In this document: positions 1 through 64,000 of the stretch, in pieces
Position numbering within the stretch: position 1 is the first letter of the stretch
Layout of the letters: each line of letters opens with the position of its first letter
Source of the DNA: an uncultured Pseudomonadales bacterium
GTDB lineage: Bacteria > Pseudomonadota > Gammaproteobacteria > Pseudomonadales > Azotimanducaceae
NCBI GenBank assembly: GCA_958296405.1
Contig: OY282519.1
Location: forward strand, 2,278,132-2,342,131
DNA length: 64,000 bases
Reading direction: 5' to 3'
Program-made: the position numbers and the translations under genes
Notes under the pieces: generated by a model
Told to the model about the DNA's origin: nothing
What the model saw: the letters and a program-made list of their open reading frames with translations, nothing else
Databases searched by the model: none

Positions 1-83
1 TGCGCCGCGGCTTCCCAATAGGCGGCGTCCAACCCATCCGGGCGCGGCATGGGCTTCGGTAGCCCGGCGTGCAGATAACTCAC
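1..83 (-). CDS. DUF35 Zn-ribbon/OB-fold protein, N-terminal fragment
   Basis: Only the first 27 codons lie in the window; the gene runs off the left edge. The GTG start overlaps the TGA of the upstream thiolase-like gene as GTGA, so the two are translationally coupled. The segment KPMPRPDGLDAAYWEAA fits the conserved N-terminus of DUF35 proteins, which carry a zinc ribbon and an OB fold. These usually partner SCP2-type thiolases or steroid side-chain hydratase/aldolases and bind or present acyl-CoA. The pairing with the thiolase-like gene supports the call; the Zn-ribbon itself is outside the window. Confidence 0.75.
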   Translation of the reverse strand, partial: MSYLHAGLPKPMPRPDGLDAAYWEAAA

Positions 84-1258
84 AGCGTTGCCTCCGAGCC
101 AAAGATGGAGGAACTCACGGGCGTCACCATCGGGCCGGAACCCACCAAGGCGACGTCCGCGTCCGGCACTTGATTCGTTGAATCTCCCCGAATCTGGCGC
201 ACGGCCTCGATGTTCAGCCCCAAGCCATGCATGTAGCACTCCGCGAGGTTGCCGCCGCTGGTGTTGGTGGGCAGCTTGCCGGTGGGCGCGATGAGGTTCT
301 CCTTCACGAAGAACTCGTTGCAGGCGTCCGGCTCGCAGAAGCCGTGCTCCACCATGCTCATCAGCACGCCGCCGGTGAAGTTCTCATAGGACTGCAGCAC
401 GTCCACGTCCGCTGGCTTCACCCCAGCCATCTCATAGAGGCGCGGCGCCACCGTCTTGAAGCAACTGGTGGCGTAGTCCGGTGTGTTGTGGGCGCTGGCG
501 CCGGCGCGATAGTGCGAGCCAGAGACCGCGCTCAACAGGTAGGTGGGGCGATGATTCGTTTCCTTGGCGCGCTCCGCCGGCACCAGCACCATCGCCGCGG
601 CGCCGTCGTTCTCTTGGCAGCAGTCATAAAGGCGGAAGGGTTCGACGATCCAGCGCGAGGCGTCGTACTTCTCCGCATCGAGCGGGCGGCCATGCATCAC
701 CGCGCGCGGGTTGTTTTGCGCATGGTGATAAGAGGCGAGGGAAATGGCGCGCAGGGCGGCGGCGTCCACCCCGTGGTCGTGCATGAAGCGCGTCACGCGC
801 ATGGCGAACATCTGCGCGGGGGACATCAGGCCGTAGGGCGCGGTGAACGCCATGTCGCCGAAGATGGCGTTGCGGCGCGGCCCTTGGCCGAAGCGCCCGA
901 ACTGGCCTTGGGCGAGGGCGCGGAACACCACCACGCACTCCGCCATACCGGTGGCGATGGCCGCCGCGGCGTTGCCCACCGCGGCCGAACCGCCGCCGCC
1001 ACCGCCGCCCCACTGCATGTTGGCGAAGCGCAAGTCTTTGATGCCGAGCGCCGCTGCCAACCGCGACGGATCGTTCTGGTCGTTGGAGAAGGAAGCGAAG
1101 CCGTCGACGCTCTTCGGCGAGATGCCGGCGTCCTCGCAGGCCGCGATGATGGCCTGCAGGGCGAGTTTGCCTTCAGCCTCCGGCGCGCCGCCGCGCTTGT
1201 AGTACGTCGTTTCGCCGACGCCGAGCACGGCCACCTTGCCGCGCAGCGAACGTGTCAT
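80..1258 (-). CDS. SCP2/SCP-x-type thiolase-like protein (possible retro-aldolase)
   Basis: A 392-residue protein starting MTRSLRGKVAVLGVGETTYY, preceded by a GGAGGAGAG ribosome-binding site; longer in-frame starts lack one. The KVAVLGVGETTY start, the NTSGGNLAECYMHGLG segment and the length fit the SCP2-thiolase/lipid-transfer family. Where active thiolases carry the nucleophilic Cys, residues 81-91 read MQWGGGGGGGS, so the Cys appears replaced by a glycine run. Family knowledge: Ltp2-like steroid aldolases are thiolase-fold, lack that Cys and work with a DUF35 partner. The overlapping downstream DUF35 gene and nearby MaoC gene match such a hydratase/aldolase set. I infer an acyl-CoA side-chain cleaving enzyme rather than a classical thiolase; the substrate is unknown. 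Confidence 0.8.
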   Translation of the reverse strand: MTRSLRGKVAVLGVGETTYYKRGGAPEAEGKLALQAIIAACEDAGISPKSVDGFASFSNDQNDPSRLAAALGIKDLRFANMQWGGGGGGGSAAVGNAAAAIATGMAECVVVFRALAQGQFGRFGQGPRRNAIFGDMAFTAPYGLMSPAQMFAMRVTRFMHDHGVDAAALRAISLASYHHAQNNPRAVMHGRPLDAEKYDASRWIVEPFRLYDCCQENDGAAAMVLVPAERAKETNHRPTYLLSAVSGSHYRAGASAHNTPDYATSCFKTVAPRLYEMAGVKPADVDVLQSYENFTGGVLMSMVEHGFCEPDACNEFFVKENLIAPTGKLPTNTSGGNLAECYMHGLGLNIEAVRQIRGDSTNQVPDADVALVGSGPMVTPVSSSIFGSEATL

Positions 1259-1406
1259 GTTCTCTCCTCCCCCTGCAAAACTGCCGCTCTCCCCCCTTCC
1301 AAACTGCCGCGCTGCGCCGAGGCTGGATGTGTGCGCCGGCGAGCGAGCTTTCGCGTTATTCTCGCACCGATCATCGTGCAACGGAACTTGCAAGGGGGAG
1401 CCTCAC

Positions 1407-2243
1407 ATGCCCATCAATCCAGAAGCCGTTGGCGCCGCCGGCGGCCCATCGCAGCGCAGTTGGACGTCCAAGGACGCGCTCTTGTACGCCGTCGGCATCG
1501 GCGCCGGCGTGGACGAGCTGGCCTTCACCACGGAGAACACCAAGGACACGCCGCAGCGCGTCTTTCCCACGTTTGCCGTGATCTTGGGCGGTGGCGGGGT
1601 GCCGATGGACAAGATCGGCAGCTTCAACCCAGCGCTCATGGTGCATGGCGAGCAGGGCATCGAACTGTTGGGCGAGATTCCGCCGGACGGCTCGCTGGAG
1701 AGCCGCGGCAAAATCGCGGCCATCTGGGACAAGGGCAGCGCCGCCGTGGTGGAGATGGAATCTGAGGCTTCAGACGCAGCCACCGGCAAGCCGCTGTTTC
1801 GGGCGCGCTCGTCGATCTTCTGCCGCGGCGAGGGCGGCTGGGGCGGCGATCGCGGGCCGTCCGCGAAGGTGGTGTTCCCAGACGCGGAACCGACGCACCA
1901 AGTCACCTACAACACGCGTGGCGACCAAGCCCTCACCTATCGCCTCTCGGGAGACCGCAATCCGCTACATTCAGACCCAGCGTTCGCGGCCTTGGGCGGC
2001 TTCGACAAGCCCATCCTGCATGGCCTTTGCACCTACGGATTCACTGGCCGGGCGCTGCTGCACGCGCTCTGCGATGGAGACCCGGCGCGGTTTCGCTCCA
2101 TGAATGCGCGTTTCTCGCGGCCCGTCATTCCGGGGGATGCGCTCACCGTTTCGATGTGGGTGGATGGCGACAAAGCGCTGTTCCGCACCACCAACCAGAA
2201 CGGCGACGTGGTGATCGATCAGGGCGAGTGCGGCTTCGCGTAA
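1407..2243 (+). CDS. MaoC-like (R)-specific enoyl-CoA hydratase
   Basis: A 278-residue protein starting MPINPEAVGAAG after an AAGGGGGAG ribosome-binding site. The length fits the double hot-dog hydratases related to hydratase 2 of the peroxisomal multifunctional enzyme. Residues about 20-130 would be the degenerate N-terminal hot dog. The C-terminal half carries the hydratase signature SGDRNPLHSDPAF (residues 181-193), with D183 and H188 the expected catalytic pair, followed by KPILHGLCTYG. It is divergent from the thiolase-like gene, separated by a 148-bp shared upstream region. It would hydrate trans-2-enoyl-CoA, supplying the hydroxyacyl-CoA for the neighbouring thiolase/aldolase-like protein. 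Confidence 0.85.
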   Translation: MPINPEAVGAAGGPSQRSWTSKDALLYAVGIGAGVDELAFTTENTKDTPQRVFPTFAVILGGGGVPMDKIGSFNPALMVHGEQGIELLGEIPPDGSLESRGKIAAIWDKGSAAVVEMESEASDAATGKPLFRARSSIFCRGEGGWGGDRGPSAKVVFPDAEPTHQVTYNTRGDQALTYRLSGDRNPLHSDPAFAALGGFDKPILHGLCTYGFTGRALLHALCDGDPARFRSMNARFSRPVIPGDALTVSMWVDGDKALFRTTNQNGDVVIDQGECGFA

Positions 2244-2315
2244 GAGCGCGGTGCGGTGCGCGGCCTTGGCGCAGTGCGGCGGAAGGGCGAGGAGGCGGGC
2301 AACGCTTGGGCTTTA

Positions 2316-2333
2316 GCGCCATCGCTTTGGCGC
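2316..2333. terminator. candidate hairpin between convergent genes
   Basis: GCGCC and GGCGC arms separated by 8 nt lie between the convergent MaoC and amidase genes. There is no clear U-tract, so a terminator role is only suggested by position. Confidence 0.25.
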
Positions 2334-2355
2334 GGCCCCCGGCCGAGCCGCCGCC

Positions 2356-3759
2356 TTAACCGAGCGTTGGGTGGCTCGTAAAGCCGGCTTCCCGCTCTAA
2401 TGCGCTGCCCATGGCGATGAGCCGGGCTTCGCCCAAGCGCGGGCCGATGAGTTGGCAGGCGCGCGGCACGCCATCCGCGTCCAGGCTCAGCGGCAGGGTG
2501 ATGGTGGGATGCCCGGAGTAGTCGAACGGGGCGGTGAACTGGATGAACGGCGCTTCGCCATCCGCCTGCGGCTGGTTCGGCCGATTCGCCGGCGGCGGTG
2601 GCATGGGCATGCACGGAGCGATGAACGCGCTCACGTTCTCCAAGGCGTCATCGAGTGCGCCGCGAAACCGGATGCGGGCGCGTTCAAGCCGCGCATAGTC
2701 CGTCGCGCTGGCCTTGCTGCCCAATTCCAAGAGGCCGTTCAGTTGCGCGCCGTAATCACTCGCGCGCGCCGGCCAAGTTGCCGCGTGCGCCAACGCGCAG
2801 TCTGCGCCGCAGGTGATGGCCCAGCCGGCCACCAAGTCATCACAGCGCGGCATTTGCGCCTCGACGATGCTGGCGCCGCGCGCCAGCAGCATGTCGAGCG
2901 CGTCGCGCACCACCTGCACCACGGCCGGCGCCACGCCGTCGTTGACGTAGCGCCAGTCCACGCCGACGGAGAGGCCGTCCAATCGTTCCGTCAACGCCGC
3001 CGCGTAGTTCGGCACCGGCGCATGGAGGGATGTTGGATCGCGGGCATCCCGGCCAGCTAAAGCCTGCAGCAGCCGCGCGGCGTCCTCCACGGTGCGCGCC
3101 ATCGGGCCGATGTGGTCGAGGGATTCCGAGAGCGGAAACGCCCCGTGGCGGCTGACGCGCCCGTAAGTGGGCTTGATGCCGACCAATCCGCAGCAGGCGG
3201 ATGGAAAGCGGATGCTGCCGCCGGTGTCAGACCCGAGTGCGCCATAGGCCATGCCGGCGGCCACGGCCACGCCGGAACCCGATGAGGAAACGCCGGTCCA
3301 GCGCTCTGCGGACCACGGGTTCACCGGCAGCGCCACATCGGGATGATGCTGCGAGTAGGCACCCTCCGTGAGCTTCACCTTGCCGACGATGACGGCGCCC
3401 GCCTCCTTGAGCTTCGTCACCACAAAGGCGTCTTCCGGCGGGCGCCAGTCCGCCAGCACGCGGGTGCCGCAGCTGGTGGCGATGCCTTGCGTCCACAGCA
3501 GGTCTTTCAAGGCGATGGGCACGCCATGCAAGGCGCCGAGGGGCTCGCCATTGGCGCGGCGCTGGTCGAGGGCAGCGGCGGTTTGCATCGCCTCTTCGCC
3601 CAGCACGCGAACGTAGGCCTTGAGGCGGGGTTCAAGCGCCTCGATGCGGGCGAGCGTCGCCGCCGCGACATGCGTGGCAGACAACTCGCCGCTCTTGATG
3701 CGCCGGCAGAGGTCTGCCAGCGAAAGGTAGTGCAGCGGCGCCACGGCGGTGGCCGTCAC
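2356..3759 (-). CDS. amidase signature family hydrolase
   Basis: A 467-residue cytosolic Ser-cisSer-Lys amidase related to GatA, AtzF and aliphatic or aryl amidases. The catalytic Lys is K85 (PIALKDLL). The signature spans about residues 156-200, with TGVSSSGSG supplying the cis-serine and GSDTGGSIRFPS the nucleophile S182. It has the usual length for stand-alone amidases. There are no GatB/GatC neighbours, so it is not a tRNA amidotransferase subunit. The start is GTG, overlapping the TGA of the FAD-oxidase gene as GTGA, so it is the third gene of an operon with the NHLP-like protein and the FAD oxidase. Substrate not predictable. Confidence 0.88.
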   Translation of the reverse strand: MTATAVAPLHYLSLADLCRRIKSGELSATHVAAATLARIEALEPRLKAYVRVLGEEAMQTAAALDQRRANGEPLGALHGVPIALKDLLWTQGIATSCGTRVLADWRPPEDAFVVTKLKEAGAVIVGKVKLTEGAYSQHHPDVALPVNPWSAERWTGVSSSGSGVAVAAGMAYGALGSDTGGSIRFPSACCGLVGIKPTYGRVSRHGAFPLSESLDHIGPMARTVEDAARLLQALAGRDARDPTSLHAPVPNYAAALTERLDGLSVGVDWRYVNDGVAPAVVQVVRDALDMLLARGASIVEAQMPRCDDLVAGWAITCGADCALAHAATWPARASDYGAQLNGLLELGSKASATDYARLERARIRFRGALDDALENVSAFIAPCMPMPPPPANRPNQPQADGEAPFIQFTAPFDYSGHPTITLPLSLDADGVPRACQLIGPRLGEARLIAMGSALEREAGFTSHPTLG

Positions 3760-5165
3760 GCGGCGCGGCGGCTGGCCGCGGGGGCGTCGAAGATCTTGCC
3801 CGCGTTCAACAGGCCCTTCGGATCCAGCGCCTGCTTGAGGGCTCGCATCAGCGCCACTTCCGCGTCGCTGCGCGATAGGTTGAGGTACGGTTTCTTGTCC
3901 AGCCCGATGCCGTGTTCGGCGGAAATCGAGCCGCTGATGCCAGCCAACGGCTCATACACAGCTTGCTTCACCTTCGTCTTGGCGTTCGCGTCGGCATCGT
4001 CGACGCCGCAGATGCCGAAGTGCAGGTTGCCATCGGCGATGTGGCCGAAGGCGAAGTTGCGGAAGGCGTTGAAGGACGCGGCGAGGCGGCGGTTCACATC
4101 GGCGACGTATGCCTCCATCTTCGGAATCGGCAAGCTCACGTCGAAGATGTGGAGGGTGCCGAAGCGGGCGCACTGCTCCACGTCGTCGCGCATGGCCCAC
4201 AGCTCTTGGCGCTGCGCCTCGCTCTGCGCGATCACCGCGTCTGCCACCAAGCCGGCCTCGTAGGCTTCCGCCAACGCCGCCTCCACGCGCGCTTGATCCG
4301 CCTCGGCGTCGCCGCCCATCGCCTCGATGAGCGCGTAATACGGATGGTCCTGCGCGACGGGTGGGCGCTGCTTGGCCGGTGGCGTGGTGACCAAGACGTA
4401 GAAATTGCGCCACATCACCTCAAAGGCGGACAGGGCGCCGCCGAGGCGCGCGTCCATCAACTTCAACAGCTGCGGCAGCTTGTCGAACTCGTCCGCGGCC
4501 ACCAGCAGCGTCTCTTGGCTGCGGGGCTTCTCGCGCAGGCGCAGCACGGCGCGGGTGACCACGCCCAAGCTGCCTTCGGTGCCGATGAAGAGCTGCTTCA
4601 GGTCGTACCCCGCGTTGTTCTTAATCATCTCGTTCATGGACGACACCACCGTGCCGTCCGCCAACACGGCCTCCAAGCCGAGCACGTTGTCTCGCGTCAT
4701 GCCGTAGCGCAGCACGCGGTTGCCGCCGGCGTTCGTGGCGATGTTGCCACCGACGGTGCAACTGCCGCGGGCGCCGAGGTCCAGCGGGTACATCAACGCT
4801 TCGTCATCCGCTCGCTCCTGCACCGCTTGCAGCACGGCGCCGGCCTGCACGGTCATGGTGCGATTGATGGTGTCCACGGCTTCGATGCGGTTCATGCGCT
4901 CAAGGGAGATCGCCACCTCGCCGGCTCCCGCATCCGCGCCCTCCACCAAGCCCGTCCGCCCGCCGTGCGCGACCACCGGTTGGCCGACCCGATGGCAGGC
5001 CTTGAGGACGGCGCTCAACTGCGCCGTGTCCTGCGGGCGGATAATGGCCTTTGCCTGCACGCCGCCCTCGCGCCACACGCCCACTGCGCGGCTCGACACA
5101 TCCGCGCCCGTCAACACGCCGCCTTTGCCGACGATGGCGGCCAGCGTCTCAACGATGTTCGGCAT
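3756..5165 (-). CDS. FAD-binding oxidoreductase, GlcD / D-lactate dehydrogenase type
   Basis: A 469-residue 2-hydroxyacid dehydrogenase-like flavoprotein. The N-terminal PCMH FAD domain includes HGGRTGLVEG and LDLGARGSCTVGGNIATNAGG. The C-terminal FAD-oxidase domain includes FGHIADGNLHFG and SAEHGIGLDKKPYL, the His-rich stretch that binds metal and substrate in D-lactate and glycolate dehydrogenases. I chose the ATG at 5165, which has AAGGAG about 11 nt upstream. An in-frame GTG at 5177 overlaps the preceding TGA but has no room for a ribosome-binding site. Likely oxidises a D-2-hydroxyacid; the co-transcribed amidase could supply the acid. Confidence 0.88.
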   Translation of the reverse strand: MPNIVETLAAIVGKGGVLTGADVSSRAVGVWREGGVQAKAIIRPQDTAQLSAVLKACHRVGQPVVAHGGRTGLVEGADAGAGEVAISLERMNRIEAVDTINRTMTVQAGAVLQAVQERADDEALMYPLDLGARGSCTVGGNIATNAGGNRVLRYGMTRDNVLGLEAVLADGTVVSSMNEMIKNNAGYDLKQLFIGTEGSLGVVTRAVLRLREKPRSQETLLVAADEFDKLPQLLKLMDARLGGALSAFEVMWRNFYVLVTTPPAKQRPPVAQDHPYYALIEAMGGDAEADQARVEAALAEAYEAGLVADAVIAQSEAQRQELWAMRDDVEQCARFGTLHIFDVSLPIPKMEAYVADVNRRLAASFNAFRNFAFGHIADGNLHFGICGVDDADANAKTKVKQAVYEPLAGISGSISAEHGIGLDKKPYLNLSRSDAEVALMRALKQALDPKGLLNAGKIFDAPAASRRAA

Positions 5166-5173
5166 GTGCCCCC

Positions 5174-5380
5174 TCACTCCTTATCTGGTGGCAGCACTAG
5201 ATGCGTCGTCATCGCCCCGTCTTCGTGGATCGTGATCGCAAGGCCCTTGGGCAAGGAGACGCCGAGGGCATCCTTGATCGCGGCCTTTGGGTCTTCCATG
5301 AGCCGGGCGCGGAACTCGTCATCGATGACTGCCTTGTCGATGACGGCCGCGCGCAGTTCGTCGAAGGCCTGCTGGTTCAT
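5174..5380 (-). CDS. NHLP (nitrile-hydratase-like) leader-type small protein
   Basis: A 68-residue protein with a strong AAGGAGG ribosome-binding site. The segments EFRARLMEDPKAAIKDALGV and ITIHED...THLVLPP match the NHLP/TOMM leader fold, derived from the nitrile hydratase alpha N-terminus and used as a recognition domain by RiPP enzymes. It stops right after the conserved HLVLPP block with only DKE following, so there is no double-Gly site and no core peptide. It is first in the operon with the FAD oxidase and amidase, its TGA lying only 9 bp before the FAD-oxidase start. Stand-alone leader-like proteins of this type exist, but their role is unclear. Confidence 0.75.
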   Translation of the reverse strand: MNQQAFDELRAAVIDKAVIDDEFRARLMEDPKAAIKDALGVSLPKGLAITIHEDGAMTTHLVLPPDKE

Positions 5381-5741
5381 GGTTGCCTCCTTGCCGGCAG
5401 GGGGAAGAGCGACCGCTCGGAGCGAGCAACCTTATGCTTGGAGGGTCGCACATGCAACGTGGGCGGCGGGCCAGCACTCTACTTGCGCTCACGGGGACAG
5501 GCGCCTAGGCCAAGGAGGTGGCACTTGGGAGAAGGCACGCCCGTGGGTCTCCCCACTTTGCTGCAAGGGGTGGTTTGCGTGCGCCGCCAAGCGCCGAACC
5601 ACGAGCAGACTCTTCCCCGAACGCCGCCCCGGCGCGACGCCGCAGATGCAGCGCCACTTGGCGCTCCGCTTCACGCCACTGTTCGATCCTCGCGGCAGCG
5701 GTTCCTGCCGCATCCCCTTCTGAACATGTGCGAATCGTTGG

Positions 5742-5754
5742 CAGTGTATCGGTT
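5742..5754 (-). repeat. island motif AACCGATACACTG, copy 1 (inverted)
   Basis: Reads AACCGATACACTG on the minus strand. It forms an inverted pair with the copy at 5792-5804 (12 of 13 bases), 37 bp apart, just upstream of the cyclase gene. It could be an operator half-site or a divergent promoter element. Confidence 0.5.
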
Positions 5755-5784
5755 CAGCTTCAACCGCATGAACGACAAGAGGGC

Positions 5785-5804
5785 AAAGTCAAACCGATGC
5801 ACTG
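5785..5804 (+). promoter_or_regulatory. island motif AAAGTCAAACCGATRCACTG, copy 2
   Basis: Reads AAAGTCAAACCGATGCACTG, ending 25 bp before the cyclase ATG at 5830. The same 20-mer, with one difference, recurs before the sulfotransferase gene at 8346-8365. The CATAAT hexamer downstream at 5815 would serve as a -10. A shared regulatory site for the two biosynthetic genes is the simplest reading. Confidence 0.5.
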
Positions 5805-5829
5805 CCCGATCGTTCATAATCTGCCCCCG

Positions 5830-7695
5830 ATGAACACGATCTGCGGGCTTGTTCGGGAAGCGCCGGGCGAGACGGTGAGCGTGTCCCCGATCTTGGCGGC
5901 GCTCGCTGGCTACGGGGCATGCGCCGACGAGTGGGCGGCCGGCCGCGTCGCCCTCGGTTGCCGTCGGGCGCCTGCGGGCGAGGGCGGCGAACCGGCGCTG
6001 TGCTTCCTCGAACCCGGCCTCGCGGTGGCTGCGGACGCCCGGCTCGACGACCGCGACGCGCTGCGGGACGCGCTCCGCGTTCCCCGCGCCGAACGATCTG
6101 GGCTCGCCGACGGCGACCTCATCCTCCGGGCCTATGCGCGCTGGGGCCGGGATTGCCCGAACCACCTGCTCGGCGACTACGCCTTCGCCGTGTGGGACGC
6201 GAGGAAGCGCACGCTCTTCTGCGCTCGGGACCACATCGGTGCCAGACCCTTCTATTACGCCTTTCCTCCGGGCGGCTTCGTCTTCGCCGGCGCGGTGGAA
6301 GGCGTCCTCGCCGCGCCGGGCGTCTCCGGCGAGCTGGACGAGGAGTCGGTGGCGGAGCATCTGACGGGCATCGCCCTGCTGACGACCACCCGCACGTTCT
6401 TCAAGGCGGTGCGCAAGCTGCCGCCGGGCCATGCGCTCACCGTGTACTGCGGTTCCCTCCGGCAAGGGGCTTCCTCCTCGCGCTCCCCGGCCCGGCCGGA
6501 ACGGTACTGGTGCCCGGAACAGGTGCCGCGGGCGCGGGCGGCCTCCGACGATGCGTACGCGGAGGAGTTCTTGGAGCTCTGCACGCGGGCGGTGGAGGAC
6601 CGGTTGCGTGGTCCCGGCCCCGTGGGCGCGCATCTGAGCGGCGGCCTGGATTCGTCGGGCGTCGCGGTGCTCGCGGCCCGGGGGCTGCGCCGCCGGGGGC
6701 GCCCGCCGCCGCCCGCGTTCAGTTGGCTGCCGGCGCTGGACGGCGAGGCGCCGGTGCCGGCGCATGCGAAGGAGTACGCGCTCATCGACGCGGTGTGCGC
6801 CCAGGAAGGCTTGCAGGTGTCGCACTGCGCGCTGAGCCCCGGCGACGTGCTCGCCGTGCTGCGTCGCGACGGTGCCTTGCCCGGGGTGCATGTCCACATG
6901 AACGAGGAAGCGGTGCAGCGCTGCGCGGCGGCGTCGGGGGTGCGGGTGCTGCTGTCGGGCTGGGGCGGGGACGAGGGCGCGTCGTTCAACGGCCGCGGCC
7001 ATCTCCAGCATCTGCTGCTGAGCGGCCGCTGGCGGAGGTTGGCGGCCGAATGCCGGGGCCGGGGCATGGGCCCGCGGCGGTTCCTGCTCGACTGCGTCCT
7101 CCCGCTCGCGTTTCCCGGCCTGATGCTCGACCTTCGGAGGCTGCAGGGGGGCAAGACGTTGCGCTCCCGGCGGGGCGTGATCGACGCGACGTTCCGGCGG
7201 CGGCTGAAGCCGCGGGCGGAGCCGCCGCTCCGCTATCTCGGCGTGCGGCACACCCAGTCGTGGCTGTTGCAGAGCGCGCATCTGAGCGCGCGCATGGAGG
7301 GGTGGGCGGCGAGCGGGGTGCGCCGGGGCATCGAGTACCGCTATCCGCTGCTGGACCGGCGGGTGCTGGAGTTCGCCCTGGGCCTGCCGCCGGAACAGTA
7401 CCGGCGGGGGCGGTGGAGCCGGTGGCTGATGCGCCACGCGCTGCGCGCGGTGCTGCCGCCGGAGGTCTGCCGGCACCTGAGCAAGGATGATCCGGCCCGG
7501 TACGAGCCGTTGCGCGAGGTTCTCGCCCAGGCGCTGCCGGCCGTCGGGGACGATCTTGCCGCCCTGGCGACGCCGCCGTCGCGGGCGCGCTACGTGGACG
7601 TGGCGCGTCTGCTGGACAGCCTGGATCCGGGCCGGATCCGGGCCGGCCGGCAGAACACTCAACTTTGCAACGCCTTGCAGTTTCTCGATTGGTGA
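5830..7695 (+). CDS. asparagine-synthetase-type cyclase, lasso peptide C-protein-like
   Basis: A 621-residue AsnB-fold protein. Residues 1-200 resemble the glutaminase domain, with GDYAFAVWDARKRTLFCARDHIGARPFYY near 115-143. The start is MNTICGL, so the Cys is at position 5 rather than exposed at position 2, as in lasso cyclases that do not need glutamine hydrolysis. The ATP pyrophosphatase loop LSGGLDSSG is at 269-277, followed by SGWGGDEGASFNGRG and EYRYPLLDRRVLEFALGLP. I chose the ATG at 5830; upstream in-frame starts give unrelated GC-rich sequence. Lasso C proteins adenylate an Asp/Glu side chain to form the macrolactam. The precursor lies convergently just downstream. GC is visibly higher than in the flanks, suggesting transfer. 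Confidence 0.8.
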   Translation: MNTICGLVREAPGETVSVSPILAALAGYGACADEWAAGRVALGCRRAPAGEGGEPALCFLEPGLAVAADARLDDRDALRDALRVPRAERSGLADGDLILRAYARWGRDCPNHLLGDYAFAVWDARKRTLFCARDHIGARPFYYAFPPGGFVFAGAVEGVLAAPGVSGELDEESVAEHLTGIALLTTTRTFFKAVRKLPPGHALTVYCGSLRQGASSSRSPARPERYWCPEQVPRARAASDDAYAEEFLELCTRAVEDRLRGPGPVGAHLSGGLDSSGVAVLAARGLRRRGRPPPPAFSWLPALDGEAPVPAHAKEYALIDAVCAQEGLQVSHCALSPGDVLAVLRRDGALPGVHVHMNEEAVQRCAAASGVRVLLSGWGGDEGASFNGRGHLQHLLLSGRWRRLAAECRGRGMGPRRFLLDCVLPLAFPGLMLDLRRLQGGKTLRSRRGVIDATFRRRLKPRAEPPLRYLGVRHTQSWLLQSAHLSARMEGWAASGVRRGIEYRYPLLDRRVLEFALGLPPEQYRRGRWSRWLMRHALRAVLPPEVCRHLSKDDPARYEPLREVLAQALPAVGDDLAALATPPSRARYVDVARLLDSLDPGRIRAGRQNTQLCNALQFLDW

Positions 7696-7815
7696 GCGGT
7701 TGCGGTACGCCGCTGCCGTTCGGCGAGGCGCCCGGCCAGATCAGCGGATTCCGATCGCGCGCTCTGGGCCGCGGCCGGTCGGAGAGCCGTGTCTCGACCT
7801 GCGGCGAGGGAAGGA

Positions 7816-8013
7816 TCAGCTTGTCGGGGCGTAGGCGCCAAAAGTATTCGTCTCCGCGTATGCTGGATCGGAGCCGGATTGGGTATCGTCAACCGTCTCT
7901 CCGATGACCCGGACGGTCGGCTTGGCCCACGGCTTCTTGGGTGCGCCGGTCAGCGGGGGGGGGGGGGGGGGGATGGTGCTGTCCCCTGACGGGTTGTGAT
8001 GGCTTTGACTCAT
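7816..8013 (-). CDS. RiPP precursor peptide, lasso-like leader and core
   Basis: A 65-residue peptide with GGAG 8 nt before its ATG. The N-terminus is Ser/His-rich with six prolines at 15-20 encoded by a homopolymer. Next comes KKPWAKPTVRVIG (26-38), resembling the YxxPxLxxxG recognition segment of lasso leaders (W replacing Y). T44 sits where lasso leaders keep a penultimate Thr. Cutting after Q45 gives a 20-residue core SGSDPAYAETNTFGAYAPTS, with E54 as core position 9. Cutting after S46 puts Gly first and E54 at position 8. Both suit a macrolactam. It is convergent with the cyclase gene, not in operon order. The leader motif and the adjacent cyclase support the call; the product is unproven. 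Confidence 0.7.
   Translation of the reverse strand: MSQSHHNPSGDSTIPPPPPPLTGAPKKPWAKPTVRVIGETVDDTQSGSDPAYAETNTFGAYAPTS
7955..7972. repeat. G18 homopolymer inside the precursor leader gene
   Basis: Eighteen consecutive G on the plus strand (C18 in the coding sense) encode the polyproline stretch of the precursor leader. Tracts of this length are prone to slipped-strand length change, which would shift the core out of frame. It could also hide a sequencing or assembly length error. Confidence 0.95.
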
Positions 8014-8046
8014 GTTTCGGGCTCCATTTCTACAGGAAACGCTCAA

Positions 8047-8066
8047 TATCTGTTGAATAACAGATA
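8047..8066. promoter_or_regulatory. perfect palindrome upstream of precursor gene
   Basis: TATCTGTT and AACAGATA form 8-bp arms around GAAT, 34-53 nt upstream of the precursor ATG in a locally AT-rich stretch. On the minus strand TTAAAC, 17 nt, then TATCTG is a weak promoter candidate overlapping the palindrome. An operator is likely. A hairpin in the 5' leader RNA is the alternative. Confidence 0.5.
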
Positions 8067-8103
8067 AAAGGAGCGTTGCACATGTTTAAGTCGCGGGCGG
8101 CGG

Positions 8104-8235
8104 TCATGGCTGTAGCAGTCGCAACGCGCCGAACACGAGTACGGTGGTCAGCGTCGCGTTCGCGATCACGACTCCGATCGCGACTCCGATCGCCACCTTG
8201 AGCATGTCGGCCTTGAGGTCGGCGATGGCGGTCAT
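8104..8235 (-). CDS. 43-residue single-span membrane peptide
   Basis: Starts MTAIADLKADMLKVAIG after a GGGAG ribosome-binding site 8 nt away; the longer in-frame start lacks one. A short amphipathic ADLKADMLK head precedes a hydrophobic span (about 14-41: VAIGVAIGVVIANATLTTVLVFGALRLL). The layout recalls short coiled-coil plus TM proteins such as XhlA-like or DUF1640 tails, without firm homology. It lies between precursor and sulfotransferase, in the precursor's orientation with an 90-bp gap. Within the island it could be an accessory or self-protection factor, which is speculation from position only. Confidence 0.5.
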   Translation of the reverse strand: MTAIADLKADMLKVAIGVAIGVVIANATLTTVLVFGALRLLQP

Positions 8236-8281
8236 TGCGCGGTCTCCCTGATTTGAGAAGGGTAATGCCGGGAGATGCGTT

Positions 8282-8295
8282 GTCAAGGGCTTGAC
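8282..8295. promoter_or_regulatory. inverted repeat GTCAAG-gg-CTTGAC
   Basis: Perfect 6-bp arms with a 2-bp centre, in the divergent region between the small membrane peptide and the sulfotransferase. A compact operator-like palindrome; regulator unknown. Confidence 0.35.
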
Positions 8296-8317
8296 GAATT
8301 ACGGAGTGGTTGGGGCT

Positions 8318-8331
8318 GGCGGTCTACCGCC
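8318..8331. promoter_or_regulatory. inverted repeat GGCGGT-ct-ACCGCC
   Basis: Perfect 6-bp arms with a 2-bp centre, 15 bp upstream of the island motif copy at 8346. Possible operator or hairpin. Confidence 0.35.
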
Positions 8332-8345
8332 GTGTTCGTGCGGGA

Positions 8346-8365
8346 AAAGTCAAACCGATACACTG
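8346..8365 (+). promoter_or_regulatory. island motif AAAGTCAAACCGATRCACTG, copy 3
   Basis: Reads AAAGTCAAACCGATACACTG, 19 of 20 identical to the site before the cyclase gene, ending 63 bp before the sulfotransferase ATG. On the minus strand it contains TTGACT, a -35-like hexamer that could serve the small membrane peptide gene. The direction of use is undecided. Confidence 0.5.
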
Positions 8366-8428
8366 GCTCAAGATCGGGCCGCCCCGCCCGCGAGGACAGT
8401 GCGCCATGAGGCGGTCGAAGGAGGCCCG

Positions 8429-9283
8429 ATGAACCACGTCTACGGCGCCGGCCGCGACCTGGAGCGCACGATCACCACCCACCTGTTCGCGATCTCCCCG
8501 AACAGCAGCGGCTCCACCTTCCTGCAGCACGCCCTCGCCACCAGCCGGGCGACCTGGAACCTGCCGCGCGAAGGACAGGCCGTCCACGGCTTCGCGGGAC
8601 CCGCCACCTGGCGGCGCGTCCCGCTGCCCGGACCGACGGTTCCCCGCTGGATCTGGGCCGCCGAGCAACGCTGGCTCGATGCCTTGACGGACGAGGGCGC
8701 CTGCGACTGGCGCCGCACCCGCGAGGCGTGGTACTTCCAGGCATACGCCCGCGACCCCGCCGCAACGGTGTTCACCACCAAATCCCCGCCGTTCCTGCTC
8801 AACGTCGGCGCGCTGGCGCGCCACTTCCGCAATGCCAGGTTCCTGTTCGTGGTGCGCAACCCCTACGCGGTCTGCGAGAGCATCTGCCGGGCCTGCGCGA
8901 GCCCCACGGCCCGGGCCGGGATCCCGGCCCGCCACCTGCCCGAGGCCGCTGCGATCCACGTCGCCACCTGCCTGGCCTGGCAGCGCCGCAACGTCGAGGC
9001 GCACCGCGAGCGCGGGGTCTTCTTCACCTACGAGACGATGTGCGCGGAGCCCGAGCGGGTGGCGCACATGATCCGGGCGCTGGTCCCCGCGCTCGACGAC
9101 CTGAACCTGCGCCGGCGCCTGGCGGTGAAGGGGTACGACGAGATGCTCACCAACATGAACGCCCGGCAGATCGCGCGCCTCGACGCTGACCAGTTCGCGG
9201 CCTTCAACCGGGTGTTCCGGCGGCATCGGGACGTGCTCGACCACTTCGGCTACGACATCGTGGACGGAGGGGCGCAGGGGTAA
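8429..9283 (+). CDS. PAPS-dependent sulfotransferase, island tailoring enzyme
   Basis: A 284-residue protein starting MNHVYGAGRD after a GAAGGAGG ribosome-binding site. The 5'-phosphosulfate loop is SPNSSGSTFLQHAL (23-36). The 3'-phosphate segment is RFLFVVRNPYAVCES (137-151), with R143 the expected PAPS ligand. Both fit the P-loop-like sulfotransferase fold at usual length. It shares a 20-bp upstream motif with the cyclase gene and has the same high GC, so it is probably part of the same biosynthetic system. A plausible acceptor is a Ser, Thr or Tyr hydroxyl of the precursor-derived peptide, which has several. That acceptor is inference. Confidence 0.8.
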   Translation: MNHVYGAGRDLERTITTHLFAISPNSSGSTFLQHALATSRATWNLPREGQAVHGFAGPATWRRVPLPGPTVPRWIWAAEQRWLDALTDEGACDWRRTREAWYFQAYARDPAATVFTTKSPPFLLNVGALARHFRNARFLFVVRNPYAVCESICRACASPTARAGIPARHLPEAAAIHVATCLAWQRRNVEAHRERGVFFTYETMCAEPERVAHMIRALVPALDDLNLRRRLAVKGYDEMLTNMNARQIARLDADQFAAFNRVFRRHRDVLDHFGYDIVDGGAQG

Positions 9284-9354
9284 AGGGAGAGCCATCGACA
9301 GTCCACGAGGTCGGGGCAAATCCAAGGATGGAAGGGAGGAGGATAATGTACGCC

Positions 9355-9400
9355 GACCGGCTTGGCCCACGGCTTTCTGAGTGTGCTGGTCAGAGGGGGG
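9355..9400 (-). pseudogene. degenerate second copy of the precursor leader
   Basis: The minus strand encodes PPLTSTLRKPWAKPV, matching PPLTGAPKKPWAKPT of the intact precursor. The DNA at 9351-9400 agrees with 7911-7960 at 40 of 50 positions without gaps. Homology stops after KPV; the frame continues without core features and runs antisense into the sulfotransferase 3' end. No Met precedes it, and it abuts the stop of the dioxygenase gene at 9422. It is a truncated duplicate or recombination scar marking the right edge of the island. Confidence 0.65.
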
Positions 9401-9421
9401 CACCGCAGGTGGCCCCGGCGG

Positions 9422-10465
9422 CTACCGCCCCGCCAAGCGCCAGCCGCGCCACATCGCCTCGCGGTGCGCGTCGTCGTCCTGCCCTTCGCACGTCGCCGTT
9501 TCGATGTCGTTGCGCAGCAGCCGCGTGTCCTTGAACCACTCGAACTGGCCGAGGGTGCGGTGCTCGTCGTCGGAAAGCGTCTCGCCGTTGTGCATGAAAT
9601 CTGCGAACACCGCCCAGCGAATGTGTTGGCCGAAGTGGACGCCGGCGGAGTGGACGAGGCGCCCATGCCAGAAGATGACATCGCCCTTGCTGCCGGTCAG
9701 TTCCAGCGGCGCCGTCTCGCCGGCCACTGCGCGCATCACCTCGGCAAAGCGCGGCAGGGGAGACCAGTTGGCGGCGAAGCGGTGGGCGTGGAACAGCGTT
9801 TTGTGGCTGCCTGGGTAGACGGTGAAACCGCCGCCGCGTGGTGGCACGTCGTCCAGATACGCGCAAGCGTTGAGCTGCTGGCACACCTGATCCGCGTGTG
9901 GCAGCAGCGCGTCCGCGATTCGCGTTTCGGCCTCGCCTGGGTCTTGGCGCGTTGGGAACAGCGCATAGACGCCGCGGGTTCGGCAGCTCGGGCGCAAGTT
10001 GCCAAGCAAGCGCGCGGCCACGCGCCGCACCTTGAGGTTGTTCGGCACCAAGCGCACCAAGAAGTCCGCGTCGCCCAAATCGTGGAGTTTCACCGTCGCG
10101 CCGGCGTGTACGATGGGTGCGCGCCCGGCGTAGGGGCCGTCTGTTGGCGTGGGCGGCATCGTTCCCCAGGCCGGGCTCACCCAAGTGCTGCGGTCGTGCT
10201 GGCGAAGGGCAGCGTTGCCGGGCGCCATCGGCATGCGATCAAGCAGATGGCGCCAAGTGCGATCGCGGGCCGCATCCACTGCATTCGCCGCCAGCAAGCG
10301 TTTCTTGACGACGAACCCATGGCGCACGAAGAAATCAGTCTCCGCATCGGTGAGCACTTTGTTTGGCGCAGACAGGTCTGGCGCGTCGAACACTTGGCTC
10401 GGCTGCTTTGACGACGGCGCCTGTGGGGCGGTTTCTGTCTCTCGAGCGTCTTCGCCGGCCGTCAC
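9422..10465 (-). CDS. phytanoyl-CoA dioxygenase family (PhyH) oxygenase
   Basis: A 347-residue protein of the Fe(II)/2-oxoglutarate PhyH family. The HxD facial-triad pair is in LLPHADQVCQQ, the distal His in FWHGRLVHSAGVH, and the 2-oxoglutarate Arg probably in HIRWAVFADF. The segment GGGFTVYPGSHK is typical of the family. The N-terminal 40 residues are polar and likely disordered. The GTG start overlaps the TGA of the amidohydrolase gene as GTGA, so the two form an operon. Hydroxylates an unknown substrate in the cytosol. Confidence 0.85.
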   Translation of the reverse strand: MTAGEDARETETAPQAPSSKQPSQVFDAPDLSAPNKVLTDAETDFFVRHGFVVKKRLLAANAVDAARDRTWRHLLDRMPMAPGNAALRQHDRSTWVSPAWGTMPPTPTDGPYAGRAPIVHAGATVKLHDLGDADFLVRLVPNNLKVRRVAARLLGNLRPSCRTRGVYALFPTRQDPGEAETRIADALLPHADQVCQQLNACAYLDDVPPRGGGFTVYPGSHKTLFHAHRFAANWSPLPRFAEVMRAVAGETAPLELTGSKGDVIFWHGRLVHSAGVHFGQHIRWAVFADFMHNGETLSDDEHRTLGQFEWFKDTRLLRNDIETATCEGQDDDAHREAMWRGWRLAGR

Positions 10466-11646
10466 GATTGGCTGGCGTACAGATCGTTGAAGTTGCCGGC
10501 GTAGAAGCGCTCTCGCTCGGCGGCGCTCGAGGCCTCCAAGGAACGCGAGAACCGGCCAATCGGATCACGGCCGCCCTCGGCATGCGGATAGTCTGAAGAG
10601 AACAGATACAGTTCCGGCATCGATTCGCGGATGAACGCGCCGACGTCCTCGAATGCATACGGCGTGAAGCGCAGTTGCTCGCGGATTTGCTCCGATGGCT
10701 TGCGTTGAAACTTGGCGAGGTGCGGCTCCGAACGCGCCCAGATGTCCACGGCGTGGTCTAGGCGGCGGATCGTGTCCGGCACCCAGCCGGCGCCCAGTTC
10801 GATGACGCCGCCCTTCAAGCGCGGGAACCGCTCCAACACGCCGTCCAGCACCAGCACGCTGATGAAGCGTTGCGCGGAGTGGAAGATGGCCGTGAGGTCT
10901 TTGGAGCCGATCACTTCGGCGCGCCCGCGCGCGCTCTCCCGCTCAGACTGGCCATCGTTCATCCACTCGTCCGGGATGGAGAGGCTGGAACTGCCAACGT
11001 GCAGGAGAAACGGGGTGCGGGCTTCTTCCAGCCGCCGCCAAATGGCCTCGTGGGCCGGATGCCCTGGCGAGCGGCCGCCCGGCGCATGGGAAGGCATCCA
11101 CACTGCGCCGAGGCGTAGCTGCAATGCCTCGTCGATGGTGGCGAGGGCTTGCTTCGGATCGTCGAGGGGGGCGAGCGCGACGCCGATTAAGCGATGGTCT
11201 CCCGCGCAGAACTCGGCCATCGAGCGGTTGTGCGCGGCGGCCGCTGCGTAGCGCACATCGTCCGGCGCGTTGAACACCTTCGTCGCGCAGAACGACGAGA
11301 ACACCACTTGGCGCTGAAAGCCCAACAGGTTGAGCGCGAGGCCGCGCTCCTTGCCGTTGAACGCGCCGAGCGCATCGTGCCACTTCGGCCCGCGCGTGAT
11401 GCGCTCGCCAAGCGCCATGAGTTCCGCCACCGTCTCTGGGGCATGGGCGCCGGCGCCCTCGAACGCGCGCATTTTGTCGCCGATGTCTGCCAAGCGTATG
11501 TCCGCGAGGCTCGGCAGCCGCCCGCGTTCACGCTGTGACGCGTTGCGGGCGAGGAAATCGGGCAACTCCATCAGATGGCTGTCGGCATCGAAGATGGTCG
11601 CCACTTCGGGCGCCGCGCTCGCGGCATAGGTGGTGGGGGCGCTCAC
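10462..11646 (-). CDS. amidohydrolase 2 family metal-dependent hydrolase
   Basis: A 394-residue TIM-barrel hydrolase/decarboxylase-like protein. FDADSHLME near residue 20 supplies the first metal-ligand strand. TPFLLHVGSS mid-protein and LFSSDYPHAEGG near 355 are the family's His and Asp segments. Members include ACMSD and resorcylate decarboxylases and many uncharacterised hydrolases. The start is GTG with only a weak ribosome-binding site; an internal Met would drop the metal motif, so GTG is kept. Coupled by GTGA overlap to the PhyH gene, suggesting two steps of one pathway. Confidence 0.85.
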   Translation of the reverse strand: MSAPTTYAASAAPEVATIFDADSHLMELPDFLARNASQRERGRLPSLADIRLADIGDKMRAFEGAGAHAPETVAELMALGERITRGPKWHDALGAFNGKERGLALNLLGFQRQVVFSSFCATKVFNAPDDVRYAAAAAHNRSMAEFCAGDHRLIGVALAPLDDPKQALATIDEALQLRLGAVWMPSHAPGGRSPGHPAHEAIWRRLEEARTPFLLHVGSSSLSIPDEWMNDGQSERESARGRAEVIGSKDLTAIFHSAQRFISVLVLDGVLERFPRLKGGVIELGAGWVPDTIRRLDHAVDIWARSEPHLAKFQRKPSEQIREQLRFTPYAFEDVGAFIRESMPELYLFSSDYPHAEGGRDPIGRFSRSLEASSAAERERFYAGNFNDLYASQS

Positions 11647-11742
11647 GGCGACGCTGCCGGGAGTTGTGGGCGGGCGGCGTCGGCAAGCCCGTGGGCGCTG
11701 ATGTTCGTGCGAACGCGCCAGTGGCCGATCTGTTCCGTCAAA

Positions 11743-13014
11743 TCACCAATCACGACTAACACGTCTGTTGGGGCGATGGCAGGATACTAGCACTTGGCGG
11801 GCAGTGGGGGCGGGCGGCGTGGCTGGGGCTTTTGGTGCCGCATGCGGAAGCTTGCCTCCCAAGAGGCGCTGTCTCCAAAGTGCGCCGGGCGGGTCTCCGC
11901 CGTCGTAGAGGTCGCGCAGCAACTTCGAGTCTTTGGCCCGGCGAACACGCGAAAAGCCATCGACCTTCTCGAACCAATAGATTTCGTTCAACTCGGCACC
12001 GTTGAGGAAATCTGGGGAGTGCGTTGACACAAACGCCTGTCCGCCTCGCCGCGCATAGTCGCGAAACTCTTCAGTTAGGAGGCTCAGCAGGTCTTGGTAG
12101 AGCTGGTTCTCTGGCTCTTCCACGGCGATTAGGGGATGGGGGTGCGGATCGTGGAGGAGCAGCAGGTACGCGAACATCTTGATCGTGCCATCCGAAACAT
12201 GTCGGGCGACAAATGGGTCCTTGAAGGTGCCGTCTTGAAAGCGCAGCACTAGTCGCCCATCTTCCGTTGGCTTCGCATCAACCGCCGCAACTCCTGGAAC
12301 ACGCTCCCGCATAGCAAGCAGCACACGCCGAAAACTGCTTGGGTGATGTTCATATAGGTACTGCGCCACCTGCGCGACGTTTTCGCCCGAAGTGGAGAGA
12401 TGCTCCGCGTACCCAACTTCCGAGCTGTTGCGAGCATCCGCGATGTGCAGGTTGGAGATGTGCCAGTTGTCGATCAATGAACGGAACTCCGAGACAACGC
12501 GAAACTCTTGGAATTGGCCGAGGCCCTTGATGGCGAGCGTCGCAGGATCGTCGAGCTTGTACTCCCTTCGCTCCTCGCTCACGCCCGATGTGCCGTACAT
12601 GGATTCGTTCGTGATGGCGTTGCCCGATCCCTCGCGAAAGTCCACGAAGTGCCAAGCACGGCCACCGCCAAAACGTCGGTAGCGCAACACCTCATGGCGC
12701 ACCACAGGACGTCCCCCTGTTTCTGCCACCTCAAGCAAATAGGTGGCCAGTCGCCCTGACGATTCCCGGAACTTCACGGTGATTCCAATGGGACCATCGC
12801 TGCCCCGGCTGACCAGTTCCTTGAATCCCCCGCGCTTGGCCACAGCGGACGCCACGTTGCCTGCTAGCGCGTCCTTCAGGAAAGAGAAGACATCGAACAA
12901 CGTGGACTTGCCAGTCCCGTTGGCGCCGATGACTACGGCAAGGCGCGGCAGGTTGGTGAGCTTGACGTCTTGGAGCGCACGGTAGTTCTTGATCCAGATT
13001 TGCTCGATGGGCAT
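11743..13014 (-). CDS. AAA family ATPase (AAA_21, OLD/RloA-like)
   Basis: A 423-residue SMC/RecF-type ATPase. MPIEQIWIKNYRALQDVKL precedes Walker A in VVIGANGTGKSTLFD (about 28-42). The signature and Walker B regions are SDGTIKMFAYLLLL and LIAVEEPENQLYQDLL, and the switch His is in AFVSTHSPDFLNG. Such proteins often sit in defence islands beside a DUF4276 TOPRIM-like partner. None follows: only 96 bp separate it from the amidohydrolase gene. The C-terminal tail is low-complexity and ends RRVSRDW, possibly a degraded junction. GC is lower than in the neighbours, suggesting acquisition. Function uncertain. Confidence 0.8.
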   Translation of the reverse strand: MPIEQIWIKNYRALQDVKLTNLPRLAVVIGANGTGKSTLFDVFSFLKDALAGNVASAVAKRGGFKELVSRGSDGPIGITVKFRESSGRLATYLLEVAETGGRPVVRHEVLRYRRFGGGRAWHFVDFREGSGNAITNESMYGTSGVSEERREYKLDDPATLAIKGLGQFQEFRVVSEFRSLIDNWHISNLHIADARNSSEVGYAEHLSTSGENVAQVAQYLYEHHPSSFRRVLLAMRERVPGVAAVDAKPTEDGRLVLRFQDGTFKDPFVARHVSDGTIKMFAYLLLLHDPHPHPLIAVEEPENQLYQDLLSLLTEEFRDYARRGGQAFVSTHSPDFLNGAELNEIYWFEKVDGFSRVRRAKDSKLLRDLYDGGDPPGALWRQRLLGGKLPHAAPKAPATPPAPTARQVLVSCHRPNRRVSRDW

Positions 13015-13073
13015 GGTCTTTGGCTCTTAGGCGGCCGCGGTGCGCTTGTGATCTGGCTCCGGCGCTTGCCCCG

Positions 13074-14054
13074 CTAGAACACCGCCAGCGGATTCAGCGG
13101 TGAGCCGGTGCCGCCGACGACGCGCAGCGGGGCGCCGACGAACAGGAACTCCCAGCGGTCTCGTTGCTTGGCCGCGACGGCCACGTCGTCTAGGTTCAGG
13201 TTGTCCAAGATTCGCATACCCAAGCCCACCAGCACGAGTTCGTGCAGGGGGTTGGCGAGGCCCTCGACGCCGGATGGCATCACGTCGCTCACGCCATCAC
13301 AGCCGATCAGCGCCACGTCCCGCGCCTTCAGCCACTTGGCCACGGATGCATGCAGGCCCGCTGCCGCTTCAAGGAAGTTCCACTGTCCCTCCTGTCGCAC
13401 GCGCTCCCAGCGCCCGGTGCGCAACAGCAGCACGTCGCCGCTGCCGAGGGTGATGCCGGTTTTCTGCTCCCAAGCCTCTAGGTCCTCCACGGTCACCGCG
13501 GTGCCGGGCGCCAGAAAGTCCACGCCCTTGAACCAAGCCATGTCCACGAGGACGCCGCGGGTGAAGATGCCGTCTTTCACATTGTGGATGCCGAGCTTCG
13601 TGGCGCCGGTGGGTTTGATGGTGTCGAAGCCGTAGCCGTTGTAGAGCCTGCCGTTGTGGGCGAAGTGCGGCAGCCCGTCGATGTGGGAGTGGGCGAAGCC
13701 GTGGTATTGCACGCCATAGTCGTCGCCGGCCACCGCGTGGCCGCTGAACTCGCCGGTGGTGACGGTGTGGCGGAATGGGTTGGCGTTCAGTTCGTCCGCC
13801 ACGGTGTTCAAGTCGAGCGCCATGGAGACGGTGACGCCTTCCCGCACGAGGGCGGCGGCGGCCTTGCTCTTGGCCGGCGTGATGAGGTTCAGGGTGCCTA
13901 GTTCGTCATCTTCGCCCCAGCGTCCCCAGTTGGAGATTTCCTCCATCCAAGCGTCGAACTGCGCTCTCGTCACTGGGGTTGGCGCGGGGGCTTCGGCGTG
14001 GGCGGCGATGGTGGCCACGCCGAGCAGCAGGGCGCAGGCGGCATATGCGCGCAT
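13074..14054 (-). CDS. secreted cyclase-family (kynurenine-formamidase-like) hydrolase
   Basis: A 326-residue protein starting MRAYAACALLLGVATIAAHA, a Sec signal peptide, with GGAG 8 nt upstream. The cyclase-superfamily metal motif is FAHSHIDGLPHFAHNG, matching HxxxDxxxH of PF04199 enzymes, which hydrolyse N-formylkynurenine or related amides and lactones. C-terminal blocks GSGDVLLLRTGRWE and ALIGCDGVSDVMPSG are conserved. Presumably periplasmic. It is divergent from the MFS carrier, and the 121-bp gap would hold both promoters. Confidence 0.82.
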   Translation of the reverse strand: MRAYAACALLLGVATIAAHAEAPAPTPVTRAQFDAWMEEISNWGRWGEDDELGTLNLITPAKSKAAAALVREGVTVSMALDLNTVADELNANPFRHTVTTGEFSGHAVAGDDYGVQYHGFAHSHIDGLPHFAHNGRLYNGYGFDTIKPTGATKLGIHNVKDGIFTRGVLVDMAWFKGVDFLAPGTAVTVEDLEAWEQKTGITLGSGDVLLLRTGRWERVRQEGQWNFLEAAAGLHASVAKWLKARDVALIGCDGVSDVMPSGVEGLANPLHELVLVGLGMRILDNLNLDDVAVAAKQRDRWEFLFVGAPLRVVGGTGSPLNPLAVF

Positions 14055-14175
14055 GAGGGTCGCTCCGAGTTCTGGCTCTTTGGCGAGACTGCGGCGAAGC
14101 GCGGCGATTGTAAAGTGCCGAGGGCGTTGCCGAACCTGCCCACGCCGCCATGCCATTGCTATATGCTCGCCCGTC

Positions 14176-15663
14176 GTGAGCGCCGAGAACCCGAAAGACC
14201 GCCTCGTTCCGTTCCCCAGCAAGCTGGCGTTCGGCGTCGGGCAGTTCGCGGAAGGCCTGAAGAACACGGCGTTCAGCCTGTTCGTGCTCTTCTACTACAA
14301 CCAAGTGCTGGAATTGCCGGGCACGCTGGCTGGGCTGGCGCTGTTCATCGCCTTGCTCTTCGATGCGGTCACAGACCCGCTGGCCGGTTCGCTGTCGGAC
14401 AACTGGAAATCCAAACTCGGCCGGCGCCATCCGTTCATGTACGCCTCGGCGGTGCCGCTGGCGCTCGCGTTCGCCGGCCTTTTCTGGCCGCCCGGCGATG
14501 TCAAGGCGTTGGGCGAGTGGGGATTGTTCGCTTGGCTCACGCTGTTCGCCATCCTCACGCGGGGCGCCATGACGCTCTACCACGTGCCGCACTTGGCGCT
14601 TGGCGCGGAAATGACGGACAACTACAACGAGCGCAATCGCATCGTCGCCTATCGGCAGTTCTTCGCCGCGCTCGGCGTCGCCACCGTGTCGCTGGTGGGG
14701 TTCGGCTACTTCTTCGCCGATGCGCGAGGCGGCAGGACGGACGTGGGCAACTACGCGCCCTTCGCCATCACGCTCGGCGTGATGATGGTGGCCACCATCT
14801 GGTATTCGGCGTGGGGCACGCGCAAGGAGGTGCCGCACCTTTCCGAACCGAAGCCGAAGCCAAGGCGCAACGTGGTCGCGCAGCTCGGTCTGGACATCAC
14901 CGCCGGTTTCACCAACCGCTCGTTCCGTTGGCTGTTCAGCGGCGTGCTGGTGGTGTTCGTGATGGCCGGCGTGAACAGCGCCCTAGACCTCTACATCTAC
15001 CAGTACTTCTGGGAACTGTTGGATTGGCAGATGCTGGCGCTGAACGTTGGCGGCACCGTGGTGGGGCTGTTGATCGGCGTGTTCTTGGCGGTGCCGCTGT
15101 TGCGCTTCACTGGCAAGCGCTTCGGCGTGATCTTGGGCACGGCGGTGTGGGCCATCTGCCAAGTGATTCCGGTGGTGCTGCGCTTGTTGGATGTGCTGCC
15201 GGCCAACGCCACGACGGAGCTATTCGTCGTCCTGTTCACGTTCAAGTTGGTGCAGGGCATCATCCTGCAGCTTGCCTACATCGCGTTCGGTTCGATGATG
15301 GCGGACGTGGCGGACGAACACGAGTTGGTGTCTGGCGTTCGCCAAGAGGGCATCTTCTTCGGCGCCGTGGCCTTCTCGGCCAAGGCGACTTCCGGCTTCG
15401 GCACCTTCATCGGCGGCTTGGGCCTCGATGTCATCGGCTGGCCCCGCGGCGCGAACATACAAACCGCCGCTGACGTGCCCCCCGAAACGCTGGTCCACCT
15501 AGGGTTGTTCTATGGCCCCGTGGTGGCGGGCTGCGCCGTCGTCTCGCTGTGGTGCTACAAACACTACAGCCTCACCCGCGAACGACACGCGCAAATCCTC
15601 GAAGCGCTGAACGTGCGGCGGCAGGAAGCCGAAGGCAGCGCGGCGATGGCCAGCGGGCGGTAG
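14176..15663 (+). CDS. MFS transporter, GPH (glycoside-pentoside-hexuronide:cation) type
   Basis: A 495-residue, about 12-span inner-membrane carrier. LAFGVGQFAEGLKNTAFSLF and VTDPLAGSLSDNWKSKLGRR (loop 2-3 motif) are typical of the melibiose-carrier-like GPH family. Other marks are NERNRIVAYRQFFAALG and the conserved helix MMADVADEHELVSGVRQEG. The start is taken as GTG at 14176 (VSAENPKDR); sequence upstream in this frame does not look coding and no ATG is near. Often found with catabolic enzymes; substrate unknown. Confidence 0.85.
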   Translation: MSAENPKDRLVPFPSKLAFGVGQFAEGLKNTAFSLFVLFYYNQVLELPGTLAGLALFIALLFDAVTDPLAGSLSDNWKSKLGRRHPFMYASAVPLALAFAGLFWPPGDVKALGEWGLFAWLTLFAILTRGAMTLYHVPHLALGAEMTDNYNERNRIVAYRQFFAALGVATVSLVGFGYFFADARGGRTDVGNYAPFAITLGVMMVATIWYSAWGTRKEVPHLSEPKPKPRRNVVAQLGLDITAGFTNRSFRWLFSGVLVVFVMAGVNSALDLYIYQYFWELLDWQMLALNVGGTVVGLLIGVFLAVPLLRFTGKRFGVILGTAVWAICQVIPVVLRLLDVLPANATTELFVVLFTFKLVQGIILQLAYIAFGSMMADVADEHELVSGVRQEGIFFGAVAFSAKATSGFGTFIGGLGLDVIGWPRGANIQTAADVPPETLVHLGLFYGPVVAGCAVVSLWCYKHYSLTRERHAQILEALNVRRQEAEGSAAMASGR

Positions 15664-15677
15664 GGCGTTTGGGAAGC

Positions 15678-15694
15678 GAGCGGCGCCGACGCTC
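15678..15694. terminator. short hairpin between convergent genes
   Basis: GAGCG and CGCTC arms around a 7-nt loop lie in the 29-bp gap between the convergent MFS and PIN genes. A weak bidirectional terminator candidate without a U-tract. Confidence 0.25.
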
Positions 15695-16109
15695 ACTGTG
15701 GCCAAGGATTGACGACGTCCACGCCGCTGGGCGCAAAGTCCTTGACGTTGCGTGTCATCACCGCCATTTCGTGATGCAGCGCCGTTGCCGCGATCAATCC
15801 GTCCGCGGCCGCGATCTGTTGCCCCCTGTGTTTGGCGCGGGCCGTGAGTTGCCCCCAAAGTCGGGCGATGGGCGCGTCCACTTGCAAGATGCGCTGGCGG
15901 AAATCGTTTTGCAGCCGGTCCAGCCACGCGAAGAGATCCCGTTGGCGCTGCCCCGGGACCAAGCCGTGTGCGCCCTTGTACATCTCGCCGATCGTGATGA
16001 CGCTGATGAAGGCACGGTCGCCTAGGTCGGCAACCGCCGATTTGACTCTGGGCTCGCCGTTTGGTTTGTGTACTTCCGAGACGACGCAGGTATCCGGCAG
16101 CGCCCTCAT
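15693..16109 (-). CDS. PIN-domain ribonuclease, VapC-like toxin
   Basis: A 138-residue PIN protein. The acidic catalytic positions are visible: D6 in MRALPDTCVVSE, the Glu in VITIGEMYKG, the Asp in AAADGLIAATAL, and the last in MTRNVKDF. It has the usual VapC length. Its ATG overlaps the stop of the restriction-modification gene (ATGA), leaving no room for a VapB antitoxin upstream. Downstream, 29 bp separate it from a convergent carrier gene. It would cleave RNA, classically tRNA. Coupling to the R-M enzyme suggests it acts with that system or was captured by it. Confidence 0.87.
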   Translation of the reverse strand: MRALPDTCVVSEVHKPNGEPRVKSAVADLGDRAFISVITIGEMYKGAHGLVPGQRQRDLFAWLDRLQNDFRQRILQVDAPIARLWGQLTARAKHRGQQIAAADGLIAATALHHEMAVMTRNVKDFAPSGVDVVNPWPQ

Positions 16110-19100
16110 AGTTCGATGTCGCGCATTGGGGAGCGGTCGCGCTCAAGGTCTAGCCCCTCGAACGAAGGGCCGCTCATCAAGTGCGCGATGAAGTCATCGT
16201 CTTCGATTCCTTCGGTGTAGGCCGGCCGATTGGACACAGTCGGCTCGCGCACGATCTTTTCCCGCCAATACGCGATCGCTTCCGGGTCACGGCCTAGACA
16301 GGCCGCGGCCGCAGCGTCGAGCTCCGCGCGAACCGGGCATTCATCCATCTGCGGCCAAGGCAGCAGCTCTGCCTTGCCGAGCCGTTGGAAGGCATCTTGC
16401 AGCGGCGTCAGGTCGCATTTCGCTGGGTCTGGCACGGGCAAGGACCGTAGCTGTTCCAACGAATAGTCCGAGTAGTCCAGCTTCTTCTGTCGGCGGTTCA
16501 AGAACGACGCCACTGCCGGAGTGGAGTTCAGGTAGGCGCACCAAGCCTCAAGGGTCTCCACAGGGGCGGAGATGTGCGGCAACGGCGTCACGGGAATGAA
16601 AGGCTGACCCAAGACGGGGCGAGGTGCATGGATGGCGGCCACTCTGTTTCGGGGTGCCCAGATTTTGCTGGCAATAAGCATCCTGCTCGCCTTCGGCCAC
16701 AACACGTCCGTTGCGTACCGCCGTTTGGCGGGCTTGGGTTCCGTGGCGAAGTCTGCAAAAGATCTCATCGTCCTGCGGCTGTTCGGCTTGTGCGTCCACA
16801 CGACTGGGAACTTCGCGTCCGGTATGGGGTGGTCTAACGGGTTCACGAACGCATCCCGCAATCGTTGCCCGCCCGGTTCGACTAATGCCAAGTCTCCCAG
16901 CGGCGTGGTGGCGTCATGCTCATCGATGTAGCGTGCGAGGGCCGCCATGGTGCCGTCTAGGTATTGACAGGGCGTCCAATCGCCGGCCGCCATGCGTTCG
17001 GCCGGCCAAACGTAGGCGCGATGCAGGCGGTGGTTCTCCCCGGCATGCACCGCCGCCACCCAATCGGCGGCCTCTTGGGCCGTTTGCGGCATGCGTGTGA
17101 GCGCGATGAAGGTGGTTGCTCGCCGCGGCTCGCCGGGGCCGCGGCGCCGGCAGACGAGGAGCGATTCGTGAATCGCCGTGTTGACGGAGAAGTTCGGGCG
17201 TTTCGGATCGTGGCTGGTGACGATGAAGTCGATGTGGAAGCGCTCCGCCAAGAATCTCCGCTCATCCACTCCCGACGTGCTGGTGCAGGCCGTGGTGGGC
17301 AGAATTTTGCCGAGCACGCCGGCGTCCTTGTGCAGCAACGCATCAGCCAACGGGGTGAAGAGGGTTCGCACGCTGTTTGAGTCGATGAGGTGTGAAGCGG
17401 CAGGGTCTGCCCCATGTATCTGGCGTTTGATCTCGAGTTTGCGCTGCTGAATCCCCTTCTTGGCGGCAGCGCTGAACCTGCGCCCGTAGTGTTCATTGTT
17501 GGTGAATGGCGGGTTCATCAGGATCACGTCCATGCCGCGTATGTCTGGCACGTTGGCCACGGCGGATTCCCGCGTCGAAACCGCTGCCTGCTTAACGTGC
17601 CCCAAGAGGCTCAACTGCTCGCCGCCGCCGACGGCTGTCGGCAGCAGTTCAAGGCTGCCCAAAGCCACTGAGCCATCGGGTTGCGGGCCGTGGCGCATGG
17701 TGTGGATGTGCATGGCTTCGTAGTCCACGGTGGGGGCGCCAAGCGTCAGGTTCGAGGCGGCGAGCTGCGTCGCTTGGTAGTTGATGTCCAAGCCCCGGAT
17801 GGAATGCTCGACCAGCGCCTTGTGGGCTTGTCGCACCTCGGCCGGCGTCATCGGCTTAGCCGCCGCCATGTGGTCCTTGATGGTTTTGAGCGCCGCCATC
17901 AGCAGCGTGCCGGTGCCGCAGGCCGGGTCCAGAATGCGCAGCCCCGTCGCCTGCTGCCAATCCGACCAGTCCGCGAAGTTGGGGCCAAGCGCCAGCCCCG
18001 CAAGCATCAGCGCGGAGATGTTGTTGGTGTAGAAGGCGCCGTCACTGACGGCGCTGCCGAGTATCTTGTGGTAGAGCGGGCCAGCGTGGTCGTAGCCGAG
18101 TTCAGTGACGGCATCGGATAGGTTCACGGCGCACTCCGCCAGTATCCGCGTCGGTGCCTTGAGGCCGTCGAACGATGGCGAGTTCTCGATGAGGGACAGT
18201 GCCGGGCGGAACACGGGCGCGTAGTCCTTGCCGAGGATTGCGTCCCAGGCTTCGGCGAGGCTCTCGGCTGGGGTGTGGGAGCGGCCGATCTCGATGAGGT
18301 CTGGCAGCCCTTCGAGCGTGGCGGATTCCTTCTGCAAACGCCGATGCAGCAAACAGGCGTTGCACAACAAGAGCGCCGCGGTGGTGGACACTTCCCGATC
18401 TTTGACGCTGGTGAGGTCTAAGGCTTGACGCAACGAGGCCAGGAGTGTTGGGCTGTCTTCAATTCTCCTCGCCGCCAGCCCCACCGAGCGGACGATGTCA
18501 TCCGCCGTCACTTGGCCGGGGCGACCTAGCCCAGAGGCAGCCACCACCTTGGCGAAGATGCCCGGTTCCACGGCTTGGAAGGCGAGGATGTCGCCGATGG
18601 CTGGGTGCAGGGTGTCGTCGTCGCGCACTTCGCCGTCGCGGCCGCGAGGAATGGGGGTGGGCTGGTCTCCGTTGGCTGTGCCGGTGTCGATCAGCACGTG
18701 TACAAACGTCGCTGGGGATTCCGCGAGCCGCTCATCATGGGATTGCAGCGCCCGCAGCACGGCGCCGATGTGTCGGTAATCATCGCCGCGCTGTTGCAGC
18801 AATTCCGCGATGTCGCCCTCGCCTTCGGGCACGAACACCGGCACCACGATGTATCCGAAACGCTTGCCCTCAGCTTTGCGCATGACGCGGCCGACAGCTT
18901 GAACGATGTCGATTTGGCTCTGCTTCGGGTCTAGGAACGCCACGGCGTCCAGGGCTGGCACGTCCACGCCTTCCGAGAACACCTTCACGTTGCAGATCAT
19001 CCGCGCTTGGCTCTTGTGGGGCGCGTCGTTCAGCCAGCGCCGCTCTTGGTTGCGCTGCAGCGCAGTGCTCTTGCCGTCCAAGTGGCGGGCTTCAAGGTCT

Positions 19101-20650
19101 GCGCGTTTGCCGCGGCCAGCCAGCGTGCGCGTGACGCGCTGTTTGAGGGCGAGGTTGCCGTTGATGGTGTCGCGGAACCACTTGGAACGCTGAATCGTTG
19201 ACGCGAAGGCAATGCTGCGGGGCAATGCGCTCGGCGTCTCGCCGCCTTCCACCGCGCCGTTCAAGGCCAGCATGGTTCCCAACAGACGGCAGAGATCGGT
19301 GTCCGACGCTCTCTTGGGCGCATTTTCGCCCGTGAGCGCGGCGCGGATGCCTGGCGTGAGCTGGCTTTCGCGGATGCCGAGCACGATCACGCGATAGTCC
19401 GAGAGCTCCCCGGCAGCGACGGCTTGCGAGAACTTGACATGGTGGAGCAGCGGCCCGTACACATCCACATCCGACATGTCCACCACGTTGTAGGCGAACC
19501 CCTTTCTTTCCGCGGCCCGCTCGGTGGCCCGCACCGACCTTTGCGTATACATGCGCTGCGTGGCAGTCATGTAGAGGCGCTTGCCAGCGTTGAGCTGCGC
19601 CGCGTCGTGGAACGCTTGGAAATCCACCTCCTTGCCGGCGACGTCATCCCGAATGACGCCGGTGGTGCGGTGGGCTTCGTCGGCAATGGCGAGATCAAAG
19701 CCCGGTGCGCCATGCCGCGCTTGGGCCTCACGCACTTTGCGCAGGGAGTGGTAGGTGCAGAAGACGGCCTTCACGCCGCCGCTCGGGTTGCCCAGCCGCC
19801 GCGAGATGTCCGCCGGGTCTGACGCCACGTCGCAGACCAGATCGTCCGCGCCGATCTCTTGGCGTTCGCCGCGCCCGCCGGCGGTGCTGTCTGAACACAC
19901 CACCAGCGCGGACATGTCCCGCGTCCGGTGCGTCAGCCACTCGCGCCGCGCTTGGGACACTAGGGCGATGGTGGGCGCTGCGAACAGAATCCGCCCGTCG
20001 TCCGGCACGATGCGCTCGGAGAGCTTGAGCGCCGTGAAGGTCTTGCCGGTGCCGCAGGCCATCACCAACTTGCCACGATGGTTGCCTTGGGTGACGAGGC
20101 CGTCGTACACGGCGTCGATGGCTTGCTGCTGAAGCGGCTTCGGCTGCCGGCGCGCCGCGGGCCTTTGGAACTGGCGGATCTCGTGGTCCAGGAAATCCAG
20201 AAAGTCGATGCGGACGACCCTCGGCACGCGGCCGGCGATGGCGCGCTCCGCGGCGGCATTCCATGCGCAGGTGGAAACGATCCAACGCAGCCCGAAGGCT
20301 GGCCGCGAAGATTCGTTGAGGAAACTATCGATGTTTGGCTTGGTGATGATGGCTTCTGCCGCGTAGCACTTGCACTGGATGGCGATGACGGTGCCATCCA
20401 TTTGCGTTGCCACGAGGTCGATGCCGTGGTCGCGGCCGTCGAGGCCAGTGAGCTGCTCGCGGTCTGGCCAGTCTCGCCATGGCCAGATTGCCGCCACGTC
20501 GAACTCGGGGTTGTCGCGCACGGTGGCCATGAACAGGTGCTCGAACCAACGCCCCTTTTCGGCTTCGCTGGAAGCGTTGCGGCGTATGCGTTCGAGCGCG
20601 TCGCCAACTCGTTCGCTGGGGCGCAGGTCTAGGTTGGTTTGGATAGTCAC
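16106..20650 (-). CDS. single-chain restriction-modification enzyme, type ISP-like
   Basis: About 1514 residues from the GTG at 20650. Domains in order: Mrr-like nuclease (about 30-150; D77 in DGRDHGIDLVA and IQCK at 91-94); SF2 helicase (Walker A ACGTGKT 198-204, DEAH 324-327, TAT at 362-364, QAVGRVMR 584-591); linker; N6-adenine methyltransferase (DPACGTGT 908-915, NPPF 1046-1049); C-terminal target-recognition region. This order and length match LlaGI/LlaBIII type ISP enzymes, which translocate on DNA and cleave unmodified phage DNA. The start is uncertain: the frame stays open to 21004 through repeat DNA, and an ATG at 20746 is an alternative. It overlaps the PIN gene by ATGA. Confidence 0.88.
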   Translation of the reverse strand: MTIQTNLDLRPSERVGDALERIRRNASSEAEKGRWFEHLFMATVRDNPEFDVAAIWPWRDWPDREQLTGLDGRDHGIDLVATQMDGTVIAIQCKCYAAEAIITKPNIDSFLNESSRPAFGLRWIVSTCAWNAAAERAIAGRVPRVVRIDFLDFLDHEIRQFQRPAARRQPKPLQQQAIDAVYDGLVTQGNHRGKLVMACGTGKTFTALKLSERIVPDDGRILFAAPTIALVSQARREWLTHRTRDMSALVVCSDSTAGGRGERQEIGADDLVCDVASDPADISRRLGNPSGGVKAVFCTYHSLRKVREAQARHGAPGFDLAIADEAHRTTGVIRDDVAGKEVDFQAFHDAAQLNAGKRLYMTATQRMYTQRSVRATERAAERKGFAYNVVDMSDVDVYGPLLHHVKFSQAVAAGELSDYRVIVLGIRESQLTPGIRAALTGENAPKRASDTDLCRLLGTMLALNGAVEGGETPSALPRSIAFASTIQRSKWFRDTINGNLALKQRVTRTLAGRGKRADLEARHLDGKSTALQRNQERRWLNDAPHKSQARMICNVKVFSEGVDVPALDAVAFLDPKQSQIDIVQAVGRVMRKAEGKRFGYIVVPVFVPEGEGDIAELLQQRGDDYRHIGAVLRALQSHDERLAESPATFVHVLIDTGTANGDQPTPIPRGRDGEVRDDDTLHPAIGDILAFQAVEPGIFAKVVAASGLGRPGQVTADDIVRSVGLAARRIEDSPTLLASLRQALDLTSVKDREVSTTAALLLCNACLLHRRLQKESATLEGLPDLIEIGRSHTPAESLAEAWDAILGKDYAPVFRPALSLIENSPSFDGLKAPTRILAECAVNLSDAVTELGYDHAGPLYHKILGSAVSDGAFYTNNISALMLAGLALGPNFADWSDWQQATGLRILDPACGTGTLLMAALKTIKDHMAAAKPMTPAEVRQAHKALVEHSIRGLDINYQATQLAASNLTLGAPTVDYEAMHIHTMRHGPQPDGSVALGSLELLPTAVGGGEQLSLLGHVKQAAVSTRESAVANVPDIRGMDVILMNPPFTNNEHYGRRFSAAAKKGIQQRKLEIKRQIHGADPAASHLIDSNSVRTLFTPLADALLHKDAGVLGKILPTTACTSTSGVDERRFLAERFHIDFIVTSHDPKRPNFSVNTAIHESLLVCRRRGPGEPRRATTFIALTRMPQTAQEAADWVAAVHAGENHRLHRAYVWPAERMAAGDWTPCQYLDGTMAALARYIDEHDATTPLGDLALVEPGGQRLRDAFVNPLDHPIPDAKFPVVWTHKPNSRRTMRSFADFATEPKPAKRRYATDVLWPKASRMLIASKIWAPRNRVAAIHAPRPVLGQPFIPVTPLPHISAPVETLEAWCAYLNSTPAVASFLNRRQKKLDYSDYSLEQLRSLPVPDPAKCDLTPLQDAFQRLGKAELLPWPQMDECPVRAELDAAAAACLGRDPEAIAYWREKIVREPTVSNRPAYTEGIEDDDFIAHLMSGPSFEGLDLERDRSPMRDIEL

Positions 20651-21074
20651 GCCCACGCATCCCGATTGTGGCGCCGAAGGCGGATTTGCGGCGGGCGGGG
20701 AGTTGGACGAGGCCGTGCCCGGCCTCCCCGCGACGCTGCTGGCCATCATAGCCGAACTCAAGCGGGCAGCCGTCAATGGCCGGTTGCTTGGCCGCGGGCC
20801 TTGCGACCTGCCTGTCCTTTGGAAGGGCGTGCCTGTCCCCGAAAGGGTGCGCGAGCGTGTGCCTGTCCCCGCAGAGGGAAGGGACGGTCGGTGCCTGTCC
20901 CCGCAACGAAACGGTAGGGCGTGTCCTGTCCCCGTAGGACGCGTCCCGCAACGTGCGTGCCTGTCCCCGTGGGGCGAGATGGTCCCCGTAGGGCGAGATG
21001 GCACCCACGGTCTACGCGCCCATGCCCGCCGGTGTTAGCATCCCTGCGCTCTACGGCGAGGGACGGGCGGCGAC
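20651..21074. other. 424-bp divergent intergenic region with repeats
   Basis: Lies between the restriction-modification gene (minus) and the enoyl-CoA hydratase gene (plus). The middle is a run of GTGCCTGTCCCC units. The frame upstream of the R-M start remains open across the repeats, but its composition does not look like protein. Nothing else recognised. Confidence 0.6.
20808..20968 (+). repeat. GTGCCTGTCCC repeat cluster 1
   Basis: GTGCCTGTCCCC occurs at 20829, 20859, 20891 and 20957, with variants at 20808 (CCTGCCTGTCC) and 20921 (GTGTCCTGTCCCC). Spacing is about 30 bp (30, 32, 30, 36). Intervening bases are unrelated GC-rich sequence. The same core recurs in two other divergent intergenic regions of this window. 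Confidence 0.85.
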
Positions 21075-21884
21075 ATGGATTTTGAGACGGTCCTCTATGA
21101 GGTGGCGGACAAGATCGCCACGATCACGCTGAATCGCCCGGAACGGATGAACACTTGGAACGCCGCGCTCGCGGCAGACCTTGCTGGGGCGCTGTTGGAG
21201 GCGCGTGATGACGATGGCGTGCGCGCGATCATCATCACCGGCGCCGGTCGGGCGTTCTGCGCGGGGCTGGAGCTTGAGCGTGGCAGCGAGACCGTCGGCA
21301 CGGCCCCGGACGCAGACCGCGCGCGCCGCGGCAATATCCCGGAATTGCTGCCCCACGATGTGCCGAAGCCAGTGCTCGCGGCGATCAACGGCCCGGCGGT
21401 GGGCGTCGGCATCACCTATCCCATGCTCTGCGATGTGCGCATCGCGGCGGAACAGGCGAAGATCGGCTTCGTGTTCGTGCGCCGCGGCTTGATGCCCGAA
21501 CTTGCCTCGCACACCATCGTGCAGCGCGTGGTTGGCCTGTCCAACGCGGCGGATTTGCTGATGTCCGGGCGCATCATCACCGGGGTGGAGGCCGCGCAGA
21601 TGGGCCTCGTCAGCAGGGCGGTGCCCAAGGATGCGTTGCTCGACACGGCGCGCGAGATGGCGGCGGAGTACGCCAAGGCGGCGCCCGTTTCGGTGGCGCT
21701 CACCAAGCGCCTCTTGTGGGAGGGCGCGGCGAGCGCCGTGCCGGACATGATGCAGCGCGAGGGGGACATCTTCCCATGGCTGCGCGAGCAGCCGGACGCG
21801 CGCGAAGGCGTCGTGTCGTTCCTCGAGAAGCGCGACCCTGAGTGGCGCATGTCCGTCGCGAAGGATTTGCCGGCCGGCCCGTGA
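21075..21884 (+). CDS. enoyl-CoA hydratase/isomerase (crotonase) family protein
   Basis: A 269-residue crotonase. The oxyanion-hole segments are GAGRAFCAGLEL (about 57-68) and INGPAVGVGITYPMLCD (about 105-121). The region FVRRGLMPELAS carries the Glu expected to act as catalytic base. Length is normal. Start ATG at 21075. Likely hydrates or isomerises an enoyl-CoA in the cytosol. No overlap with neighbours, so probably transcribed alone from the repeat-bearing upstream region. Confidence 0.9.
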   Translation: MDFETVLYEVADKIATITLNRPERMNTWNAALAADLAGALLEARDDDGVRAIIITGAGRAFCAGLELERGSETVGTAPDADRARRGNIPELLPHDVPKPVLAAINGPAVGVGITYPMLCDVRIAAEQAKIGFVFVRRGLMPELASHTIVQRVVGLSNAADLLMSGRIITGVEAAQMGLVSRAVPKDALLDTAREMAAEYAKAAPVSVALTKRLLWEGAASAVPDMMQREGDIFPWLREQPDAREGVVSFLEKRDPEWRMSVAKDLPAGP

Positions 21885-22171
21885 CGGCCATGGCTGGCCT
21901 CCAGCCCGCTTCGTGATGGCCTTGGCGGTGGCTTTTGCTCGCCGCCGGCCGTTGGTGCGTAGCGGCCTAGCCTGCCGCCATCTGCGGCCGTTCTCCGCTC
22001 CTTCCCGCCGCGCTTGAGCAGGGCGAAGCGACCGCGCGCCCATATCCCATTCCCGCTCCGCACCCCTCGCGGCCATGCACCCTGCTATATTGAGCGGCAC
22101 CCGTGCGCGCCGCTGCGGGAGAAACTGGCGGCGCGGCGTCCGCACTCGTTGCGCCACCGGAGGAGCCTTGC

Positions 22172-23110
22172 ATGAGCACCGCCCATTTTGGGGTGACCAT
22201 TCCGCAGATCAAACGCCCGTGGGTGGCCGCCGCGGATGCGGCCCGCGCCTTCGAGGCGATGGGCTACGATTCCATTTGGGTGTGCGACCACCTGTACGGC
22301 CCGCAATCTCCGCAACTGCCCATTCTCGAAGCATGGTCGATGGTCTCGGCCCTCGCCGCCATCACCGAACGCGTGGAAATCGGCACCCTCGTCACCCCGG
22401 CCGGGATGCGCAACCCAGCGCACTTGGGCAAGATCATCGCCACCGCGGACAACATCGCCGGCGGGCGCGTCATCGCCGGCCTCGGCGGCGGTTGGATGCC
22501 CCGTGAGTTCACGGACTTCGGCATGCCCTTCCTCGGCACTGGCGAACGGCTGGGCCAACTGCGCGAGACGGTTGAGCTGCTGCGGCGCATGTGGGGCGAG
22601 GATGAGCAGCAAGTCACCTTCAACGGGCGCTTCGTGCAGGCCGACAACGTGGTTTGCCAACCCAAGCCCCCGCGCCGCGTGCCCATCCTCATCGGCGGCG
22701 CCGGCGAGAAGGTGACGCTGCGCCTTGCGGCGCAACATGGAGACTACTGGAACAACCTTGCCGGCCATCAGGGGAGCCTGAGCCACAAGGTAGATGTGTT
22801 GAAGCGCCATTGCGACGTGGTGGGGCGGGATTTCGACGACATCGTCGTCAGCCAGCAATGCTTGGTCACCATCGCGCCAGACGCAGCCAGCGCCGGCCCC
22901 ATGGCAGACCGGGCGCAGCAGATATTCGGCGGCCACATGGGGGATCCGAAAGGCCCTCTCGCCATCACGGGCACTCCCAGCCAATGCGTCGATGCCATCG
23001 GCAAGCACATCGAGCTCGGCTGCACCGCATTCGTGATGGAGTTCTTTGGCCGCGAGACGGTCACCCCTGCGCAGTTGTTTGCGGAGGAAGTGGCGCCGCA
23101 CTTCAAGTAG
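22172..23110 (+). CDS. LLM-class (luciferase-like) F420/flavin-dependent oxidoreductase
   Basis: A 312-residue TIM-barrel oxidoreductase starting MSTAHFGVTIPQ after CGGAGGAG. Marks of the family are YDSIWVCDHLYGP, VEIGTLVTPAGMRNPAHLGKI, GGRVIAGLGGGWMPREF and PVPILIGGAGEKVTLRLAAQH-like sequence near residue 175. The substrate and flavin (FMN or F420) cannot be told from sequence alone. The CoxE-like gene starts 13 bp downstream, so the two are probably co-transcribed. Confidence 0.87.
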   Translation: MSTAHFGVTIPQIKRPWVAAADAARAFEAMGYDSIWVCDHLYGPQSPQLPILEAWSMVSALAAITERVEIGTLVTPAGMRNPAHLGKIIATADNIAGGRVIAGLGGGWMPREFTDFGMPFLGTGERLGQLRETVELLRRMWGEDEQQVTFNGRFVQADNVVCQPKPPRRVPILIGGAGEKVTLRLAAQHGDYWNNLAGHQGSLSHKVDVLKRHCDVVGRDFDDIVVSQQCLVTIAPDAASAGPMADRAQQIFGGHMGDPKGPLAITGTPSQCVDAIGKHIELGCTAFVMEFFGRETVTPAQLFAEEVAPHFK

Positions 23111-23123
23111 CCCCGCCACGCAC

Positions 23124-24614
23124 ATGGATCGCGAGCTCACACACTTCATCGCCGCGCTGCGCAATGCCGAGGTGCGCGTCTCGCCGGCCGAAACCCTAGA
23201 CGCGCTCAGCGCCGTGGAGTTGGTGGGTTATCGGAATCGCGCCCTGCTCAAGGATGCGTTGGCGCTTATGCTGCCGAAAACCATCGACGAAAAGGAAACG
23301 TTCGACGCCACCTTCGATCAATTCTTCGCGTTTGAGGAAGTGGCCGGGGCGCGGGGCGAACTCGAGGTGGAAGACCAGACCGGCGCGGACGAATCCGGCA
23401 ACGGCGGCGGCGCTGGTCAAGGCGAAGGCGAGGGCGAAGGCGCCGGTGGCGTTGGCACAGGCCGCGGCGGCAAGGGCGGCAAGAAGAGCAAGCAGTTTGG
23501 CGCGGAGGAAGAGGAAGAGGAGGACTTGGGCCCGGGCGAGATGGCCACGCCCACTTCAGCCTTGGGCAAGCTCTTGATGCAGGATGGCCGCGTCGAGCTC
23601 TCGGTGCAGACGGCGGCTGCTGGGCGCGCCGTGAAGCTGGAGGAAATCCAAGTCTTCACGCAAAAGGGCTTGTACACCCGCCGCATCATGGAGGAGATGG
23701 GCCTTGCCGAGCTGCATCAGGAAATTGGAGACTTGAAGCGCAGCCAGTTCGTCCCTAGCCGGCGCCTTGGCCAAGAACTCAAGAAGCGCCGCGAGTGGCT
23801 GCGTGAGCAAGTGCGCGATTACGTTGAGCGCCAGTTCCTGCTGCATGCGGACGCTTCCGGCCGCCGCCTGCGCGAAGAGCTGTTGCGCAAAGTGAAGCTC
23901 AGCAATGTGGAGCACCGCAACTTTCGCCTCATCCAAGAGGTTGTGTTCAAGATGGCGAAGAAGCTGGTGGCCTTGCACTCGCGGCGCAAAAAGGTGTTCC
24001 GCCGCGGGCAACTCAACCTCACCCGCACGCTGCGCAACAACATGGCCTACGACGGCGCCATCTTTGACCTGCATTGGAAATCCATCAAGGTGGATCGGCC
24101 CAAGGTGTTCGCCATTTGCGATGTCAGCGGTTCCGTCGCCAACTATGCCCGCTTCATGCTGATGTTCCTCTACAGCCTTGAGGAAGTGATGCCCAAGGTG
24201 CGTTCCTTTGCCTTTTCCTCAGACTTGGCGGAGGTGACGGAACTGTTTGAGCGCAACCGCATTGAGGACGCCATCGCCAAAACGCTGCGCGATTACAGCG
24301 GCGGCTCCACAGACTATGGCCAAGCCTTTGAGGACTTCAAGCGCCTCTGCATGGACGATGTCGACAACCGCACCACCATCATCATCTTGGGCGATGGCCG
24401 CAACAACTATGGCGACGCCCGCGCCGAAATCTTGAAGGAGATGTACGACCGCGCCAAGCGCGTGCTGTGGTTGAACCCGGAGCCGCGCGGCACATGGACG
24501 GTGGGGGATGCCGAGATGCGCAAATACACCGCCTACGTGCATCAGGCCGATGAGTGCAACTCGCTCATGCATTTGGAGCGGGTGGTCGGAAATCTGTTGC
24601 GAACCGTGCAGTGA
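23124..24614 (+). CDS. VWA-domain protein, CoxE-like
   Basis: A 496-residue cytosolic protein. The N-terminal 80 residues resemble the CoxE/YehP-type helical region. Residues 90-140 are a low-complexity Gly/Glu/Lys linker (for example GEGEGEGAGG and EEEEEED). The C-terminal VWA domain has its MIDAS loop at FAICDVSGSVAN, D333-S337, and later DYSGGSTDYG. CoxE proteins normally work with a MoxR AAA+ ATPase to insert metals or mature complexes; no MoxR gene is adjacent. The next gene starts by GTGA overlap, coupling it to the peptide importer, an unusual partner. Confidence 0.83.
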   Translation: MDRELTHFIAALRNAEVRVSPAETLDALSAVELVGYRNRALLKDALALMLPKTIDEKETFDATFDQFFAFEEVAGARGELEVEDQTGADESGNGGGAGQGEGEGEGAGGVGTGRGGKGGKKSKQFGAEEEEEEDLGPGEMATPTSALGKLLMQDGRVELSVQTAAAGRAVKLEEIQVFTQKGLYTRRIMEEMGLAELHQEIGDLKRSQFVPSRRLGQELKKRREWLREQVRDYVERQFLLHADASGRRLREELLRKVKLSNVEHRNFRLIQEVVFKMAKKLVALHSRRKKVFRRGQLNLTRTLRNNMAYDGAIFDLHWKSIKVDRPKVFAICDVSGSVANYARFMLMFLYSLEEVMPKVRSFAFSSDLAEVTELFERNRIEDAIAKTLRDYSGGSTDYGQAFEDFKRLCMDDVDNRTTIIILGDGRNNYGDARAEILKEMYDRAKRVLWLNPEPRGTWTVGDAEMRKYTAYVHQADECNSLMHLERVVGNLLRTVQ

Positions 24615-26374
24615 AGGCGTTCAGGCCGGTGCGGGCATGGCGAGCGGGGCGCGCATCGGTGGGCGGCGCCGCAGCGACGACGGCCACCGGCCAAGGCGCT
24701 GCGCCATTGCATCAAACGGCCAGCAGAGACCTATTGCTTCTCGCCGCCGCCGGCGTTGCCGGCTTGCTATTGCTGATGTGGGCGCTCGCGTGGGTGACGG
24801 AAGCCTCCGGCACCGGTTCCGCGGATGCGGTGGATGCGAGCACGGGCACCATCACGCTCGCCTTGAGCACAGAGCCGCCGCAACTCGACAGCACCCGCAT
24901 GACAGACTTGGTGAGCGGCCGCATCCTAGGCCATGTGATGGAAGGGCTGCTGCGCTACGACGAGAACAACCGCATCGCCCCCGGGGTTGCGAGCAGGTGG
25001 GAAATCGGCCTCACCGAAGCGACCTTCCACTTGCGTGAAGACGCCCGCTGGAGCGATGGCTCGCCCGTGACCGCGCACGATTTTGTGTATGCGTGGCGCA
25101 CGGTGCTGGACCCAGCCACTGCCTCGGAGTATGCGTTCATCCTGCACCCCATCGAGCATGGCGCCGCGATTAACCGCGGCGAAGCGCCGCCAGCGGCGCT
25201 GGGCGCCACGGCCCTTGACGACCGCACGCTTCACGTTCGCTTGCAGCGCCCGACGCCGCACTTCGAGAAGCTGATGGCCTTTTCCACCTACTATCCCATC
25301 AAGGAAGCCTTCCGCGAGGGCCGCCAAGGGCGCTACGGGGCGGACGCTGAAGATCTGCTCTACAACGGCCCGTTCGTCATCTCTAGTTGGGTGCATGGCG
25401 CATCCCTGCGCATGGAGCGCAATCCCCACTACTGGGATCAAGACCGCATCCGCCTCAACGCCATCGACTACGCCTACATCACCTCAGACGTGAATGCCGT
25501 GTTGAACCTCTACAAGGATGGCAAGGTGGCCATCGCTGGCTTGAACGCGGAAACGTTGGAAGACGCCCTGCAGCGGCGCTGGCAGTTGAAGCGTTTCGTG
25601 GATGGCTCGGTGTTCTTCACCGAGTTCAACCATCGCCCAGAACGGCTGACGGCGAACCTCAACCTGCGTCGCGCCATTCAACTCGTCACAGACCCTGCCG
25701 AGCTGGTCTACAAAGTCATCAAGCTGCCGGGAACGCTGCCGGGCGAATCCCTCTTTCCGGTGTGGCTGAAGGGCGTCCGCGGCACCTTTCGTCAAGAGTA
25801 TCCGGCGCCCACATATCCCGTGGACATCGATCTCGCCCGCGAGCACCTGGCCCGCGCGGCCGCCGAACTCGACATTGCGGAAGCGTGGCCGCCGTTGGTG
25901 TTGTTGAGCGGCGACAACCCGGCGGCGAACAAGCAGGCCGAGTACTTCCAAGAGGTATACCGGGCGCGGCTCGGCTTGGACGTGAAGATCGACCGGCAGA
26001 TATTCAAGCAGCGTCTGGCGAAGATGACCGCTGGGGATTTCGACATGGTGCTCGCCGGTTGGGGGCCAGACTACGAAGACCCGCTCACCTTCGGCGATCT
26101 GTTTGCGTCTTGGAACGAAAACAACCGCGGTCGCTACGTCAACCCCGCCCTCGATGGCTGGGTGGAAGTGGCGCAGACATCGCCGCACCCGAGAGACCGC
26201 ATGGAGGCGTTCGCGGAGATCCAGCGCATCATCCACGAAGACGCCGTGGTGCTGCCGAACTACGAGAGCGGCTCAGTCTATGCCCAGCATCCGCGGCTGC
26301 AGGGCGTGGTGCGCCGCGCCGTCGGCACAGACCCAGACTTCACGCAAGCCTACATCACCGGCGCCGAGGGCTAG
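24611..26374 (+). CDS. oppA: peptide ABC transporter substrate-binding protein (OppA/DppA type)
   Basis: A 587-residue extracytoplasmic binding protein (SBP family 5). The GTG start overlaps the previous TGA. An N-terminal extension of about 35 residues precedes one hydrophobic anchor (DLLLLAAAGVAGLLLLMWAL), so it is probably membrane-tethered or an unusual signal sequence. Family features: TITLALSTEPPQLDSTRMTD, GLLRYDENNRIAPGVASRWE, VTAHDFVYAWRTVLDPATAS and NGPFVISSWVHGASLRMERN. First gene of the opp-like cluster; delivers oligopeptides to the permeases encoded next. Confidence 0.9.
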   Translation: MKAFRPVRAWRAGRASVGGAAATTATGQGAAPLHQTASRDLLLLAAAGVAGLLLLMWALAWVTEASGTGSADAVDASTGTITLALSTEPPQLDSTRMTDLVSGRILGHVMEGLLRYDENNRIAPGVASRWEIGLTEATFHLREDARWSDGSPVTAHDFVYAWRTVLDPATASEYAFILHPIEHGAAINRGEAPPAALGATALDDRTLHVRLQRPTPHFEKLMAFSTYYPIKEAFREGRQGRYGADAEDLLYNGPFVISSWVHGASLRMERNPHYWDQDRIRLNAIDYAYITSDVNAVLNLYKDGKVAIAGLNAETLEDALQRRWQLKRFVDGSVFFTEFNHRPERLTANLNLRRAIQLVTDPAELVYKVIKLPGTLPGESLFPVWLKGVRGTFRQEYPAPTYPVDIDLAREHLARAAAELDIAEAWPPLVLLSGDNPAANKQAEYFQEVYRARLGLDVKIDRQIFKQRLAKMTAGDFDMVLAGWGPDYEDPLTFGDLFASWNENNRGRYVNPALDGWVEVAQTSPHPRDRMEAFAEIQRIIHEDAVVLPNYESGSVYAQHPRLQGVVRRAVGTDPDFTQAYITGAEG

Positions 26375-26431
26375 GGGAAGGATTCATGACATTCAAGACG
26401 CGGTTGGCTGAGTAACGGAGCGGTTGCGGCC

Positions 26432-27364
26432 ATGCTGCGCTACACGCTCAAGCGCTTGCTGCAAGGCATCGTCACGGTGTGGTTCATCGCCACGGCCACC
26501 TTCATGGCGATGCACAGCATTCCGGGCGATCCGCTCAGCAGCGACAAGGCCGTGTCGGAGGAAATCCGCCGCAACTTGGAGGCGAAGTACGGGCTGGACA
26601 AGCCGATCCTCGAACAGTACGCCATCTACATCGGCAACATGCTGCAAGGCGATTTCGGCATCTCGTTTTCGCAGGAGAACCGCAGCGTCAACGACATCAT
26701 CCGCGAACACTTTCCCGTCTCCGCCACCTTGGGCGTATTGGCCATCGCCTTTGCCGGCGCCGGCGGCATCCTGTTCGGCGCCCTCACGGCGCTGTACCGC
26801 AACCGCCTGCCAGACATTGTGATCATGTTCCTCGTCATCTTGGGCATCTCAGTGCCGAGCTTTGTGTTCGCAGCGCTTGGCCAGCTTGCCTTGGTGAACT
26901 TGAATGAGGCGTTCGACGCCACGGTGCTGCCGGTGGCGGGCTGGGGCAGCATGATGCACATGCTCACGCCGTCGCTGGTGTTGGGCCTCGGCACGATGGC
27001 GTTCCTCACGCGGCTCATGCGTTCATCCATGCTGGAAGTGGTGAACTCAGACTATGTGCGCACGGCCAACTCGAAGGGGCTGCCGCCTAGCCGCATCTTT
27101 CTCAAGCACCAGTTGCGCAACGCCATCCTGCCGGTGGTCACGGTGCTGGGGCCATCCATCGCGGCCATCACCACGGGCGGCTTTGTGGTGGAGCTGGTGT
27201 TCGCCATTCCGGGCTTGGGGCGCTACTTTGTGGAAGCTGTTCAGCAAAGCGACTACACCGTCATCATGGGCACCACGGTGTTCTATGGCGCGTTCCTCGT
27301 GTTCATGGTGATTGTGGTGGATCTGCTGTACGGCTTGGTTGACCCCCGTGTGCGGCTTGAGTGA
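26432..27364 (+). CDS. oppB: oligopeptide ABC permease, OppB type
   Basis: A 310-residue inner-membrane permease with six predicted spans. N-terminal MLRYTLKRLLQGIVTVWFIA and DPLSSDKAVSEEIRRNLEAKYGLDKP are typical of OppB/DppB. The EAA coupling loop is near VNSDYVRTANSKGLPPSRIF. Its stop overlaps the start of the OppC gene (GTGATG). The 57-bp gap from the binding-protein gene shows no terminator. Confidence 0.92.
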   Translation: MLRYTLKRLLQGIVTVWFIATATFMAMHSIPGDPLSSDKAVSEEIRRNLEAKYGLDKPILEQYAIYIGNMLQGDFGISFSQENRSVNDIIREHFPVSATLGVLAIAFAGAGGILFGALTALYRNRLPDIVIMFLVILGISVPSFVFAALGQLALVNLNEAFDATVLPVAGWGSMMHMLTPSLVLGLGTMAFLTRLMRSSMLEVVNSDYVRTANSKGLPPSRIFLKHQLRNAILPVVTVLGPSIAAITTGGFVVELVFAIPGLGRYFVEAVQQSDYTVIMGTTVFYGAFLVFMVIVVDLLYGLVDPRVRLE

Positions 27365-28773
27365 TGGCGGCCGCTGCCCTCTCGTTTGAGCGAGCCATCG
27401 TCCAGCCGGAGGCGGAGGTTCTCGCTCGGCCTTCGCTCTCCTACGGGCAGGATGCTTGGCGTCGCCTGCGGGCGAACCGGCGTGCGCTGGCGTCGCTCTA
27501 CATCGTGTTCGCGCTGCTCGCGTTCACGGTGGTTGGGCCGCTGTTGTGGCGCGTGGATCCGTCCGCGCAGGATTTAGACCAGATTTCCGCGCCCCCTGGG
27601 GCGGACCGCAGCGCGGAGATTGTCGCCCCCCATGCCCCGTGGGCCGGGGTGATGATGCCGCTGGCGGACGGTGCGCGCCTTGCTGCGGCGCGGCTGACTG
27701 CGGCGCCGGCGGGGTTGGCCTTGGCAGAGCCCGCCAACACTCAAGCGGTGCGGCTGCAATGGCGACCGGTGCCAGGCGCCAGCGGCTATCGCGTGCATCG
27801 CAACATCCTGAACCCAGCGCCGGATGACGCGCTGGGGCTGCCGCTGGCCGATGTCTTGCAGCCGGGGCGCGTGAGCTTTGAAGACCGGTTGGACATTCAA
27901 CCGCGCACCTATTACTACTCCGTCTCCGCGCTGGACCAAGACGGCGCCGCGGCGTCCGTGTACGCGACGCTCCAGGTCGCCGCCAAACGGGTGATTACCC
28001 CGGAGCAGGCCGTGCACCGCGGCCTCGTGGCAACCGTGGAAGACGCTGCGCTTGGGCAGCGCGTGCGGCTGCGCCTGCACCCCTTCGGCACGGATTACCT
28101 AGGCCGTGATTTACTTGCCCGCTTGATGCATGGTGCGCGCGTGTCGCTCTTCATCGGCATCGTCGCGCCGCTGGTGTATGTGTTCGTTGGCGTGTTGTAT
28201 GGCAGCATCGCTGGGTTCGCCGGCGGGCGCGTCGATCAGGCCCTGATGCGCTTTGCAGACTTTGTGGTGGCGCTGCCGTTTCTGCTCTTCATGATCCTGT
28301 TCCGCATCCTGTTTGGCATTGAGGGCGGCGACGACGGCATCGCGCCGATGATGCTCGCCATGGTGCTCTTGAGCTGGCCGGCAGCCGCGCGGCTGGTGCG
28401 TGGCCAAATCCTGCAAATCCGCGAGGAGGGCTATGTGGGCGCGGCGCGGCTCCTCGGCGCCAAGACCAACTATTTGGTTGGCCGGCACATGATTCCCAAC
28501 ACGATGGGCGTCATTTTGGTGACGCTCACCTTCGCGGCGCCCGCCGCCATCTTCACGGAGGCGTTCCTCTCCTTCATCGGCATGGGCGTGGCGCCGCCGA
28601 CGCCCTCTTGGGGCAGCATGTGCAACGAAGGCATCAAGACGATGTTGACGCATCCACATGAGCTGATCTTCCCGGCAGTGTTCATCAGCATCACTGTGTT
28701 GGCGTTCAATCTGCTCGGCGATGGCTTGCGGGACGCCCTCGATGCGCGGATGCGGGGGCGCGGCGATGAGTGA
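27364..28773 (+). CDS. oppC: oligopeptide ABC permease, OppC type, with FN3-like insertion
   Basis: A 469-residue permease, clearly longer than usual OppC (about 300). After TM1 (about 42-63) lies a large extracytoplasmic insertion. Residues about 113-207 look like a fibronectin type III domain, with RLQWRPVPGASGYRVHRN and PRTYYYSVSALDQDG as strands B-C and F-G. The OppC core resumes at HPFGTDYLGRDLLARLMHGA; the coupling loop is near REEGYVGAARLLGAKTNY. The start is the ATG at 27364, one base overlapping the OppB stop; a GTG three bases earlier is possible. The domain faces the periplasm and could contact the binding protein or peptide. Confidence 0.9.
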   Translation: MAAAALSFERAIVQPEAEVLARPSLSYGQDAWRRLRANRRALASLYIVFALLAFTVVGPLLWRVDPSAQDLDQISAPPGADRSAEIVAPHAPWAGVMMPLADGARLAAARLTAAPAGLALAEPANTQAVRLQWRPVPGASGYRVHRNILNPAPDDALGLPLADVLQPGRVSFEDRLDIQPRTYYYSVSALDQDGAAASVYATLQVAAKRVITPEQAVHRGLVATVEDAALGQRVRLRLHPFGTDYLGRDLLARLMHGARVSLFIGIVAPLVYVFVGVLYGSIAGFAGGRVDQALMRFADFVVALPFLLFMILFRILFGIEGGDDGIAPMMLAMVLLSWPAAARLVRGQILQIREEGYVGAARLLGAKTNYLVGRHMIPNTMGVILVTLTFAAPAAIFTEAFLSFIGMGVAPPTPSWGSMCNEGIKTMLTHPHELIFPAVFISITVLAFNLLGDGLRDALDARMRGRGDE

Positions 28774-29863
28774 GGCGCCGGCGGCGGGAGCGGCCGGGAT
28801 GGACGCGGCGGCGGCCAGTGTGCCGGCGCTCCTTGAAGTGCGCGACCTCCATGTGAAGTTCGCCACCTACGGGGGCACCGTGCATGCCGTGCGCGGCGTG
28901 TCGTTCGACGTGCATGCGGGCAAGACCCTCGCCATCGTCGGCGAATCCGGCTGCGGCAAATCTGTCACGGTGCAGAGCGTGATGGGCCTCATCCCGATGC
29001 CGCCGGGGCGCATCACCGGCGGCGCCGCGCGTCTGCGGGGGCACGACATCCTCGCCAGCAAGATCATCGACGGCGAGGACATTCGCGGCTCGCAGGTCGG
29101 CATGATCTTTCAAGACCCGATGACGTCCCTCAACCCCACCATGCGCGTTGGCGATCAGATTGCGGAGACGCTGCAGGTGCATCGGGGTCTGAGCCGTCGC
29201 CAAGCGCGGGCGCGGGCGGTGGAACTGTTGGCGACGACGCGCATCAACGAACCGGACAAACGCGCCCGCCAGTATCCGTTCGAGTTCTCCGGCGGCATGT
29301 TGCAACGCGCCATGATCGCCATGGCGCTTGCCTGCGAGCCGGCCATCCTCATCGCCGATGAGCCCACCACGGCGCTGGATGTGACCATTCAGGCGCAGAT
29401 ACTGGACCTGATGCGTGATTTGCAGCGCCAGAACGACATGGCCATCGTGCTCATCACGCATGACTTGGGCGTCGTCGCGCGCATGGCGGATCAAGTGGCG
29501 GTGATGTACGCGGGGGAGATACTGGAAACCGGCAGCGCGGACGATGTGTTCTACCGCTCTGCACATCCCTACACGTTGGGCCTGCGGGCAGCGATGCCAA
29601 CCAATCAGGAGGATGCGCAGCAAACGCTCAACCCCATTCTTGGCTCACCGCCAGATTTATTCGCACCGCCCAAGGGCTGCGGCTACTTTGCCCGCTGCCC
29701 CCACGCCATGCAGGCATGCGAGGCCGAGCCGCCGGCGGCGTTCGCCTTGGGCGCCAGACACACCGCCTCCTGTTGGCTGCATCACGCCGCGTGCGAGAAG
29801 CGCGTGCCCGATGTGCATTACGCGCAGGGCGAAGCGGGCGTCGCAGCGGAGGATGCGCCGTGA
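28766..29863 (+). CDS. oppD: oligopeptide ABC transporter ATPase, OppD type
   Basis: A 365-residue ATP-binding subunit overlapping the OppC gene by 8 bp. Walker A is in IVGESGCGKSVTVQS, the signature in FEFSGGMLQRAMIAMALACEP, Walker B in ILIADEPTTALD and the H-loop in LITHDLG. The C-terminal oligopeptide-transporter domain includes GCGYFARCPHAMQACEAEPP, whose Cys residues recall the Fe-S motif of OppD/DppD. The N-terminus has a Gly/Ala-rich extension of about 20 residues. Confidence 0.92.
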   Translation: MSEAPAAGAAGMDAAAASVPALLEVRDLHVKFATYGGTVHAVRGVSFDVHAGKTLAIVGESGCGKSVTVQSVMGLIPMPPGRITGGAARLRGHDILASKIIDGEDIRGSQVGMIFQDPMTSLNPTMRVGDQIAETLQVHRGLSRRQARARAVELLATTRINEPDKRARQYPFEFSGGMLQRAMIAMALACEPAILIADEPTTALDVTIQAQILDLMRDLQRQNDMAIVLITHDLGVVARMADQVAVMYAGEILETGSADDVFYRSAHPYTLGLRAAMPTNQEDAQQTLNPILGSPPDLFAPPKGCGYFARCPHAMQACEAEPPAAFALGARHTASCWLHHAACEKRVPDVHYAQGEAGVAAEDAP

Positions 29864-30825
29864 CGCCGCTCCTTGAGGTTGAGGGGCTCACCAAGCATTT
29901 TGAGCTCGGCCGCAACGAAACAGTGCATGCGGTGGACGACGTGAGCCTTGCCATCGCCCCGCGCGAAATCGTTGGGTTGGTGGGCGAATCTGGCTCCGGC
30001 AAATCCACCTTCGGCAAGACGCTGCTGGGCCTGCATGACAAGACCGCCGGCACCGTGCGGTTCAAGGGCGAAGAACTGCCGGCGCGCTACGGCGCGGCGC
30101 ACTTCCGGCGCTATGCCCGCGCCATGCAGATGATCTTTCAAGACCCTTACTCGTCGCTCAACCCGCGCATGACGGTGGGCGAGATCGTGGGCGAGGGGCT
30201 AAAGCTGCACACGCGGCTGGGAAGCGCGGAAATCCGCGGGCGCGTCACGGAGTGGCTCACCCGCGTTGGCTTGAACGCTGGGCATTTGTCGCGCTATCCC
30301 CATGAGTTCTCGGGTGGCCAACGCCAGCGCATCGGCATTGCCCGCGCACTCATCATGGCGCCGGAGTTCGTGGTGTGCGACGAACCCATCTCGGCGCTGG
30401 ATGTCTCCGTGCAGGCGCAGGTGGTGAACCTGTTGGCGGAGCTCAAGAAATCCATGGGCTTGACGATGCTGTTCATCGCCCATGATTTATCGATGGTGCG
30501 CTATGTGTCGGATCGCATGGCTGTCATGTACTTGGGCTCGCTCATTGAGCTCGGCCCGGCGAACCGCGTGTTCTTCCACCCGAAACATCCCTACACCCAG
30601 ATGCTCGTCGGCTCCAACCCAGAGCCAGACCCAGCCAGCGAGCGCCATCGCCCCGCCACTGCCATTCGCGGCGAAATCCCCTCGCCGGTGAACGTGCAGC
30701 CTGGCTGCCGCTTCGCCAACCGTTGCCCGCAAGTGATGGACGTGTGCCGCGCAGAGACGCCGGCGCTCAAAGAAGTGGAAGACGAAGTCTCGGGTAAGCG
30801 CATCGTGGCTTGTCATTTGTATTGA
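29860..30825 (+). CDS. oppF: oligopeptide ABC transporter ATPase, OppF type
   Basis: A 321-residue ATP-binding subunit. The GTG start overlaps the OppD stop (GTGA). Walker A is in VGESGSGKSTFGKTLLG, Walker B in FVVCDEPISALDVSVQ and the H-loop in LFIAHDLSMVRY; the signature is in HEFSGGQRQRIGIARAL. The C-terminal domain has PGCRFANRCPQVMDVCR. Last gene of the importer operon; a hairpin follows immediately. Confidence 0.92.
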   Translation: MTPLLEVEGLTKHFELGRNETVHAVDDVSLAIAPREIVGLVGESGSGKSTFGKTLLGLHDKTAGTVRFKGEELPARYGAAHFRRYARAMQMIFQDPYSSLNPRMTVGEIVGEGLKLHTRLGSAEIRGRVTEWLTRVGLNAGHLSRYPHEFSGGQRQRIGIARALIMAPEFVVCDEPISALDVSVQAQVVNLLAELKKSMGLTMLFIAHDLSMVRYVSDRMAVMYLGSLIELGPANRVFFHPKHPYTQMLVGSNPEPDPASERHRPATAIRGEIPSPVNVQPGCRFANRCPQVMDVCRAETPALKEVEDEVSGKRIVACHLY

Positions 30826-30871
30826 CGCCTGTGCGCTTGGCGTGTCGCTCTAAGCGCCGGCGGCAGGCGTC
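30824..30871. terminator. bidirectional terminator candidate, nested stems
   Basis: GACGCCTG (30824-30831) pairs with CAGGCGTC (30864-30871), and inside it GCGCTT (30833-30838) pairs with AAGCGC (30852-30857). It overlaps the OppF stop and lies before the convergent BCCT gene end. No strong U-tract. Confidence 0.45.
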
Positions 30872-30883
30872 TCTGGCGCGGCC

Positions 30884-32695
30884 CTAAGGCCTAGGCGCGT
30901 CGCGCCTGCGTGTCGTAGTGGGGAGGCCAGCGAGGCCTCCGCGGGAACCCAGAGCGCGTGGCCACCACCTAGGCGAGTTGCGGGCGTCGAGGACTTCGGG
31001 GCTGCCTTTGGCAGCGCCTAGCCGCAATCCACGCCGCGTGCCCGCCGTTGCCGCCGCGGTGCGCGGCGCGGCGATCGGGCGCTCCCCCGGCGCGGCCGCA
31101 GCCGAATCTTGCCAGAGGGACTTCAACAGGCCGAACGTCATCGCCAGCATCACCACGCTCACTGGCAGCGCAGCGACGATGCTCGCCGCCTGCAGCGCCA
31201 GCAAACCGCCGGCGACGAGCAGCGCCGCCGCCACCAAGCCTTCGGTGGCGCCCCAAATCACCCGGAAGCGTTGCGGCGGATGGTCGCTGCCTAAGCTCAA
31301 CATGGTGACGATGACGAGGGTGCCGGAATCGGCGGACGTGATGAACCAAGTGGCCAACAGGACGGTTGCGAGGGCGGACACGAGCCATGCCAGCATTGAA
31401 ATGTCCGTCATCCGCTCGATGGTGCCGTACAGCGCGGCCTCCAATTGGCCGCCCCGCACCAGCTCGATCAGCCCCGCGGTGCCGACGCCGCCTTCAGCGC
31501 GCAACTCCATGTACAGCGCGTTGCCGCCCAACATGCAAATCCAGAACATGGCGATGAACGTGGGCGCGAACAATGTGCCCAAGATGAACTCGCGCAGCGT
31601 GCGCCCGCGGGAGATGCGGGCGATGAACATGCCGACGAACGGCGCCCACGCGATCCACCAACCCCAGTAGAAGATCGTCCAGCTGCCCTGCCAAGCGACG
31701 CCGCCGGGCTCGGCGGCCGTCCAGAAGCCCATCGGCACCATGTTCCACAGATAGCCGCCCACGGAGGTGGCGAAGAAGCTCATCAGCCACTCGAACGGGC
31801 CGCAGAACAGGAAGAAGGCCAACAGCACCACGGTGAAGTAAATGTTCCACTCGGAGATGACGCGGATGCCGCGGCCGATGCCAGACACGGCAGAGAGGGT
31901 CGCCACCGCGCAAATGACGGCGATGAGGGTGAGTTGCGTGACAAGCCCAGGGTCGATGCCGAACAGGACGGCGAGGCCTGCCGCCATCTGCTTCACGCCG
32001 AGACCCAAGGAAGTGGCCACGCCGAACACCGCGCCGAACAGGGCGAGGAGATCGACGGCGTGGCCGATCGGGCCGTAGATGCGATCGCCGATCACCGGAT
32101 ACAACGCTGAACGCAGCGTGAGCGGCAGCTTCTTGCGGTAGCCGAAGTAGGCCAAGCACAAGCCGGCCATCACATACACCGCCCAAGCATGCAGCCCCCA
32201 GTGGTAATAGGTGACCTGCAGGGCATGCGCGGCGCGGCGCTCGTCTAAGTCGTAGGCGCCGGCATGGTCTGCGTGGGGATTGTTGGGGTGGCCGGAGGCT
32301 GCGGAATTGTCGAAGTAGGACATCGGCTCCGAAATGGAAAAAAACAGAATGCCGATGCCCACGCCGGCCGAGAACAGCATGGCGAGCCAAGAGAAAGTGC
32401 TGAACTCTGGGCGGGCGTCATCGTTGCCGAGGCGTATGCTGCCGAAGCGGCTGCCGGCGAGATAGATGCAGACGAACAAGATGCCGCAAACGGCGAGGAT
32501 GTAATACCAACTGAGGAAGGACTCGATCTGGCGCCGCACCGTTTGGTAGATGCCGCTGGCCATCTCCACGTCCAAGACGGTGAAGAGGAGGAATGCGAGC
32601 ACCATGCACATGGACGCCACCGCCATGCTTGGATGCACGCCCTTCCAAAAGCCGGCGCGCGCAACCGCCAAGCGCTGACGTGGCCTACGCGACAT
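30884..32695 (-). CDS. BCCT-family transporter (betaine/choline/carnitine)
   Basis: A 603-residue, 12-span carrier. The BCCT signature is IFYWGWWIAWAPFVGMFIAR. FSAGVGIGILFFSISEPMSY, near TM3, contains the glycine-rich stretch that binds cation and substrate. The C-terminal about 90 residues are polar and Pro/Arg/Ala-rich, a cytoplasmic tail that in BetP-like carriers senses osmotic state. Takes up a quaternary ammonium osmolyte using an ion gradient. Transcribed alone, convergent with the peptide importer. Confidence 0.92.
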   Translation of the reverse strand: MSRRPRQRLAVARAGFWKGVHPSMAVASMCMVLAFLLFTVLDVEMASGIYQTVRRQIESFLSWYYILAVCGILFVCIYLAGSRFGSIRLGNDDARPEFSTFSWLAMLFSAGVGIGILFFSISEPMSYFDNSAASGHPNNPHADHAGAYDLDERRAAHALQVTYYHWGLHAWAVYVMAGLCLAYFGYRKKLPLTLRSALYPVIGDRIYGPIGHAVDLLALFGAVFGVATSLGLGVKQMAAGLAVLFGIDPGLVTQLTLIAVICAVATLSAVSGIGRGIRVISEWNIYFTVVLLAFFLFCGPFEWLMSFFATSVGGYLWNMVPMGFWTAAEPGGVAWQGSWTIFYWGWWIAWAPFVGMFIARISRGRTLREFILGTLFAPTFIAMFWICMLGGNALYMELRAEGGVGTAGLIELVRGGQLEAALYGTIERMTDISMLAWLVSALATVLLATWFITSADSGTLVIVTMLSLGSDHPPQRFRVIWGATEGLVAAALLVAGGLLALQAASIVAALPVSVVMLAMTFGLLKSLWQDSAAAAPGERPIAAPRTAAATAGTRRGLRLGAAKGSPEVLDARNSPRWWPRALGSRGGLAGLPTTTRRRDAPRP

Positions 32696-32883
32696 GGAAG
32701 TTCCAGATGGTTGTGCCGCCCTCCCCGGCGCGCGACCTTCGCCGCTCGATTATAAGCACCAATTTGGCAGGTGGGCGGAGGCCTTGGGGGGCAGGGTGCC
32801 GGGGCGGTTTCGGCGCTGCCGGGGCGCGAGGTCTTGGCGCTGCCGCTAGAGCCGAGGGCACCCGTTCCGTGTTCGCGGTGTGC

Positions 32884-33324
32884 TGCCTGTCCCGCGTTCG
32901 GCTTGTCGCGTGCGCGCGACGGTTCGGCTCCGTCGCCGGAGCCGGGGGTGACTGTCCTGTTACGCCCCTGTTACGCCCGTTAGCCCCGAGGCTGCGTTTC
33001 CTGCGTTCCGCGTTCCCGCTCGGCGTGCCTGTCCCGCCGCGCCGTCGCTCGATGCTCGTTGCCTGTCCCTTTGCGCCCGCGTGTCCCTTTGCGCCCGCGG
33101 CTGCTCGATGGCGGCTGCACGGTGCCTGTCCAGCTATGCGTTGAGGCTGCCCGTCCCGGGTTGCCATTGCGCATCCGACGCCTTGCGCTCTGCCACCGGG
33201 GTTGGGAGTGCCTGTCCGGTGTCTCCCGCGCGGTTTGGCTATTCGCCCGCGCTTCACGCTTCGGCTCTGCCACCGGAGCTGGGAGGTGCCTGTCCGTTAT
33301 GCCGCGCTTGGGGGTGCCTGTCCC
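32884..33324 (+). repeat. GTGCCTGTCCC repeat cluster 2
   Basis: The core GTGCCTGTCC(C) appears at 33025, 33122, 33208, 33286 and 33314, with variants at 32884 (TGCCTGTCCC), 32948 (GTGACTGTCC), 33059 (TTGCCTGTCCC) and 33081 (GTGTCCC). Some copies share a longer upstream part, such as GCTCTGCCACCGG then a GTTGGGAG or GCTGGGAG block directly before the core (33189-33217 and 33266-33295), and a related form at 32925-32957. Confidence 0.8.
32926..32943. repeat. hairpin within repeat cluster 2
   Basis: GGCTCC and GGAGCC arms with a 6-nt loop (GTCGCC), followed at once by GGGGGTGACTGTCC. The stem-plus-tail form recalls REP-type elements. Confidence 0.55.
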
Positions 33325-33461
33325 GCTGCGTATTGCTTGGCCGGCCGCCAGTGCGCCAAGGCTGTCTGACCCCTGTTCCTATCTACGCTGGGGCTGCTGG
33401 CGCCGGCGTCCGCCAGCCCGCTTCTGCTATGCTGCGGCGCACATTTGGGAGGAGGATGGCG

Positions 33462-33743
33462 ATGATTGCACTGTGGGCGAAGCTCAACGTGGCTGCCGGC
33501 AAAGAGGAGGAGTTTGAGAAGGTGATGCTCGCCCTCGCCGAGCAAGTGCGGGCGAACGAACCGGGCAACCAGCTCTACACGGTGGTGAAGGGCGACGACG
33601 GCTATGCCGTGATGGAGCTTTACGACGACGAGGCAGCCCTCGCCGCCCACGGCGCGAGCGAGCACTTCAAGGCGGCGGGCCCAGGGTTGCGCGGCGTGAT
33701 GGGCGGCCCGCCAGACATCAAGCGGTACGAGGTGGTCGGCTAA
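33462..33743 (+). CDS. antibiotic biosynthesis monooxygenase (ABM) domain protein
   Basis: A 93-residue dimeric alpha-beta barrel protein. MIALWAKLNVAAGKEEEFEK, NQLYTVVKGDDGYAVMELYD and LAAHGASEHFKAAGPGL fit the ABM/YgiN family. The ATG at 33462 has GGGAGGAGG 6 nt upstream; the ATG at 33456 would touch that site. Some members are quinol monooxygenases, others have no known activity. Confidence 0.85.
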   Translation: MIALWAKLNVAAGKEEEFEKVMLALAEQVRANEPGNQLYTVVKGDDGYAVMELYDDEAALAAHGASEHFKAAGPGLRGVMGGPPDIKRYEVVG

Positions 33744-33857
33744 AGTCGCCGCCGCCATCCTGCCTGCGGCTCAGGCTGCGGGCACCTTCAAGCTACCCTA
33801 CCGCAAGCGGCATCCCGCTCGGTGCCGCTGCTGGTTGCGTGTGCTGTCGCGTCGCAG

Positions 33858-34865
33858 TCAGCCGGCGCGCAGCATGGCGATGATGTCGGCCCGGTCCGCG
33901 TCTTCGATTGAATCGAGGTTCGCGGAGGTGCGGTCTGTGAAGCTGCCGTAGCGGTTGAGCATTTCCGCCGCCACGTCGCGCGGCTCGCCCACCACGGCGA
34001 AGGCGGCCAACACGTCGTCGCCGATGAGTTCGCCCATTTCCCGCCAACGCCCTTGCTTGGACATGGCGTTCAGTTCCGGTTGCAGGGCGCCGGCGCCGAT
34101 GGAATCCAGCACACCCTTGTACGCCGGCGTCGAGCCATAGAAGGCGAGGCGCTGCTTCGCTTGAGCCTTGCTGGCGGCGAACGCCTCCTCGGTGGCGCCC
34201 GTGACGACGAAGTTGCCGTAGCAAATCTCGAAATCCTGCCGAGAACGTCCGGCCTTCGCCAAGCCGCGCTCGATGGCCGGCAACGTGACGGACTCGATGT
34301 ACGGCAGCGTGGTGAAGGGATGCAGGATGATGCCGTCCGCCACCTCGCCGGCCACCTCGGTCATCCTTGGGCCCACTGCGGCCAACGTCACCCGCGGCGG
34401 GACGTGCTCGGTATTGGTGGGGGTGAACGCCGGTGTCATCAGCGTGTGCCGGTAGTACTCGCCGACGTGCTGCAGGCGCTCGCCCTCGTGCCAAGCGTTC
34501 CAGATTGCCCGCATCGCCAGCACGAATTCGCGCATCTGGCGCGCCGGAGCGCCCCACGGCATGCTGAAGCGCTTGGTGATGTGCGGCTTGATCTGCGAGC
34601 CGAGGCCCACGGTGAGGCGGCCGCCGGAGTAGGCGTTCAGGTCATGCGCGATGCCAGCGACGATCATCGGCGAGCGGGCGAACGCCACCGCGATGGACGT
34701 GGCGAGGGTGAGCCGCTCGGTGTGCTCGGCGGCGAGCAACAGCGGGAAGAACGGATCATGCGCTGTTTCCGCAGTGCGCGCGCCATCGTAGCCCAAGGCT
34801 TCGAGCTGTTTGGCGGCGTCGCCGACGCGATTCAGATTGGGCGCGAGGCCGGCATCCACTTTCAT
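33858..34865 (-). CDS. LLM-class F420-dependent oxidoreductase (TIGR03617-like), copy B
   Basis: A 335-residue luciferase-like enzyme with AAGGAAA before its ATG. MKVDAGLAPNLNRVGDAAKQ, AHDPFFPLLLAAEHTERLTL, VGLGSQIKPHITKRFSMPWG and AFYGSTPAYKGVLDSIG mark the family. It lies 53 bp downstream of a close paralogue of equal length, so the pair is a tandem duplication in one operon. Substrate unknown. Confidence 0.87.
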   Translation of the reverse strand: MKVDAGLAPNLNRVGDAAKQLEALGYDGARTAETAHDPFFPLLLAAEHTERLTLATSIAVAFARSPMIVAGIAHDLNAYSGGRLTVGLGSQIKPHITKRFSMPWGAPARQMREFVLAMRAIWNAWHEGERLQHVGEYYRHTLMTPAFTPTNTEHVPPRVTLAAVGPRMTEVAGEVADGIILHPFTTLPYIESVTLPAIERGLAKAGRSRQDFEICYGNFVVTGATEEAFAASKAQAKQRLAFYGSTPAYKGVLDSIGAGALQPELNAMSKQGRWREMGELIGDDVLAAFAVVGEPRDVAAEMLNRYGSFTDRTSANLDSIEDADRADIIAMLRAG

Positions 34866-34918
34866 CGTGCTTTCCTTTTTTCGTGCTTGGGCCTGATCGT
34901 GTGTTCCGGCCGTGGCGC

Positions 34919-35923
34919 TTAAGCTGCGAGCTCGGCCACGATGCTCGCTCGCGTCTCCCGTGGCAGGCCGCCGTAGGCTGCGGATGTGCGGTCCACAATG
35001 TCGCCGTAGCGTGCCTTGAAGGCACGCGCGATCTTGGCGGGCTCCTCGATAATGGCAAACTCGCTGAGCATGTCATCCGAGATGAGGCCCGCCATCTCCG
35101 CCCAGCGACCCTGCTTGGACATCCTGTTGAGATCGCCCTGCATCTCGCCAACGCCGATGCTGTCGAGCACGGGTTTGTAGGCCGGCGTGGAGCCATAGAA
35201 CGCGATTTGCTGGCGCGTCTGCGCCTTCGCGCGCTCCACCTCTTGCTCGTCTCGCCCCGTCACCACAAAGCAGGGGTAGCTGATCTCGAAATCGCTCCGC
35301 GCTTTGCCGGCCTTCGCAAAGCCCCGCTCCAAGGCGGGCAGCGTGGTCTCGCGCAGGTACTTCTCGGTGGTGAACGCATGCACGATCACGCCGTCCGCCA
35401 CTTCGCCAGCCACCTCCGTCATCAACGGCCCCACCGCCGCCAAGAACACCCGCGGCGCCCCATGCTCGGTGTTGTCTGGCGTGAAGAATGGCGTCATCAG
35501 CGTGTGCTGATAGAACTTGCCGGTGAACTGCAGGGGTTCGCCCTTGTGCCAATTCGCCCAAATGGCGCGCATGGCGAGGATGAACTCGCGCATCCGCGCG
35601 GCGGGATGCGACCACGGCATGCTGAAGCGCTTGGTGATGTGCGGGCGGATTTGCGAGCCGAGGCCGAGCACGAAGCGCCCCGCCGACGCCGCATTCAGGT
35701 CATGCCCGATGTTGGCGAGCACCATCGGCGTGCGCGCGAACGCAACGGCGATGCCGGTCATCAAGTCGATGCGTTGCGTGTCTTGCGCCGCAAAAGCCAG
35801 CGGCAAGAACGGATCGTGCGACGTTTCCGCCGAAAGAATGCCGCTGTACCCCATCTCCTCCAGCTCACGCGCCTGCGCGCCAACCTTGGAAAGCTCCCAA
35901 CCCACGCTGCCATCAACCTTCAT
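34919..35923 (-). CDS. LLM-class F420-dependent oxidoreductase (TIGR03617-like), copy A
   Basis: A 334-residue paralogue of the next gene, sharing long blocks (LGSQIRPHITKRFSMPW, REFILAMRAIWANWHKGE, AFYGSTPAYKPVLDSIG). The ATG at 35923 is preceded by GGGGAGG; a longer in-frame extension lacks support. First gene of the pair. In this subfamily several members act on alkylated CoA esters or are uncharacterised. Confidence 0.87.
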   Translation of the reverse strand: MKVDGSVGWELSKVGAQARELEEMGYSGILSAETSHDPFLPLAFAAQDTQRIDLMTGIAVAFARTPMVLANIGHDLNAASAGRFVLGLGSQIRPHITKRFSMPWSHPAARMREFILAMRAIWANWHKGEPLQFTGKFYQHTLMTPFFTPDNTEHGAPRVFLAAVGPLMTEVAGEVADGVIVHAFTTEKYLRETTLPALERGFAKAGKARSDFEISYPCFVVTGRDEQEVERAKAQTRQQIAFYGSTPAYKPVLDSIGVGEMQGDLNRMSKQGRWAEMAGLISDDMLSEFAIIEEPAKIARAFKARYGDIVDRTSAAYGGLPRETRASIVAELAA

Positions 35924-36176
35924 CGTTTGCCTCCCCGCTGTAGTGTTCCTGTCATTGTATCGAAGCGGGACGATGGGGGAGGGGCGAACGCTGATGCCAG
36001 CCACCGGTGGGGCGGGTCGTTCGCAGCGATCGAAGGCGTCACACCAGAAAGTACGGGGCTTGGCCCGGTTCTCGTCTTGGGCGAGAAAGTCGCGCAGGAC
36101 ACGGATAACCCGTGGGCGACTGCCGAAGTGGGACCACGGGATGTGCGGCTTCGACGATCCGCGGCGAGAGCCTAGG

Positions 36177-36962
36177 TCAAGCCAGCTCCCACCATCCGCG
36201 TGGCGAGTTGGATTTCAAGATGCCTTTAGACTTCAACGCTTGGCGTGCGCTGTGAACGATATGCACCCACACGATCTGCCCATTGTTGCGGCGTGCGTAA
36301 TCGGCGGGGCGTAGCCGGGCTCGCATCCGTTGCTCAACAAGTTGGATGACGTCCTTTGCTGGCCCACTACCTCCGAGTTCATCGAGTACATGGACTATAG
36401 CCTTACGGAAAGCCGACTGACGTGTACGGCTGGACCGCAGTTTCCTTTTGTTGCCCACCTGCTTGGGCACGCTACGCCGCAACCGATTCTCTTCCTCGTT
36501 GCCACGCCCAGCGTCCCTCATCTTCCTTTTCATCCCGACTACCGCGCCCTGAGTCACTCCGAACTTCGCGGCGATTTCAGCTTGCGTTTTACCGCTACAG
36601 TGCATCTGCCAGCCGTCCTCGTGCCAACCACCCCGCCCGCCGGCTCTATCGGGTTGGTCATCCTCGAGTCGGGTGGATCGCTCGGTGGGTTTGCCGACAC
36701 ATTCCAGCAAAGGCAGCACATCATCCTTCTCAACGTTGAACCATTCGCCCTCTACGCGCTGTAAACGGAGAATCCTGTGAAATGCCTTCTCGACAGCGTC
36801 CATGTCGTCGACCCGTACCGAGCCGGCGAGCTCGATCTTCGCTCCAGGTTGGTTCAAGTTGAGCTCTTTTATTCTCTGTTCGACGTGCTTCGTCTGCCCA
36901 ACCTTACAATGACCGGGCAATTTCGTGTTCGTAGCAACATAGACGTAGCCGGGCCGAGGCAT
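36177..36962 (-). CDS. GIY-YIG (T5orf172-like) nuclease with HTH and winged-helix domains
   Basis: A 261-residue protein with GGAGG before its ATG. Residues 1-90 form a T5orf172/GIY-YIG module: GYVYVATNTKLPGHCKVGQT, IKELNLNQPGAKIEL and the Glu in LQRVEGEWFNVEKDDV. Residues about 125-150 (KTQAEIAAKFGVTQGAVVGM) form a helix-turn-helix. The C-terminus (about 180-261: KAIVHVLDELGGSGPAKDVI ... LKSNSPRGWWEL) resembles the Mrr N-terminal winged helix. The combination suggests a DNA-targeting nuclease of a mobile or defence element. GC is below that of the neighbours. Confidence 0.75.
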   Translation of the reverse strand: MPRPGYVYVATNTKLPGHCKVGQTKHVEQRIKELNLNQPGAKIELAGSVRVDDMDAVEKAFHRILRLQRVEGEWFNVEKDDVLPLLECVGKPTERSTRLEDDQPDRAGGRGGWHEDGWQMHCSGKTQAEIAAKFGVTQGAVVGMKRKMRDAGRGNEEENRLRRSVPKQVGNKRKLRSSRTRQSAFRKAIVHVLDELGGSGPAKDVIQLVEQRMRARLRPADYARRNNGQIVWVHIVHSARQALKSKGILKSNSPRGWWELA

Positions 36963-36989
36963 ATTTCCTCCCGTTTTTTTGTCACAGTC

Positions 36990-37199
36990 TCAAGGCGGGA
37001 GCTTATCAAACTCCGCAAACTCGATGCAGGCACGGATGTCGTCCTCTTCCAAGTCTGGCAGCTCGTCTAGAATCGCCTCTTGCGATAGGCCTGCGCCAAG
37101 CAAATCGAGCACATCCGTCACGCGGATGCGCATGCCCCGGATGCATGGATGCCCGCCGCACTGTCGTGGGTTCGTGGTGATGCGGGTTGCGGTGCTCAT
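36990..37199 (-). CDS. DUF433 antitoxin-like protein
   Basis: A 69-residue protein: RITTNPRQCGGHPCIRGMRI followed by RVTDVLDLLGAGLSQEAILD and LPDLEEDDIRACIEFA, the DUF433 signature of VapB-like antitoxins with a small helix-turn-helix. These normally precede a DUF5615 PIN-like toxin. Here the next gene, 27 bp downstream, is the GIY-YIG protein, so this is an orphan or the partner has been exchanged. Confidence 0.85.
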   Translation of the reverse strand: MSTATRITTNPRQCGGHPCIRGMRIRVTDVLDLLGAGLSQEAILDELPDLEEDDIRACIEFAEFDKLPP

Positions 37200-37306
37200 G
37201 CGAGCAGTCTGGCGGAACCTGCGCCGCGGCTCAAATGGCCGATACGGGCATCAGGACGGGAAGGCGCTTTGAGTGGTCGCGCCTCACGCTCGCCCCGGTC
37301 AATCAC

Positions 37307-40162
37307 TCACTCGACCAGCACATTCCCGTCCGCATCCAGCAGCAGCACTTCGCCGAACTCCAGTGCCCGGATGTTCGCCTCGATCTTGGCGCGGTCGCCG
37401 ACCACCACCCACGTTAGGGCGTTGGGTTGGACGATGTCCACGGCGGCTTGGCGGATTTCCGCGGCGGTCAGGCCGCGCACGCGGTCGGCGTAGGTGTCCC
37501 AAAAGTCGTCGGGCATCTGGAAACGCACGATCGTCTCAATGGAGCCGAGCACTGCGGCCGAGGTCTCCCAGCGGCCGGGGAGAGAGAGCGTGCGCTCGGC
37601 TTTCACCTTGGAGATTTCGTCCTCGGTGGGGGGGCGTTCGCCGCGAATCTCAGTGAGCTCGCGGCGTAGCTCGGCCATCGCGGCGCTGGTCTTGTCGGTT
37701 TGCACGGGCGCCAAGGCGACGAACGGTCGTTGGCCCTGCACGTTGACGATCTGTGTGCGAGCGCCATAAGACCATCCCTTGTCCTCGCGCAGGTTCATGT
37801 TCACGCGGGCGGTGAAGTCCCCGCCGAGCACTTGGTTCATCGCGATGATGGCGAAGTCTGCTTCGTTGTCCGGCGGTGGCATCAAGTGGCCGGCGAAAAT
37901 GAAGGATTGCTCGGAGTCTGGACGATCCAAGAGATACACCACTGGTGCGGCGCGTTGCGCCACCGCATCGATGTTCTTGGCAGGCACTGCGCCGGGTTGC
38001 CAGCCGCCTAGGTGGCGTTCAAGCAGCGGCGCCAACTCTTCCTGCGTCACGTCTCCCACCACGATGAGCGTGCCGTTGTTGGGCTTGAACCATGTCTGGT
38101 GGAAAGTGGCTAGGTCGCTGGTGGTGAGCGCCTGCACAGAGGCTTCGGTGCCGCTGCCGGAGAACGCAACGCTGTAAGGGTGGCCGGCGCCATAAAGGAG
38201 CTTTCTGAAAACGCGCCCGGCGAGGCCCTGAGGTTGCGCCTTCTCTTGCTGGATGGCGACGATCTGCTGCGCTTGCAGCCGCTCAAAGTTTTCTTGTGGG
38301 AACGCCGGATTCAGCGCCATGTCCGCGAACAGCTTCAACGATGCATCGAGGTTTTCCTTGAGCGTCCAGAGCGACACCTCCGACATGTCCACATCCGCAT
38401 CCGTGGAAACGCTGGAGCCGAGCTGGCGCAGCGCATCACTGATTTCGAGTGCGGTGCGGGTGTCTGTGCCCTCGTTGAGCATGCTGAGAGCAAGGGAGGC
38501 TGTGCCGGGCGTCGCGAACTCGGCCGCCGCGTAGCCCACGTCCATCAAGAGCTGCATCCGCACCGCCGGAATCGATCGCCGCTCGGCGAGTATCACTTCG
38601 AGGCCGTTTTCCAGAGCAAAGCGCTCGAAGCGGGGGAAGCGCACCGCTGGTGGCTCGTCGGGCGTCGGCAGCTGCGTACGGTCCACGGCTGGCGGCGCGG
38701 TGGCGTATTCGCCGAACGGCGTCACTTCCAACACGAACTGGCCGCGCTTCATCCATTCGTTGGCGGCCGCCTGCAAGCCATCGAGCGTTGCGGATGACCA
38801 GTTGGCGAGCGTGGCCTTGTAGGCGTCGGGGTCGCCCAAGTAGATCTCGTTGGCCGCCAAGATGTCGCTCTTGCCGCCGAAGCCGCCGACGCGCTCGCTG
38901 CCGGCAATGAAGCCTGTGCGGCGGGTTGCCACCACGCGCTGCAACTCGTCGTCGGTGGCGCCATCCGCGAGGAAGGTGGCCACTTCTTCTTCGATGACGG
39001 CGTCGATGTCTGCGAGGGCCTCGCCTGGCATGGCGGTGGCGATCACGCCGAAGATGCCGGCAAGCTCCATCGGAAAGGCAAACGCGCTCACGTCAGAGGC
39101 AATGCGGTCGTCATACACCAAACGCTTGTATAGGCGAGACGTCTTGCCTTCGCTCAGGATGCCGGCCACAAGGTCTAGCTGGTCCGCTTCTGTGCTGCCG
39201 ATGCCCGGCATCGTCCAGAACTTGTAGAGCCGGGCTTGGGGCACGCGATCCTTCATGCGATGGCGGCGGATGCCGCGCAGCTCGGGAATCCACTCTTTCT
39301 GCCGCGCCAGCGGCGGTCCGGCGGGGATGTGGCCAAAGTGGCGCTCCACCCGCGCTCTCGCGTCTTCGGCATCGACGTCCCCCGCTATCACGATCACTGC
39401 GTTGGCCGCGCCGTAGTACTGCCGGAACCAATCCTTCACATCGTCCAAGGTCGCGGCGTTCAAGTCCTCCATGCTGCCGATGACTGACCAAGAGTATGGG
39501 TGGCCGGCCGGAAAGATGTTCTCGAACGCCACGTTGAACACGCGGCCATAGGGTTGGTTCTCGCCTTGGCGCTTCTCGTTCTGCACCACGCCCCGCTGCT
39601 CATCGAGCCGCGCTTGGTCCACCACGCCCAATAGGTGCCCCATGCGGTCAGACTCCATCCACAACGCCAAGTCCAACGCGTTCTTGGGCACCACCTCGAA
39701 GTAGTTGGTGCGGTCTGCGTTGGTGGTGCCATTCATGCCGGTGGCGCCGACGCGCTCGAATGGCTCGAAGAACTCACCCGGATAGTTTTCCGTGCCGTTG
39801 AACATCAGGTGCTCAAAGAGATGGGCGAAGCCAGTCTTGCCCGGCTTCTCGTCCTTGGAGCCAACGTGGTACCACACGTTCACGGCCACGATGGGCGCCT
39901 TGCGGTCTTCGTGGACGATGAGTGTTAAGCCGTTGTCCAGCGTGAACTTCTCGAATGGGATGTCGACGGTGGCGTCTGGCGCCTCTGTTTGCGCGAAAGC
40001 AGCGCTGCCCTCTTCGACGGGTTCATCCGATTCAGACGCTGGTGCCGCAGGAACGGTGCATCCGGCCACGCCGAAGCAGAGCGCGGCCGCCAAGGCTGCC
40101 ATGCGTGGGTGCGCTGGGCGCTTGGCTGGGGCCGATGCGAAAGCGTTGCGGGAAGCCGGCAT
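37307..40162 (-). CDS. M16 family zinc metallopeptidase lipoprotein, two-domain
   Basis: A 951-residue protein. The N-terminus has a lipobox at GVAGC (C35), preceded by a rather long n-region. The ATG at 40162 has GAGG 8 nt upstream; an ATG 6 bp earlier is too close. The active M16 domain has inverted zinc motif HLFEH (114-118) in GFAHLFEHLMFNGTENYPG. The second, inactive M16 repeat begins near residue 480 and has MLNEGTDTRT where the motif would be. The layout matches periplasmic PqqL-like or M16B peptidases anchored to a membrane. Digests peptides outside the cytoplasm; it may work with the neighbouring TonB receptor. Confidence 0.9.
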   Translation of the reverse strand: MPASRNAFASAPAKRPAHPRMAALAAALCFGVAGCTVPAAPASESDEPVEEGSAAFAQTEAPDATVDIPFEKFTLDNGLTLIVHEDRKAPIVAVNVWYHVGSKDEKPGKTGFAHLFEHLMFNGTENYPGEFFEPFERVGATGMNGTTNADRTNYFEVVPKNALDLALWMESDRMGHLLGVVDQARLDEQRGVVQNEKRQGENQPYGRVFNVAFENIFPAGHPYSWSVIGSMEDLNAATLDDVKDWFRQYYGAANAVIVIAGDVDAEDARARVERHFGHIPAGPPLARQKEWIPELRGIRRHRMKDRVPQARLYKFWTMPGIGSTEADQLDLVAGILSEGKTSRLYKRLVYDDRIASDVSAFAFPMELAGIFGVIATAMPGEALADIDAVIEEEVATFLADGATDDELQRVVATRRTGFIAGSERVGGFGGKSDILAANEIYLGDPDAYKATLANWSSATLDGLQAAANEWMKRGQFVLEVTPFGEYATAPPAVDRTQLPTPDEPPAVRFPRFERFALENGLEVILAERRSIPAVRMQLLMDVGYAAAEFATPGTASLALSMLNEGTDTRTALEISDALRQLGSSVSTDADVDMSEVSLWTLKENLDASLKLFADMALNPAFPQENFERLQAQQIVAIQQEKAQPQGLAGRVFRKLLYGAGHPYSVAFSGSGTEASVQALTTSDLATFHQTWFKPNNGTLIVVGDVTQEELAPLLERHLGGWQPGAVPAKNIDAVAQRAAPVVYLLDRPDSEQSFIFAGHLMPPPDNEADFAIIAMNQVLGGDFTARVNMNLREDKGWSYGARTQIVNVQGQRPFVALAPVQTDKTSAAMAELRRELTEIRGERPPTEDEISKVKAERTLSLPGRWETSAAVLGSIETIVRFQMPDDFWDTYADRVRGLTAAEIRQAAVDIVQPNALTWVVVGDRAKIEANIRALEFGEVLLLDADGNVLVE

Positions 40163-40284
40163 GGTCATGTCCTCAAATGTCGCGCGCGGCGACCGCAAAG
40201 TTCTAGCGGCGCGCGGCCTTGGTGCCGAGTCGCCCTGTAAGCGAGCCCAAACGCCACGTCACGCAGCGCTCGGGCCACGGGGCA

Positions 40285-42630
40285 TCAAGGCCGCAAAGTG
40301 AACTCGAAGCCCATCGTGCGTGGCGTCTGATACCCGAAGCAAGGCTCGCGGAGAATCAACTGGATCGCGCAGTCCAACACAATCTCATCCTCGTTGGTGA
40401 GGTTGCTGGCGAAGAAAGTCGCCTGCCAACGGTCTCCCGGGCCGGCGAGATTCACACGGAAATCCGTTTGCTGCCGCTTCGGCAACACCGCCGTGTCCAC
40501 GTTCAACACCCGCTTCTGCTCGGCCACCATGGTGTAGTTCACCATCACGTTGAGTTGCATGTCGCGTGGCAGCGGATGGCTGTAATCCACTGTGAGATGG
40601 CCGCTCCACTCCGGCGAATATGGCAGCTTCGTGCCGGGTGGGTTGTCGTTGTTTTGTTCGTCCAATTCGGCCTCGTTGAAGTCGAACCCTAGGTTGATGC
40701 GCCAACGATCGGTGGGGCGGGCGAGGAGGTCCATCTCAATGCCTTGGGTGTGCGCGGCGCCGGCATTGGCGTTGTAGTTCTTGTTGATGGTGGGCAGGTT
40801 GAGCTGCTGAAAGCCCAAGATGGTGTCTTGCCAATCAAAGTAGTAGATGGACGTGGTGAGATTCAGCCTGTTGTCGAAGAGCCGCGTCTTCAGCCCCAGC
40901 TCATAGTTGGTGACGCTGTCGCCGTCGTAGGCAATCCGGGAAGTGGCGATGGCCGCCGCCTGGTTGCCCGTGAGGCCCTCTGGATTCCCGGCGAACGGGG
41001 GCAGGTCTGGCAGCACGGCGTCGCCGGCGCCGGAGAGTTGTCGGGCGTTGAACTCTTGGCCCAAGTTCACGTTGCCCGGGCGGAAGCCGGTGGTGATGTT
41101 GAAATAGGTGAGCGTTCGGTCTGAAGCCCAGTAGGAGATGCCTACCTTCGGCGCGAACACCTTGTCTGCCGTTTCCGCAGTGCTGTCCTCAAGCGTTTGC
41201 TCCATGTCCGTCCAACGCAGGCCGCCAGTGATCTCGATGGTTGGCGACAGCGAGTACGTCGCTTCGCCGAATACACTGAACTCGTCCAGCGTATCGACGT
41301 GTTGGTTGGAAGGATCCGAATAGAAGGCGCGGTACACGTCTAGGGTGCGCGTGGCCGAGGCTAGCCACGGCTGCATCTGGAACGGTTGGAAATCTTCCCG
41401 GTAGTCGTCGCTGTCCTTCATGAAGGCGCCTGCCAGCCAACGCCAAGGGCCGTCTGAATTTGAGATCAGCTTTGCCTCGAACGTGGTGCGCTCGGATTCG
41501 GCGGTGCTGTCGTTGTTGAAGGCGATCTGATTGGTCCTCGCCACTGGGTTCGCCAAGTTGATCTGCCAGCCTTCCGCCAACAAAGCCGGAATCTCATCTG
41601 GGTTGTCGCCGGCGCGGGCGACAACGTTGAACTGGATGAACCAGTCGAAGAAGGCGGCCACCGAGGCGGCGTACTCGCGCTCGCTGTGGGCGGCCCGGTC
41701 CATGAGCGAAGCGGAGAGCTCAAGGGTGGCCCAATCGAACTCGTAGTCTGCGTTCAGGGCGAACACATCAACTGCGTCGCTGGACCGAGGCGGTATGCCC
41801 GGAATGCGCACGTCGAGCGTCTCTTTGTACCGCTCCTGTCCAGCCACCGAGCCCCCGGTCTCCGTATCGACGGTGAAGAACGAGCCCTCGAGGGAGAGCC
41901 TGTCTGACACCACCCAAAGGGCGGCGACGCGGCCGCCGGTGGAGTCTTCGGAGTTGGTGTCCTCTTCGTTGTTTGCCACGTTCTCGAACCATCCGGCGCG
42001 GCGCTCGTCAAAGGCGGTGAAACGCAGCGCCACGGAGTCGCTCACGGGCAGGTTGAGCATGCCGTCCACCCGGTATCCCAAGTCGTCGGACTCTTCGTTC
42101 TGGTTTACGCTTGCCCGCGCCTTCCAGTCCGTGCCGTCCAGCGATGGCTTGTTCTGGATGAAGCGGATGGTGCCGCCGACGGAGCCTTCCCCAAACAACG
42201 TGCCTTGGGGGCCCTTCAGCACCTCCACCCGGTCGATGTCGAACAGGTTGCCGCCAAACTGCCGCGCCGGGCCTTGGGCGGACGTCATCGGCACGTCGTC
42301 CAGGTACACGGAGACGGCCGCGTAGGTTTGTTGGTAACTCTCGGTGCCGGTTTGCGATGACACGCCGCGCACCGTGTAGCGGTTGTTGCTGGCGCTTGCG
42401 CCCTCGGTCATGTTGAGGCCGGTGATGTTGCGGAACAGCCCCTGCATGTTTGTGACGCCGAGCTCCTCGATCATCTCGCCGCTGACGGCGCTGATCGCTT
42501 GCGGCGTTTCCATCAGGTTCGTTTCGCGGTGCGTCGCGGTGACGACGATTTCCTCGATGTTCTCGATCTCTTGGGCTGAAGTAGCCATTGTCGCCAGCGC
42601 CAAGCCGGCGACTATCCACCGATTCAACAT
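40285..42630 (-). CDS. TonB-dependent outer-membrane receptor
   Basis: A 781-residue receptor starting MLNRWIVAGLALATMATSAQ, a signal peptide, with AGGGGA 8 nt upstream. The TonB box region reads IEEIVVTATHRETNLMETPQ. The plug contains RVEVLKGPQGTLFGEGSVGG, and the barrel ends in GFEFTLRP with a terminal aromatic-like strand. No regulator or siderophore genes are nearby, so the ligand is open. It ends 86 bp before the M16 peptidase region, which is transcribed in the same direction. Confidence 0.92.
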   Translation of the reverse strand: MLNRWIVAGLALATMATSAQEIENIEEIVVTATHRETNLMETPQAISAVSGEMIEELGVTNMQGLFRNITGLNMTEGASASNNRYTVRGVSSQTGTESYQQTYAAVSVYLDDVPMTSAQGPARQFGGNLFDIDRVEVLKGPQGTLFGEGSVGGTIRFIQNKPSLDGTDWKARASVNQNEESDDLGYRVDGMLNLPVSDSVALRFTAFDERRAGWFENVANNEEDTNSEDSTGGRVAALWVVSDRLSLEGSFFTVDTETGGSVAGQERYKETLDVRIPGIPPRSSDAVDVFALNADYEFDWATLELSASLMDRAAHSEREYAASVAAFFDWFIQFNVVARAGDNPDEIPALLAEGWQINLANPVARTNQIAFNNDSTAESERTTFEAKLISNSDGPWRWLAGAFMKDSDDYREDFQPFQMQPWLASATRTLDVYRAFYSDPSNQHVDTLDEFSVFGEATYSLSPTIEITGGLRWTDMEQTLEDSTAETADKVFAPKVGISYWASDRTLTYFNITTGFRPGNVNLGQEFNARQLSGAGDAVLPDLPPFAGNPEGLTGNQAAAIATSRIAYDGDSVTNYELGLKTRLFDNRLNLTTSIYYFDWQDTILGFQQLNLPTINKNYNANAGAAHTQGIEMDLLARPTDRWRINLGFDFNEAELDEQNNDNPPGTKLPYSPEWSGHLTVDYSHPLPRDMQLNVMVNYTMVAEQKRVLNVDTAVLPKRQQTDFRVNLAGPGDRWQATFFASNLTNEDEIVLDCAIQLILREPCFGYQTPRTMGFEFTLRP

Positions 42631-42795
42631 GGTTCATTCCCCTAATCCGCACAACGAACTTTAGCAGAAAACCTTGCGCCGGCGTCCGCAGGGGCTGCGC
42701 AGGCTTGCCTTGGAGCGATGCTCAGCTGGCGGCAGGAAGCTAGGAGGTGCCGAGGGCACCCAGCAAGCGTGGCGCCGCAGAGGCCAAGCGCGCGG

Positions 42796-43794
42796 CTAGC
42801 GGCCCTCGCCATAGGCGTCGGCCAACAACTCGTAGGAGCGCACACGGTCTGCGAAGGTGGGCGTGATCGTCAGCACGATCACCTCGTCCGCGCCCGTTTC
42901 TTGGGCGAGCGCATCAATGGCGGCCCGCACTTCCTGCGCCGAACCGATGATCTGCCGTGAGCGTTTGGCGCGCATGCGCTCGATGTCCGCCGAGCTGAAG
43001 GGGTGGGCCAGCGCTTCTTCCGGCGTTGGCGGCGGGCCAAGCACGCCCCGTGCGCGACGCTGGCGTTGAATCTCGCGGATGCGGCGGAACACATCTGCCT
43101 GCTCCGGGTCTTCCGTGGCGATGGCGAAGACGCCGATGGAGGCGTAGGGCTCGCTGCGCGGGCCGGGCTCGAAGTCGCGCCGATAGCGCTGCATCGCCGG
43201 CGCCGCGGGGCCGGGGTCAATGAAGTGGGCGAAAGAGAACGCGACGCCGAAGCGGGCGGCGTAGACGGCGCTGTCGAGGCTGGAGCCGAGCATCCACACG
43301 TCTGGGGTTGTGGGCGTTTTGGGCGTGGCTTCCAGGTGCCCGAATGCTTCGGTGAATGCCTTGGCGCCGGAGACGAAGGCCACGAGGTCTTTCACTTTGG
43401 CAGGGTAGTACTCGATGCCGAGCGGATTGCCATAGGCAAGGGCGGCGGCGGTGAGGCCATCGCTGCCTGGCGCCCGGCCCACGCCGAGGTCGATGCGGCC
43501 GGGATACAGGAGTTCCAACATGCGGAAGTTCTCGGCCACTTTGTAGGGCGAGTAGTGGGAGAGCATCACGCCGCCGGCGCCGACGCGAATGCGCTTGGTC
43601 TCACGGGCGACGCGGGCGATGAGCACTTCCGGGGACGAACTGGCCAATGTTGGCGTGGCGTGGTGTTCGGCCAGCCAATAGCGGTGGTAGCCCAGCGCGT
43701 CGCAGCGCTCGGCCAAGGCGATGGTGTGTGCGACGGCGGCGCCGGCGTCTTCATCACGGCCGATGGGGGATTGATCGAGAACGCCGAGCTTCAT
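42796..43794 (-). CDS. MsnO8-type LLM-class flavin oxidoreductase
   Basis: A 332-residue luciferase-like monooxygenase. MKLGVLDQSPIGRDEDAGAA, GYHRYWLAEHHATPTLASSS, VGAGGVMLSHYSPYKVAENF and LYPGRIDLGVGRAPGSDG are the hallmarks of the MsnO8/YwcH subgroup using FMNH2 and oxygen. It is divergent from the Rieske oxygenase across repeat cluster 3. Substrate unknown. Confidence 0.9.
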   Translation of the reverse strand: MKLGVLDQSPIGRDEDAGAAVAHTIALAERCDALGYHRYWLAEHHATPTLASSSPEVLIARVARETKRIRVGAGGVMLSHYSPYKVAENFRMLELLYPGRIDLGVGRAPGSDGLTAAALAYGNPLGIEYYPAKVKDLVAFVSGAKAFTEAFGHLEATPKTPTTPDVWMLGSSLDSAVYAARFGVAFSFAHFIDPGPAAPAMQRYRRDFEPGPRSEPYASIGVFAIATEDPEQADVFRRIREIQRQRRARGVLGPPPTPEEALAHPFSSADIERMRAKRSRQIIGSAQEVRAAIDALAQETGADEVIVLTITPTFADRVRSYELLADAYGEGR

Positions 43795-44165
43795 GCGCGA
43801 ACCCTACCACTGTGCGCTGCGTGTGGGCACCAGACGGCAAGCGGACAGGCATCACAAGCCCGAGCGAGGCGCCGATAGCCGGACGAGCACCCATTGGGTC
43901 GGGCGAGGCACTCAAAGCGGGACGCGGCAGGGGACAGGTGCCGGAGAGGGGGACGCGACGGAAGTGGAACCGGCACCAAGCACGAGCGCGAAGCGGGACA
44001 GGCACCCGCACCCAAGAAAGCGAGCGACGTGGAACGGGACAGGCACGCAACGTGGAACGGGACGACGTGGAACGGGACAGGCACCGCTGTCCGCCGTCGC
44101 CGCCCGCAGCACCGCCGATTCCATGTAAAGTTGCCCGCATCATGTGACACCGCGAGGAACCCGCC
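43795..44165. other. 371-bp divergent intergenic region with repeats
   Basis: Separates the MsnO8-type gene (minus) and the Rieske oxygenase gene (plus). Filled from 43843 to 44085 by repeat cluster 3. The last 80 bp, lower in GC, should hold the Rieske promoter; no clear -10/-35 seen. Confidence 0.6.
43843..44085 (-). repeat. GTGCCTGTCCC repeat cluster 3
   Basis: Read on the plus strand, GGGACAGGCAC occurs at 43995, 44036 and 44074, with variants at 43843 (GGACAGGCAT) and 43931 (GGGACAGGTGCC). The last copies extend to ACGTGGAACGGGACAGGCAC. ACGTGGAACGGGAC itself is present three times between 44027 and 44080, once without the AGGCAC end. The core is the reverse complement of clusters 1 and 2. 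Confidence 0.8.
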
Positions 44166-45494
44166 ATGCTGACTGCGGAAGAAAACGCCATCCTCACGGA
44201 AACCGGCCCCGGCACGCCCATGGGTGCCGCATTCCGCCGCTATTGGATGCCGGCGCTGCTGAGGCGCGAATTGCCGGCGCCGGATTGCGCCCCGTTGCGG
44301 ATGAAGCTCTTGGGGGAAGACTTCGTGGCGTTCCGCGACAGCGCCGGGCAGGTCGGCATCGTGTCGCCACGCTGTCCGCATCGCGGCGCGAGCTTGTTCT
44401 TTGGGCGGGTGGAGGATTGCGGCATCCGCTGCGCTTACCACGGCTGGAAGTTCGACGTGCAGGGCGCCTGCGTGGACATTCCCACGTTGCCGGATGCGGC
44501 GGCGCAACGCCTCAAGCCACGCGCTGCGGTGCCGGCTTTGCAAACCGCCGAGTTCGGCGACGTCATCTGGGCCTACATGGGGCCGGGCGAGGCGCCGCCG
44601 CTGCCGCGCTTCGAGTTCGGCTTGGTGCCGCCGGCGCACCGCTTCGTGTCCAAGAAGTTCCAACAGTGCAATTGGGCGCAAGCCTGCGAGGGCGGGTTGG
44701 ACACGGCGCACTTCTCGTACCTGCACGCCGGCATCCACGATGGCAAGAAGGTGGGCCTGCTCGACGTGGGTGGCGGTCGGGGCCGCGTCGGCGAGAACGA
44801 GCCGCCGTCGCTGGCGCGCTTTCGTTGGATGGCGGCGGACGGTCGCCCGGAGTTCAGCGTGCTCGACCATCCGGCCGGCCTGCTGCTGTGCGCGGCGCGG
44901 CAAGCGGACGCTGGCAGCACTTATTGGCGCATGACGCAGTTCCTGATGCCGAATCACTCTTTGGCGCCGGGCAACTTCCCGGAGGACAACAACCTCGGCA
45001 ACACTTGGGTGCCGCATGACGACCGCTCGTGCTGGATCTTCTGCTATTGCTGGAATCCAGGCCGTCCCCTCACCGAGAAGGAAACCACTGCGCTGGCCAA
45101 CGGCGCCGGCATCTTTGCTGCCGTGGACGAGCACTATGTGCCCAAGCGTCGGCGCGAGAACGATTACTTGCTCGATCGCGCGCTTCAGCGCGAAGCGAGT
45201 TTCACCGGCATCTCCGGCATCTCCGAGCAAGATCAAGCCATCGCGGACAGCCAAGGCTTCATCGCCGACCGCACCCATGAGTTGCTCGGCCAAACGGATT
45301 TGGGCGTGGTGCGTTTCCGGCGGCTCGCGCTGAGGGCCGCTGAAGATGTGGCGCGAGGCCGCGCGCCGCAAGGCGTCGATGCGCCGGATGCTTATCGGGT
45401 GCGTTCCGGAGACGCCATGAGCGCACCGGGAGAGCCACTCCACACCGCGATCGAGAAGCGCTTCGGCACGATGTCTGGCGTGCCGCTGCCGTAA
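44166..45494 (+). CDS. Rieske non-heme iron oxygenase, alpha subunit
   Basis: A 442-residue ring-hydroxylating oxygenase-type protein with GAGGAA before the ATG. The Rieske [2Fe-2S] ligands are C70 and H72 (SPRCPHRG), C89 and H92 (CAYHGWKF). The mononuclear iron site is in CEGGLDTAHFSYLH, with H182 and H187 and the bridging D179. It is close in layout to phthalate 4,5-dioxygenase oxygenases, which are alpha-only. The reductase is not encoded nearby. Hydroxylates or demethylates an aromatic or other hydrophobic substrate. Confidence 0.92.
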   Translation: MLTAEENAILTETGPGTPMGAAFRRYWMPALLRRELPAPDCAPLRMKLLGEDFVAFRDSAGQVGIVSPRCPHRGASLFFGRVEDCGIRCAYHGWKFDVQGACVDIPTLPDAAAQRLKPRAAVPALQTAEFGDVIWAYMGPGEAPPLPRFEFGLVPPAHRFVSKKFQQCNWAQACEGGLDTAHFSYLHAGIHDGKKVGLLDVGGGRGRVGENEPPSLARFRWMAADGRPEFSVLDHPAGLLLCAARQADAGSTYWRMTQFLMPNHSLAPGNFPEDNNLGNTWVPHDDRSCWIFCYCWNPGRPLTEKETTALANGAGIFAAVDEHYVPKRRRENDYLLDRALQREASFTGISGISEQDQAIADSQGFIADRTHELLGQTDLGVVRFRRLALRAAEDVARGRAPQGVDAPDAYRVRSGDAMSAPGEPLHTAIEKRFGTMSGVPLP

Positions 45495-45747
45495 TGGTCT
45501 AACGTGCGTTGGGGCTGCGAGAGCGCGGTGCCCCGGCGCGCCTTGGGTTTGGACGGGCGTTGGCGCGGCCGCGCTCTGTCGAGTGCGAGGCCACCAGCAG
45601 CATCGCCTTGGCGTCCGACGCTTTCGGCCTCCCCTCGCTCCGCGTGCCCGCCGGTCTAGACTTGTGAAGAGGCCCACGTCAAAGCGCCTTGGCCAGTTGA
45701 AGTGGGCTACCATGCCACTTCAAGATGGGTTCCAGAGGACATTCAGG
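45495..45747. other. intergenic region, nothing recognised
   Basis: GC-rich 253-bp stretch between the Rieske and DUF1330 genes. I see no repeat unit, RNA gene or coding signal. Confidence 0.4.
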
Positions 45748-46164
45748 ATGCAGGTTTCCAACGCCGTGCGCCCAACCGAAGAGCAGTTGCGCGCGCTGCT
45801 TCAAAGCGACTTCGAGGGTCCCGTCTCCATGCTCAACTTGCTCAAGTTCAAGGCGCTCGCCGAGTACGAGGACGGCCGTGCCACAACCTTGACAGGCAGG
45901 GCTGCCTACCAGCGCTATGGCGAGCAGATGCGACGCTTTGTGGAGTCGAAGGGCGGGCGCTTCATCTTCGCCGGCGCAGTGCGCCACCTGATGCTTGGGG
46001 AAGTCGATGCCTTGTGGGACATGGCCGCAATCGTCGAATACCCCTCGAAGGAGGCCTTCGTCGAGATCGTTTCGTCGCCAGAAGTGGCCGCCTTCGGCGT
46101 GCATCGCACCGCTGGCCTCGAAGGGCAGTTGCTCATCGCAGTCTCGGCCGCCGCCACGCAATAG
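45748..46164 (+). CDS. DUF1330 domain protein
   Basis: A 138-residue protein starting MQVSNAVRPTEEQLRALLQS, with AGAGGA 8 nt upstream. VSMLNLLKFK, AYQRYGEQMRRFVESKGGRF, LWDMAAIVEYPSKEAFVEIV and SSPEVAAFGVHRTAGLEGQL fit the DUF1330 ferredoxin-like fold. Function unknown; related to ABM-like barrels. Confidence 0.85.
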   Translation: MQVSNAVRPTEEQLRALLQSDFEGPVSMLNLLKFKALAEYEDGRATTLTGRAAYQRYGEQMRRFVESKGGRFIFAGAVRHLMLGEVDALWDMAAIVEYPSKEAFVEIVSSPEVAAFGVHRTAGLEGQLLIAVSAAATQ

Positions 46165-46207
46165 CGCTTGGCCATCTTGGCCCCGCCCCGCCTGTGGCGG
46201 GGGGCCG

Positions 46208-48793
46208 CTAGATGGAGAAGCGGTAGCGCAGCTTCACCATCAAGAAGTCGATGATCGGCTCGTCCACGGCCTCCGAGAACAGCTGGCCAAAGCCATCCAT
46301 CGCCTCATCTTCGTAGAGGAAGCGGCTGCCGCGGGTGTACACGACGAACAGGTCTGAAAGCGGGCCGAGCTCCCAGCGATAGCGTAGCTGCGCGGTGAGG
46401 CGCGAGAGGGAGAAATCCTCGTTGGCGCTGTCGGGCGCCAGCACTCGCGGCAGCAACTCGCCGTGGGAGGGTGGCGTGCGGTAGTAGTCCTTGGCACGCG
46501 CCTCAACGCCGGCCCATTGCATGAAGAAGCGCAGTTGCTGCCGGGCAGTCAAGAAAAAATCCACGCTGACGCGGGGCTGCGCGTCGCGGGCGCGGAACGT
46601 GGCGAAGTCCCGCTCCCCGGTATGCAACAACCAAGCGTTGCGTTGCTTGTAGGTGAGGTCGAACTCGAAAGAGAGCCTGTCGTTCGGCGTGTAAGTCACC
46701 CCGAAGTCGAGCCGCGGAGACCACACGCCGTCCAACTCCTCCTGATCCGCGCCCACGGCGGCGCTCCATGCGAACCGCTTGGCGGAGTCTGTGCCGTAGG
46801 ACAGGCGGGTCGACAAAGCGGCGTCTTTCTTGAACCAACCATTGCCGCGACTGTTGCGGTCATCCCACACGCTTGGGAAATAGTCCACTTCCAAATGCAC
46901 TTCAGAGCGGTTTGTCAAGAACAGCGTGTTGTTGGTGAAGATGCCGATGCGGTTGGCGAAGCCATCGGTGTTGGTTTGGCCATAGAAGAAGAATGAGTGG
47001 CGCACTTGGCGGAAATGCTTGGTGTCGGTTTTCGTCCGGTTGAGGCCGTACTGCAGGACGGCGGCATCGTTCTGGCGGATGAAGCCCAAGTCGGTCACGT
47101 CCAAGTGTTGGTCCAGATAGTCCATGCTGAAGGAGTGGACGAGGCCGCGCCGTTGCGAGAACCGCATGTCCGTGAACACGCCATAGCCCATTTCTTCCGT
47201 GTCGCTCATCATGAACTGCGTGTCCCAACGCAGGCGCCCATCCTTGGAGAGCACATGCGCGTCGATGCCGTGAGTGGAAACGCCGCCATCGGGCAGATCC
47301 ACCAGTGTGCCCATGTAGCCGATGGCGCGCCGCCCGGCGCCGCCGGCCTCGAACAGCCCGCGCACCACGCCGAAGCTGCGCCCGTCTTCCCGCACCAGCG
47401 TCTTCTCGCCAGTGGCCGCGATTTGGCCGGGCAACTCCACATCATCCTCAAAGGCCGCCAAGGCGCCGAACCGCAACGGCCCCAGCGCCCCGGCCGCCTT
47501 CACGGCGCCCAACAGATCGGTCGGCTTGCCGCGCTCCACATCCGCCACTTCCACGCCGTCGGGAACGGTGAGATGGCGCGGCGGCCCGCCGATGCGCCGC
47601 GTGTTCAGCAGGGTGGTGGGCGTTGGCGTGAAGTTGGGGGCGGTCGGCCTTGCGCCGCTGCCGCGCCTGGAGGTGTAGCGATTCACGTCTGAACGCGGAT
47701 TGGTGACGAACACTTCGTTGCCTTCCAGGAAGAACAGGCGCTTCTCTGGGAAGTACGTCTCGAACGCCGTCAAGTTCACCACCACGTCGTCAGATTCCAC
47801 GGCGCCGAAGTCTGGATTCAGGGCGCCGGTGAGCTGCAAGTTCGGCGTGGGGCGCCAAGCAATGTCTAAGCCGACGCGATGTTCCTGCTCGGCGGCGATG
47901 GCGTCGTGGAGGGTCGATGCGTAGGGGAAGAAGTCCAGCTGCCGACGGGTGTTGAGGCGCGCGAGGCGCATCGGCTGCAATGCGGACATGAAGCGCCCCC
48001 CGCTCTCAGGCAGCGGCGGCCAACCATACACTTCATCCAAGTGCGCGACCTTGCGATTCACCCAGAAGGTGAGCTCGCGCGGCCCCGGGTTTTGGCCTTG
48101 ATCGCTCGCGGCGGGCATCGCCATCATGGCCCACGGCAGGAACATCTCGACGCTCCAGCCATCCTCGCCGCGGGCGCTCGCGCCTTCCCAAGGGCCATCC
48201 CACTGCTCGGTGAGGGTGCGTTCCGGCAGCGCCTTGCCGTCCATGACCGAGCCGCCCAGGGCCACGGTGAACCAGTAGCCATAGAGCCCGGCGCCGGAAG
48301 TGTCCAACGTCAGGCCAAAGCTGTCGCGGTTCAAGTATTGGTCTCGCGACGACAGGCGGGAGACGAGGGTTGCGGGGGGCTGTTCCATCACCGCGGCCAC
48401 GTAGAGCCCAAGCGGTGTGTAGAGAAAGCGGTAACTCGTGCGATAGCCGGGCTGCGCCAACGTGTCGGGATCGATGACGCGCATCGCCTCGTTGGCCATG
48501 GCGAGTTCCCAAGCCTTTTCCACCACATGCCCATCGATGGCGATGTCCACCGCCTCGGCGTAGGTGATGTCGAGCGTTGGCCCGGCGGCCTCGTCGGCTG
48601 GCTTGGCCGTCGCTGTGGGCGGGGCTTCCGCCGCGGCCGTCAAACCTACCGAGCAGGCCATGAGCGTGGCGGCACTGGCCAACCAACGCCAACGCGCGCC
48701 AACGGGAACACGCGCGGCGCGTTGCGTGGGCGGGACGCACAGGGGCTTGGCGCGGCCCGGTGGCCGCGTGGCGTGGATGCGGAGTTCGGTCAT
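46208..48793 (-). CDS. DUF5916 outer-membrane protein with CBM9-like N-terminal domain
   Basis: An 861-residue exported protein. A long n-region precedes the hydrophobic core WLASAATLMACSVGLTAAAEA. Residues about 75-290 form a CBM9/DOMON-like domain, beginning DITYAEAVDIAIDGHVVEKA. The rest is a predicted beta barrel with the family blocks LDIAWRPTPNLQLTGALNPD, FETYFPEKRLFFLEGNEVF and a C-terminal strand MVKLRYRFSI ending hydrophobic. The start at 48793 lacks a ribosome-binding site; the upstream extension is not signal-like. Role unknown, probably polymer or glycan interaction at the surface. Confidence 0.87.
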   Translation of the reverse strand: MTELRIHATRPPGRAKPLCVPPTQRAARVPVGARWRWLASAATLMACSVGLTAAAEAPPTATAKPADEAAGPTLDITYAEAVDIAIDGHVVEKAWELAMANEAMRVIDPDTLAQPGYRTSYRFLYTPLGLYVAAVMEQPPATLVSRLSSRDQYLNRDSFGLTLDTSGAGLYGYWFTVALGGSVMDGKALPERTLTEQWDGPWEGASARGEDGWSVEMFLPWAMMAMPAASDQGQNPGPRELTFWVNRKVAHLDEVYGWPPLPESGGRFMSALQPMRLARLNTRRQLDFFPYASTLHDAIAAEQEHRVGLDIAWRPTPNLQLTGALNPDFGAVESDDVVVNLTAFETYFPEKRLFFLEGNEVFVTNPRSDVNRYTSRRGSGARPTAPNFTPTPTTLLNTRRIGGPPRHLTVPDGVEVADVERGKPTDLLGAVKAAGALGPLRFGALAAFEDDVELPGQIAATGEKTLVREDGRSFGVVRGLFEAGGAGRRAIGYMGTLVDLPDGGVSTHGIDAHVLSKDGRLRWDTQFMMSDTEEMGYGVFTDMRFSQRRGLVHSFSMDYLDQHLDVTDLGFIRQNDAAVLQYGLNRTKTDTKHFRQVRHSFFFYGQTNTDGFANRIGIFTNNTLFLTNRSEVHLEVDYFPSVWDDRNSRGNGWFKKDAALSTRLSYGTDSAKRFAWSAAVGADQEELDGVWSPRLDFGVTYTPNDRLSFEFDLTYKQRNAWLLHTGERDFATFRARDAQPRVSVDFFLTARQQLRFFMQWAGVEARAKDYYRTPPSHGELLPRVLAPDSANEDFSLSRLTAQLRYRWELGPLSDLFVVYTRGSRFLYEDEAMDGFGQLFSEAVDEPIIDFLMVKLRYRFSI

Positions 48794-48927
48794 GGGCGTG
48801 TGCAGCCAGCTTAACACAGCGCCGGGAAGGGTGACTTTGGGAACCGGCGGGAGCGGGTGCGTTCCGTCGGCGAGGGCCGCCAAGTTGCCTGCCGGCCGCC
48901 GCTCCCGGCGTGGGCCGTGAAACGCCC

Positions 48928-49671
48928 TCAAGCCTCGCTGGATAGAAACGCCCGCAACTGTTCAGACAGTGCTTTGCAGGCGCTTTGCCGTACCCGCGCG
49001 ATGATCGGAATGGGCACCACTAATGCCGGAATGAAGCTCGTGCCGACGGCTTCGGAGCTCAGCCGCCCCACATGGATGCCGTGTTCCACATCCCAAACGG
49101 AGGCTTCGTAGTTGGAGTCGTTCTCCCAAGAGAGAAAGCCGAAGCAGGCTGGAATGCCGCCGCTCACCATGGTGCAGTTCACGGTGCCGGTCTCGCTTGA
49201 ACGCACGGTGCTGCCTTCGATCCAAACCAAGTAGCGCACGCCGATCTCGCGGATGCGTTCCGCCAGCAGAGGGTGGGCGATCACCTCGGCCAAGTCGCGC
49301 ACGTCCAACGGCGCGGTGCGTGGCTCGAACCAAGGAAACGTGGCATCGACGAACGCCTGCTCAGACATCACGCCCAAGTCTTCCCCGCTCACTTGGCGGC
49401 TCACGCAGTCCACAAAGCCTGTTTCCGTCTCGCCCCGGGTTTTGTGCTTGCGCCCCAGCACGACGATGGCTTCATCGGCGCTGATGCCGGTGCCGGCTTC
49501 GCGCACTTCCTGCACCGTGGCGGTGACGCAGCCGCTAAGCACCGCCAACGTCGTCGCTGCCAGCGCCGCGGCGCACGCCTGTCGAACGACGGCTTGCCCG
49601 CCCGGCCTCGGCCGGCCGGCGCCGCCCTGCGCAGCTGCCCGCACCACATTCAAAACATCCCGGCACGACAT
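48928..49671 (-). CDS. lipoprotein of unknown function
   Basis: A 247-residue protein. The N-terminus has a lipobox at LAVLSGC (about residue 46), after a long n-region starting MSCRDVLNVVRAA. The mature part begins VTATVQEVREAGTGISADEA. It contains DVRDLAEVIAHPLLAERIRE, YLVWIEGSTVR and several Cys (FVDCVSR, VNCTMVSGGIPACFG). The ATG overlaps the previous stop (TGATG), so it is coupled to another lipoprotein gene. No family recognised; possibly an outer-membrane assembly or stress lipoprotein. Confidence 0.75.
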   Translation of the reverse strand: MSCRDVLNVVRAAAQGGAGRPRPGGQAVVRQACAAALAATTLAVLSGCVTATVQEVREAGTGISADEAIVVLGRKHKTRGETETGFVDCVSRQVSGEDLGVMSEQAFVDATFPWFEPRTAPLDVRDLAEVIAHPLLAERIREIGVRYLVWIEGSTVRSSETGTVNCTMVSGGIPACFGFLSWENDSNYEASVWDVEHGIHVGRLSSEAVGTSFIPALVVPIPIIARVRQSACKALSEQLRAFLSSEA

Positions 49672-50345
49672 CAGCCGGACGCCTCCGCCGCCTCGACGGC
49701 CGCGGCGAGCGCCTTGATCTCCGGCGCAATCGGGAAATAGAACGCCACATGCGCCGCGGCGTCGCGCAACGCCCAGATGGTCGCGTCGTTCAAGCCTTGG
49801 CTTTGGCCGCCGTCCATGAAGCCGAGGTTCTGCGAATTGCTCTTGCCATACGCGGGCAGCGGCCAACTGCCGAGCAATTCGCCGCTGGGGTGGTAAACGT
49901 CGATCTTGTACTTGATCCACACCTCGAAGAAGCCGCTGCGCGTCTGCCCCGGAATGGAGAACTGCAGCTCCTCGACGCTCGGCGCGATGATGGCGTCCAC
50001 AGACGCCGCGGGGGTTTCCACCGAATCCACCACCTCGATGCGCTCGAAGAGCGCCGCGAACACGCGCTCGAACACGGGCACCTGCGTCGAGCCCAACTCG
50101 ATGCGGAACTTGCCAAACGTGTCCAAATCTTCCTCGTGGACGTACTGGCGCATGGTGTCGTCAAAGCGCAGCCCCACGGCGATGGGGAGGGGTTCGACCA
50201 AGGGCGTTGGCACGGTGGTGCTCACAGAGATGTTGGCGCCGCCGCAGCCGCCGAGCGCGGCCGCAAGGGCGACGATGGATGCTGCGCGAACCAGCCTTGA
50301 GCATCGGCCTGCCATGCCCGGCACTGTGCGTGTTTTGCTCCGCAT
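49671..50345 (-). CDS. lipoprotein of unknown function
   Basis: A 224-residue protein with lipobox LAAALGGC followed by GGANISVSTTVPTPLVEPLP. Mature segments PIAVGLRFDDTMRQYVHEED, VFERVFAALFERIEVVDS and DAIIAPSVEELQFSIPGQTR suggest a periplasmic alpha/beta fold as in LptE-like or curli-type lipoproteins, without firm match. ATG at 50345 or 50315; neither has a good ribosome-binding site. First gene of a lipoprotein pair with TGATG coupling. Confidence 0.72.
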   Translation of the reverse strand: MRSKTRTVPGMAGRCSRLVRAASIVALAAALGGCGGANISVSTTVPTPLVEPLPIAVGLRFDDTMRQYVHEEDLDTFGKFRIELGSTQVPVFERVFAALFERIEVVDSVETPAASVDAIIAPSVEELQFSIPGQTRSGFFEVWIKYKIDVYHPSGELLGSWPLPAYGKSNSQNLGFMDGGQSQGLNDATIWALRDAAAHVAFYFPIAPEIKALAAAVEAAEASG

Positions 50346-50407
50346 AATCAAGATTCTGAACAGATTCCCGCCGGCGCTGCTTTCCAACCGTGCGCGGCCG
50401 CGGCGCG

Positions 50408-52933
50408 TCAGGCGGCAAGGCGCTCGGCGCCGGTCACGCCGAGCGCTGTGAGCTCCGCGTACTCTGCATCGCCGATGCCCAGCTCATTGCGCAGCACCTC
50501 CCGGCTATGTTCGCCGAAGCAGGGCGCTGGTCCGAGTGGCTCGCGCCGGGCGCTGGACAACACCCAAGGCGCGCCCGGCATGAAGTGCGTGCCGCTCTCG
50601 GGATGCGTCACCGATGCCATGAAGCCGCGCTGCCGGAATTGCTCGCAGGGCTCGGCGTAGAGGGCTTGGAAACCCGTCGCCGCCGCCGCGCAGATGCCCA
50701 GCGCGCCGAGGGCCTGCGCTTCGGCGTCCGCGTCCAGCTGGGCGATGTGGCGCTTGAGCACCGCGTCCAGGTCCGCTTCGCCCGCTTTGCGGCCGGCGGC
50801 GTCGGCGAAGCGGGCGTCGGCGATGCCGAAGCGCTTGGCCAGGGCTGCCCATGCCGCATCCGTCTCCACCGCGAGCAGCAGCCAGCCGCCGTCGCGGGCG
50901 GGATAGGCGCCGTGGGGGGCGCAGCGCAGGTGCCGGTTGCCTGTCGGCCGCGGCACGCGCCCACTGGCCTCGAACTCCAACAACGCGTCGCCCACCTGCA
51001 CCGCCACCGCTTCCATCATTGCGCCATCGATGCGCTGGCCAGTGCCGCCGCGCTGCCGATGGTTGAGGGCGGCGAGGATGCCGGCGGCGAAGTAGTAGCC
51101 GGAAATCGGGTCTGGAATCAGGCCGCCGGTGTTGGCGGCGGCATCTCCCTCGTAGCCGTGGATTGATGCGAAGCCAGACATCGGCTCGATGGTGTGGCCA
51201 TTGGCGGGGTATTCCGCGAACGGCCCAACCGTGCCGAAGCCTGAGATGGAAGCGAACACGATGTCTGGCCGCGCGGCGCGCAGGGTCTCCAAGGTGACGC
51301 CCCAGTTCGGCATCACATGGGGGCTGAAGTTGTCCGCCACCACATCGAAGCGGGGCACCAGACGCCAGAAGATGTCGCGCCCCCGCGGGTGCGTCATGTC
51401 CAAGGTGATGGCGCGCTTGCCGAGGTTCACGGAGTTGTACATGCCGTTCGTGTTGAGCGGGCTTTGCTTGATGTCCGGGCGGCGCACGGCCGGTGGCACG
51501 GGGGCGCCGGCGCCGCGCCACACGTCTGGCCTCTTGGGGGATTCGATTTGCACCACATCCGCGCCGAGCAGGGCCAAAAGCTGCGTGGCGAAGGTGCCGG
51601 CCCAGGCTTGGGTGAAGGCCAGCACGCGCACGCCTTGCAGGGGCGCTGCGCCGGTGTTCGCGTTTGCGTTTCGTGTGCTATTTGGGTTGGCGGCGCCCTC
51701 GGCTGCGTTGGGAGAGGGGTCGGCGCTGCCGCGCAATGGCCGGGATGCGGGGCGTTGGCGTTCGGCGGCGCTTGGCTGATGGGTGGCGGCGGCTTCCCTT
51801 GCCTGCCACTCCCGCCGCAGGGCGTCGCCGTGTTCGTCTAGTTGCGGTGCCGGGCGTTGCAGCCGCCACGGCGTGTCCGAGAGCTGCACCGGCGCGCCAG
51901 CAGTGCGCAGGGAGCGTCCCGCCACGGACGTTTCCACGAGGAACCCACGCTCGTTGAGTTGCTCGCTCTCCGCCAACTCGCGGGCGTTTTGCACCACGCC
52001 AGAAAGGCAGCGCAGTTGCGCCAAGCCGTGGAACAGCTCCCACTTATCGCGCTTGGCTGCGGCGCGCGCCAAGGCGGCGCGGATGGGCGCTGGGTCTTGG
52101 GTGTTGCGGCCGAGCACCGGGGCGTAGATTGGATCCTCGGCAAGTTCATCCAAGCCGAGGAAGCGCATCGCTTCCGCCCATTTCGCCCAGTCCCCGAAGC
52201 CGAAGTTCATGGGGCCGTTGGCTGTTTCCCAGAGCGGCGCCGGTTCGCCGCGCCGGCGGATGCCGCCAGGCCCGTGCTCCAGCCGCCCGCCGCCGACGAA
52301 GAGGCCGAGGATGGCCCAAGGCACGTTGGTGAGCGCCAACGCTTCGAGTTCGCTCACGTCCACGCGCTCGCCGGCGCCCGTCGCCGCGCGCCGGAAGAGC
52401 GCGGCGGCTGCGCCGACATGGCCGGCGACGCCGGCGATGTAACCGCTTTGACGCGCCGGCAATTGCAGCGGCGGCTCGTCGGCGAGGCGGTTGATGGCCG
52501 TCCAGCCAGTGCGCGCGCAGAGCGTTAGATTGTTGCCAGGCACTTGCGCCAGCGGCCCCTCAAGGCCATGCGGCGTGATGGAGAGATGCACGACATTGGG
52601 GGCGAGGGAGGCAACGGCCGCGGCCACCCGCTCTGGCCAAGGCGCCGCCGCCGTGGTGATGAGCAAGTCTGCCTGTTGCGCGAGGGCCGACACCTCCTCG
52701 GCATCGCGGGCAACGATGGAGCGCTTGTTCCAGTTCGCGTAGGCGTGCAGGAGCGAGCGCTCCACGCCCGGTTCGTCATCGAGGAACGGTGGCTCGCGGC
52801 GCAGTGCGCAACCGCCAAGCGGCTCCACCAGCGCCACCTCCGCGCCGAAATCCCCAAACAGCCGCGCCGCCCAAGCGCCGGCAAGGCGCTCAGACAGGTC
52901 GATGACGCGCAGCCCCGCGAATGTGCCTTTCAT
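50408..52933 (-). CDS. CaiB/BaiF CoA-transferase, tandem two-domain fusion
   Basis: An 841-residue protein made of two class III CoA-transferase halves. The first (about 1-400) starts FAGLRVIDLSERLAGAWAAR with FGAEVALVEPLGG. The second (about 440-840) starts LQGVRVLAFTQAWAGTFATQ with LGADVVQIESPKRPD and NLGKRAITLDMTHPRGRDIF. The linker (about 390-435) is Pro/Ala/Asn-rich. Single CaiB proteins are near 400 residues and dimerise as interlocked rings, so this is a covalent dimer. Transfers CoA between acyl acids in the cytosol; which half is active is unclear. Confidence 0.88.
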   Translation of the reverse strand: MKGTFAGLRVIDLSERLAGAWAARLFGDFGAEVALVEPLGGCALRREPPFLDDEPGVERSLLHAYANWNKRSIVARDAEEVSALAQQADLLITTAAAPWPERVAAAVASLAPNVVHLSITPHGLEGPLAQVPGNNLTLCARTGWTAINRLADEPPLQLPARQSGYIAGVAGHVGAAAALFRRAATGAGERVDVSELEALALTNVPWAILGLFVGGGRLEHGPGGIRRRGEPAPLWETANGPMNFGFGDWAKWAEAMRFLGLDELAEDPIYAPVLGRNTQDPAPIRAALARAAAKRDKWELFHGLAQLRCLSGVVQNARELAESEQLNERGFLVETSVAGRSLRTAGAPVQLSDTPWRLQRPAPQLDEHGDALRREWQAREAAATHQPSAAERQRPASRPLRGSADPSPNAAEGAANPNSTRNANANTGAAPLQGVRVLAFTQAWAGTFATQLLALLGADVVQIESPKRPDVWRGAGAPVPPAVRRPDIKQSPLNTNGMYNSVNLGKRAITLDMTHPRGRDIFWRLVPRFDVVADNFSPHVMPNWGVTLETLRAARPDIVFASISGFGTVGPFAEYPANGHTIEPMSGFASIHGYEGDAAANTGGLIPDPISGYYFAAGILAALNHRQRGGTGQRIDGAMMEAVAVQVGDALLEFEASGRVPRPTGNRHLRCAPHGAYPARDGGWLLLAVETDAAWAALAKRFGIADARFADAAGRKAGEADLDAVLKRHIAQLDADAEAQALGALGICAAAATGFQALYAEPCEQFRQRGFMASVTHPESGTHFMPGAPWVLSSARREPLGPAPCFGEHSREVLRNELGIGDAEYAELTALGVTGAERLAA

Positions 52934-53488
52934 CGTGGCGTCCTAGGTAAGCGTGTCGATTTCGAAATTATGGCTTGAAAACGTCCCTTCGGGGGTGACG
53001 CGACGCCCGGGAGCAGCGCTTTCATGGAGGCTTGTCGCTCCTTGGCCTTCTGCGTGCTTGCCCCAGCGGCCAGCGCCTCACGCTCGGCGGGTTCGTGCCC
53101 AGAGCACCTACTTATGAGGGTGGCGAAACAGTCGGCTCGAGCCTCACTCGCCTTCTCAGCGTGCTGTTGAACTGGTTCACTAAACGCAGCACCATGGCCA
53201 AGACAAGCAAAATTGCCAAGCCATGAGCTAGAACCCGAACCACGATCAGCCATGTCGCGTCGTTTCCGATTTCAGGTAGCGTTTGGCCAAGGGTGCTTTC
53301 AGCAGTAACCACCTCCGATACTGTTCCCACAGCGACCAAAACATTTGGGTGACTGGCAGTACCGCCATCACCAGCCACATCCAAGTGCTAAATCGCCTCT
53401 TGACGTGCGTGAGCGGCAACGAAAGCAAGGCCAGCGCGGCTGTGAGCACCGCAGTGCTGCATAGCAGGGAGCAATTCGGACGATAGTG
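52934..53488. other. lower-GC 555-bp region, probably degenerate
   Basis: Base composition drops here compared with flanking genes. It contains pieces of a hydrophobic protein in two frames on the minus strand (see the entry at 53112-53449). The remaining part, 52934-53111, shows nothing recognisable. Confidence 0.45.
53112..53449 (-). pseudogene. possible frameshifted small membrane protein
   Basis: Two overlapping minus-strand frames each encode hydrophobic spans. The upstream one has MLTAALALLSLPLTHVKRR and WMWLVMAVLPVTQMFWSLWEQ and stops at 53246. The other reads WLIVVRVLAHGLAILLVLAM then VLRLVNQFNSTLRR to 53112. Together they look like one three-span protein broken by a frameshift near 53300. 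Alternatively only one is real. Confidence 0.3.
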
Positions 53489-54058
53489 TCACGCCGAATG
53501 GGCCTTGCCGAAGCCTTCGTTGAAGTCGTCGATCAGGCCACCTAGATGGCGTTTCCGCACACGCTCGCTGGCGCCCATGTCCTCAATGACTTGGCCCTTC
53601 CGTTCGGCGACGCCTTGCGGGTGGATGGACAGATACGCCATCTTCCCGCCATCAGCGATCTTGAAGTGAACATCATCGGCGGGCCGTTGATGGAGGTATC
53701 GCACTTGGAATCTACTGCCGTATTCCTTGCTCAGATCCGCCATTCTGACATCAGCCTTGAAGTTCAGCAGACAACGTATCGCCAAGTCGGGACATGTTCG
53801 CAAGCGCTCGCGCACGGTCTGCACCGTGTCTTCGTCGTCATAGAGCGAGCCGTGGGTCTTGTCGCCGTCGTCGTGTACCAGCAATTCATGCTCCGCTTGG
53901 CCAAGCACGGCTAAGAAATGCCTGATCGCATCCGTGTTGTCTTTCTCCACGTCCGTCACACGGAGAAGGCTGCGTTCGCAGGTCAGCCAAACGGCAACCG
54001 CAGCCGCAACGACCATAGAGATGAGCACGAATGCGCTCACCACCAAGATCATGTTCAT
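53489..54058 (-). CDS. membrane-anchored protein with degenerate PLD-like domain
   Basis: A 189-residue protein with GAGGAG 8 nt before its ATG. One N-terminal span (about 2-24: MILVVSAFVLISMVVAAAVAVWL) is followed by a soluble domain. Segments AIRHFLAVLGQAEHELLVHDD, LAIRCLLNFKADVRMADLSK and DVHFKIADGGKMAYLSIHPQ recall a PLD half-domain, where HxK plus Asp would be active. Spacing in HFKIAD is shorter than the classic HxKxxxxD, so activity is doubtful. Lower GC than the neighbours suggests acquisition. Confidence 0.55.
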   Translation of the reverse strand: MNMILVVSAFVLISMVVAAAVAVWLTCERSLLRVTDVEKDNTDAIRHFLAVLGQAEHELLVHDDGDKTHGSLYDDEDTVQTVRERLRTCPDLAIRCLLNFKADVRMADLSKEYGSRFQVRYLHQRPADDVHFKIADGGKMAYLSIHPQGVAERKGQVIEDMGASERVRKRHLGGLIDDFNEGFGKAHSA

Positions 54059-54178
54059 TTCGCCAGCTCCTCTGTTCGGCACTTCGCTCCATGTCTTTGG
54101 CCTCATGGCCGGTTGCGCGGACAGGAGCGGCAACCTTAGCATTCCCGGCATGGCTCTGTGTCCTTAAGCGAGGCGTTC

Positions 54179-55711
54179 ATGTCGAGAAGGTGGCGAAGTC
54201 GGTCGCAGTGCGCGTCAGCCACGGTGCTGGGATGCCTGCCGCGGCAGTGGCCCTGGCCGGCCGTGGCGCTCTGTGCAGGGCTCCTCGCGGCATCCGTGCC
54301 GGGCGCTGCGCAGGCGGCTGGCCAACACCCGTTGCCGGAAACCATCGTCAAAGGCGAACTGGCCGTCGTCGCCGCGCCCTTCGCGCGCGCTCCGCTCACG
54401 ACGGATCCGGATCTCGCCCCCGGCGCCCCAGCGGTTTATGCGAACGGGGCCTACGCGCGCATTCAGCAACTGCTGCCCGTGCCGGATGATTCCGGCCGCC
54501 TCGCCGTGAGCGACGTGCGCGGCCCCTTCTACATGGTGGACGCGGCCGGTGGCGAACCCATGCTTTATCTGGACCACCGCGCCGCCGGCGTCGGCTTCCA
54601 CAGCGCCCACATGCCGAACGAGGCGGGGTTCTTGGGTTTCGCTTTTCATCCCGAGTACGCCGCGGCGGGCCAGCCCGGCTACGGCAAGTTCTACACGGCA
54701 TACAGCGCGAGCGTGGAGAGCGGCGCTGCGGACTACCTTGAGGCGCCAACGAACGTGCAAGAGAGCGTCATCCGCGAGTGGACGGCGCGCGAGCCGGGCG
54801 CCAACGCCTTCGCCGGGACCTCCCGGGAAGTGCTGCGCGTGGGGCAATTCGCGCCTAACCACAACGTCGGCGCCCTTGCGTTCAACCCCGCTGCCGCGCC
54901 CGGCTCGCCGGACTACGGCATGCTCTATGCGAGCTTCGGCGACGGTGGCGCGGCGCTGGATCCGCAAGACCACGGCCAGCGGTTGGAAACCCCCCTCGGC
55001 GCCATCCTGCGCATCGACCCGCTGGCCGGCGCCGCTGGCCGCGGCTACGGCATCCCGGCGGACAACCCGTTCGTGGGCGTGAGCGATGCCGCCCCGGAGA
55101 TTTGGGCGTATGGCCTGCGGCATCCGCAGCAGTTCTCTTGGGATGTGGACGGGCGCATGTTCATCGGCGACATCGGCCAAGACAGCATCGAAGAGGTGAA
55201 TGTCGGCGTCGCCGGCGGCAATTATGGCTGGCGTTTGCGGGAAGGCACGTTCGCCACCATCCACGCCGTCGGCGCCTTGCCGGGCGGCCCGGCGTACCCG
55301 CGCCCGGAGACGGATCCAACGCCCTTCATCTACCCCGTTGCCCAATACGACCACGACGACGGCGAAGCCATTGCCGGCGGCTATGTGTATCGGGGCGAAG
55401 CCATTCCCGCCCTGCGCGGCAAGTATGTGTTCACGGAGCTTGTGCGGGGGCGTCTGTTGGCCATTGACGCCGGCAACCTAGCCGAGGATGGCGGCACGCC
55501 CATTGAGGAGGTGCGCATCCTGATCGATGACGAAGAGATCCCATTGCGCGATGTGGCCGGCTTCCCGAACACCTACCGGTTCGACGGTTCGCGGCGCGTG
55601 GATGCGCGGCTTGGCGTCGACGGCGACGGCGAGCTGTATCTGTTGACCAAGGGCGACGGTTGGATCCGCAAGCTCACGGCGGCGCCGACATCGGCAGCCA
55701 ACGACGCTTAA
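54179..55711 (+). CDS. PQQ-dependent sugar dehydrogenase (GSDH beta-propeller)
   Basis: A 510-residue exported protein. A long arginine-rich n-region (MSRRWRSRSQ) precedes a hydrophobic core ending ASVPGAAQA, a Sec or possibly lipid-type signal. The six-bladed propeller of glucose/sorbosone dehydrogenases shows EAGFLGFAFHPEY, APNHNVGALAFNP, LYASFGDGG, GLRHPQQFSWD, GDIGQDSIEEVNV and GGNYGWRLREG. The second includes the His and the Asp region that bind PQQ and calcium in the family. GAGG lies 5 nt before the ATG at 54179. Oxidises sugars or alcohols in the periplasm. Confidence 0.88.
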   Translation: MSRRWRSRSQCASATVLGCLPRQWPWPAVALCAGLLAASVPGAAQAAGQHPLPETIVKGELAVVAAPFARAPLTTDPDLAPGAPAVYANGAYARIQQLLPVPDDSGRLAVSDVRGPFYMVDAAGGEPMLYLDHRAAGVGFHSAHMPNEAGFLGFAFHPEYAAAGQPGYGKFYTAYSASVESGAADYLEAPTNVQESVIREWTAREPGANAFAGTSREVLRVGQFAPNHNVGALAFNPAAAPGSPDYGMLYASFGDGGAALDPQDHGQRLETPLGAILRIDPLAGAAGRGYGIPADNPFVGVSDAAPEIWAYGLRHPQQFSWDVDGRMFIGDIGQDSIEEVNVGVAGGNYGWRLREGTFATIHAVGALPGGPAYPRPETDPTPFIYPVAQYDHDDGEAIAGGYVYRGEAIPALRGKYVFTELVRGRLLAIDAGNLAEDGGTPIEEVRILIDDEEIPLRDVAGFPNTYRFDGSRRVDARLGVDGDGELYLLTKGDGWIRKLTAAPTSAANDA

Positions 55712-55741
55712 GCGCTTAGGGCGAGGCGAGCGCCGCGCCAG

Positions 55742-56143
55742 CTAGCGGCGCAGACGCCCGCGCAGAGTGGCGGCGGCGCCGGCAGCCCTGCGCGGATGTC
55801 GCCAAGTGCCGTGCCCACCGCCAAGGCTGCCCCGCCAATCCGGCAACCGTCTAGTCCAAACGGTCGTATGTGGCGCTGCCCACATTGCTTGGCGCGACTT
55901 GGCGCGGGGGTCGCCTAACAACGAATTGCTCATCCTGTTCATCACATAGGAAAGGCACATGCTCAAGCTAGGCACCATCGTGTAGATGTCCTCCATGCTT
56001 TGGGCGCCCAGGTCCTCCACCAAATCGTCGGTGACGGCGCTGACCGCTTGGGGCGTGTCCATCAGCCTGGTCTCGCGGTAGGTGGCTGTGACGATCACTT
56101 CCTCGATGATGGGCGTGGCGAGACAGATTGGCTGGCTGCGCAT
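55742..56143 (-). pseudogene. TonB-dependent receptor N-terminal remnant
   Basis: The first about 60 residues match the TonB box and start of the plug: IIEEVIVTATYRETRLMDTP then QAVSAVTDDLVEDLGAQSME and TMVPSLSM. The intact receptor at 40.3-42.6 kb has IEEIVVTATHRETNLMETPQ. After VPSLSM similarity ends and the frame runs through unrelated Arg/Gly-rich sequence to 55742. There is no signal peptide and no barrel, so this is a relic. Confidence 0.75.
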
Positions 56144-56289
56144 TGCGAGTGGGAATTGTCAAGCATTGCACCAGCGCTGATTGGCGTTGGCGCTAAGGGG
56201 GCGTTGCCGCTTTGCCGGTGCCAAGCTCGCGGTTTCGGGGGTGCGAATTGGGCGGTCCAGCGGCTGTGCACCGACCGCTTCGAGGCATC

Positions 56290-57420
56290 TTAAGGCGATT
56301 GGGGCGCCGCCTCGAAACGGCTAGGGGAGCAAGGTGCGATGGCCGGCGCTGGCGCGCGTCCGGCGATGCAGTCCGCCAACGCTTTGCCGAGCATCGGCCC
56401 GTACAGAATGCCCTTGCGGCCGCCGCCACCGGCGACAAACGCAGCGTCGACGCCGGGCAGCGGTCCGACGATGGGCAGGCCATCCGGCGTCATCGGGCGC
56501 AAGCAAGCCGTGTGCTTGATCACTTCAGCGCCCGCCAGCGTCGGCAGCAAGTGTCCCACCACGCCGATGAGCGCTTCCTGGCCGGCCTGCGACGGGGCTT
56601 CGTCGAAGCCGGCGGCCTCCTCGGTGGCGCCGACCCACAACAGGCCATCCCGCTTCGTCGTCGCGTAGCTGTCGCCCCAAACAATGGAACATTCAACGGG
56701 TGCGCCGGGGGCGGCCAAACGGACGATCTCGCCCTTCAACGGCGTCATCGGCAGCGCGGCGTCGAGCCACTGCGCGCCGCTTGCGAGCCACGGCCCTTGC
56801 ACCAGTGCAACGGCGCCGCAAGCCACCGCGTCGCCATTGGCGAGGCTCACGCGCAGCCCGCCCGCCGCTTCGCGCGCCACCGCCGTGGCTTCAACGCCGC
56901 GCACGGTGGCGCCGGAAGCCTGCACGAGGGCGTGCGTGAGCCCTGCCGCTTCCACTTCCGACGTGCCGCGGCACAGCATGGCGCCTTGCGCCGCTGGTGA
57001 GATGCGCGGCTCGACTTCCCGTGCTTGCGGGGCGTCCAGCCACTCTGCCGAGAAGCCCGAATGTCCGTTGATCCGGCTCGATTCGTCGTTAAGCGCCGCC
57101 GCTTCCGCATCCGAGAAGGCGAGGTGCAGGTTCGGCCGCGAGCGAAACCCGATGTCGACGCCCGTCTGTGCCGGCAGCGCTTCGGCTAACTCCTGATGCA
57201 GCGCAAAGGACCGCAGCGCGAGGGCCTGGGCGGGGCCCGGAATGCCGGCGCCGGAGAGGGGATAGAGGCCGCCGAAGGCGAACCCGGAAGCGTGGGCGGC
57301 GATGTCATCGCGTTCGACGATGGTGACGCGCAGGTTGTCCTCGGCAAGGTAGTAGGCTGTCGCTGCGCCGGTGATGCCGCCGCCGACGATGACGATGTCG
57401 GCGGTGTCAGTGCTTGCCAT
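56290..57420 (-). CDS. FAD-dependent oxidoreductase, DAO family
   Basis: A 376-residue flavoenzyme. The N-terminal dinucleotide-binding motif is DIVIVGGGITGAATAYYLAE. FAFGGLYPLSGAG, ALPMTPLKGEIVRLAAPG and LRPMTPDGLPIVGPLPGVDA are typical of D-amino-acid oxidase or glycine/sarcosine oxidase-like proteins. GAGG lies 9 nt before the ATG at 57420. It starts 30 bp downstream of the nucleoside hydrolase gene on the same strand, so probably co-transcribed. Oxidises an amine or amino acid. Confidence 0.88.
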   Translation of the reverse strand: MASTDTADIVIVGGGITGAATAYYLAEDNLRVTIVERDDIAAHASGFAFGGLYPLSGAGIPGPAQALALRSFALHQELAEALPAQTGVDIGFRSRPNLHLAFSDAEAAALNDESSRINGHSGFSAEWLDAPQAREVEPRISPAAQGAMLCRGTSEVEAAGLTHALVQASGATVRGVEATAVAREAAGGLRVSLANGDAVACGAVALVQGPWLASGAQWLDAALPMTPLKGEIVRLAAPGAPVECSIVWGDSYATTKRDGLLWVGATEEAAGFDEAPSQAGQEALIGVVGHLLPTLAGAEVIKHTACLRPMTPDGLPIVGPLPGVDAAFVAGGGGRKGILYGPMLGKALADCIAGRAPAPAIAPCSPSRFEAAPQSP

Positions 57421-57450
57421 GGCTTTGGGCCTCATGATTGGTTGCTGGCG

Positions 57451-58359
57451 TCATGCGAGCAGCGCCTCAAGCACCACATCCATCGCCCGCTCGGCGTCGA
57501 TGCGGTAGGCCACGTTGACGTTCGGCGCGTCACGGCGGCGCGACGTGCGTTCGTCGGTGACGGTCATGCCGCGCGTCAAGTCGCCGCGCAGTTCCACGCT
57601 TACGGCGCGGGAGGCCGTCTCGATCAGATGCGGGTGGGTGAGCGCGAGCACCGCGCAAGGGTCGTGCAGCGGGGCGTCATCGCGGCCAACCAGTTGCCGC
57701 AGGCGCTCGTGGAGAGATGCCAAGATGTCCGCGGCGAACGTGGCAACGGGCGTTCCACGGGCGCTGAGGCGCCGCGTGGTGGCGTCGCCCGTGCAGAGCT
57801 GATGGGTGAGGTTGAGGCCGCATTGGATGATGTTCGCGCCGCACGCGAACACCCGCGCCGCGGCCTCTGGGTCTGCCCAGATGTTGAACTCGGCCACCCG
57901 CGTGACGTTGCCGAAAGAGGTGCTGCCGCCCATCAGCGAAATGCCCGCCACGCGCTGCGGCCAAGACGGGTCGCGCTCGATGGCGAGGGCGAGATTGGTG
58001 AGCGGCCCGAGCGCCACCACCCAAGTGTCTGCGTCCGCGAGCGCGATGAGCTGATCCACCGCGTGGCCATCGGCGACGGCGCGGCCATGATCGAAGCGCC
58101 GCGCCCCTTCAAGGCCAGACTCGCCATGCACCGCGGTAGCATGCCGCGCCTCGGCGACCAGCGGCCGATCTGCCCCGGCATACACTGGCGTGTCGGCATC
58201 CAACAGCCCCATGACGAGCAGCGCATTCTCGGTGGTCGCCGCAAGCGGCGCGTTGCCAGACACCGTTGTGACTGCGCGCACATCCGCCCAGCGATGCGCC
58301 AACATGAGGGCAATGGCGTCGTCATGCCCCGGGTCGCAGTCCACGATCATGCGGATCAT
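57451..58359 (-). CDS. nucleoside hydrolase (inosine/uridine-preferring family)
   Basis: A 302-residue protein. The calcium-binding signature MIVDCDPGHDDAIALMLAH is at residues 4-22 (D7, D9, D13, D14 acidic cluster). Other blocks are ALGPLTNLALAIERDP, GISLMGGSTSFGN, EFNIWADPEAAARVF and the late HDPCAVLALTHP. Hydrolyses the N-glycosidic bond of nucleosides for salvage. ATG at 58359 keeps the signature at the usual position. Divergent from the metallophosphoesterase gene. Confidence 0.92.
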   Translation of the reverse strand: MIRMIVDCDPGHDDAIALMLAHRWADVRAVTTVSGNAPLAATTENALLVMGLLDADTPVYAGADRPLVAEARHATAVHGESGLEGARRFDHGRAVADGHAVDQLIALADADTWVVALGPLTNLALAIERDPSWPQRVAGISLMGGSTSFGNVTRVAEFNIWADPEAAARVFACGANIIQCGLNLTHQLCTGDATTRRLSARGTPVATFAADILASLHERLRQLVGRDDAPLHDPCAVLALTHPHLIETASRAVSVELRGDLTRGMTVTDERTSRRRDAPNVNVAYRIDAERAMDVVLEALLA

Positions 58360-58488
58360 GCGGCGACTATACCGCAGCCGGGCGTGGCCGCCCTTGGGCG
58401 GCGGGGCGAGCGCCGCGTCCGCTGTGTGACGCCGGTGTCGCATCCTTGGTCTAGAATCGCGTCTCCACGCGCCGCTGGACGCCACCCG

Positions 58489-60432
58489 ATGTTCCTTTCA
58501 ATTCGCACCCGCTTCGGGCCCATCGCGGTGGGCCTGCCGCTTGCCTTTGGCGCGCTCACCGCCGCTGGCCACGCGGGGGAGCCGTCCGGCTCTGGCGCAG
58601 CGTCCACGCAAATCGATGCGGCCACGGAAGAAGCCGCAACGCCGTGGACGAGCCTTGCCTCGAACGATGCGCCGGAGGATTTCCACTTCGTCATCGTCAC
58701 AGACCGCACTGGCGGCGAGCGTCCCGGCGTGTTCCCGGCGGCCATGCCGAAGGTGAACCTGTTGGAGCCGGCGTTCGTTGTGAGCGTTGGCGACCTCATC
58801 GAGGGGTACACGGAAGATCAGGCGCAGCTAGACCGCGAATGGGACGAGTTCGCCGGGTTCGTGAACGCTTTGGAAACACCGTTCTTCCATGTGGCGGGGA
58901 ATCACGACATGAGCAATGCCGTGATGGCCGAAACGTGGCGGGCGCGGTTCGGCCCCTCGTACTACCACTTCGTTTACAAGGACGTGCTCTTCGTCGCGCT
59001 CAACTCGGAACTCTTTGGCATGGTGAGCGACCCGGCCAGTCCAGTGCCGGGGCCGTGGACGCAGGCGGAGCAGCTAGCTTGGCTGGAAGGCGTGTTGGCG
59101 GACCACCCGCAGCCGCGCTGGACGATCATCCTCGTGCATCAGCCGCTGTGGGATTACCGCGACGGCGTGCGCGGCGATTGGCCGCGCGTGGAGGCGATGC
59201 TCGGCGAACGCGATTACACCGTGTTCGCCGGCCACTTCCATCGCTATGTGAAGCATGTGCGCAACAACCGCAAATACTTCACCCTCGGCACCACCGGCGG
59301 CGGCAGCAGCCTGCGCGGGCCGCTGTTCGGCGAGTTCGACCATGTGGCGTGGGTGACGATGACGGCGGATGGCCCGCGCATCGCCAACCTGCTGTTGGAT
59401 GGCATCACGGATGAGAACGTCGTCACCGCCGAATCGCGCGAGGCGGTTGCAGCGCTGGCGGGTGGCGTCACTTCCACGGCGCAACTCTTCGACGGCGATG
59501 CCTTTGAGTCCGGCTCCGTCACCTTCGAGATTCGCAATGCGGGCGACGCGCCGCTGGCGGTGACGCCGACGGTGGCGGCGGGCCCGACGCTGCGCCATGT
59601 GGGAGACATCGCGCCCCTGACGCTGGCGCCTGGCGAGATGGCGGAGGTGGCAGTGGAGCTCGCGGCCAGCGTCGAGCCGTTGCCGTGGGCGTCCGTGGTG
59701 GCGGGGCGCGTCACTTGGTCGCTCAACACGCGTCTCGGCGAGCGGCCCATCGTCTTCGACATGCATTCCGCGCTGTTGCCGGCCGGGCGCATGATGTTGC
59801 CCGCCGGCGCCGCGCCCACGGTGGATGGAGACCTTGGGGATTGGCCAGCGCTGCCGTTCGTGGTGGACCGGCAGGGGGATGTGTTGGCGTCGAGCACCGC
59901 GCCAGAGGACATCTCCTATCGCTTCGCCTTGCGGGAATCCGGCGGCGACATCTACTTCGCGGCGCGGGTGGTGGACGATAGCGTGCCGACGCTGCCGTGG
60001 GACACGGCGCGTTACCAAGACCATGTGCTGCTGAGCGTCGATGCCCGCCCGGCGCCGGAGCGCGCGCGCAATCTGTCCCTTTACGCGGCCATTGAAGCCG
60101 GCGACTTGGCGCGTCTCGCGCTGGACTACATGACCCCCGGCGACCAAGTGGCCGAAGATCGCAGCATCGGGTTTCTGGATGCGTCGCGGGCGGCGGTTGA
60201 GTGGCGCACCCGGCGCACTGCTGCCGGCTACGACGTGGAGGCGAAGGTGTCTGGCGCGTTCCTAGATGCCCAACACGGCAGCCCATGGCACACCGCGCGC
60301 ATCGCCGTGCAGGCGACGGACGTGGATGCCGACGAGCCCGGCCTCACCGCGCTGCACTGGCAGCCGTATCGCCTGGGCGCGGCGCCGGCGGCGGGTTCGG
60401 GCACCTTCGTGCGCGCCGCGGAAGCGGATTGA
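58489..60432 (+). CDS. secreted metallophosphoesterase with C-terminal CBM9-like domain
   Basis: A 647-residue exported protein. The signal peptide spans MFLSIRTRFGPIAVGLPLAF and on to about 30. Calcineurin-like motifs follow: VTDRTGG (71-76, in place of DxH), VGDLIEGY (about 100-107), VAGNHDMSN (135-143), HQPLWDY and AGHFHRYV. A beta-rich middle region leads to a CBM9/DOMON-like domain (about 440-640) beginning APTVDGDLGDWPALPF. The DRTGG variant of motif 1 also occurs in other secreted members. Cleaves a phosphoester outside the cytoplasm; the C-terminal domain suggests sugar or polymer binding. Confidence 0.87.
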   Translation: MFLSIRTRFGPIAVGLPLAFGALTAAGHAGEPSGSGAASTQIDAATEEAATPWTSLASNDAPEDFHFVIVTDRTGGERPGVFPAAMPKVNLLEPAFVVSVGDLIEGYTEDQAQLDREWDEFAGFVNALETPFFHVAGNHDMSNAVMAETWRARFGPSYYHFVYKDVLFVALNSELFGMVSDPASPVPGPWTQAEQLAWLEGVLADHPQPRWTIILVHQPLWDYRDGVRGDWPRVEAMLGERDYTVFAGHFHRYVKHVRNNRKYFTLGTTGGGSSLRGPLFGEFDHVAWVTMTADGPRIANLLLDGITDENVVTAESREAVAALAGGVTSTAQLFDGDAFESGSVTFEIRNAGDAPLAVTPTVAAGPTLRHVGDIAPLTLAPGEMAEVAVELAASVEPLPWASVVAGRVTWSLNTRLGERPIVFDMHSALLPAGRMMLPAGAAPTVDGDLGDWPALPFVVDRQGDVLASSTAPEDISYRFALRESGGDIYFAARVVDDSVPTLPWDTARYQDHVLLSVDARPAPERARNLSLYAAIEAGDLARLALDYMTPGDQVAEDRSIGFLDASRAAVEWRTRRTAAGYDVEAKVSGAFLDAQHGSPWHTARIAVQATDVDADEPGLTALHWQPYRLGAAPAAGSGTFVRAAEAD

Positions 60433-60571
60433 TGCGGCGCGGCCGATGGCGGCGCAGGGCGGCCAGATCGCACTGGCGGCAGTGATCGTCGCGCCAGCCG
60501 GCCACGCAAGTGACGCGGTGACGTTCGGCTAGGTTGGCTGGCGCCGGCCGCGTGGCGAAGATGCCCCGCGG

Positions 60572-61087
60572 CTAAGGCCAAGCATCGTCGGCGTCCGGTC
60601 TGGCCCGGTTGGCGTCCACGACGAGGGTTCCAGCTAGGAAGTCGTGCAGGCACCGCCGCCGTTCGCCGAAGATGAACAGGGCATTCACCAACGCGATGGG
60701 CATCCCCACAATGGGGATTTGGAAGACGAGCTGCACGAACACCACGCGCAGGCCGAAGGAGTTCCACACCGGCACGATGTCTCCCGTTTTGCCGCTGACG
60801 ACGCGCACACCAACGGCCATCTTGCCAACGGTTTGCCCACGTTGCGCGAGGAAATAGCCGTTCACGGCGCCGTACGCCGCCAGCGCAACGAGAGCGGTTC
60901 GCGCCGCAGCGCCGGCGTCCCCGGCGGCGACTTCGTTGAACCAGCCTAGGCTGAACACGGCGACCATGGAGATCGCGCCGACGATCACCCAATCCAGCAC
61001 GTAGGCGCCGAGCCGGGCGCCGCGGCCGGCCAAGTCGGCGTCAGCGATGAGGGGTTCAGTCCCGGCACCATCGGGATTGTCAATCAC
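60572..61087 (-). CDS. RDD family membrane protein
   Basis: A 171-residue inner-membrane protein with the RDD start RGARLGAYVLDWVIVGAISM, a mid-domain QRGQTVGKMAVGVRVVSGKT and RRCLHDFLAGTLVVDANR. About three or four spans. The GTG start has GAGGAG 5 nt upstream. RDD proteins may be ion antiporters or assembly helpers; function here unknown. Confidence 0.88.
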   Translation of the reverse strand: MIDNPDGAGTEPLIADADLAGRGARLGAYVLDWVIVGAISMVAVFSLGWFNEVAAGDAGAAARTALVALAAYGAVNGYFLAQRGQTVGKMAVGVRVVSGKTGDIVPVWNSFGLRVVFVQLVFQIPIVGMPIALVNALFIFGERRRCLHDFLAGTLVVDANRARPDADDAWP

Positions 61088-61168
61088 GGCAGCTCCTCTG
61101 AATCAAGGTGATGAGGAAAAGCATATCAGCCCGCCCGCGGGCGCCGCTCGGCGCCGCGTTCGCCCACA

Positions 61169-61450
61169 TCAAAGCCCAAGTTCCGAGACGGCGACGGAAC
61201 TGCCGTTGTCAACGAGCCGCTCTGGCAGGCGCAGCCAATCGACCAGCCCGTCGGCCCTGATCAATATGGTGAACACGCTGTCCGGGTCGTCGCCGGGTTG
61301 CTGCTGCATCGTGAACTCGCCCACCGCAGCCATCATGTCGAACAGCAGCTCCATGCCCTCCTCATCGAACGGAGGCACGCCGGGCACCGTCCCCTCTCTG
61401 CTGATCATGCCCGCCATGCAGCGGAGAATCTCGTACTTGGCTTGGTCCAT
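61169..61450 (-). CDS. hypothetical protein
   Basis: A 93-residue acidic protein starting MDQAKYEILRCMAGMISREG. The ATG at 61450 sits 6-7 nt after GGGAGGG; an ATG two codons earlier abuts that site. It contains PPFDEEGMELLFDMMAAVGE and SVFTILIRADGLVDWLRLPE, suggesting a small alpha/beta fold. No family recognised. Good ribosome-binding site and normal composition support a real gene. Confidence 0.55.
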   Translation of the reverse strand: MDQAKYEILRCMAGMISREGTVPGVPPFDEEGMELLFDMMAAVGEFTMQQQPGDDPDSVFTILIRADGLVDWLRLPERLVDNGSSVAVSELGL

Positions 61451-61569
61451 CGGCATCCCTCCCTTCCAAGAGCCGTGTCCGCTGTTGCTCACTTTAACGT
61501 TCCGCAACAGAGCATCATGCGTAGAATGTGCCTGTCACGCGAACAACTGGAGAGGGAGGATCACGAGCC

Positions 61570-62181
61570 ATGCCGGTGAACGTGGAGTTTCATTTCGATT
61601 TCGGCAGCCCGAACGCATACTTGTCGCACCTCGTCATTCCGGCCATCGAGGCGCGCACCGGGGTGGCCTTCAAGTATGTGCCGGTGTTGCTGGGCGGTGT
61701 CTTCAAGGCCACCAACAACGTCTCGCCGATGGTGTCCCTGAACGGCATCAAGAACAAACCGGAATACCAAGGCATCGAAACGGAGCGGTTTGTGCGCCGG
61801 CACGGCATCACTGAATACCGCTCCAACCCGCACTTTCCCGTCAACACCCTGCAAATCATGCGCGGCGCGGTGTTCGCGGAGCGAGAGGGCTTCTTGCCGA
61901 CTTATGTGGACGCCGTGTATCGGCACATGTGGGCAGAGCCGAAGAAGATGGATGACGCCGAGATCATCGCCGCCGCCTTGACCGCATCCGACCTGCCGGC
62001 GGAGCGGATCATGGCTGGCATCCAAGACCCGGAAGTGAAGGCAGGGCTGATCGCCAACACCGAGGCGTCCGTTGCGCGTGGCGTCTTTGGCTCGCCGAGC
62101 TTCTTCGTTGGCGACGAACTCTTCTTCGGCAAGGACAAGCTGCGCGACGTGGAGGACGAGATTGCGCGGCAGCAGGGATAG
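61570..62181 (+). CDS. 2-hydroxychromene-2-carboxylate isomerase-like (DsbA-fold) protein
   Basis: A 203-residue thioredoxin-fold protein. MPVNVEFHFDFGSPNAYLSH matches the start of HCCA isomerases and kappa-class GSTs, with S12 the expected glutathione-contacting Ser. The cis-Pro strand is in ARGVFGSPSFFVGDELFFGK. Length is typical. It probably isomerises an aromatic catabolite with glutathione, or is a general DsbA-like oxidoreductase; there is no CxxC. Confidence 0.87.
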   Translation: MPVNVEFHFDFGSPNAYLSHLVIPAIEARTGVAFKYVPVLLGGVFKATNNVSPMVSLNGIKNKPEYQGIETERFVRRHGITEYRSNPHFPVNTLQIMRGAVFAEREGFLPTYVDAVYRHMWAEPKKMDDAEIIAAALTASDLPAERIMAGIQDPEVKAGLIANTEASVARGVFGSPSFFVGDELFFGKDKLRDVEDEIARQQG

Positions 62182-62223
62182 GCGCCGGCGTTTTGGGCGG
62201 CGTGAGGCGCTGATGTTGCCGCC

Positions 62224-62718
62224 GTGATCTGCCCGGCCGTGCCGATGGAAGACGCCGCGCGTGGCCAGCGCTACCGCTATTGGCTGCACCGAGACGTGGC
62301 TGACACTGGCAAGGCGGGCTTGGTGTTCGTGATGCTGAACCCATCCACTGCCGATGACGCCAACGACGATCCCACCATCCGACGTTGCATCGCGTTCGCC
62401 CAACAGTGGGGGTACCGGGAGCTCACCGTGGTGAATCTCTTTGCGTTGCGGGCGACCCGTCCCAGAGACTTGCTCCGGCAAGGCGAGCAAGCCATCGGCG
62501 AGCGCAACGATGAGGTATTGCGTTGGGTGGTCGGGCATCCGGACACCTCCACGGTCGTGGCCGCATGGGGGAATCACGGCGACCACCTCAAACGCGCCGC
62601 GGCGGTGCTGCCCATCATCGCCCCGGTGATGGCGCTACGGACCACAAAGCGCGGTTGCCCCGCGCATCCTCTGTATGTGCCTAAATCCGCTCGACCTTGC
62701 CCCTACAGGAGCGCCTAG
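62224..62718 (+). CDS. DUF1643 domain protein
   Basis: A 164-residue protein. YRYWLHRDVA, LVFVMLNPSTADDANDDPTI, RRCIAFAQQWGYRELTVVNL and VVAAWGNHG are the DUF1643 blocks. Start GTG at 62224 or ATG at 62245; neither has a clear ribosome-binding site. Function unknown; often found in accessory regions. Confidence 0.85.
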   Translation: MICPAVPMEDAARGQRYRYWLHRDVADTGKAGLVFVMLNPSTADDANDDPTIRRCIAFAQQWGYRELTVVNLFALRATRPRDLLRQGEQAIGERNDEVLRWVVGHPDTSTVVAAWGNHGDHLKRAAAVLPIIAPVMALRTTKRGCPAHPLYVPKSARPCPYRSA

Positions 62719-62815
62719 CGCCGCCGAGTGGCTGGGCAGGTGAAGGCAGTTCATCGCCGCACCCGCAGATGGGGCTGTTAGGATTCACAAGGTGTCCCCA
62801 CGATGCGCACCTTGA

Positions 62816-64000
62816 ATGGAGATTTCCTTCGACCACAAGTATCACCCCTCCCTGATTAGCCTGACGCCCAAAGAGCAGGCGCAAGCGATCCGGGCGATCG
62901 TCCGTTACCAGAAGTCACCGGACCACCCCTCGCTGAACTTGGAACGGCTCGGCGGTGGTTCGCGTCGCCGACGCCTTTGTAGCATCCGCGCCTCGCAGGA
63001 ACTGCGGATACTGCTTGCCCAGCAGGGCGATGTGACGGTCGTGCTCCGAGCGGGCCACCACGACGACATCTACCGGCTGGCGAACCGAAACAACTTTGTC
63101 GTGCCCCCCGATGGACGCCCGGGCCTCATGCGCGTCCTGCCGGAAGCCGACGCAAGCAGGTTGCCGGAAGCCAACGACGACATCGTGCGACCAGCGGGCG
63201 AAGTCCGCGATGAATCGATAGCAACTCCCACATCCACCGTGCTCGAGCCGGCGCACGACGTCCCATCCATCCTCGGACACTGGAGCGCCGCGGAACTCGC
63301 CCAAGCGGGATTCGACGAAGACGAGATCAGCAAGCTGCGCCGCGCCACACAGGACACGCTGCTTGATGTTTGGCCGGCCATCAGCAACGAGCAGCTCGAT
63401 TTTGTTGTGGAGTGCATGGAATCTACCCCGGAGCAGTTGCGGCAGAACCGACTCTTCAACGACGAACAGGCCGAGGCTGATCGTTTCCGAACTGCGATTG
63501 TCGAACGCGGCGCGCTCGGCGGCCTTTCGTCGCTTTTGACGGCTGAAGAGTTCGAGCGCTTTATGGCGGCCCCGATCGAAGAGTGGATGATCTTCCTCCA
63601 CCCCGATCAACGTGCTTTGGTAGAACGTCGCTTCAGTGGCCCGGCTCGAGTGCGGGGCGCCGCCGGCACGGGCAAAACCGTAGTCGCCCTGCATCGCGCC
63701 GCAGTGCTAGCCAAACGCTACAAGGCAGATGCTCACGGCGAGCGTCCGCCGGTGCTGTTCACCACCTACATAAGGACCTTGCCGCCGCTGCTTGAGGACC
63801 TATACGGCAGATTGCCCAGCCGGGTGGAAGGCGGCGTTCACTTCGTCAATGTAGACAAATTGGCATCTGAATTATGCCAAAGTGCTGGACAGCCATCGCG
63901 CAACGACCCCAACGCCGCGAAAAAGGCATTCAATTCGGCATTCAGAGCCGTGGTTCGCCCGAACACGCCACTGCATGGTGTGGCCGGCCCCTATCTTCGC
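62816..64000 (+). CDS. UvrD/Rep-type superfamily 1 helicase with RelE-like N-terminus, 5' part
   Basis: An open frame of 395 codons that runs off the right edge. Residues 1-90 (FDHKYHPSLISLTPKEQAQA ... RASQELRILLAQ ... VLRAGHHDDIYRLANR) resemble the RelE/ParE toxin fold. A variable linker and helical region (about 100-265) follow. Then comes Walker A in RVRGAAGTGKTVVALHRAAV near 281, preceded by the Q-motif-like LHPDQRALVERRF. Later helicase motifs lie outside the window. An AAGGTG/CACCTT inverted repeat sits just before the ATG (62789-62813). Likely acts on DNA in repair or defence. Confidence 0.75.
   Translation, partial: MEISFDHKYHPSLISLTPKEQAQAIRAIVRYQKSPDHPSLNLERLGGGSRRRRLCSIRASQELRILLAQQGDVTVVLRAGHHDDIYRLANRNNFVVPPDGRPGLMRVLPEADASRLPEANDDIVRPAGEVRDESIATPTSTVLEPAHDVPSILGHWSAAELAQAGFDEDEISKLRRATQDTLLDVWPAISNEQLDFVVECMESTPEQLRQNRLFNDEQAEADRFRTAIVERGALGGLSSLLTAEEFERFMAAPIEEWMIFLHPDQRALVERRFSGPARVRGAAGTGKTVVALHRAAVLAKRYKADAHGERPPVLFTTYIRTLPPLLEDLYGRLPSRVEGGVHFVNVDKLASELCQSAGQPSRNDPNAAKKAFNSAFRAVVRPNTPLHGVAGPYLR

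Follow-up and report, generated by a model that had tools for sequence, protein, structure and literature searches.

A recently inserted lasso-peptide island with a poly(C)-bearing precursor that seems to borrow its leader protease and exporter from a distant chromosomal site

The lasso-type genes in the window, the whole stretch of 64,000 nucleotides that was analysed, span positions 5830-9283 and code for a cyclase, a precursor of 65 aa, and a sulfotransferase (Table 1). The cyclase had been characterised in a preliminary description as an AsnB-type enzyme without an exposed Cys2, and this is borne out: it scores above the cut-off of PF00733 (108 bits; GATase_7, 71 bits), the catalytic Cys2 of glutamine-hydrolysing asparagine synthetases is absent, and the Cys at position 5 (MNTICG) is invariant among six aligned cyclases. 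Its best-scoring model is the lasso cyclase NF033535 (317 bits, below the strict cut-off of 525), compared with 165 bits for the asparagine-synthase model. By sequence, the best PDB match is a hydroxyamidotransferase and the second is asparagine synthetase B. Six island-type cyclases are open in this genome, and the other five are 56-67% identical to that of the window.

Table 1. Positions of the island and its parts in the window.
Feature	Position	Strand	Details
Whole island	5502..9413	.	Filled here, empty in sister genome G008
Imperfect palindrome, CAGTGYATCGGTTTGACTTT-like ends	5742..5804	.	Directly before 5807, where the G058 island match begins
Lasso-type macrolactam cyclase (C protein)	5830..7695	+	621 aa, N-terminus MNTICG, LSGGLDSS motif
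Lasso precursor (A)	7816..8013	-	65 aa, KKPWAKP, predicted core from Gly47
Predicted core GSDPAYAE/TNTFGAYAPTS	7819..7875	-	Predicted G1-E8 macrolactam (closing before the slash), tail Tyr at -5, C-terminal Ser
Precursor leader	7876..8013	-	KKPWAKPTVRVIG motif common to paralogues; leader/core border predicted
Poly(C) tract of 18	7955..7972	-	Within leader, codes Pro15-Pro20, in frame; proposed phase-variation tract
Small hydrophobic ORF	8104..8286; 8104..8235 from ATG	-	43 aa from ATG; putative pathway member
Palindrome arm, second copy	8342..8365	+	Directly before 8368, where the G058 sulfotransferase match begins
Sulfotransferase (Sulfotransfer_3)	8429..9283	+	284 aa, PF13469 56.1 bits vs cut-off 27
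Leader remnant of second precursor	9358..9400	-	43 nt; locus L048 has a fuller copy at the matching place

The precursor carries the KPWAKP pattern recognised earlier, has a plausible start, and reads in frame. Conservation of its frame, which the preliminary description had named as a check, is partial: the leader-core reading is kept in relatives, whereas the start-to-core frame is often lost because of poly(C). By a strict rule, a core Gly1 with a Glu or Asp at ring-closing distance is found in 48 of 85 distinct precursor sequences (shuffles, mean 6.6). Among the 37 that fail, a few are probably spurious matches, and several others fit a 10-residue spacing or a different first residue. Tyr occurs among the last seven residues in 75/85 distinct sequences, a hint that Tyr may be the sulfation site.

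The sulfotransferase assignment stands. Its predicted structure resembles most closely the tyrosylprotein sulfotransferases (PDB: 5wrj, 3ap3, 8w5z), at 14-17% identity and Foldseek TM-scores of only 0.5-0.6, and likeness of fold says nothing of the substrate. The small peptide noted before is a hydrophobic ORF for which a Pfam search found no family; it has a counterpart with 95% identity over 43 aa at a single place in genome G058 (two overlapping loci). The dN/dS values of the cyclase against its two nearest relatives (0.51 and 0.67) and of the sulfotransferase (0.67) do not show firm purifying selection; from these comparisons, both genes are intact and appear to be evolving fast or under loose constraint.

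This gene set is a real lasso-peptide island that was inserted recently. The sister species (G008) has 41 nt in place of 5502-9413, between flanks that are 96% and 91-92% identical to those of the window, and carries a shredded copy of the island at 807 kb. The island also matches one other genome, at 91% over the cyclase and precursor and 98% over the sulfotransferase, and is thus more than a chance arrangement. In the closest island (G058, locus L048), the cyclase and sulfotransferase are both intact, and B1, B2, and an exporter were not found within 10 kb. The GC content, described as raised, is high in the bins at 6-8 kb that cover the cyclase (0.74 and 0.72) but not over the sulfotransferase (0.67).

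As first described, the 64-kb window gave no match at E<=1 to B1 (PF05402) or B2 (PF13471), and the suggestion that these functions are supplied in trans gained support from a genome search. The same 3.83-Mb chromosome encodes a nucleotidyltransferase-B2 fusion at 826 kb, ~1.45 Mb from the island (PF13471, 77.9 bits; NF033537, 67.6 bits vs cut-off 33). It is the single copy of B2 above the model cut-off on the chromosome and lies beside an ABC exporter, whose frame overlaps that of B2 at 826.6 kb. Two PqqD-like B1 genes (PF05402) at 839 and 854 kb score 67.1 and 52.9 bits (cut-off 23.4); with the lasso-specific model NF033536, B1 reaches 61.8, below the strict cut-off of 80. Spread over nine regions of this genome are 18 related precursors with one leader motif and 7 cyclases. 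We found a similar imbalance in six of eight further chromosomes (5-23 precursors and 4-13 cyclase matches, with one B2 over the cut-off), but not in G063 (2 precursors, 3 cyclase matches, 2 B2) or in G064 (3 precursors, 1 cyclase match, and 1 B2 in a compact cluster). There are two near misses: the B2 of G008 lies 0.8 kb outside cyclase locus L056, and one of the two in G063 lies ~9 kb outside locus L068. Some relatives have compact clusters that contain B1, B2, and the exporter. In the genome of the window, the leader protease and exporter seem to be borrowed from one distant site common to several islands.

The C18 tract in the precursor leader is the sole C or G run of at least 9 in the window; the preliminary description missed it, and the dispersed family lay beyond its 64-kb view. 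Near-start poly(C) of at least 9 occurs in 17 of the 18 precursors of this genome, 17/21 in G059, and 8/17 in G058. No tract was found in the kept precursors of G060 (0/5), G061 (0/7), and G063 (0/2), so the pathway can do without it. Tracts of at least 12 C's number 37 in the genome of the window, and 14 of them fall in precursors (0.07 expected) and 23 elsewhere. Copies that are identical around the tract vary in tract length alone (C13/C17/C19; C25/C33), with gaps of 2, 4, 6, and 8 C's. Look-alike precursors on contigs from other projects have C14, C14, C16, and C14 (L082, L085, L086, and L121) and, in a second set, C18, C15, and C11 (L085, L086, and L121), in a mix of in-frame and out-of-frame states. 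A twin cyclase pair also bears C tracts, one in frame and one not.

Many precursors are out of frame, with counts that vary with the choice of start. When a tract was taken as 8 or more and the start as the best Shine-Dalgarno, 16/49 tract precursors were in frame compared with 32/43 tract-free ones. A second count, with tracts of 9 or more, kept 85 of 92 rows (seven were dropped as the motif was absent); 46 of these had a tract and 43 of the 46 a scorable ATG, 15 being in frame from the best ATG and 19 from any of the three best starts, compared with 32/39 for tract-free precursors. Between tract and motif, 11/46 have an in-frame start codon of some kind, one of which, a GTG, has a fair Shine-Dalgarno match, and an ATG with a good Shine-Dalgarno was found in none of the 46. 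Homopolymer lengths in assemblies are error-prone, and the on/off state of a single gene is unreliable. Judged by sequence, the tract-bearing precursors look like phase-variable lasso peptides, and the tract might act through translation instead of frame.

The most likely reading of the window is a mobile A/C/sulfotransferase island whose missing functions are supplied in trans. A decayed cluster, an option of the preliminary description in which the B genes were lost and peptide production ceased, would account for the B genes missing from the window, the 43 nt left of a second precursor, the elevated dN/dS, and the shredded copy in G008. We regard it as quite improbable: the window has an intact cyclase and sulfotransferase and an in-frame precursor, six island-type cyclases have open frames in this genome, the closest island equally lacks nearby B1, B2, and exporter and has intact genes, and a single B2 facing many cyclases is seen again in most of the further chromosomes. 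It is hardly credible that the cyclase is an asparagine-synthetase-like enzyme from a different pathway and the small ORF a chance frame. Its two domains, its top PDB matches, and its score below the lasso-cyclase cut-off point that way, but the lasso cyclase is still its best model, Cys2 is missing, the common leader and ring spacing of the precursors far exceed shuffles, and relatives sit in compact B1/B2/exporter clusters. The remaining option of the preliminary description, a different cyclase-dependent RiPP, is unneeded, since the cyclase scores higher with the lasso-cyclase model than with the asparagine-synthase model and a B2 scores over its cut-off.

The islands could be trans-supplied and the poly(C) still be no switch, serving in polyproline coding or as a translation-rate element, with the frame differences arising as assembly errors. 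Assemblies often err at long homopolymers, and the tract-free precursors of three genomes, the 19 of 43 in frame from one of the three best starts, and the 11 internal in-frame start codons agree with such a role. It is nevertheless unlikely: CCC makes up 27% of the Pro codons in the called genes of the window, so runs of six CCC are unexpected, copies with identical flanks vary by 2, 4, 6, and 8 C's, the precursors from other projects vary in tract length and frame, the twin cyclases carry C tracts in and out of frame, and none of the 46 has an ATG with a good Shine-Dalgarno between tract and motif.

The best explanation, which we hold to be fairly probable, is a horizontally acquired A-C-sulfotransferase island with B1, B2, and exporter acting in trans and a precursor family switched by poly(C). 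The B1 (RRE) protein would bind the window precursor, and the chromosome's only B2 above the cut-off, fused to a nucleotidyltransferase, would cut the leader although encoded ~1.45 Mb away. The local cyclase would then close the core as a G1-E8 lasso, the local sulfotransferase would sulfate the peptide, most likely at the tail Tyr, and export would proceed through the ABC transporter encoded next to B2. In living cells, slippage in the near-start poly(C) would shift leader and core into or out of frame, giving every cell its own random selection of family members. For a wider proposal the chances are about even: horizontal transfer would have spread tens of precursors together with some cyclases and tailoring islands, with poly(C) slippage switching them individually and a single B2-exporter hub serving them all. 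The result would be a chromosome-wide phase-variable repertoire, and a clonal symbiont population would show a changing mix of lasso peptides modified by sulfation, phosphorylation, or glycosylation. If true, secreted natural products would here be governed by a contingency-gene system.

Prochlorosins of marine cyanobacteria are lanthipeptides in which one cyclizing synthetase acts on many precursors that share a leader but have hypervariable cores. The family described here likewise has many precursors, a common leader, and one processing enzyme, but several cyclases and a single protease and exporter instead of a shared cyclizing synthetase. In the contingency loci of Neisseria and Campylobacter, a poly(C) or poly(G) homopolymer near the start codon places mostly surface genes in or out of frame; the near-start position, the length variation among copies, and both frame states recur here, although the target is a RiPP precursor and, once, a cyclase. 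The lasso systems of paeninodin and pseudomycoidin contain genes for an HPr-kinase-like protein, a nucleotidyltransferase-B2, and a sulfotransferase, and are described as single clusters in the available part of PMC8498205, which makes no mention of poly(C) tracts; they share with our system a kinase homologue that acts on a C-terminal Ser, the nucleotidyltransferase-fused B2, and a sulfotransferase gene adjoining the core genes, whereas here the parts are scattered with many precursors per B2. The "highly modified lassopeptides" of uncultured symbionts in sponge microbiomes similarly combine lasso genes with sulfo-, glyco-, and nucleotidyl-transferases, and the available part of PMC9426513 says nothing of dispersed genes, a lone B2, or phase variation. 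A real switch would mean that a natural product undergoes phase variation, and no precedent for this was found in literature titles and abstracts among the matches listed. Genome mining presumes one cluster per lasso pathway; islands of this type would be thrown out as broken, and out-of-frame precursors would escape gene calling.

Two further elements at the locus were considered. An NHLP leader gene at 5174-5380 was ruled out as an island member, since G008, where the site is empty, has a 91% counterpart in the adjoining flank. The repeat of 24 nt found at 5781 and 8342 was rejected as a motif of all islands, with exact matches in only 3 of 337 scanned loci, all covering the window island; with weaker matches in loci L082 and L085, it looks more like the termini of a small inserted element.

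The island at window 5502-9413 carries a lasso-type cyclase, a precursor and a sulfotransferase, as the preliminary description had stated, and all three were located exactly, together with the leader remnant of a second precursor (see table). The cyclase, whose Cys is at position 5, fits the lasso-cyclase model best (317 bits, below the strict cut-off of 525) and the asparagine synthase model at 165 bits. That description had also reported the leader peptidase (B2) and the RiPP recognition protein (B1) as missing, and PF13471 and PqqD profile searches indeed gave no match within the 64-kb window. The search of the remaining genome that it had proposed found both on the chromosome of the source genome (G000), a single contig of 3.83 Mb (C1) in which the window spans 2278132-2342131. 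The B2 is fused to a nucleotidyltransferase and is followed directly by an ABC exporter with an overlapping reading frame; three weaker PF13471 matches in this genome (at most 21.7 bits, cut-off 26) were left out of the count. The Cys and His stretches of B2 are preserved in all 11 relatives compared. We therefore consider it likely, with good confidence, that the B functions are supplied to the island in trans.

Island genes in the window and B genes elsewhere on the G000 chromosome
Feature	Position	Strand	Setting or basis
Lasso-type cyclase	window 5830-7695	+	island
Precursor, 65 aa	window 7816-8013	-	island
Small hydrophobic ORF, 43 aa	window 8104-8235	-	island
Sulfotransferase	window 8429-9283	+	island
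Second-precursor leader remnant, 43 nt			island
PF14907-PF13471 fusion (nucleotidyltransferase-B2)	G000 824.8-826.6 kb		profile search
PqqD genes (B1)	G000 838.6 and 853.9 kb		profile search

Precursors number 18 in G000 (a circular count, because the profile, read at E<=0.01, was made from 17 of that genome's own precursors), 8 in the sister species G008, and 21, 23, 6, 8, 5, 2, and 3 in the related chromosomes G058 to G064, respectively. Cyclase matches number 7 in G000 and, in the same order and with fragments and a divergent type included, 4, 13, 10, 6, 7, 7, 3, and 1. B1 matches number 2, 2, 3, 5, 3, 3, 5, 2, and 1 from G000 onwards, and B2 occurs above cut-off once per genome in eight genomes and twice in G063. 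G000 thus shows an imbalance between precursors, cyclases, and B2, as do six of the eight other chromosomes. G063 and G064 do not, but since each of them either is poor in cyclases or has its genes in a compact cluster, our confidence in these readings is unaffected.

In G000, seven of the 18 precursors have none of the seven full-length cyclases within 10 kb; among them are three that stand in a row at 312 kb with a glycosyltransferase and a sulfotransferase, without a cyclase. We examined 45 cyclase loci drawn from the best 80 cyclase matches; at the 33 on seven OY chromosomes, the genes within 10 kb include B2 at 4, a sulfotransferase at 27, a GT8 glycosyltransferase at 24, and an HPr-kinase-like gene at 22 (at locus L056, the G008 B2 falls 0.8 kb outside the limit and would be the fifth). 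Two loci (L080 and L081, from OX639965 and a contig labelled Gemmatimonadetes) hold every pathway part in one place, so the compact cluster is plausibly the older form of the system. Among the top-ranked open-licence papers, we found no precedent for a single B2-exporter site serving many scattered precursor-cyclase islands. In a second lasso-like cluster (L008, G000 835-841 kb), a divergent cyclase stands with B1, a pair of HPr-kinase-like genes, a sulfotransferase of a second type, and a 2OG oxygenase; no precursor of the KPWxKP leader family was seen beside it. By eye, genes at L047 (G000 3220-3228 kb) resemble a type III CRISPR effector module.

The island is very probably mobile. In G008, a species of this genus, the regions on either side of the insertion are 96% and 91-92% identical to those of the window, and 41 nt replace the 3.9 kb of the island, of which a shredded copy lies at 807 kb. 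Compared with the G058 copy, cyclase and precursor are 91% and the sulfotransferase 98% identical, whereas the flank stretch at 11.8-12.9 kb reaches only 72%. Judged by translation, of two genes adjoining the G058 island, one may encode a tyrosine recombinase and the other a protein of the MobA/MobL kind. The 43-aa ORF is 95% conserved at one G058 place, between two cyclase loci (L073/L089). Outside the insert, window 5174-5380 (-) encodes a 68-aa NHLP-leader-like RiPP precursor (TIGR03793, 49.3 bits, cut-off 50.9), which is 91% conserved in G008 and has a 58% relative adjoining a cyclase in L049.

In 85 distinct sequences (a set different from the 85 kept precursors of the tract counts below), the predicted ring is G1-E8 in 30 and G1-E9 in 18 (48/85 together). 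The usual lasso ring has 7-9 residues, which is exceeded in several cores (at L258, L264, L278, and L314) whose conserved Glu lies ten residues from the SG glycine; these may have a true ten-residue ring or a different first residue. Ser is C-terminal in 70/85, Tyr is among the last seven residues in 75/85, and the last Tyr is at -5 in 50/85. Lasso peptides with tailoring are already known: PMC8498205 describes C-terminal Ser phosphorylation by HPr-kinase homologues and records nucleotidyltransferase-B2 fusions and a sulfotransferase gene, and PMC9426513 places sulfo-, glyco-, and nucleotidyl-transferases beside lasso genes in sponge microbiomes. From the literature, our guess at the habitat is a sponge or other marine host. 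The predicted sulfotransferase model (pLDDT 82) is nearest to tyrosylprotein sulfotransferases. Given this likeness, the Tyr placement, and the literature on tailoring, our preferred reading, held at about even confidence, is that the island enzyme sulfates Tyr.

Poly(C) tracts of at least 9 nt stand near the start of 17/18 G000 precursors, and of the 37 tracts of at least 12 nt in that genome, 14 lie inside precursors versus 0.07 expected (p = 2e-29). Across nine genomes, 46/85 kept precursors have C>=9, concentrated in G000, G059 (17/21), and G058 (8/17) and absent from those of G060, G061, and G063. Poly(C) precursors on four MAG contigs (L082, L085, L086, L121) have another, FPWTPPSIREISL-like leader, so the tract is not bound to KPWxKP; these look-alikes vary in tract and in frame. 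The window precursor's C18 tract is in frame, yet tract precursors as a group often fail to preserve the reading frame: of 43 with a scorable ATG, 15 are in frame from the best ATG and 19 when any one of the top three starts is allowed, versus 32/39 tract-free ones. Three G059 precursors, identical for 150 nt upstream and at least 170 nt downstream, have C19, C13, and C17, and two more copies, alike for 120 nt before and 170 nt after, have C25 versus C33. The precursors are fairly likely to be phase-variable through poly(C), for which the top-ranked open-licence papers held no precedent. The cyclase may be switched by a tract too: G061 twins (L078 11378, L092 11384), 22 mismatches apart, are open at C13 and broken at C20. 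Among the 23 other G000 tracts, 20 were inspected, and those at 1166153 and 2866344 (L243, L253) lie in N-termini of putative long Calx-beta-repeat-like surface proteins, which suggests that contingency genes in this genome may form a wider set than the precursors.
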